Of a DNA stretch of 23,244 nt, positions 1 to 23,244 are shown in pieces. The position numbers and the translations under genes are program-made. Origin of the DNA: a virus; IMG/VR virus record IMGVR_UViG_3300045738_000564, positions 1-23,244 of that record. One strand, given 5' to 3'. Below the pieces are notes generated by a model. That model had not been told where the DNA came from and ran no database searches. It saw only the letters and a list, made by a program, of their open reading frames with translations. The stretch's first letter is position 1. Every line of letters starts with the position of its first letter.

Positions 1-2
1 TA

Positions 3-1466
3 ATTGGTGGAACAGGTATAACTGCAAACGCTAATGAGATAACAACTACTGATGGAGATATTGTTCATGATAATTTAAGTGGTTTTGTAGCAAATGAACA
101 CATTGACCATTCAGGAGTAACACTAACTGCAGGTGCTGGTTTAAGTGGTGGTGGTACAATAGCCGCAAGTAGAACCTTCGCGATAGATATTTCAGAATTT
201 TCAGATGTACAAATTGCAAGTGGTGATAAATTCTTAGTATTAGATAGTGATGGTGCTAATGAACAATTAGAATCAGTTGATGATGTAGCTACCTTATTTG
301 CAGGTGATGGATTACAAGCCGCGGCCGCGGTAATGGCAGTAGATGTTAGTGACTTCGCAGGAACAGGTTTAGAAGATGACTCGTCAGAAAATTTAAGACT
401 TGCAACTCAAGGAACTGGTATTAGTGGTGGTAATGGAAGTACATTAAGTATAACACCAGCACAAACAGCTATTACTTCTGTATATAATACTTCTCTTAAA
501 GTTGGTACAGCAGCAACTGAAGAATATGTTACTTTTGGAACTGCCAACGAGGTAAATACTCATATAGGTAATTCAGAGATTCTTAGTGTAAGTGCAACTG
601 GTATAGATGTTACAGGAAACGCAACAATTAGTGGCAATCTTACCGTAAACGGCACACAGACAACTATTTCAAGTTCTATTGTAGATATTGGTGATAATAT
701 TATACAAGTTAATGGAACTCCTGTTACTTATGGTGGACTTCATGTTAAAGATGCAACGGGTAACCAAACTGGATCAATAGTATGGGATACTGTCAATAAT
801 TATTGGATGGGTGGAATATCTGGATCAGAATATAGACTTCCTGAACTTGCTACTGCAACAGAACTTAGTGGAAATGATAATAAAGTTCTTATATCAGATG
901 GTTCACGGATAGACGCGTCATCAAATATTACTGATGATGGTTCTACAGTAGATTTTGGTGATGTTGATTTAACATCAATTGATCAGTTACAGGGAATAGA
1001 TGCAAATACCTATATAGATTTAGGTGCTTCTACATTAATTGTAACTAAAGGTACATTACAACCATCAACAACTAATGGAGATGATTTAGGTGCAACTGGT
1101 ACAAGATATAAAAATTTATGGTTGCAAGGAAATGCAGATTTAGAAGGTGATATAGATGTAAATGGAACTGCTAATCTTGATGTAACAGATATTGATGGAA
1201 CACTTGATGTTCAAGGAATAGCAGATTTTCAAGCAAGAGTTGATGCACAAGCAAGTTTAGAAGTAACGGGTTCAGTTTATATAAGTGCAGGAGCAAGTGT
1301 AGCAGCCGCATCTGCAAGTTTAGTATCGTTTAGAAATGATAGTAATACACAACTTGGATATTTAGCATCAGCAGATACACAAGCAGTAACTACTGGTTTG
1401 GTTGGATATAATACAAGTAATGGAAATTTAACTATCAGTTCAGTAATTGATGGGGGAAGTTTCTAA
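3..1466 (+). CDS. Fibre-like virion protein, 5' partial
   Basis: The frame is open from the first complete codon of the window, so the gene starts outside it; 487 codons are visible. The ATG at 333 is internal, because the 110 codons before it read as the same kind of protein. Residues 33-69 carry the H.DHSGV..TAGAGLSGGG pattern common in phage fibre and virion proteins. Residues 76-97 match a 'D.F.VLDSDG' unit that recurs at 8025-8324. Codons 465-671 encode a segment closely similar to 8511-8720. A DLGATGTRYKNLW module lies at 1083. Composition is rich in Gly, Ala, Thr, Ser and Asp with few Cys, as expected for beta-rich trimeric fibres. No catalytic motif, signal peptide or membrane segment was seen. 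Fibre or surface decoration is an inference from modules and context; the receptor and position on the virion are unknown. Confidence 0.88.
   Translation: MGGTGITANANEITTTDGDIVHDNLSGFVANEHIDHSGVTLTAGAGLSGGGTIAASRTFAIDISEFSDVQIASGDKFLVLDSDGANEQLESVDDVATLFAGDGLQAAAAVMAVDVSDFAGTGLEDDSSENLRLATQGTGISGGNGSTLSITPAQTAITSVYNTSLKVGTAATEEYVTFGTANEVNTHIGNSEILSVSATGIDVTGNATISGNLTVNGTQTTISSSIVDIGDNIIQVNGTPVTYGGLHVKDATGNQTGSIVWDTVNNYWMGGISGSEYRLPELATATELSGNDNKVLISDGSRIDASSNITDDGSTVDFGDVDLTSIDQLQGIDANTYIDLGASTLIVTKGTLQPSTTNGDDLGATGTRYKNLWLQGNADLEGDIDVNGTANLDVTDIDGTLDVQGIADFQARVDAQASLEVTGSVYISAGASVAAASASLVSFRNDSNTQLGYLASADTQAVTTGLVGYNTSNGNLTISSVIDGGSF
465..671 (+). repeat. Fibre cassette, copy A (copy B at 8511-8720)
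   Basis: This segment encodes TAITSVYNTSLKVG through TVNGTQTTIS. It aligns over about 69 residues with TTLTSILNTSLGKIG through TVSGDQTIIS at 8511-8720. Shared blocks include EEYVTFGT.NEVNT, G..TG.DVTGN.TISG and LTV.G.QT. The bases also match over long stretches, so this is a paralogous module shared by two genes. A looser relative (AAQTVITSVVNSGLEIG) occurs near 10002 in the S74 fibre. Confidence 0.85.
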
Positions 1467-1476
1467 AGATTTTTTG

Positions 1477-1515
1477 GGGTATATACCCTGTAACATAGTG
1501 ATAATAGATATTATC
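1477..1515. repeat. Two short palindromes in the gap before 1530
   Basis: The 63-base gap holds a perfect 12-base palindrome, GGGTATATACCC at 1477-1488, and an inverted repeat GATAATA-GA-TATTATC at 1500-1515. The second ends five bases before the AGAGGA ribosome binding site of the next gene. Neither is followed by a T run on the + strand, so they do not look like ordinary terminators. They could be operators, RNA processing hairpins or chance. Function is unknown. Confidence 0.5.
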
Positions 1516-1529
1516 AGAGGATACGCCAT

Positions 1530-1826
1530 ATGGCACAAACTGTAAAATTAAAACGTAGTTCAGTTGCTGAAAAAGTTCCCACAACTTCTGATTTGGAGTT
1601 GGGTGAACTTGCTATGAATACGGTTGATGGTAAAGTTTATTTTGAAAAAAATGATGGTTCTCCTTCCGTTCAGACAATATTAACAACAGATTCACAAACA
1701 ACGGGGTCAGTAGAATTAACAGGAGCAGTAACGGCTTCTTATTTTAAAGGTGATGGTAGTAAGGTAACTAATGTAGAAGCAACAGACCCTAACTCAGTTG
1801 TGTTTAGTATAGTGTTTGGAGGATAA
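1530..1826 (+). CDS. Small fibre/tropism-type N-terminal domain protein
   Basis: A 98-residue protein with an AGAGGA ribosome binding site eight bases before the ATG. Residues 5-42 (KLKRSS, KVPTTSDLELGELAMNT, DGKVYF) match the pattern seen at the N terminus of many phage tail-fibre and tropism-determinant proteins: a Lys/Arg-rich strand, then 'P...L..GELA.NT.DGK.Y'. Residues 60-80 (SVELTGAVTASYFKGDGS) resemble the fibre-shaft repeat used in neighbouring genes. It is far shorter than a complete fibre, so it may be a free-standing adaptor or attachment domain. The stop is three bases before the next start, and the next gene's ribosome binding site lies inside this gene's 3' end, indicating translational coupling. 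The exact role is not known. Confidence 0.85.
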   Translation: MAQTVKLKRSSVAEKVPTTSDLELGELAMNTVDGKVYFEKNDGSPSVQTILTTDSQTTGSVELTGAVTASYFKGDGSKVTNVEATDPNSVVFSIVFGG

Positions 1827-1829
1827 AGA

Positions 1830-2156
1830 GTGGCTAATACATTTAAAAATGCAGCAACGGGGTCAAATACAACTATAAATCCACTGTATACTTGTCCAGG
1901 TGGAACTAGTGCAGTAGTACACGCTATGTATTTAAGTAATGTAGATGGTACAAGTGCAGCAACTATTAATTTAAGTATAAGTGGAAGTGCTAATTTTGAC
2001 CATCGAACATATATATTAAAGACAGTAGAAGTTCCCGCAGATTCTACTGTAATAATTGAAAAACCAATTAATTTGGGAGCGGGGGATATTTTAGAAACAC
2101 AAGCATCAGCAGACGGAGATATTGATGTATTTGCAAGTATTTTGGAGATTACCTAA
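1830..2156 (+). CDS. Small beta-rich virion protein (GTG start)
   Basis: A 108-residue protein that starts with GTG; GGAGG lies seven bases upstream inside the end of the preceding gene, and no ATG occurs near. The order of segments (an N-terminal 'LYTCPGGTSAVVHAMYLSN', a central Ala/Thr/Ser stretch, 'ILKTVEVPADSTVII', 'LGAGDILETQAS' and a hydrophobic last strand) is that of a small beta-sandwich virion protein class often found among phage structural genes. I recognise the pattern but cannot name a family with certainty. Its stop codon overlaps the next start as TAATG, so the two are probably translated together. A tail or capsid accessory protein is the likely role. Confidence 0.85.
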   Translation: MANTFKNAATGSNTTINPLYTCPGGTSAVVHAMYLSNVDGTSAATINLSISGSANFDHRTYILKTVEVPADSTVIIEKPINLGAGDILETQASADGDIDVFASILEIT

Positions 2157-2401
2157 TGGCAGGAACATTATCATATATTGGTTTAAATAGATTTGATAGT
2201 AAAGTTACCATAAAAAGTGGTGGTGGAGAAGTAACTGGTTCACTTTCAGTTGATGGGGCGATTAAAGAAAAAGGATTATCTATTCCTGTATTAGTGGAAA
2301 AGATGGTAATTGATAGATTAGGAAGTACTGGACAATCTCCAGATTTTTTAACTTTTGTACCTATCGTTGATGAAAGTGGCGAACAGGTAGTAATCGGTTA
2401 G
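2156..2401 (+). CDS. Small virion-cluster protein, unknown function
   Basis: An 81-residue protein whose ATG overlaps the stop of the preceding gene (TAATG), so translation is probably by reinitiation. Residues 15-35 (SKVTIKSGGGEVTGSLSVDGAI) resemble the beta-repeat of the neighbouring fibre proteins. The middle (IPVLVEKMVIDRLGS) is more hydrophobic. There is no recognisable catalytic motif, membrane span or signal peptide. Ten bases separate it from the next, very large gene. Its place between fibre-type genes suggests a virion or fibre-assembly role, but no specific function can be given. Confidence 0.78.
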   Translation: MAGTLSYIGLNRFDSKVTIKSGGGEVTGSLSVDGAIKEKGLSIPVLVEKMVIDRLGSTGQSPDFLTFVPIVDESGEQVVIG

Positions 2402-2411
2402 GAGTATATAA

Positions 2412-5400
2412 ATGGCAAAAACACATAGTAGTTTAACAGGAGCTGATTTACACGTACCCCAAGGATTTGGTAATGAAAACGCTACTGTAGTTTGGCATGT
2501 AACCCAATCTATAAATAAAGTAAATATAAGTAGTTCATTCTTACCAACTGACGAGGCTTCGTTTGATTTAGGTAGTGCCGCACTTTCATGGAAAGATATT
2601 TATGTTTCAAGTGGTTCAATAAAATTTATAGATCCATCAGATAATTCAGTTTTACAAACACTAACAGCAGATTCAAGTGGAATTGGTTTTGGTGGTGGTA
2701 ATGTTAGTGGTTCAACTATTAGTGGTTCTAAACTTCACATTGTAGGAAACGCCTTTATAGGTGGTAATTTAACTATTGGAGATGCAGATACAGATTCATT
2801 ATCAATATCAGCAGATTTAACTTCTAATTTAATTCCAAATGCAAATGTTACTTATGATTTGGGAAGTACTTCTAAAAGATGGAATGATTTATATACAGAA
2901 CGTGCATTAATTGGACAAACTGGAACTATGCATCCAAGTTCTTCTCTTACTGTACTGTTAGATGGTAAAGCAGGAATGTTGTTACCGTCTGCGTCATCTG
3001 ACCCAACTGTATCAGGTACAACCGAAAAGGGAATGACATATTTTAACTTAACTGATAATTTAATGAAAGTTTATAGTGGTACTGATTGGGTTCCAGTTGG
3101 TTCTACTGAAACAAAAGATAATGTACTTTCCATCGCAGCAGATTCAGATGCAAATAACGCCAGTTCAGCCATTAAAATGAGAGTAGATGGAACAGCAGAT
3201 GCACAAAATAAATTAGTTTTACAGTCTACTAATGTACATGAAATGACTGGTAGTATAAATGTATCTGGTTCAATTACTGCAACAAGTGCACCGAATACTT
3301 CAACAACTATAACTGCAAACAATATAACAAATGGGTATCCTACTTCTAACAATTGGGGGAGTGGTTTAGTTGGAAGTTATTTTAATAATTTTGATGAAAC
3401 AACTCATGTAAGTGAAATTTTAAGATTTATGGCTGGAATAATTAGTCATTCAATAGATACAGCATCTCCAACTGCAAATATTAATTATTGGAATACACTT
3501 TCTACAACTCATACACAAGGTTCAACAACGAGTAAAGGTTCATTGTTAGATGGAGTATTGGGTTCAACTTATGAAAATGCAAAATTGTCATGTCATTGGA
3601 CTTCATCTGCATTTATAGATATGAGTACTACAGCTTCTTATAAAGCGTTACAAGATTATTTGGTATTAAAGACTTGGGTACAGGCAAGCGATTTAGGTAC
3701 TTTTGGAAACGACACGGGAACAAATCCATTTAATGGAAGTTATGCATCAAGACTTCCATCAACAATACAAACCCAAGCAACACACGGAACAAATTCACAT
3801 ACAGTTACTGCAAATGTAGCCGGTGGAAGTACAGTTTATAGTACTTCTACTTATCTTGGAATGGGTCCATTATCAAGTGGAGCCGCACAGTCTATGTATG
3901 TAAGAGTATTAGCATCCCATTCATTTAGTGATAATTACGCAGATGCTACGCCAGATGAAAATTCATCTTTTACAACTGAATCTTTAGTAGATTATTCTCA
4001 AGCAAGTTTCGGAACTTCAAATGGGTTAGTATTAGCAAAAATTGAATCTGCTAATCCAGCAGTTATACCTGCAGCATATCAAGATGGAGATTTTAATAGT
4101 GTAGCGGGATCAATTAGTGGTAGATTTTATACTGGGGGTGCAACAAGTGCAACGAATATCTCTGCAAGTGGATATTACGCAACACATGATATTAAAGTAG
4201 GATTAAAGTCAGGTTCTCAATCAGATTATGTGTTTAAGAATGGTAGTGATTCGGCAACAAGATTTTATTTATATTATAATATAACAGAGGACATTACAAC
4301 AAGTCATCCTACTGCAGTAGTAACAAGTAGTTTAAATAGAACTGGATTTACAGCAACATCAAGGTCATTGAGTGGAGCACCTTATTTATTAACTACTTTA
4401 ATTAATTATGATTTTTATTCAGAAGTGAGTAAGAGTTTTGATCCAGGTTATAATTACGCAACAACTGTTTTACAGAATACTACATCAACAGATAATTGGG
4501 AAACCATTGGTGCATCAACATTGAGTACATCTACGGTTACTATTGATTCTAATGGTGTTGCTACAGCAGTTACAAGTGGATTAAAAAGAGGAGTATTTTC
4601 ATCAGATAAGGCTACACAAAGAGCTGATAATGATATTCCACATATAACTGATATAGCAGTTTGTTCATCTTCTTTATCTATGTCTTTGGATTCAAATTAT
4701 AATAATGTAGTTTCTGCCCGTTCAACCCAAGAAGATTTGAATTATACATTAGCATTAAGAGCAGCGGGTAAGAATTGGAAAAATACTTCTGTAAATGATA
4801 CAACTGCAGCACAAAATTTTTATGACGCAACTGCATTTGGACAAGTAGCAGCAAGTGGAAGTATGGCTATTTATAGTAGAGCACAAGGATATGATACAAA
4901 TACTTTACAAGATTTAACAGAAACATTTACAGGTGAAGATTTTAGAATAGTATTGGCAGATAACGTTCAATCATTTGGGGGAGCATATTTTACAACCGAT
5001 AGTTTTAAAACAAATGATGAAGGAGATGCAGTTTTAGGTGATTATGATTTACAAGTAAAACCTGGATATTTGGTAGAACCAGGTGGTGATTATGGATATT
5101 GGTTTCCAGAGGATTTTGGTAGTGGAGCATACAAATATTATATCAGAAGATTCCAAACACCTGGAAGTACATATTCAAGTATGACTCTTGATGTTGGTAA
5201 GACATTAGTTAATTGGGCAGCAACAACTTCAGATAGTGTAGCAGCAACTATATTATTTGAGAGTTCTGGTAACGGAAGTGGTAATAATGCTTCTTTAGGT
5301 GTTGCAAGAATATATGATCCAACAAAATTAACAAGTAACTTGATTGAAGCAGATATGGCAGCAGATAATTTTAAAAATCCATTTAGTACTGCAATTAGTT

Positions 5401-5564
5401 TATATGGAAATAGTGGTGGAAGTAAAAGTAGTACAGAATATACTATACCAATAAGAAATGCAGATGGAATGTATTTGGATAGTAACGATAATCAATTATA
5501 TGTGATAGTTAGATATAAGGGAGATCCATCTCCAGTAACATCTATCACATTAACCTTTAGTTAA
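2412..5564 (+). CDS. Large fibre-like structural protein
   Basis: A 1050-residue protein with an AGGAG ribosome binding site ahead of the ATG. Residues 52-66 (DLGSAALSWKDIYVS) and 149-163 (DLGSTSKRWNDLYTE) are two copies of the DLGSxxxxWxxLY module found in four genes here. The second is preceded by a DxLSISADL..NLIP segment that recurs in the next gene. Residues about 205-230 (KGMTYFNLTDNLMKVYSG) resemble a common fibre head motif. From about residue 290 on there is a long region rich in Ser, Thr, Gly, Tyr and Asn with no repeat I recognise. It ends in alternating hydrophobic strands (YVIVRYKG, SITLTFS), so a large beta-structured distal domain is plausible. No lytic or depolymerase motif was identified by eye. 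A tail fibre or similar surface protein is likely but unproven. Confidence 0.87.
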   Translation: MAKTHSSLTGADLHVPQGFGNENATVVWHVTQSINKVNISSSFLPTDEASFDLGSAALSWKDIYVSSGSIKFIDPSDNSVLQTLTADSSGIGFGGGNVSGSTISGSKLHIVGNAFIGGNLTIGDADTDSLSISADLTSNLIPNANVTYDLGSTSKRWNDLYTERALIGQTGTMHPSSSLTVLLDGKAGMLLPSASSDPTVSGTTEKGMTYFNLTDNLMKVYSGTDWVPVGSTETKDNVLSIAADSDANNASSAIKMRVDGTADAQNKLVLQSTNVHEMTGSINVSGSITATSAPNTSTTITANNITNGYPTSNNWGSGLVGSYFNNFDETTHVSEILRFMAGIISHSIDTASPTANINYWNTLSTTHTQGSTTSKGSLLDGVLGSTYENAKLSCHWTSSAFIDMSTTASYKALQDYLVLKTWVQASDLGTFGNDTGTNPFNGSYASRLPSTIQTQATHGTNSHTVTANVAGGSTVYSTSTYLGMGPLSSGAAQSMYVRVLASHSFSDNYADATPDENSSFTTESLVDYSQASFGTSNGLVLAKIESANPAVIPAAYQDGDFNSVAGSISGRFYTGGATSATNISASGYYATHDIKVGLKSGSQSDYVFKNGSDSATRFYLYYNITEDITTSHPTAVVTSSLNRTGFTATSRSLSGAPYLLTTLINYDFYSEVSKSFDPGYNYATTVLQNTTSTDNWETIGASTLSTSTVTIDSNGVATAVTSGLKRGVFSSDKATQRADNDIPHITDIAVCSSSLSMSLDSNYNNVVSARSTQEDLNYTLALRAAGKNWKNTSVNDTTAAQNFYDATAFGQVAASGSMAIYSRAQGYDTNTLQDLTETFTGEDFRIVLADNVQSFGGAYFTTDSFKTNDEGDAVLGDYDLQVKPGYLVEPGGDYGYWFPEDFGSGAYKYYIRRFQTPGSTYSSMTLDVGKTLVNWAATTSDSVAATILFESSGNGSGNNASLGVARIYDPTKLTSNLIEADMAADNFKNPFSTAISLYGNSGGSKSSTEYTIPIRNADGMYLDSNDNQLYVIVRYKGDPSPVTSITLTFS

Positions 5565-5574
5565 GAGATAAGAA

Positions 5575-6675
5575 ATGGCAGCAATAGATTCAGGGTCAAA
5601 ATCCAGTCGATTATTAGCATCACGTAGATATACTCACGATACACTTACAAGTGCACAAGAATCATTTACAAATGTACTTGATTTACAAGCATCTGAGATT
5701 TATACACAAGCAGGGTATTTACCATCTTCGGGATTACCTTTTAGTGGAAGTTCTCAAATTAGTGCAACACATACTGTTTCTGGATCAAGTGTAATGAAGT
5801 ATTGGTATAGACAAAAATTAACAAAATCAAATACTAATAATGAAGTTTGGTTCTTTTTGAATCCAACGGGTAGTAATGATGGAATTGGTGCACAGTTAAT
5901 TAGTTCTGATCAACAAACAAGTTTTGTATCACCAAAATATTCAACATCTGCTTTGGCAACTTCTACAACAGCAGATTCAACTCCTGGATATTTAGCAGCA
6001 ATATATAAATCGTCTACGGTCAGTCATAGTTTACAGACTGGTTCATTAGATGGAGATGATATAGTTTCTACTAATGATTACGAGTTTGATTATAAGACAG
6101 GGATTGTCCAGTTTAAGAGTTCAGAAGTTGATCCAACTAATAGTCAATATCTTTATATGACGGTATATCAATATACTGGAACTACATTAGCAACAGGACT
6201 TGATATAAGAGGTAATGTTACTGCGTCTAATATGAAATTAACAGGAAATATTCAAATTGGTGATAATGTAGCAGAGGATACTATTTCGATACAGGCTGAT
6301 TTTAGTGGAAGTTTACTTCCAGACTCAGATGATACATACGATTTAGGGAGTGGAGCGAAAGAATGGCAAGATTTGTACATAGATGGAACGGCAAACGTAG
6401 ATACGTTAGCTGTAACCGATGCATTTACATATGGAAGTACCACTTGGAATGAAAGTGGTGGAGCATTAAACGTAACCGGTTCAGATTTTATTTGGAAATC
6501 AACGGGTGGTGGATTTGATGTATATGATACAAGTGATGCTCTAATGTTTAAAATTGATAATAAAATGGTAGTATTGGGGACAGTAACGGGAGCTCCACCT
6601 ACCGCAACAGCGGGTGGAATGTATTATTCAGGATCTGATGAATGGTTCGTTGGATATAGTAATGATCCATCATAA
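5575..6675 (+). CDS. Fibre-like structural protein with DLGS module
   Basis: A 366-residue protein starting ten bases after the large fibre gene, with only a weak AAGAGA ribosome binding site. Residues 1-205 are unlike the neighbours and contain aromatic, beta-type stretches (SSVMKYWYRQKL, EVWFFLNPTGS, SQYLYMTVYQY). This may be an attachment or partner-binding region. Residues 210-280 hold the shared shaft module: NVTASNMKLTGNIQIGD, a TISIQADFSGSLLP segment, DLGSGAKEWQDLY at 256 and GTANVDTL. The C terminus (AGGMYYSGSDEWFVG) resembles a fibre cap strand. It is the last gene before a 98-base gap with a candidate promoter. Role inferred: fibre or fibre adaptor. Confidence 0.87.
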   Translation: MAAIDSGSKSSRLLASRRYTHDTLTSAQESFTNVLDLQASEIYTQAGYLPSSGLPFSGSSQISATHTVSGSSVMKYWYRQKLTKSNTNNEVWFFLNPTGSNDGIGAQLISSDQQTSFVSPKYSTSALATSTTADSTPGYLAAIYKSSTVSHSLQTGSLDGDDIVSTNDYEFDYKTGIVQFKSSEVDPTNSQYLYMTVYQYTGTTLATGLDIRGNVTASNMKLTGNIQIGDNVAEDTISIQADFSGSLLPDSDDTYDLGSGAKEWQDLYIDGTANVDTLAVTDAFTYGSTTWNESGGALNVTGSDFIWKSTGGGFDVYDTSDALMFKIDNKMVVLGTVTGAPPTATAGGMYYSGSDEWFVGYSNDPS

Positions 6676-6722
6676 TAAAACAACAATTTAAGTAGAAGAA
6701 AAGTAGAATAATTTAGAATGTT

Positions 6723-6754
6723 TATATTTATTAACGATAAACTACATAGTTTAT
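6723..6754 (+). promoter_or_regulatory. Imperfect late-promoter-like motif plus inverted repeat
   Basis: TATATTTATT at 6723-6732 keeps the eight-base core ATATTTAT of the GATATTTATA decamer seen before four other genes. It lies 41 bases before the next ATG, the same range as the perfect copies. It is followed at 6737-6754 by an inverted repeat, ATAAACTA-CA-TAGTTTAT, that could act as an operator or RNA hairpin. The gap then holds an AAGGGAG ribosome binding site for the 759-residue fibre gene. Confidence 0.4.
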
Positions 6755-6773
6755 TTAATAAGGGAGAATAAAA

Positions 6774-6842
6774 ATGGCACAGTGGAGAAAAGTCATAGTA
6801 TCGGGGAGTTCCGCGGTACTTAATCAAATATCAGCGAGTGGA
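6774..6842 (+). repeat. Shared N-terminal docking segment (partner at 9355-9423)
   Basis: These 69 bases encode the first 23 residues of the 759-residue fibre and match the first 23 residues of the fibre at 9355. Fourteen positions are clearly the same, including the core VIVSGSSA. The rest of the two proteins diverge, so the start is conserved separately. A common attachment point on the tail or on a partner protein is inferred. Confidence 0.8.
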
Positions 6843-9053
6843 AATATCGTACCGATATCTGATGCCGGATCTGATTTAGGTTCATCTACACGAGAGTGGA
6901 ATAATTTATATATAGATGGTACTGCAAATATTGATAGTTTAGTAGCAGATACGGCAGATATTAACGCTGGAACTGTTGATGCAATTACTTCATTAACTGC
7001 AGCCGGTAATTTAGATATAGGAGCTCACGGATTTAGAGCAAATACTTTAACTGCAGATGCACAAACATCTGGCAGAGTTGCTATATATAGTACAGCTGGG
7101 TTGTTGTCAGAAGATTCTGATTTAACATTTAGTGGTGATACATTAACAGCAACAAAGGTTTTAGCGGGGGCAGCCGGAAATTTTACAGTAGATGGTTTAG
7201 TATTAACAGCAGATACTATCACAAATGACGCAGCTTTAACAGTTGTGTCGACTGGACTAACGTTTAATGCATCTTTAGATATTGCATTATCCGCGGATGG
7301 TGGAAATGTTACGATGGATGATGGTACAACTACTATTTTCGACTTCAACGTAGATGACACATCTCTGACGATACATGATGACCAAGATACTGGTGACACA
7401 GCTGTCATTACTATGGCTCAACATGGAGCATTAAGCATAGTAACTACTGATGATGATGCAGCGGCGGCTAATATTCAAATTACTGCTGATGGAACAGCCG
7501 AGTTGGCAGGGACGACAGTTACATTAGATTCTGGTACAAATGTTGTTCTTTCTCCAGCCGCGGGTTCTCACGTCAAGATTGATGATGTCATTCAAGTTGA
7601 TTCTGGTGTAATAACAGGAGCAACATCTATTACATCGACCAACTTTGTAGGGATAATAGACGGTGCTTTAGGAAGTGTCACTCCAGCGGCAGTTATAGGT
7701 ACAACTATAGACGCCTCAACTGATTTTACAATAGATGGATTGGTATTAACTGCTGATACAATTACTAATGACGCGACATTAACAATGGATATATCCGATG
7801 ATATGGTTATTGATGTTGATGGAGGTAATTTAGATGTAAAAGATAATGGAGCAATGTTATTAAATATTTCTGCAACACAGGTTAGTGGCTCATCAACTTC
7901 AACTGGTTCGTTTGGTAGAGTAGAGGCAACAACACTTACAGGTGATGGAAGTGGTTTAACTGGAGTAGCACAAGATATTGATTTATTAACTGCATATGGA
8001 GCCTCTACATTACACCAAACAGAAGATTTATTTCATCTTTCAGACAATGGAACTGAAAAAAGTATTAATTTTAGTAACTTAGAAGATAGTATATTTGCAA
8101 ATGTAAGTGGAGATGCAGGTATTGCAGGAGGTGGTGATCTTTCATTAACAGTTGCAGCTATTACTAATCAAACTAATATGACTGGTGATGTTGCAGATGC
8201 AGATGAGTTAATTATCAATGATGGTGGTTCACTTAAAAGAGTAGACTTTAGTGTATTTAGAGATGCAGTATTTAATGATGTAAGTGGTGATGCAACTATG
8301 GCTGATGGTGGTGCCATATCATTAGCAGACAACACAGTAGATAGTGCTGAATTAGTTAATGGTTCAGTTGATGATGGTCATCTATCCGATGGTGTAGCCA
8401 CCGGATTAGCAGGAACAGGAATGACTGCCACAAGTGGAGTTATGAATGTAATTGGAACGGCTGGTGCAGTATCAGTTGGAGCTGATGCTGTAACATTAGT
8501 TGCAGCCAATACTACTTTAACTTCTATTTTAAATACATCTCTTGGTAAAATTGGAACAGCAACAGCTGAAGAATATGTTACATTTGGAACTTCTAATGAA
8601 GTTAATACTTTTGTAGGTAATACAGAAAGACATAGTGTAACAGCAACGGGTGTTGATGTAACGGGTAATTTAACAATTAGTGGTGATTTAACTGTAAGTG
8701 GAGATCAAACTATAATTTCTACAACTAATTTATCTGTTGAAGATAAATTCGCAGTATTTGCAAGTGGTTCAACATCAGCTACAGATGGTGGTATTATAGT
8801 AAGTAAACAAGCCGATGGAGCAGGATTCGCGTTAGGATATGATACTGCGGCAGCTAGATGGGGTCTTGATGATGATTTAGCAATATCAGCTACTGATCTT
8901 GTCCCAAATGCATATGTAGGAACGGTAGAAGTTGGAACTACAGCCGGTGATTCACAAGGTGCACCTCACTATGGTGGTAGTGATAGTACAACTTATGGAG
9001 TTGGATCAATTTATATAAAGACGGATGACAACGAAATTTGGATTTACGCATAA
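6774..9053 (+). CDS. Modular tail-fibre protein
   Basis: A 759-residue protein with a good ribosome binding site (AAGGGAG). The first 23 residues (W..VIVSGSSA.LN at 4-17) are nearly the same as the start of the S74 fibre at 9355, suggesting a shared docking motif. A DLGSSTREWNNLY module is at residue 34. Residues 137-156 and 318-337 are near-identical (F.TDGLVLTADTITND type), bounding a duplicated domain with 181-residue spacing. Residues 418-458 and 477-517 are a second duplicated unit. Residues 580-649 repeat the cassette of the first gene, and the end (SIYIKTDDNEIWIYA) is a typical fibre terminal strand. The first 1.1 kb use more GC-rich codons than the rest. There is no S74 chaperone here. 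Likely a long fibre or fibre segment. Confidence 0.9.
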   Translation: MAQWRKVIVSGSSAVLNQISASGNIVPISDAGSDLGSSTREWNNLYIDGTANIDSLVADTADINAGTVDAITSLTAAGNLDIGAHGFRANTLTADAQTSGRVAIYSTAGLLSEDSDLTFSGDTLTATKVLAGAAGNFTVDGLVLTADTITNDAALTVVSTGLTFNASLDIALSADGGNVTMDDGTTTIFDFNVDDTSLTIHDDQDTGDTAVITMAQHGALSIVTTDDDAAAANIQITADGTAELAGTTVTLDSGTNVVLSPAAGSHVKIDDVIQVDSGVITGATSITSTNFVGIIDGALGSVTPAAVIGTTIDASTDFTIDGLVLTADTITNDATLTMDISDDMVIDVDGGNLDVKDNGAMLLNISATQVSGSSTSTGSFGRVEATTLTGDGSGLTGVAQDIDLLTAYGASTLHQTEDLFHLSDNGTEKSINFSNLEDSIFANVSGDAGIAGGGDLSLTVAAITNQTNMTGDVADADELIINDGGSLKRVDFSVFRDAVFNDVSGDATMADGGAISLADNTVDSAELVNGSVDDGHLSDGVATGLAGTGMTATSGVMNVIGTAGAVSVGADAVTLVAANTTLTSILNTSLGKIGTATAEEYVTFGTSNEVNTFVGNTERHSVTATGVDVTGNLTISGDLTVSGDQTIISTTNLSVEDKFAVFASGSTSATDGGIIVSKQADGAGFALGYDTAAARWGLDDDLAISATDLVPNAYVGTVEVGTTAGDSQGAPHYGGSDSTTYGVGSIYIKTDDNEIWIYA
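7182..7784 (+). repeat. Internal duplication in the fibre gene (7182-7241 and 7725-7784)
   Basis: Two 60-base segments, 7182-7241 and 7725-7784, encode almost the same 20 residues (core DGLVLTADTITND), 181 residues apart. Synonymous positions differ (for example ACAGTAGATGG against ACAATAGATGG), so the duplication is not very recent or is held by selection on the protein. Confidence 0.8.
8025..8324 (+). repeat. Tandem 59-residue fibre unit (8025-8147 and 8202-8324)
   Basis: Two adjacent units begin DLFHLSDNG and DELIINDGG and run through SINFSNLEDSIFANVSGDA and VDFSVFRDAVFNDVSGDA. Spacing is 177 bases. A related single unit (DKFLVLDSDG) sits near base 228 in the first gene. The pattern fits a repeating shaft element of a trimeric fibre. 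Confidence 0.75.
8511..8720 (+). repeat. Fibre cassette, copy B (copy A at 465-671)
   Basis: This is the partner of the cassette at 465-671. The two encode the same succession of motifs with one inserted residue here (LGKIG against LKVG). It lies near the C terminus of the 759-residue fibre but in the middle of the first protein, so the module has been moved relative to its surroundings. Confidence 0.85.
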
Positions 9054-9074
9054 TATTAAATAAGAGGTTTCAAA

Positions 9075-9275
9075 ATGGCAATTAAGGTTAAAGGCCGTGT
9101 TAAAATTGTAGAGGGAAAAGCATATGTTCATCCATTGACTATCCCGGAATTAGAATTTTTATTAACAATAGTAGCAGACGCAGGACATAAAATGGAAGAT
9201 GTTCCAAAGGTGTTACAAGTGACTAAGAAGCTACGAGAAGAATATAAGTTAATTAAGGAACATCAAAGTACTTAA
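9075..9275 (+). CDS. Small conserved-looking protein, unknown function
   Basis: A 66-residue protein with an AAGAGG ribosome binding site, 21 bases after the preceding fibre gene. It begins with a basic strand-like stretch (IKVKGRVKIVEGKAYVH), followed by a hydrophobic helix (IPELEFLLTIVADAG) and a charged amphipathic helix (KVLQVTKKLREEYKLIKE). It is not low-complexity like the fibres on either side, which suggests a folded soluble protein rather than a virion shaft. It could be a fibre assembly factor or a regulator; nothing in the sequence decides. A structured RNA element follows its stop directly. Confidence 0.8.
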   Translation: MAIKVKGRVKIVEGKAYVHPLTIPELEFLLTIVADAGHKMEDVPKVLQVTKKLREEYKLIKEHQST

Positions 9276-9276
9276 T

Positions 9277-9334
9277 GGTTGGCCCATCTCTATGGCAGAT
9301 GATGGGAAGTGGGCTTCGAGAGAAGTAACCAACC
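9277..9334 (+). ncRNA. Predicted three-way-junction RNA element
   Basis: One base after the stop of the 66-residue gene the RNA can fold into a closed three-way junction. P1 is GGTTGG (9277-9282) with CCAACC (9329-9334). P2 is CCCATC (9283-9288) with GATGGG (9301-9306), extended by TCT with AGA around one bulged T and a five-base loop. P3 is CTTC (9314-9317) with GAAG (9322-9325), closed by a GAGA (GNRA) loop. Single-stranded linkers are AAGTGGG and TAA. The block ends six bases before the AGGAG of the next fibre gene. It is GC-richer than its surroundings. Topology is superficially like the glutamine riboswitch, but the conserved core does not match. It could be a cis-regulator, processing site or stability element. 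Confidence 0.5.
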
Positions 9335-9354
9335 GCGATTAGGAGATATATAAA

Positions 9355-9423
9355 ATGCCAAGTTGGAAAAGAGTCATAGTATCGGGCAGTTCAGCCCATT
9401 TAAATGAAATTACAGGAAGTGGT
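9355..9423 (+). repeat. Shared N-terminal docking segment (partner at 6774-6842)
   Basis: This is the second copy of the 23-residue start shared with the 759-residue fibre; the bases coding for VIVSGSSA are nearly unchanged between the two. See the partner entry. Confidence 0.8.
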
Positions 9424-10725
9424 GGCATACATCTACCTGATTCTGCCAAACTTACTTTAGGTGATGCTCAAGATTTAAAAATCTATCATGGTGGTTCAAA
9501 TAGTATTATTCAAGAAGGTGGTGCAGGTGGATTAATTATAAGAGCCTCTACACTCACACTTTTAGCAGATAACACTAGTGAAAATTTTGTAATATGTACA
9601 GAAAATGCTGGAGTAGACCTTTATTATAATGGTGTAAAGAAATTAGAAACTGTAAGTGGTGGGGTAACTGTAACAGGAACACTTGCGGCTACCACTCTTA
9701 CTGGAGCACACGCAAATGCAGATTCGGCAGTTCAACCAGCAGATACATTTTATATAGGTACTACATCTGTTGCACATAATAGAGGTAGTGGAGCATTAAC
9801 ACTCGCAGGAATTACTTTAACTACACCAACCATTGCAAGTTTTGCAAACTCAACACACGACCACGCTGATGCAGCAGGTGGTGGAGTTATTGCTCTCGGT
9901 ACTGCTACAAGTGGAAATTATGTAGAGAAAGTAACTGTTGGTACTGGACTTGGTGGAGCAGTAGATAGTGAAGGTGGAACTGCTGCTATGACATTAGATG
10001 CAGCACAAACAGTAATTACTTCTGTTGTTAATTCAGGTTTAGAGATTGGTAAAGATGCAGATAATAGAATAAAATTTGGAACTGATAATCAAATAATTTT
10101 TGAAGTAGATACTGGCGACAATGTAATATTTAAAACTGCTGGTGAAATAGAAGCAACAAGTCTTGACATTAGTGGTGGTGTAGATATAGCTGGTGCTATA
10201 ACAAGTGCAGAATGGACTGGAGATGTAATTGCAAGTGCTTATTTGGATGCAGATACCGCACATTTATCAACCACTCAAACATTTAGTGGAGCAAAATCGT
10301 TCACATTAGCAGTTAATATAGATGCAACTACGGCAGCCAGTTCTAAGACAACAGGAGCACTGATAGTTGACGGTGGTGTAGGTGTTGCTTTAGATGTTCA
10401 CGCAGGTGGTGATGTTGTGGCATATGCATCTTCAGATGAAAGACTTAAAGACAATTTACAAGTTATTCAAGATCCATTAGATAAAGTTGGTCAAATAAGT
10501 GGTTATGAATTTGATTGGAATGAAGAATCTCCTGAATGGGCACAAGAAAGAGGACACGATATCGGAATTGTGGCACAAGAAATTCAAAAAGTACTTCCCG
10601 AAATTGTAACGGAAAGAACAAATGGTTATTTAGGAGTTGATTATAAACGAATCATTCCACTATTAATAGAATCCGTAAAAGAATTAAAACAAGAGATAGA
10701 AAATCTAAAGAAAAAAGTGAATTAA
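9355..10725 (+). CDS. Tail fibre with C-terminal S74 intramolecular chaperone
   Basis: A 456-residue protein with an AGGAG ribosome binding site. Residues 1-23 share the W..VIVSGSSA.LN start with the 759-residue fibre. Residues about 30-110 (LGDAQDLKIYHGGSNS, DLYYNGVKKLETVSGGVTVTGTL) are a well-known phage fibre domain pattern. Residues 160-180 contain STHDHADAAGGG. Residues 360-456 are a Peptidase_S74-type intramolecular chaperone: SDERLKDN with the Ser360-Lys365 pair, GYEFDWN, HDIGIVAQEIQKVLPEIV, LGVDYKRIIPLLIESVKEL and a C-terminal coiled coil. In this family the chaperone drives trimerisation and then cuts itself off just before the serine, leaving a mature fibre of about 359 residues. 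Self-cleavage here is inferred from the intact Ser-Lys pair. Confidence 0.94.
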   Translation: MPSWKRVIVSGSSAHLNEITGSGGIHLPDSAKLTLGDAQDLKIYHGGSNSIIQEGGAGGLIIRASTLTLLADNTSENFVICTENAGVDLYYNGVKKLETVSGGVTVTGTLAATTLTGAHANADSAVQPADTFYIGTTSVAHNRGSGALTLAGITLTTPTIASFANSTHDHADAAGGGVIALGTATSGNYVEKVTVGTGLGGAVDSEGGTAAMTLDAAQTVITSVVNSGLEIGKDADNRIKFGTDNQIIFEVDTGDNVIFKTAGEIEATSLDISGGVDIAGAITSAEWTGDVIASAYLDADTAHLSTTQTFSGAKSFTLAVNIDATTAASSKTTGALIVDGGVGVALDVHAGGDVVAYASSDERLKDNLQVIQDPLDKVGQISGYEFDWNEESPEWAQERGHDIGIVAQEIQKVLPEIVTERTNGYLGVDYKRIIPLLIESVKELKQEIENLKKKVN

Positions 10726-10737
10726 GACAATTTACTT

Positions 10738-10747
10738 GATATTTATA
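10738..10747 (+). promoter_or_regulatory. GATATTTATA, candidate late promoter
   Basis: A perfect copy of the decamer found before four genes. It lies in the 56-base gap after the S74 fibre, 34 bases before the start of the coiled-coil gene and ahead of its AAGGAG ribosome binding site. No -35 element is apparent, as in T4 late promoters. Confidence 0.5.
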
Positions 10748-10781
10748 GTATAGTTATAAACAATAATAAGGAGAAAAAGTT

Positions 10782-11099
10782 ATGGCCGAAGCAAAAGACA
10801 TAAAATTCACAGATGATGAATTGAAATCTTTACAGGAACTACAAAACTCATATCAACAGAAACAACTACAATTTGGACAATTAAGAGTTCAGAGGTTGTT
10901 AGTTCAACAACAACTTGATGCAATTGATGATACAGAAGCTAAGTTGGAAGTTGAATATGGTGAAGTTCAAGAAACTGAACGAAAATTAGTTGCAGACTTG
11001 AATAAAAAGTATGGTCCTGGTAATTTAGACCCACAAACAGGAGTATTTACTCCCGCACCAGTAGCCGAAGAAACTGAAGAAACCAAAGAAACTACTTAA
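10782..11099 (+). CDS. Coiled-coil protein upstream of the tail sheath
   Basis: A 105-residue protein with an AAGGAG ribosome binding site. Residues 10-75 are a continuous Gln/Leu/Glu-rich heptad region (DDELKSLQELQNSYQQKQ, LLVQQQLDAIDDTEAKLEVE), a long coiled coil. Then comes a conserved-looking KKYGPGNLDPQTGVFTP turn and an acidic tail ending in repeated Glu-Glu-Thr. No membrane segment or enzyme motif is present. Its own candidate promoter and its place between fibres and sheath suggest a late virion or assembly protein. Similar small coiled-coil proteins occur among structural genes of T4-like phages, but I cannot name a function. Confidence 0.85.
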   Translation: MAEAKDIKFTDDELKSLQELQNSYQQKQLQFGQLRVQRLLVQQQLDAIDDTEAKLEVEYGEVQETERKLVADLNKKYGPGNLDPQTGVFTPAPVAEETEETKETT

Positions 11100-11137
11100 A
11101 TAGTCTCCTACAAATATATCGTTTGAGAAAGTTACGC

Positions 11138-11147
11138 GATATTTATA
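11138..11147 (+). promoter_or_regulatory. GATATTTATA, candidate late promoter of the sheath gene
   Basis: A perfect decamer 65 bases before the sheath start. The 113-base gap around it also has an AAATAT(A)TCG / CGATATTT inverted repeat overlapping the motif, and a small TAGTC / GACTA hairpin near 11160. The gene's AGGAG ribosome binding site follows. Confidence 0.5.
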
Positions 11148-11212
11148 TTAAATATTAATAGTCTAAAAACGACTAATTTAGTTATTTAAATTATAACAAT
11201 AGGAGAAATAAA

Positions 11213-13942
11213 ATGGCAGAAAGAATCGTATCGCCGGGTGTATTTACTCGTGAACGTGATTTATCATTTCTTCCGGCAGGAATTGCAGCAATTGGAGCAT
11301 GTATAATTGGACCAACCGTTAAAGGTCCCGCATTTGTTCCAACGGTGGTTAGTAATTTTCCTGAATTTGAAGAAATGTTTGGATCAACTTCCAAAGATTT
11401 TTACACACCGTACGCGGTAGAACAATATTTAAGAAGCGCAGGAACTGTAACTATAATTCGTGTGTTAAATACGGCTGGTTATACAGCTGATTCACTTGCA
11501 ATCAAAGTAGGAACTACTACAGCCGCAGTGGTTGCTAGTGGTGATTTCACTATAGATGGTACGATTGAAAGTGGTACTGATCGTTGGGTATTAAATGATG
11601 CAGCCGGTGTTAATTACTATTTTTACGCAGCAGTAGATGGATCCCCGGGAGATACCCCAGCAACTAATACCTATTTCTTTACTTCGGGATCAACCTTAGC
11701 AGCCTCAGCAACTAACTTAGCAGCTGAAATGACTGGTAAAGGTGGAACAACTGTTACAGCAGCCGCCGCAGTAATAATAATAAGTGCGTCCAATGCGGGA
11801 ACAGATGGAAATAGTATTACATTTACTTCTGGTAGTGCAACTACAACTCTTGTAGAAGGAGCAAATTCAGTAGGTGGTAGAACAATTGCAGCACTAACAC
11901 CTTCACGTGGTGGTTCAGATGGAACTGCAGATTTAGAAGGTAGTACAATTGTTGGTACTTGGGCATCAGCCTCATTAACATTGAGTGGTAGTAATTGGGG
12001 AGCAAAAAGTCTAACATCATATACATATAAGATATCATTTGATACAGGAAGCAGCTATGCTGGGTATTCATATATTGAAGATGTATTTAGTAGAGATGCA
12101 CAAGTTCAGAAATCTGGTTTGAATACGGTATCAGCATATTTGTATAAGAACTTTAAGTATGAACAAAGTGGTAAGTCTTGGGATGCAGAAGATGATCTAA
12201 GTGTTGAAGATGGAACTTTAGGTTTAGCAGTAACATATAACAACGCATCAACACCTTATATTCAATCACAACAAATAAATGGAGCAAGATATAGCTTATT
12301 TAAAGTTCAATCTCGTTCACATGGTAGTGATGTAAATAACAAATTTAAGATTGTTATTTTGAATGTTAAGAAAGCCGGAACAATTGCAGGTACTGATTTT
12401 GGTGCATTTTCACTTCAATTAAGACAAACTGGATTAAATGATAACAATTTAACAAAAGATAACATTTTGGAACAGTGGGATGGATTAAGTTTTGATCCAA
12501 CAAGTCCAAGTTACTTTGCAAGACGAATTGGTGATAGGTATGTAACAATAGATGCAAATGGTAAATTAACCTATAATGGTGATTGGCCAAATCTATCTAA
12601 ATACATCTATGTATCTGATTTTTCAGCAATAGCAAATAGTGAATCACCAAAGACAGTTGTTCCTATGGGACATGCAGCAGTTAATAATCCATTTGGTAGT
12701 AATGATACAAGCATTCCAGCTTGGGTAACTTCATCTCTACAAACAAATGCACAAGATGAATTTGATAGTAGTCAACTTTATGGACATGATTATAGTAACT
12801 CAGATGCTGAAGAATATTTAGCACCAAATAATTCTTTTGGAAATGGTGCAAATGTTACTATGAGTTTGGAAGATCAACTTGGACACGCAGATGCATCAAC
12901 TCTTGGGACGACTTATTCTAATGGATCACAAAAGGTAACACTTACACTCTCTCATATTAAACAGAGAAAGTTTGTTGTTCCATTTCAAGGTGGATTCGAT
13001 GGTGATAACCCAGCAAATCCAAAACATACAGGAGCAAGTATTACTAATACCAATACACAAGGATTTGATTGTTCAACATCTTCAACTGGTGGTTCAGTAT
13101 CTTACAAGAAAGCAATTAACGCTATCAGTAATGCGGATGAGTTTGATATCAATATGTTAGTAACACCTGGTATTATTCATGGATTACATTCTAAGATTAC
13201 AAATCATGCAATAGCTAAAATGGAAGATCGTGGTGATGCATTCTATGTATTTGATTGTGGTAAATATGGTGGAACAATAGCAGATGCAACAAATGCAGTT
13301 GCTTCACTCGATACTAACTACGCAGCAACCTATTATCCTTGGGTAAAGATTGTTGATAGAGCCACAGCACTTCCAGTTTGGGTCCCACCTTCAGTTGTAC
13401 TACCCGGAGTAATCGCTTACACCGATAGAGTAGCACACGAATGGTTCGCACCAGCAGGTTTGAATCGTGGTGGACTAACAACGGTATTAGAAGCACAAAC
13501 AAGATTGACTCATGATGAAAGAGATGATCTCTATGAAGAAAGAGTTAATCCAATCGCTTCATTTCCAGGTCAGGGTGTGGTTGTTTGGGGACAAAAGACC
13601 TTACAAGGTCGTCCATCAGCACTCGATAGGGTTAATGTACGTAGATTGTTAATTAAACTGAAGAAGTTTATCGCTTCTGCAAGTAGATATTTGGTCTTTG
13701 AACAGAACACAACAGCAACAAGAAATCGTTTCTTGAACATTGTGAATCCGTTTTTAGAATCAGTACAATCTAATAGTGGTTTGTCAGCTTTTAAAGTAGT
13801 AATGGACGATAGTAATAATACTCCAGATGTTGTTGATAGAAATCAACTCGTTGGTCAGATATTTATCCAACCAACAAGAACAGCTGAGTTTATTGTACTT
13901 GACTTCGTGGTACTACCCACGGGAGCAACATTCCCAGCATAA
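11213..13942 (+). CDS. gp18: Tail sheath protein (gp18-like)
   Basis: A 909-residue contractile tail sheath. The N terminus (SPGVFTRERDLSF, AGACIIGPT-type strand, FPEFEEMFG, YAVEQYLRSAG, IIRVLN) is the standard sheath domain at about residues 5-87. The C-terminal domain at about 715-909 has LPVWVPPSVVLPGVIAYTDR, the RRLLIKLKKFIASASRYLVFE helix at about 810 and RNQLVGQIFIQPTRTAEFIVLDF at the end. These C-terminal strands interlock neighbouring subunits. T4 gp18 has about 660 residues, so roughly 250 are extra. Part is a Thr/Ala/Gly-rich, beta-sandwich-like insertion at about residues 93-235. The start has a strong AGGAG site and its own candidate promoter. A strong terminator follows the stop. 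The sheath contracts on host contact and drives the tube through the envelope. Confidence 0.95.
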   Translation: MAERIVSPGVFTRERDLSFLPAGIAAIGACIIGPTVKGPAFVPTVVSNFPEFEEMFGSTSKDFYTPYAVEQYLRSAGTVTIIRVLNTAGYTADSLAIKVGTTTAAVVASGDFTIDGTIESGTDRWVLNDAAGVNYYFYAAVDGSPGDTPATNTYFFTSGSTLAASATNLAAEMTGKGGTTVTAAAAVIIISASNAGTDGNSITFTSGSATTTLVEGANSVGGRTIAALTPSRGGSDGTADLEGSTIVGTWASASLTLSGSNWGAKSLTSYTYKISFDTGSSYAGYSYIEDVFSRDAQVQKSGLNTVSAYLYKNFKYEQSGKSWDAEDDLSVEDGTLGLAVTYNNASTPYIQSQQINGARYSLFKVQSRSHGSDVNNKFKIVILNVKKAGTIAGTDFGAFSLQLRQTGLNDNNLTKDNILEQWDGLSFDPTSPSYFARRIGDRYVTIDANGKLTYNGDWPNLSKYIYVSDFSAIANSESPKTVVPMGHAAVNNPFGSNDTSIPAWVTSSLQTNAQDEFDSSQLYGHDYSNSDAEEYLAPNNSFGNGANVTMSLEDQLGHADASTLGTTYSNGSQKVTLTLSHIKQRKFVVPFQGGFDGDNPANPKHTGASITNTNTQGFDCSTSSTGGSVSYKKAINAISNADEFDINMLVTPGIIHGLHSKITNHAIAKMEDRGDAFYVFDCGKYGGTIADATNAVASLDTNYAATYYPWVKIVDRATALPVWVPPSVVLPGVIAYTDRVAHEWFAPAGLNRGGLTTVLEAQTRLTHDERDDLYEERVNPIASFPGQGVVVWGQKTLQGRPSALDRVNVRRLLIKLKKFIASASRYLVFEQNTTATRNRFLNIVNPFLESVQSNSGLSAFKVVMDDSNNTPDVVDRNQLVGQIFIQPTRTAEFIVLDFVVLPTGATFPA

Positions 13943-13964
13943 GTTTAATATAAACTTAAATAAT

Positions 13965-13994
13965 AAAAAACCCCTCTTTTTTGAGGGGTTTTTT
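13965..13994. terminator. Strong bidirectional intrinsic terminator after the sheath
   Basis: A perfect 12-base-pair stem, AAAAAACCCCTC (13965-13976) with GAGGGGTTTTTT (13983-13994), closed by a six-T loop. The GC core followed by six T is a classic intrinsic terminator, and the A run makes it work from the other strand too. It starts 22 bases after the sheath stop and separates sheath from tube transcription. Confidence 0.92.
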
Positions 13995-14003
13995 GTTGCC
14001 GGA

Positions 14004-14013
14004 TATATTTATA
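14004..14013 (+). promoter_or_regulatory. TATATTTATA, near-match to the late motif
   Basis: Nine of ten bases match GATATTTATA. It begins ten bases after the sheath terminator, which would suit a promoter restarting transcription. It is 107 bases from the tube start, farther than the other copies, so support is weaker. Confidence 0.3.
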
Positions 14014-14078
14014 TATGAAGATACTATAAAACTTCTAAAAAACTATGAAAAATGATTATAATGATTTTTTATAAAATT

Positions 14079-14088
14079 GATATTTATA
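14079..14088 (+). promoter_or_regulatory. GATATTTATA, candidate late promoter of the tube gene
   Basis: A perfect decamer 32 bases before the tail tube ATG and after the sheath terminator. This is the place where a separate tube promoter is needed. The TTGGAG ribosome binding site follows. Confidence 0.55.
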
Positions 14089-14120
14089 GTAGAAGAAATT
14101 AAACTTATTGGAGATTAAAG

Positions 14121-14612
14121 ATGCCAGAACTATTAGATCCTTCAGAAATAATGTTCACACCGTTTGAACCGAAAACGAAAAATCGATACATCATGTATAT
14201 TGAGGGAATACCAGCATATCTCATTAAAACTGCTAATAGACCTACAATAGCCTTTGAAACTATTGAACTTGACCACATCAATGTTAAACGATATGTTAAA
14301 GGTAAGGGAGCATGGGAAGAATTAGAAATTACTTTATATGACCCAGTAGTTCCAAGTGGAGCACAGGCAGTTATGGAATGGGTAAGATTAGGACATGAAT
14401 CTGTAACAGGTAGGGATGGTTATACAGATTTTTATAAAAAAGATATAACAATTAATGTTTTAGGACCAGTAGGTGATAAGGTTGAAGAGTGGACCCTTAA
14501 AGGTACTTGGATTACCAACGCAACATTTGGTGATTTAGATTGGGCAAATACTACTGATCCTGTAGATATTACTCTTACATTAAGATACGATTACGCAATT
14601 TTACAATTCTAA
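14121..14612 (+). CDS. gp19: Tail tube protein (gp19-like)
   Basis: A 163-residue protein, the same length as T4 gp19, directly downstream of the sheath as in T4. Recognisable parts are the N-terminal RYIMYIEGIPAYLIKTANRP strand pair, the FETIELDHINVKRYVKGKG loop, WEELEITLYDPVVPSGAQAVMEWVR, and the C-terminal WTLKGTWITNATFGDLDW plus a final beta strand ending LRYDYAILQF. This is the pattern of the T4 tail-tube family, whose subunits stack as hexamers to form the inner tube that carries DNA into the host. It has its own candidate promoter and a TTGGAG ribosome binding site. Identification is secure from sequence pattern, length and order. Confidence 0.95.
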   Translation: MPELLDPSEIMFTPFEPKTKNRYIMYIEGIPAYLIKTANRPTIAFETIELDHINVKRYVKGKGAWEELEITLYDPVVPSGAQAVMEWVRLGHESVTGRDGYTDFYKKDITINVLGPVGDKVEEWTLKGTWITNATFGDLDWANTTDPVDITLTLRYDYAILQF

Positions 14613-14641
14613 TAAAATTTTAATAATAAAAGGAGTTAATT

Positions 14642-14821
14642 ATGGCAATCATAGCAGATAAAGCTTGGTGGAAATCAAAGACAGTATGGACATCAGTAGT
14701 TGCTGGTGTTGTTGGAGTAGCACAAGCAGCAGGTCTTATAGAAACAGTACCTGAAGTTGTTTGGACATTACTCGCAGCATTTGGTTTGTACGGAGTTCGT
14801 GACGCTGTTGGAAAAGCATAA
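14642..14821 (+). CDS. Small holin-like membrane protein
   Basis: A 59-residue protein with a strong AAAGGAG ribosome binding site seven bases before the ATG. It starts with a charged, Trp-rich segment (DKAWWKSKTVW), then a hydrophobic span at about 16-33 (VWTSVVAGVVGVAQAAGL), a short acidic turn (IETVPE) and a second span at about 39-52 (VVWTLLAAFGLYGV). It ends in a basic tail (RDAVGKA). Two short membrane spans with a turn and a GLYGVRDAV end resemble small phage holin-like proteins found in tailed phages, including marine ones. Its position between tube and tail chaperone is odd for a lysis gene, so it might instead be a membrane-associated tail component. No endolysin is seen nearby. A hairpin terminator follows. 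Confidence 0.75.
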   Translation: MAIIADKAWWKSKTVWTSVVAGVVGVAQAAGLIETVPEVVWTLLAAFGLYGVRDAVGKA

Positions 14822-14843
14822 TACAACAGTAAGTAATATTTTA

Positions 14844-14870
14844 AACTGGGGATTTCAATATCCCCAGTTA
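14844..14870 (+). terminator. Probable intrinsic terminator after the holin-like gene
   Basis: A ten-base-pair perfect stem, AACTGGGGAT with ATCCCCAGTT, around a TTCAAT loop, followed by AGTTTTATAATT. The stem is strong but the T run after it is short and interrupted, so termination may be partial. It begins 22 bases after the stop of the 59-residue gene. Confidence 0.7.
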
Positions 14871-14939
14871 GTTTTATAATTGGTTATATTGTATAGGTTA
14901 CTAAAAACTATTCAATAAAAAATACAAAGGAGAAAAAAC

Positions 14940-15710
14940 ATGGCAGAAGAAAAACGCCAATTTCCAACTGAGGTAATAGATTTGCCCTCTAAAGGATATT
15001 TTTATCCAGAAGATAATCCGTTATCAAGTGGTAAAGTGGAAATTAAATATATGACGGCGAGAGAAGAAGATATTTTAACATCTTCCAATTTAATACAAAA
15101 AGGAATTGTGTTAGATAAACTTTTAGAGGCACTTGTTGTTTCTGATATAAATATGGACGATGTTCTTATTGGTGATAAGAATGCAATCATGGTGGCATCA
15201 AGAGTTCTTGCATATGGTAAGGATTATCCAATAACATTTACAGATTCAAGTAGTGGTCGGAAAAGGGATGAAACAGTGGATTTAACTAAACTTGATGATA
15301 AACAAGTAGATTTTAAAAAATTTACTAAAGGTTTTAACGAACATGAATTTGAGTTACCTGTTTCAAAAAGAAAACTTACTTTTAAGTTTTTAGCCCAATC
15401 TGATGAGAAAAAAATATCTTCAGAATTAAAGGCCATGAAGAAATTTACAAAAGAATCTGGTATTGATCCTGAAATTACTACACGATTAAAAGCTTCTATT
15501 TTAGCATTAGATGGGGATCGTGATAGAAATATTATTAATCAATTTGTTGATAATGAATTTTTAGCAGTAGATTCTTTTGCATACAGAACACATCTTACAA
15601 AACTCACTCCCGATGTTGATTTAACTATTATGGTAGAACTTGATGATGGTGAAGTTGAGGAGGTAGCGGTCCCAGTGACTGCCACGTTTTTTTGGCCTTC
15701 GTCCAAGTGA
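14940..15710 (+). CDS. T4-type baseplate/tail assembly chaperone (gp26-like), short form
   Basis: A 256-residue protein with an AAGGAG ribosome binding site. The N terminus (EVIDLPSKGYFYPEDNPLSSGKVE, YMTAREEDILTSSNLIQKG, VLDKLLEALVV) and the middle (VASRVLAYGKDYPITF, ELPVSKRKLTFKFL) fit the T4 baseplate protein family that includes gp26. The C terminus (VPVTATFFWPSSK) has an FFWP end typical of these proteins. It lies between the tail tube and the tape measure, the slot of tail assembly chaperones in most long-tailed phages. Those chaperones are usually made in a short and a frameshifted long form. Here the last codons contain seven T, and a second frame without any start codon overlaps the end. 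A role in coating the tape measure or building the baseplate hub is inferred. Confidence 0.85.
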   Translation: MAEEKRQFPTEVIDLPSKGYFYPEDNPLSSGKVEIKYMTAREEDILTSSNLIQKGIVLDKLLEALVVSDINMDDVLIGDKNAIMVASRVLAYGKDYPITFTDSSSGRKRDETVDLTKLDDKQVDFKKFTKGFNEHEFELPVSKRKLTFKFLAQSDEKKISSELKAMKKFTKESGIDPEITTRLKASILALDGDRDRNIINQFVDNEFLAVDSFAYRTHLTKLTPDVDLTIMVELDDGEVEEVAVPVTATFFWPSSK

Positions 15711-15921
15711 TAAACCAAATATACACAATCAAATATTCATCCTAATATATAATTCAAAGGGTGGATTCACATTCAATGAAGTCTATAATTTACCTATATA
15801 TCTAAGACGGTATTATTTAAAACGACTTAAACAACAATATGATGAAGAAAATGATGCCTATAGAAAGGCATCCAAAACTACATCACGTCCTAATATTAAA
15901 AAATCAAAACAACGCAGATAG
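15679..15921 (+). CDS. Frameshift extension of the tail chaperone (no start codon)
   Basis: This frame is open from 15679 to the TAG at 15919-15921, +1 relative to the chaperone, and contains no ATG, GTG or TTG anywhere. It has a coherent protein character: a hydrophobic strand (IFILIY), GGFTFNEVYNLPIYLRRYYL, then a basic helix (KRLKQQYDEENDAYRKASK) and a basic tail. That pattern resembles short proteins found beside gp26-like genes in other T4-like phages. If ribosomes shift +1 (or -2) on the T run at 15687-15693, 75 residues from GLRPSDK onward are added, giving a product of about 326 residues. This mirrors the G/GT arrangement of other tail chaperones. Alternatives are initiation at a non-standard codon (CTG at 15679) or a base miscount in the T run. 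Confidence 0.65.
   Translation: MPRFFGLRPSDKPNIHNQIFILIYNSKGGFTFNEVYNLPIYLRRYYLKRLKQQYDEENDAYRKASKTTSRPNIKKSKQRR
15687..15693 (+). other. Candidate programmed frameshift site (TTTTTTT)
   Basis: Reading frame 0 gives ACG TTT TTT TGG. A peptidyl-tRNA on the second TTT can slip forward one base and still pair with TTT. The next codon then becomes GGC and translation enters the 75-codon extension. A -2 slip on the same run reaches the same frame with one more Phe. The zero frame stops only five sense codons further on, at 15708. No obvious pseudoknot was identified downstream. Confidence 0.6.
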
Positions 15922-15938
15922 TAATTTTTCTTTAGTTT

Positions 15939-15948
15939 GATATTTATA
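15939..15948 (+). promoter_or_regulatory. GATATTTATA, candidate late promoter
   Basis: A perfect decamer in the 71-base gap after the chaperone extension. It lies 44 bases before the start of the 79-residue gene and upstream of its CGGAG ribosome binding site, and could serve the tape measure and following gene too. Confidence 0.5.
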
Positions 15949-15992
15949 ATTGATAAGTAACATTCAGTTTTATTCATTCGGAGAAAAACAAA

Positions 15993-16232
15993 ATGCCAAG
16001 ATACAAAATTAAAAATGAACAGGTTTTAACTGAGTTTATGGATAAATTTTGGAGAGCCATAGGCAAAAGAAAAGGTAAAAAGTTTGTTAAGGCCCTGTGG
16101 AGAGATCCAGTAATGGTGGGGTTAGTTCGGGATGCTGAAAAAATTGCTGATAAAATTCTTGATAGAGCATTAAAAGATAATGAAAATTGGAAACGTGACT
16201 TTGAAAAAAAGTATCCTGATTACTTTAAATAA
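15993..16232 (+). CDS. Small basic helical protein upstream of tape measure
   Basis: A 79-residue protein with a CGGAGAAAAACAA leader before the ATG. It is strongly basic and apparently all helical: NEQVLTEFMDKFWRAIGKRKGKKFVKALW, then VMVGLVRDAEKIADKILDRALKD and WKRDFEKKYPDYF. There is no membrane segment. It sits between the chaperone pair and the tape measure, with its own candidate promoter, so a tail-assembly, baseplate or nucleic-acid-binding role is possible. I do not recognise the family. Confidence 0.82.
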   Translation: MPRYKIKNEQVLTEFMDKFWRAIGKRKGKKFVKALWRDPVMVGLVRDAEKIADKILDRALKDNENWKRDFEKKYPDYFK

Positions 16233-16262
16233 TTCTGATAATCTAAAAATGGGATAGTATAA

Positions 16263-18977
16263 ATGGCCCAGAAAAAAAATCAAAAAAGAGAGCCTAAAAA
16301 CCGAAAACAAGAACAGTTAGATCGTGAGATTCAACAGACTATTAGGGCAAACGAAAAACATTTCGCCCGCCTTAAAAAGTCTAATGATAAACTAGACAAA
16401 TCACTTAGGAACTGGATAGCCAGTAATGCGAAGTTGTGGGCAGATTTAAGTGCACGGCAACAAGCAGAAATATTGGCTGGAGGAATGGCTGCTGCTGAAG
16501 TTTGGGATGATGTAAGTCAACGGGCAAAAGATTATCAAAATATTCAATCAGATTTACTCCAAGATATGCAGTCTCAGTATAAAAAGAATCATCATGTACT
16601 GGAAGGGATGGATGTGGCTAGGAAGGCCAATCTGGATAGGTATGAAGACCTTGTAAAACAAAATACTCGGACTTCCAGAAAGGGATTGTCAGTTATGGAC
16701 AACATTGTTGATCGCACTAATCAAATAAAAGCCAATGCGTTAATGATAGGAACTACAGAATTTCAAAGTCTTGATTTAACCCGAGATATTGCAAAGGCAA
16801 AGGCTGATGGTACAAAAGAAGATATTAAACAGTTAGATGCCCTACAAAAAGAGCAGGAAATTTATGCACGAATTCATAAACAAATTGATGAAACTGGCAA
16901 ATTATTAGAACAACCATTTACTTGGATAGATAGTATGATAAAAGAAATCCCTATAATTGGAAATTTATTATCAGCTATCATACCATTTGAATCTTGGGGA
17001 AAAGAACTTTCTGATTCATTTAGAGAAGGTGCATCGGAAAAAGCCGCAGATCTTGTTACTGGAAAAACACGAAAAGAGAGAAAGGAAGATAGAGAAGCAG
17101 CAGAAAAGACAAAGAAAGAAACACTAGGTAAAGCAGAAGTAGGAGGGACTGAAGAATGGCAAAAGGAACAACAAGTCGCTACAGAAGATAATACTGAAGA
17201 ATTGACCCAGAATACTGAAGCAATAAAGAGTAATGCTAATGATACAACAGATACTACAGAAGGTGGTAAATCAATATCAGACTTATGGAATTTATTTAGT
17301 AGTCCTCGTACTGCTTATGTTCATGTAACTAATTTTGGTGATATTGAAGCAGGTGATAATACTGAACGACAATATGAAGATGGTACAATACTTGATGCAA
17401 CTGGTAACCCAGTACCTCCAACTGATATATCTAAAACTGTTAAGGGTGCACCACAAGATGCAGCTAAGGAATGTGAATTAGCTGCCCAAAAGGAACAAAA
17501 AAGGGTAGATGAAGAAGAGAATAAAAAAGAAGAAAATAATCAAAAAGATATAGCTGATGAGTGTGAGAGAGAAGCAAAAGAAAATGCCGCAGAGAACGGA
17601 GGTGATGACCCACCAGATAATACAAAACCAGAAGACGAAACAAAACAATTGAGTCTAAAAGAAAAACTTACGCAGAAAATGAAAAAGGCGATGCAAAAAG
17701 TTGGGGAAATATGGAAAAAAATACCAATGGCAGGTAAGATGTTACTGGGTACTCTAGGACTTGCTGCAGCCGTTTTCTATAAAATGTGGAGTACTGCACG
17801 AGATTTGGGTGTTGCGATGAACGAAATGCCCTATGCAGCAATGCTTTTTAAAGACGAAGCAGAAGCTATATTAGAAAGTTTTGGTAGTTTACGAGATGTA
17901 AGTAGTAAAACTCTTTTTACTATGAAAAAGATGGCGGTGATGCACGGAGTTCAAGCCAAAGATATGGCAACGATATTAGCACTACAAACTGCTACTACTT
18001 CTCAAAGTAAAGATATGGGATTAAAGACTCAGGCTAAATGGATTAAGGAAATTAAAAAGGAAGGATTATCAGCAAATAAAGTATTGGCAGATATGGCAGC
18101 AAATGCTGATTTCATGGCCGAACATATGAGAAATGGGGGAGAGAATATTAAAAATGCAGCAAAACATATGGCTAAAATGGGATTGAATTTACAGGTAGCG
18201 GAGTCGGCGGCAAACACATTGTTAGATTGGGAAACTTCAATAGCAGCAGAAATGCAGGCATCAGTAATTCTTGGTCGTTCATTAAATTTTGAAAGAGCAC
18301 GAAGTTTGATGTATAATGATAAAATTGAAGAAGCAATGAAAGAAATTAAAAATCAAGTTGGTGGTGAAGCTGAATTTGCAAAAATGAGTTCTACTCAAAG
18401 AAAGGTATTGGGAGAGACTATTGGAATACAAGGAGAAGCATTAGCAAAATTTATGCAAACTGAAGAACAACAACGAGCGGAATCAGCGAAATCAGAAAAA
18501 GAAGCCGCTGTGTCCAGAGCGAAGAAATGGGCCCTATTTGGTGCAGTAGCACTTGCTGTAATTACCGCCTTAGCCGCTGCATATTTTTCAATGATGTCTT
18601 TAGGAGTGGCAGGTGCCGCGGGAATTGCAACAACTTTGGGTTGGGCCGCAGCCGGTGCCGCGGCAGGTGCAATCGCAGGTGGGGCGATATTTGGTGGTTT
18701 AGGATATGCAACTGCGGCAACAGGTATGGATGAGATGGTAGCCGAACCTACCATGATTTTAGCAGGAGAAGCCGGCCCAGAACACGTAGGAATTACTCCA
18801 ATGAGAGGTGGTGGACCACCTGAATCAGCCGAACCAACAGTAGTAAATGTAGATACTTCAAAGATGGAAGAACAGAATGAAAAAATAATTCAATTATTGG
18901 TATCACGTAAAGATGATGCAATGGAACAAGCAAGAAAACAAAAAGGTGCAACTTTAGACGCTGGTAAACAGAGATAG
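16263..18977 (+). CDS. Tape measure protein
   Basis: A 904-residue protein with the layout of a tape measure. There is a basic, coiled-coil N-terminal region (residues 1-225) and a hydrophobic patch (IPIIGNLLSAII, about 230). A long charged low-complexity stretch at about 265-470 includes two Cys-bearing CE-containing helices. The hydrophobic MAGKMLLGTLGLAAAVFYKMW lies at 489-509. A long helical region follows, then a Gly/Ala-rich membrane-like stretch (756-820). The C terminus near 828 reads AEPTMILAGEAGPEH, a signature end of many tape measures. Its site after the tail chaperone agrees. In the tail this protein extends inside the tube, sets tail length and is ejected with the DNA. It is longer than T4 gp29 (about 590 residues), implying a longer tail. 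The ribosome binding site is weak (GGGATAG). Three bases separate it from the next gene. Confidence 0.9.
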   Translation: MAQKKNQKREPKNRKQEQLDREIQQTIRANEKHFARLKKSNDKLDKSLRNWIASNAKLWADLSARQQAEILAGGMAAAEVWDDVSQRAKDYQNIQSDLLQDMQSQYKKNHHVLEGMDVARKANLDRYEDLVKQNTRTSRKGLSVMDNIVDRTNQIKANALMIGTTEFQSLDLTRDIAKAKADGTKEDIKQLDALQKEQEIYARIHKQIDETGKLLEQPFTWIDSMIKEIPIIGNLLSAIIPFESWGKELSDSFREGASEKAADLVTGKTRKERKEDREAAEKTKKETLGKAEVGGTEEWQKEQQVATEDNTEELTQNTEAIKSNANDTTDTTEGGKSISDLWNLFSSPRTAYVHVTNFGDIEAGDNTERQYEDGTILDATGNPVPPTDISKTVKGAPQDAAKECELAAQKEQKRVDEEENKKEENNQKDIADECEREAKENAAENGGDDPPDNTKPEDETKQLSLKEKLTQKMKKAMQKVGEIWKKIPMAGKMLLGTLGLAAAVFYKMWSTARDLGVAMNEMPYAAMLFKDEAEAILESFGSLRDVSSKTLFTMKKMAVMHGVQAKDMATILALQTATTSQSKDMGLKTQAKWIKEIKKEGLSANKVLADMAANADFMAEHMRNGGENIKNAAKHMAKMGLNLQVAESAANTLLDWETSIAAEMQASVILGRSLNFERARSLMYNDKIEEAMKEIKNQVGGEAEFAKMSSTQRKVLGETIGIQGEALAKFMQTEEQQRAESAKSEKEAAVSRAKKWALFGAVALAVITALAAAYFSMMSLGVAGAAGIATTLGWAAAGAAAGAIAGGAIFGGLGYATAATGMDEMVAEPTMILAGEAGPEHVGITPMRGGGPPESAEPTVVNVDTSKMEEQNEKIIQLLVSRKDDAMEQARKQKGATLDAGKQR

Positions 18978-18980
18978 TAA

Positions 18981-21900
18981 ATGAGTTTAAAAAATCTAAC
19001 AGAAAATTTAAAAAACTTTAAATGGACTAATTATGGTAACGTTGGTAATAATAGTGCACCACCATCAAATGGTGGAAATTTAGAACCACCAGAACCTATA
19101 ACAGACCAAAAGAAAAAACTTGTTTATACTGGACCACCCATTCCTAAATCTACGAGAGAAATTAAAAAAACAATTCCACCTATTAAAGATGTTAATTTAT
19201 CAAAAACTATATCAATTATAGAAAAAGATACAAAAAATCTTATGAATTTAAGTCAAATAAAAGGTCGTCATGGTGGAACTAAAGAGGGTGGATTACCACC
19301 ACACCCTAAAGGACATTCTTTATTAGATGATGGGGCAGGAGAAAATTTAAGTCAAATAAAAGGTCGCCATGGTGGATTTGAAGGTGGAGGACAACCACCA
19401 CATCCCGAAGAACATTCTTTATTAGATGATGGAGCAGGTGTTCCACAACCATCTAATGGTTTAATAACATTAACAAAAGATTTAGTAAATTTTAAATGGA
19501 CTGATTATGACAATGTTGGTGATAATCTTAGTCAAACGGGTGGTCGTCATGGTGGAACTTTACCTGGTGGACAACCACCACATCAACCTGAACATTCTCA
19601 ATTTGATGATGGAGCAGGCACTCCACAATCATTTTATGATGGTCATTCTTCAGTAGTAACAGGACAAAAAACATTTGAAAGACCAAATCCAAAATCATTA
19701 GCAGATATGAAAAGTAAGTTTGGTCCACTTGAAACTCAACCAACTGAAAGAGGTCCTTATGGTGTATCTGATTTTATGGATGGAACTATGCAAGGACAAG
19801 GGTTTATTTCACCAGGTGGACCACCACTTGGGTTCACAGTTGATATGGGAGTATCTGAATATGCTATCGGTGATCCACTTAATTATGCATTAACTCCATT
19901 ATCTCATACTATTGCAGCAGTAAATTCTGGTGGACCACATGGTAGTGTTCCAGTACAGACACTTAATATTTCACCAGTAGCACCAAACGCATGGGCAGAA
20001 GATTTTATGACTACTCCGTTAGCAAATTATGTAAGTCAATATTCAGAACCAGTTGATTCATTAACACATGAAGTTACTATGATTACATTAACAGGACCAA
20101 CAGCTCCAGATAGTTATCAAACAGAATTAAATGTAATTCCAAAAATAGATGGAGCACACGGAAGTGATTTTATGACTTTACCAATATCTGGATATCCTGG
20201 ATTATATGTTGGATCTCAAGGTGATATTGTTCCAATAATTCCATCAGTACTTGGACTTGGAGAATCAGATAGTATTGCGGCAACTTGGCCAGATAAGATA
20301 TTCCATCAATTAGGAAATTTACAGGATCCAAAATATTATAGAGTGTACGATCACCATTTTCTACCAACTATTGAGAATTTTAATCATATATCTTTATTAA
20401 CGGATTTATTTGAAAATGAATCTACTTCAGTTGCCGCTGAAAAATGGAAAGATGGTTCTGTACATATAGGTACACAAGATTGGGCAGCACCAGTAGGTGG
20501 TGGTGTTACATCATGGGCAAATTTAATGCCAATAACACCAAGATATTCAATGTTTAGGGATGCACAAGGTAATTATCAAGTTCCGACTTTATTTCCACAT
20601 GAATGGACAAATCAGCCAACATTTAATGTTTTAGGGGGATATCCAGAGAGTACTTATGGAGGGGGATATACTATTAATTCTCAATTTGGATTTAGTTGGA
20701 ATGATCTTGCAGGTTGGTTTATGGAGACTATTGATGATTCAGGCCAAGGCGATGCTACTAATTATTCTTCTGCTCACGGAGCTTATTCTTTTGAAATTGG
20801 ACCCGAATCTACTGATTTATACGAAAGTATGCCCAAATATCATCTTGATACTCCATTAACAATAAAATGGCATCTTATTGATAAGGAATCTGAAGAATGG
20901 CCATATAAACAATTTGGTTTTAGTAATTCTCCTGAAGATTCGTTTAATGAAGGTTCTTTAGGCATAACAACATCAACTGGAGCCCTTGTATATGCCACTC
21001 AACCATTTATTAGAAGGCAGGCTGGTCAAGGATATCTTGATGGTCGGGGTACAGGAGTAGTTGGAGCAGATCATTTAGCTACAGTAATTGCCAGAATAGA
21101 AGAAGATACTACACGTATCAATGCTTGGTTAAATACACCTGCTGGAAAAAATTGGCATAACAATCAATATACTTTACAAAATTTAAATCCACGACCAGAA
21201 ACGAGAACTTATAATCCTGGAAGTTTACTTATTTCGTTAGTTCCACATCTTCATGGACAGAGACATTTATCAGGATTTTTCGGTATATTTGGACCAGGTA
21301 AATATGGTGATTTGGGAACAGATAAAGATTATCATGAAGATGATGATGATGCTCCAATTTGGGGATATGGTCGTATTGGTAGTGGGGCTGAAAATACTTT
21401 TAAACATAGTAGATTAACAAGGCTAACGAAGCTTCGTATAAACTTAGACCCAGAAGGACCTTCCGCTTTGAGTATAGCTTATGATGAAGCTTCAACGGCC
21501 GGGGTTGAAGGAGAGGGGTCTCTTACATGGGATTTAATTAGAGAAACAGCTCTTGTAATAGAAGATTGGTCATCTACTAATCTCGGACGAACACCAAAAA
21601 CTCCCAGTCATGATGTAAAAAGTCAATTGGGTGCTTATGGAGAAACTAGGATTTATACCACTTTAGCTGGTAGGCAGCGGGGTTTCCCCAAATCTCAATG
21701 GTGGTTACAGGCAAGTCATAGTCCTACAAGAACAGAACCAAAGAAATCCTTTTTTGTTAGCTCTTATGCAGGGTTATTTTGGGCCCAGTCATATGGTAAT
21801 TTAGGGAATGAATATTCGAATTTGGTTAATAGGAAGTGGGCATATTTAGATCCTAATTCTTATGACAAGTTATCTGTAGAACAAAGGACATATGGAGTTG

Positions 21901-23244
21901 GTCTCAAAGACAATAAATTTGAATTATCATCAAAAAATCTATTTTATGGAGTAGATAAAGAAAGACCAGATGATGGTACTATTTCTTGGACTATTGCCGG
22001 TGATGGGACAGCGTATTCAATAAATAATTTTTTAGGTACATTAGATGAAAACGATAGGGCAGGGATACACATGACAAGATACTCAAAATATCACTCTGCT
22101 GGTTTAACAAGTAAAATTGGTTTGTATGCCAATCACATTGGGCCCCCACATACAGGAAAGGGTGGAACTCCAAAAGGTGCACCAACAACAAGTCCAGATT
22201 ATTTTACACTTGGGTATCAATATCTTGGTCATGATGATCTACGCAATGCGTATGGGGTTAAACCATCAGATACCCTTCATTGGAGATCATATAAAAGTAA
22301 GGCAGCATCCATAGGTGGAGATGATATTTGGTTTCCGGCTTCAGGGATATTAAATTATTCTTGGAAGTTTTGGGATCCAGCAAATAAGAAATTAGTCGAT
22401 TATATCGGCCCGGCCGGGATAACCCAACTGCAGAAATTTGTTGACTCTGATGGTATTTCAGGTTTAGAAAATAATATTTTCACTATTGGAAAAGGTTCTC
22501 ATGGTAATTTAAATCCCAGGCAGGCTTTATTTTGGGAAGAAAGTGTATCACAAGACACTGAAATGACTGAGACACCATATCCAATCCTGTCAGGAATATT
22601 ACCAGGAAGTACTAAAATAACACCAGTCACAGTAATTTCATTATTAAAAAATGGAAAATGGTCAATTGGACATGGAACAGCACCACGAAGTTCTGAAGAT
22701 ATAAATTTTCTTGTATTACCATATCAGGGTCTTGATATTGAAACTTCTTATGGTAAAGACCTTGGTAGTAATCCTTGGCCAATTGATGATACAAAAAGTT
22801 TTTCTTCACTTATAAGACATTCTTGGAGATTTTTTGATAAATCACATAAAGATAAAAAAGATCCATATTGGGATGATTTTAAAGCTGTTGAGATGGAGTT
22901 TCCAGCGGAGCATATGGAAGCCGAGTTTGAAGATACTGTTGGTAATCTAATAGACAGTGGGAAAGTTTTTACAATTAATAAGAGAGCGTCTCAAGGTCTT
23001 GATTTTACTGGCCAACCATCAGGAAATTTACTTAAACGTTATTCTACTTTAACTTATGGTAATCTAAATAAAAATGTAGGGTATACGTCTAATAAGGGGA
23101 TCAATTTAAAGGCCTGGCCAGGAGTACCAATATCACCTTCAGAATTTAATAGTTCCGACACCCATGGCGGATCAGGAAATAGTTTAGCAGATATGAAAAA
23201 TTTCAATGATAGAAGAGAATCGCAGAAGACAATTAAAGCTATAG
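18981..23244 (+). CDS. Very large unrecognised virion-cluster protein, 3' partial
   Basis: One uninterrupted frame of 1421 codons runs from the ATG at 18981 to the right edge without a stop. The start overlaps nothing but follows the tape measure stop by three bases, with an AGAGATAG leader as a weak ribosome binding site. Residues 89-121, 122-154 and 182-214 are three 33-residue repeats (NLSQIKGRHGG, PPHP, HSLLDDGAG). FKWTxYxNVG occurs at 13 and 171. SLADMK occurs at 239 and again at 1401, near the edge. SDFM/EDFM-type segments recur between about 260 and 410, and SW.F.D-type segments near the end (SWKFWDP, SWRFFDK). The remainder is rich in Gly, Pro, Ser, Tyr and Trp, with no membrane span or signal peptide. 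I do not recognise a family. Position suggests a tail or baseplate structural protein. Confidence 0.85.
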   Translation, partial: MSLKNLTENLKNFKWTNYGNVGNNSAPPSNGGNLEPPEPITDQKKKLVYTGPPIPKSTREIKKTIPPIKDVNLSKTISIIEKDTKNLMNLSQIKGRHGGTKEGGLPPHPKGHSLLDDGAGENLSQIKGRHGGFEGGGQPPHPEEHSLLDDGAGVPQPSNGLITLTKDLVNFKWTDYDNVGDNLSQTGGRHGGTLPGGQPPHQPEHSQFDDGAGTPQSFYDGHSSVVTGQKTFERPNPKSLADMKSKFGPLETQPTERGPYGVSDFMDGTMQGQGFISPGGPPLGFTVDMGVSEYAIGDPLNYALTPLSHTIAAVNSGGPHGSVPVQTLNISPVAPNAWAEDFMTTPLANYVSQYSEPVDSLTHEVTMITLTGPTAPDSYQTELNVIPKIDGAHGSDFMTLPISGYPGLYVGSQGDIVPIIPSVLGLGESDSIAATWPDKIFHQLGNLQDPKYYRVYDHHFLPTIENFNHISLLTDLFENESTSVAAEKWKDGSVHIGTQDWAAPVGGGVTSWANLMPITPRYSMFRDAQGNYQVPTLFPHEWTNQPTFNVLGGYPESTYGGGYTINSQFGFSWNDLAGWFMETIDDSGQGDATNYSSAHGAYSFEIGPESTDLYESMPKYHLDTPLTIKWHLIDKESEEWPYKQFGFSNSPEDSFNEGSLGITTSTGALVYATQPFIRRQAGQGYLDGRGTGVVGADHLATVIARIEEDTTRINAWLNTPAGKNWHNNQYTLQNLNPRPETRTYNPGSLLISLVPHLHGQRHLSGFFGIFGPGKYGDLGTDKDYHEDDDDAPIWGYGRIGSGAENTFKHSRLTRLTKLRINLDPEGPSALSIAYDEASTAGVEGEGSLTWDLIRETALVIEDWSSTNLGRTPKTPSHDVKSQLGAYGETRIYTTLAGRQRGFPKSQWWLQASHSPTRTEPKKSFFVSSYAGLFWAQSYGNLGNEYSNLVNRKWAYLDPNSYDKLSVEQRTYGVGLKDNKFELSSKNLFYGVDKERPDDGTISWTIAGDGTAYSINNFLGTLDENDRAGIHMTRYSKYHSAGLTSKIGLYANHIGPPHTGKGGTPKGAPTTSPDYFTLGYQYLGHDDLRNAYGVKPSDTLHWRSYKSKAASIGGDDIWFPASGILNYSWKFWDPANKKLVDYIGPAGITQLQKFVDSDGISGLENNIFTIGKGSHGNLNPRQALFWEESVSQDTEMTETPYPILSGILPGSTKITPVTVISLLKNGKWSIGHGTAPRSSEDINFLVLPYQGLDIETSYGKDLGSNPWPIDDTKSFSSLIRHSWRFFDKSHKDKKDPYWDDFKAVEMEFPAEHMEAEFEDTVGNLIDSGKVFTINKRASQGLDFTGQPSGNLLKRYSTLTYGNLNKNVGYTSNKGINLKAWPGVPISPSEFNSSDTHGGSGNSLADMKNFNDRRESQKTIKAI
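19245..19622 (+). repeat. Three 33-residue repeats (19245-19343, 19344-19442, 19524-19622)
   Basis: Two units are directly tandem and a third follows after an 81-base spacer. Each is exactly 99 bases and encodes NLSQ..GRHGG, then a Gly-rich link, PPHP or PPHQ, then HS.LDDGAG. The spacer contains a second copy of the FKWT.Y.NVG segment that also opens the protein at residue 13. Codon differences between units show they are not freshly duplicated. Confidence 0.9.

Follow-up and report, generated by a model that had tools for sequence, protein, structure and literature searches.

How does a viral reading frame come to be translated when it offers no place to begin? This question is raised by the 3′ end of a gp26-like gene located within the window, by which we mean the entire 23,244-nucleotide stretch of viral DNA analysed here. 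The gene closes with the codons ACG TTT TTT TGG CCT TCG TCC AAG TGA, an ending that includes a run of exactly seven T residues (positions 15687-15693), and no other T run on the plus strand of the window reaches seven. Overlapping this ending is a second frame (15679-15921) of 80 sense codons that starts with CTG, carries no ATG, GTG or TTG, and stops at TAG (15919-15921), just as the initial annotation had described. The second frame lies at +1 (equally, at -2) relative to the gp26-like gene, and past the T run it reads GLRPSDKPNIHNQIF...VYNLPIYLRRYYLKRL. A stretch of 75 codons stays open in 0.2% of mononucleotide-shuffle trials. Because a TGA codon precedes the T run in the second frame, a ribosome that started in this frame before the TGA would never arrive at the C-domain. 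From the comparative evidence assembled below, we consider it very probable that this single gene yields two tail assembly chaperones (TACs) through frameshifting, namely a short form (TAC-N) and a long form (TAC-NC) (Table 1).

Table 1. Coordinates of the candidate frameshifted gene and its neighbours (positions in the window)
Feature	Position	Strand	Description
Tail sheath gene	11213..13942	+	PF04984 1.7e-15, PF17482, phrog_23 1e-71
Tail tube gene, gp19 type	14121..14612	+	PF06841 1.9e-7, phrog_4542 3e-26
gp26-like gene, frame 0	14940..15710	+	256 aa; most likely short tail assembly chaperone (TAC-N)
Predicted frameshift fusion (protein P0002)	14940..15921	+	326 aa, junction TFF-GLRPSDK; inferred product of translation with one +1 step
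Upstream TGA of second frame	15676..15678	+	8 bases 5′ of the T run
Shift site TTT TTT TGG	15687..15695	+	P-site Phe 15690-15692 (UUU) to 15691-15693 (UUU); next codon GGC 15694-15696
C-terminal extension, +1 frame	15694..15921	+	75 codons, GLRPSDK...SKQRR; putative C-domain of the long chaperone (TAC-NC)
Frame-0 TGA	15708..15710	+	Four codons past TGG
Conserved 79-aa ORF	15993..16232	+	tblastn 35-89% identity in eight relatives; between C-domain and presumed tape measure gene
Presumed tape measure protein	16263..18977	+	904 aa; assigned by position and length; place conserved in relatives

The 256-aa protein matches PHROG 150 (E 3e-9) and just misses the cut-off of Pfam family PF12322 (5e-5; 23.5 bits versus a cut-off of 24.5), which is passed by its relatives from SP-15, GXN1, LR756508 and LR756511. 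PHROG 150 also takes in T4 gp26 (7e-71) and, over its whole length, T4 gp51 (3e-84), and it served as the bridge to these proteins; direct HMM searches of the window family against gp26 and gp51 gave no usable match. An AlphaFold2 model of the 256-aa protein has a pLDDT of 89, and its top VIA-align match is the HK97 gp13 chaperone (3.8 Å, 94 of 104 residues) with a Z score of 4.6, which is weak by the yardstick of that tool. Foldseek gives the same pair an E value of 4.7, and the N part has no match among PDB sequences. Because of the membership in PHROG 150 and the weak structural resemblance to the HK97 chaperone, we propose that the two frames most likely encode a TAC-N and a frameshifted TAC-NC.

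Genes are ordered from the tail tube gene through the gp26-like gene and a small ORF to the presumed tape measure gene, so that the overlap does sit in the slot upstream of the tape measure to which it had first been assigned, with the proviso that the 904-aa protein is identified by its position and has no family match in Pfam or PHROG. The 79-aa ORF in between is conserved in near relatives, and searches of immuto, Mel-JY01 and SP-15 did not find it. A hydrophobic ORF of 59 aa, below the 60-aa cut-off, is located between the tail tube and chaperone genes (14642-14821, plus strand), and six relatives share 70-96% identity with its C-terminal part. Elsewhere on the plus strand, the protein encoded at 9355-10725 ends with DERLKDNLQ...GIVAQEIQKVLPEIV, which resembles the S74-type intramolecular chaperones that tail fibres carry. 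An ORF of 1421 aa (18981-23243, plus strand) runs off the end of the window and, near its start, has three varied copies of a NLSQIKGRHGG..GGQPPHPEEHSLLDDGAG-like motif.

When the 256-aa protein was used to scan IMG/VR, the 80 nearest relatives (55-96% identical) included 78 whose sequence continues beyond the site. Each of these retains it, in one case with a lone T-to-C change, and in all 78 the second frame is homologous and, except at contig ends, remains open for 61-71 codons past the first stop. Scans with more distant members as queries extended the census to at least 173 loci carrying YTT-TGG (the window, IMG/VR contigs and two phage isolates), from which 71 representatives less than 85% alike were drawn. 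The near group has at least 78 TTT-TTT-TGG sites, including that of the window, and one TTT-CTT-TGG. The Microcystis/Flavobacterium-like group has at least 74 TTT-TTT-TGG, three CTT-TTT-TGG and one TTT-CTT-TGG, and the LR756508-like group has at least 14 TTC-TTT-TGG and two TTT-TTT-TGG. Two further loci (L164 and L166) carry TTT-TTT-TAC with the C-domain in +1. Among isolates, the +1 arrangement is found in Flavobacterium phage immuto, Microcystis phage Mel-JY01 and Rhodothermus phage RM378 (TTT TTT TGG A), and with other A-site codons in Bacillus phage SP-15 (TTT TTT CAC), Listeria phage LIS04 (TTT TTT AGT) and GXN1 (TTC TTT CGT). A pattern scan of GTDB genomes found no relatives, and SP-15 used as a query against viral contigs matched only itself.

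Three features suggest that the slip site itself is under selection. First, the position and the identity of the frame-0 stop differ among relatives and the slip site is constant, with hardly any positions outside TTTTTTTGGCCT reaching 95% conservation. The TGGCCT portion is less informative in this regard because both overlapping proteins (WP in one frame, GL in the other) hold it in place. Second, the codon preceding TGG in the 71 representatives is TTT in 69 cases, CTT in two and TTC in none. Elsewhere TTC makes up 19.7% of Phe codons (P ~2e-7 for none in 71, if the rows are independent), and in other well-conserved Phe columns its share is 13-25%. Third, the codon one position upstream of the P-site codon accepts both TTC and CTT. 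In frame 0 the third base of the P-site codon is silent where the residue is Phe, and for the second frame this base comes before the shift. Thus, TTC is absent before TGG though this base is free in both frames, and from this we conclude that the comparative data reveal selection on the site.

Sequence comparison also indicates that the second frame beyond the first stop is protein-coding. Median Ka/Ks past the frame-0 stop (1003 pairs) is 0.20 in the +1 frame versus 1.04 and 1.67 in the other two, values that are rough where synonymous sites approach saturation, as they do in many pairs, so that it is the contrast between frames that counts. Likewise, stop codons in this region number zero per sequence in the +1 frame versus 2.4 and 6.3 in the others. 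The C-domain has a conserved motif (MP-LRR-YYLKRL) and is modelled by AlphaFold2 as three helices (pLDDT 84), with no match in the PDB. Taken with the conservation of the site, the proposal of a programmed shift at the T7 run of a T4-type chaperone gene, first made from the window alone, is now strongly supported.

Because the second frame can equally be entered by a shift of -2, which would add one extra Phe to the fusion, the direction of the shift must be considered. On the T7 run of the window, re-pairing after a -2 slip is possible, and in LIS04, taken alone, it is as easy as after a +1 slip. However, on TTC-TTT-TGG (at least 14 loci) a -2 slip puts the Phe anticodon on UCU, with a mismatch at the middle position, whereas a +1 slip places it on UUU with perfect pairing. 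The TTC-TTT-CGT sequence of GXN1 behaves similarly, in that +1 re-pairing gives UUC and -2 re-pairing on UCU is poor. For this reason, we regard a -2 shift as unlikely and take a +1 step at UUU_UGG to be the most probable event, in favour of one of the two directions that the initial annotation had entertained.

It might also be that no ribosome shifts frame, and that the C-domain is made as a separate protein from a non-standard start codon or by re-initiation past the frame-0 stop. Such an arrangement has some precedent among relatives, given that in loci L265 and L270 the C-domain is a separate ORF opening with an ATG, that in cyanophages an ATG occurs in the C-domain a few codons past the site, and that 32 of the 71 representatives have some ATG, GTG or TTG before codon 12 of the second frame. 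But the other 39 representatives have none there, as in the window, where the entire second frame lacks these codons, and the only clear separate starts are those of L265 and L270, both of which lack the site. Furthermore, independent initiation leaves unexplained why TTC is missing from the P-site codon. We therefore judge separate synthesis of the C-domain to be very unlikely as the general explanation.

Slippage by RNA polymerase on the T run is another way to reach the fusion, by standard translation of mRNAs of altered length. Most members do have a homopolymer of seven T residues; however, seven is short for transcriptional slippage, and members with TTT-CTT-TGG or TTC-TTT-TGG retain the same arrangement with T runs only three or four long. 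Because of these members without a long T run, we find transcriptional slippage highly improbable and infer that the slipping agent is the ribosome. Finally, homopolymers are error-prone, and an overcounted T in a gene that is really continuous had been offered at the outset as a simple alternative, but this is a practically negligible prospect given that the out-of-frame arrangement recurs in at least 173 loci from many metagenomes and sequenced isolates, that a miscount is excluded by the interrupted T runs (TTC-TTT-TGG, TTT-CTT-TGG) and by the CTT-TTT-TGG variants, and that comparison of the T run and both frames among relatives found none with six T residues and a single continuous gene.

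Returning to a +1 shift by the ribosome, we envisage that the majority of ribosomes would terminate at the TGA beginning at 15708 to release TAC-N. In a minority, with UUU in the P site and UGG waiting in the A site, the ribosome would slip one base forward, the Phe tRNA would re-pair on the overlapping UUU, and reading would continue in the +1 frame to produce TAC-NC with its 75-residue helical C-domain. By analogy with lambda G/GT, coating of the tape measure protein may fall to the short form, and recruitment of tail tube subunits to the long form, which would be the rarer of the two. This presumed division of labour is suggested by protein family and gene order.

The missing stimulator and the recurrence of the hexamer are the weakest part of this mechanism. 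The codon in the A site is a sense codon, UGG, that is neither a stop nor a member of the rare-codon class. UGG is the only Trp codon and accounts for 98 of 7273 codons in the window genes, and the supply of Trp-tRNA might set the level of shifting. Since TTT-TGG occurs in frame at four other places in window genes, the hexamer alone may not suffice, and there may be an additional requirement, perhaps for the Phe codon ahead of it or for the nascent chain. No significant RNA structure was found downstream (z -0.5) or upstream of the window site; for the region downstream of the site in the 71 relatives, the mean z is -0.6, with 13 below -2, and covariation was not found. A Shine-Dalgarno-like element is absent in 63 of the 71 representatives.

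A close mechanistic parallel is with the release factor 2 gene (prfB), wherein a UGA stop codon occupies the A site and a Shine-Dalgarno-like element acts as the stimulator. In contrast, the A-site codon in the window is a sense UGG, and we found no Shine-Dalgarno-like element. The two systems agree in the P site, in that release factor 2 genes shift at CUU_U or, in a minority of species, at UUU_U (PMC5009743), and both CUU and UUU occur in the window family. A likely +1 shift in a tail chaperone gene, as here, is also described for the archaeal myovirus HSTV-2 (PMC5009743, PMC8211752), and the UUU_CGU of GXN1 is the hexamer reported for influenza PA-X.

Tail-chaperone frameshifting as such is already well known. 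Lambda G/GT resembles the window system in occupying the slot between the tail tube and tape measure genes, and in having a short protein that ends near the slip site along with a minority long form that carries a C-domain. It differs in direction, being -1 (PMC5009743) where the window has +1 at UUU_UGG, and the window protein belongs to the T4 gp26 family rather than that of lambda G. The lambda-type shift has been described as a conserved feature of long-tailed phages, with T4 as the exception (PMC5009743); in T4, gp26 and gp51 are classed as chaperones of hub assembly (PMC3004832). These two T4 proteins share PHROG 150 with the window protein, and gp51 reads as a natural fusion of a short form and a C part; unlike the window, however, T4 encodes them in separate genes, one on each strand, and does not frameshift (PMC10274946). 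According to the same source (citing Vladimirov 2022), one short and one long chaperone gene replace the frameshift in T4-like phages. The initial annotation knew of no established frameshift for the T4 gp26 family, a statement that needs correcting, since for the TAC genes of T4-like phages another report refers to a poly-T signal for -1 shifting (PMC12846349, citing Vladimirov 2022).

Within the searchable literature, we found neither a YUU_UGG site nor a +1 shift in the gp26 family. That literature covers the 2022 study by Vladimirov, which reportedly identified the tail assembly chaperones of T4-like phages, through the papers that cite it. As far as the literature searched is concerned, what is new is a conserved sense-codon +1 site, YUU_UGG, in the gp26 family, together with a change of direction between clades.

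This change of direction is evident in the Kyanoviridae, where 80 of 80 loci have T_TTT_TTC, the stop lies one codon beyond it, and the C-domain is encoded in the -1 frame. Vibrio phage KVP40 has the same site and frame, as do the jumbo phages Atu_ph07 and LR756511, the latter with its stop further on. Like the window gene, the gp26 and small ‘gp51’ ORFs of Kyanoviridae and KVP40 are homologous N and C parts joined at Phe-Phe; unlike it, their C-domain is reached in the -1 frame. By hhalign, the C-domain of the +1 group matches that of the cyanophages at 86% (E 5e-6), and the latter matches the tail of T4 gp51 at 70% (E 4e-5), with 0.5% for the window-family C-domain directly versus the gp51 C-terminal extension. 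On a tree of the N part, which has long branches and an unsure deep order, the +1 rows need three label changes and the -1 rows two.

In the immuto relatives L265 and L270, the site is lost (TTC TTG TAT and TTC CTT TGG CCA, respectively), and the C-domain is in another frame with about 22 extra residues. There it forms an ORF that has an ATG of its own, an indication that phages can also provide the C-domain as a protein in its own right. Judging from these comparisons, the two-form output appears to have been reached by +1 shifting, by -1 shifting and by separate genes. We think it rather likely that an old and widespread bacterial class of +1 sites at YUU_UGG, where the A site holds a sense codon and no stimulator can be recognised, serves the tail chaperone genes of a large T4-related group, that direction has switched between +1 and -1 at a conserved Phe-Phe, and that separate genes do the same work in T4 and in L265 and L270.

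Several existing records can be reread in this light. The small ‘gp51’ annotated in Synechococcus phage Bellamy (L091, 3663-3869) is probably a truncated call of the -1 extension of gp26, and the small ‘gp51’ of Kyanoviridae loci L175-L254 is probably likewise a truncated -1 extension at T_TTT_TTC. In the records of immuto, SP-15, LIS04 and Mel-JY01 the C-domain is unannotated or its start is misplaced, and in GXN1 (L085, PQ819873.1) TTC TTT CGT C lies at the 3′ end of a baseplate-protein gene with the C-domain in +1.

Frameshifting thus accounts for absent or truncated C-domain annotations in phage records. It also fills the gap around T4, since most T4 relatives examined appear to frameshift, either forward or backward. 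Reporter constructs would allow a direct test of a +1 site at which the waiting codon is an ordinary sense codon and no stimulator is apparent, and the family as a whole offers a comparative system for learning how the direction of a frameshift changes while its product is kept.
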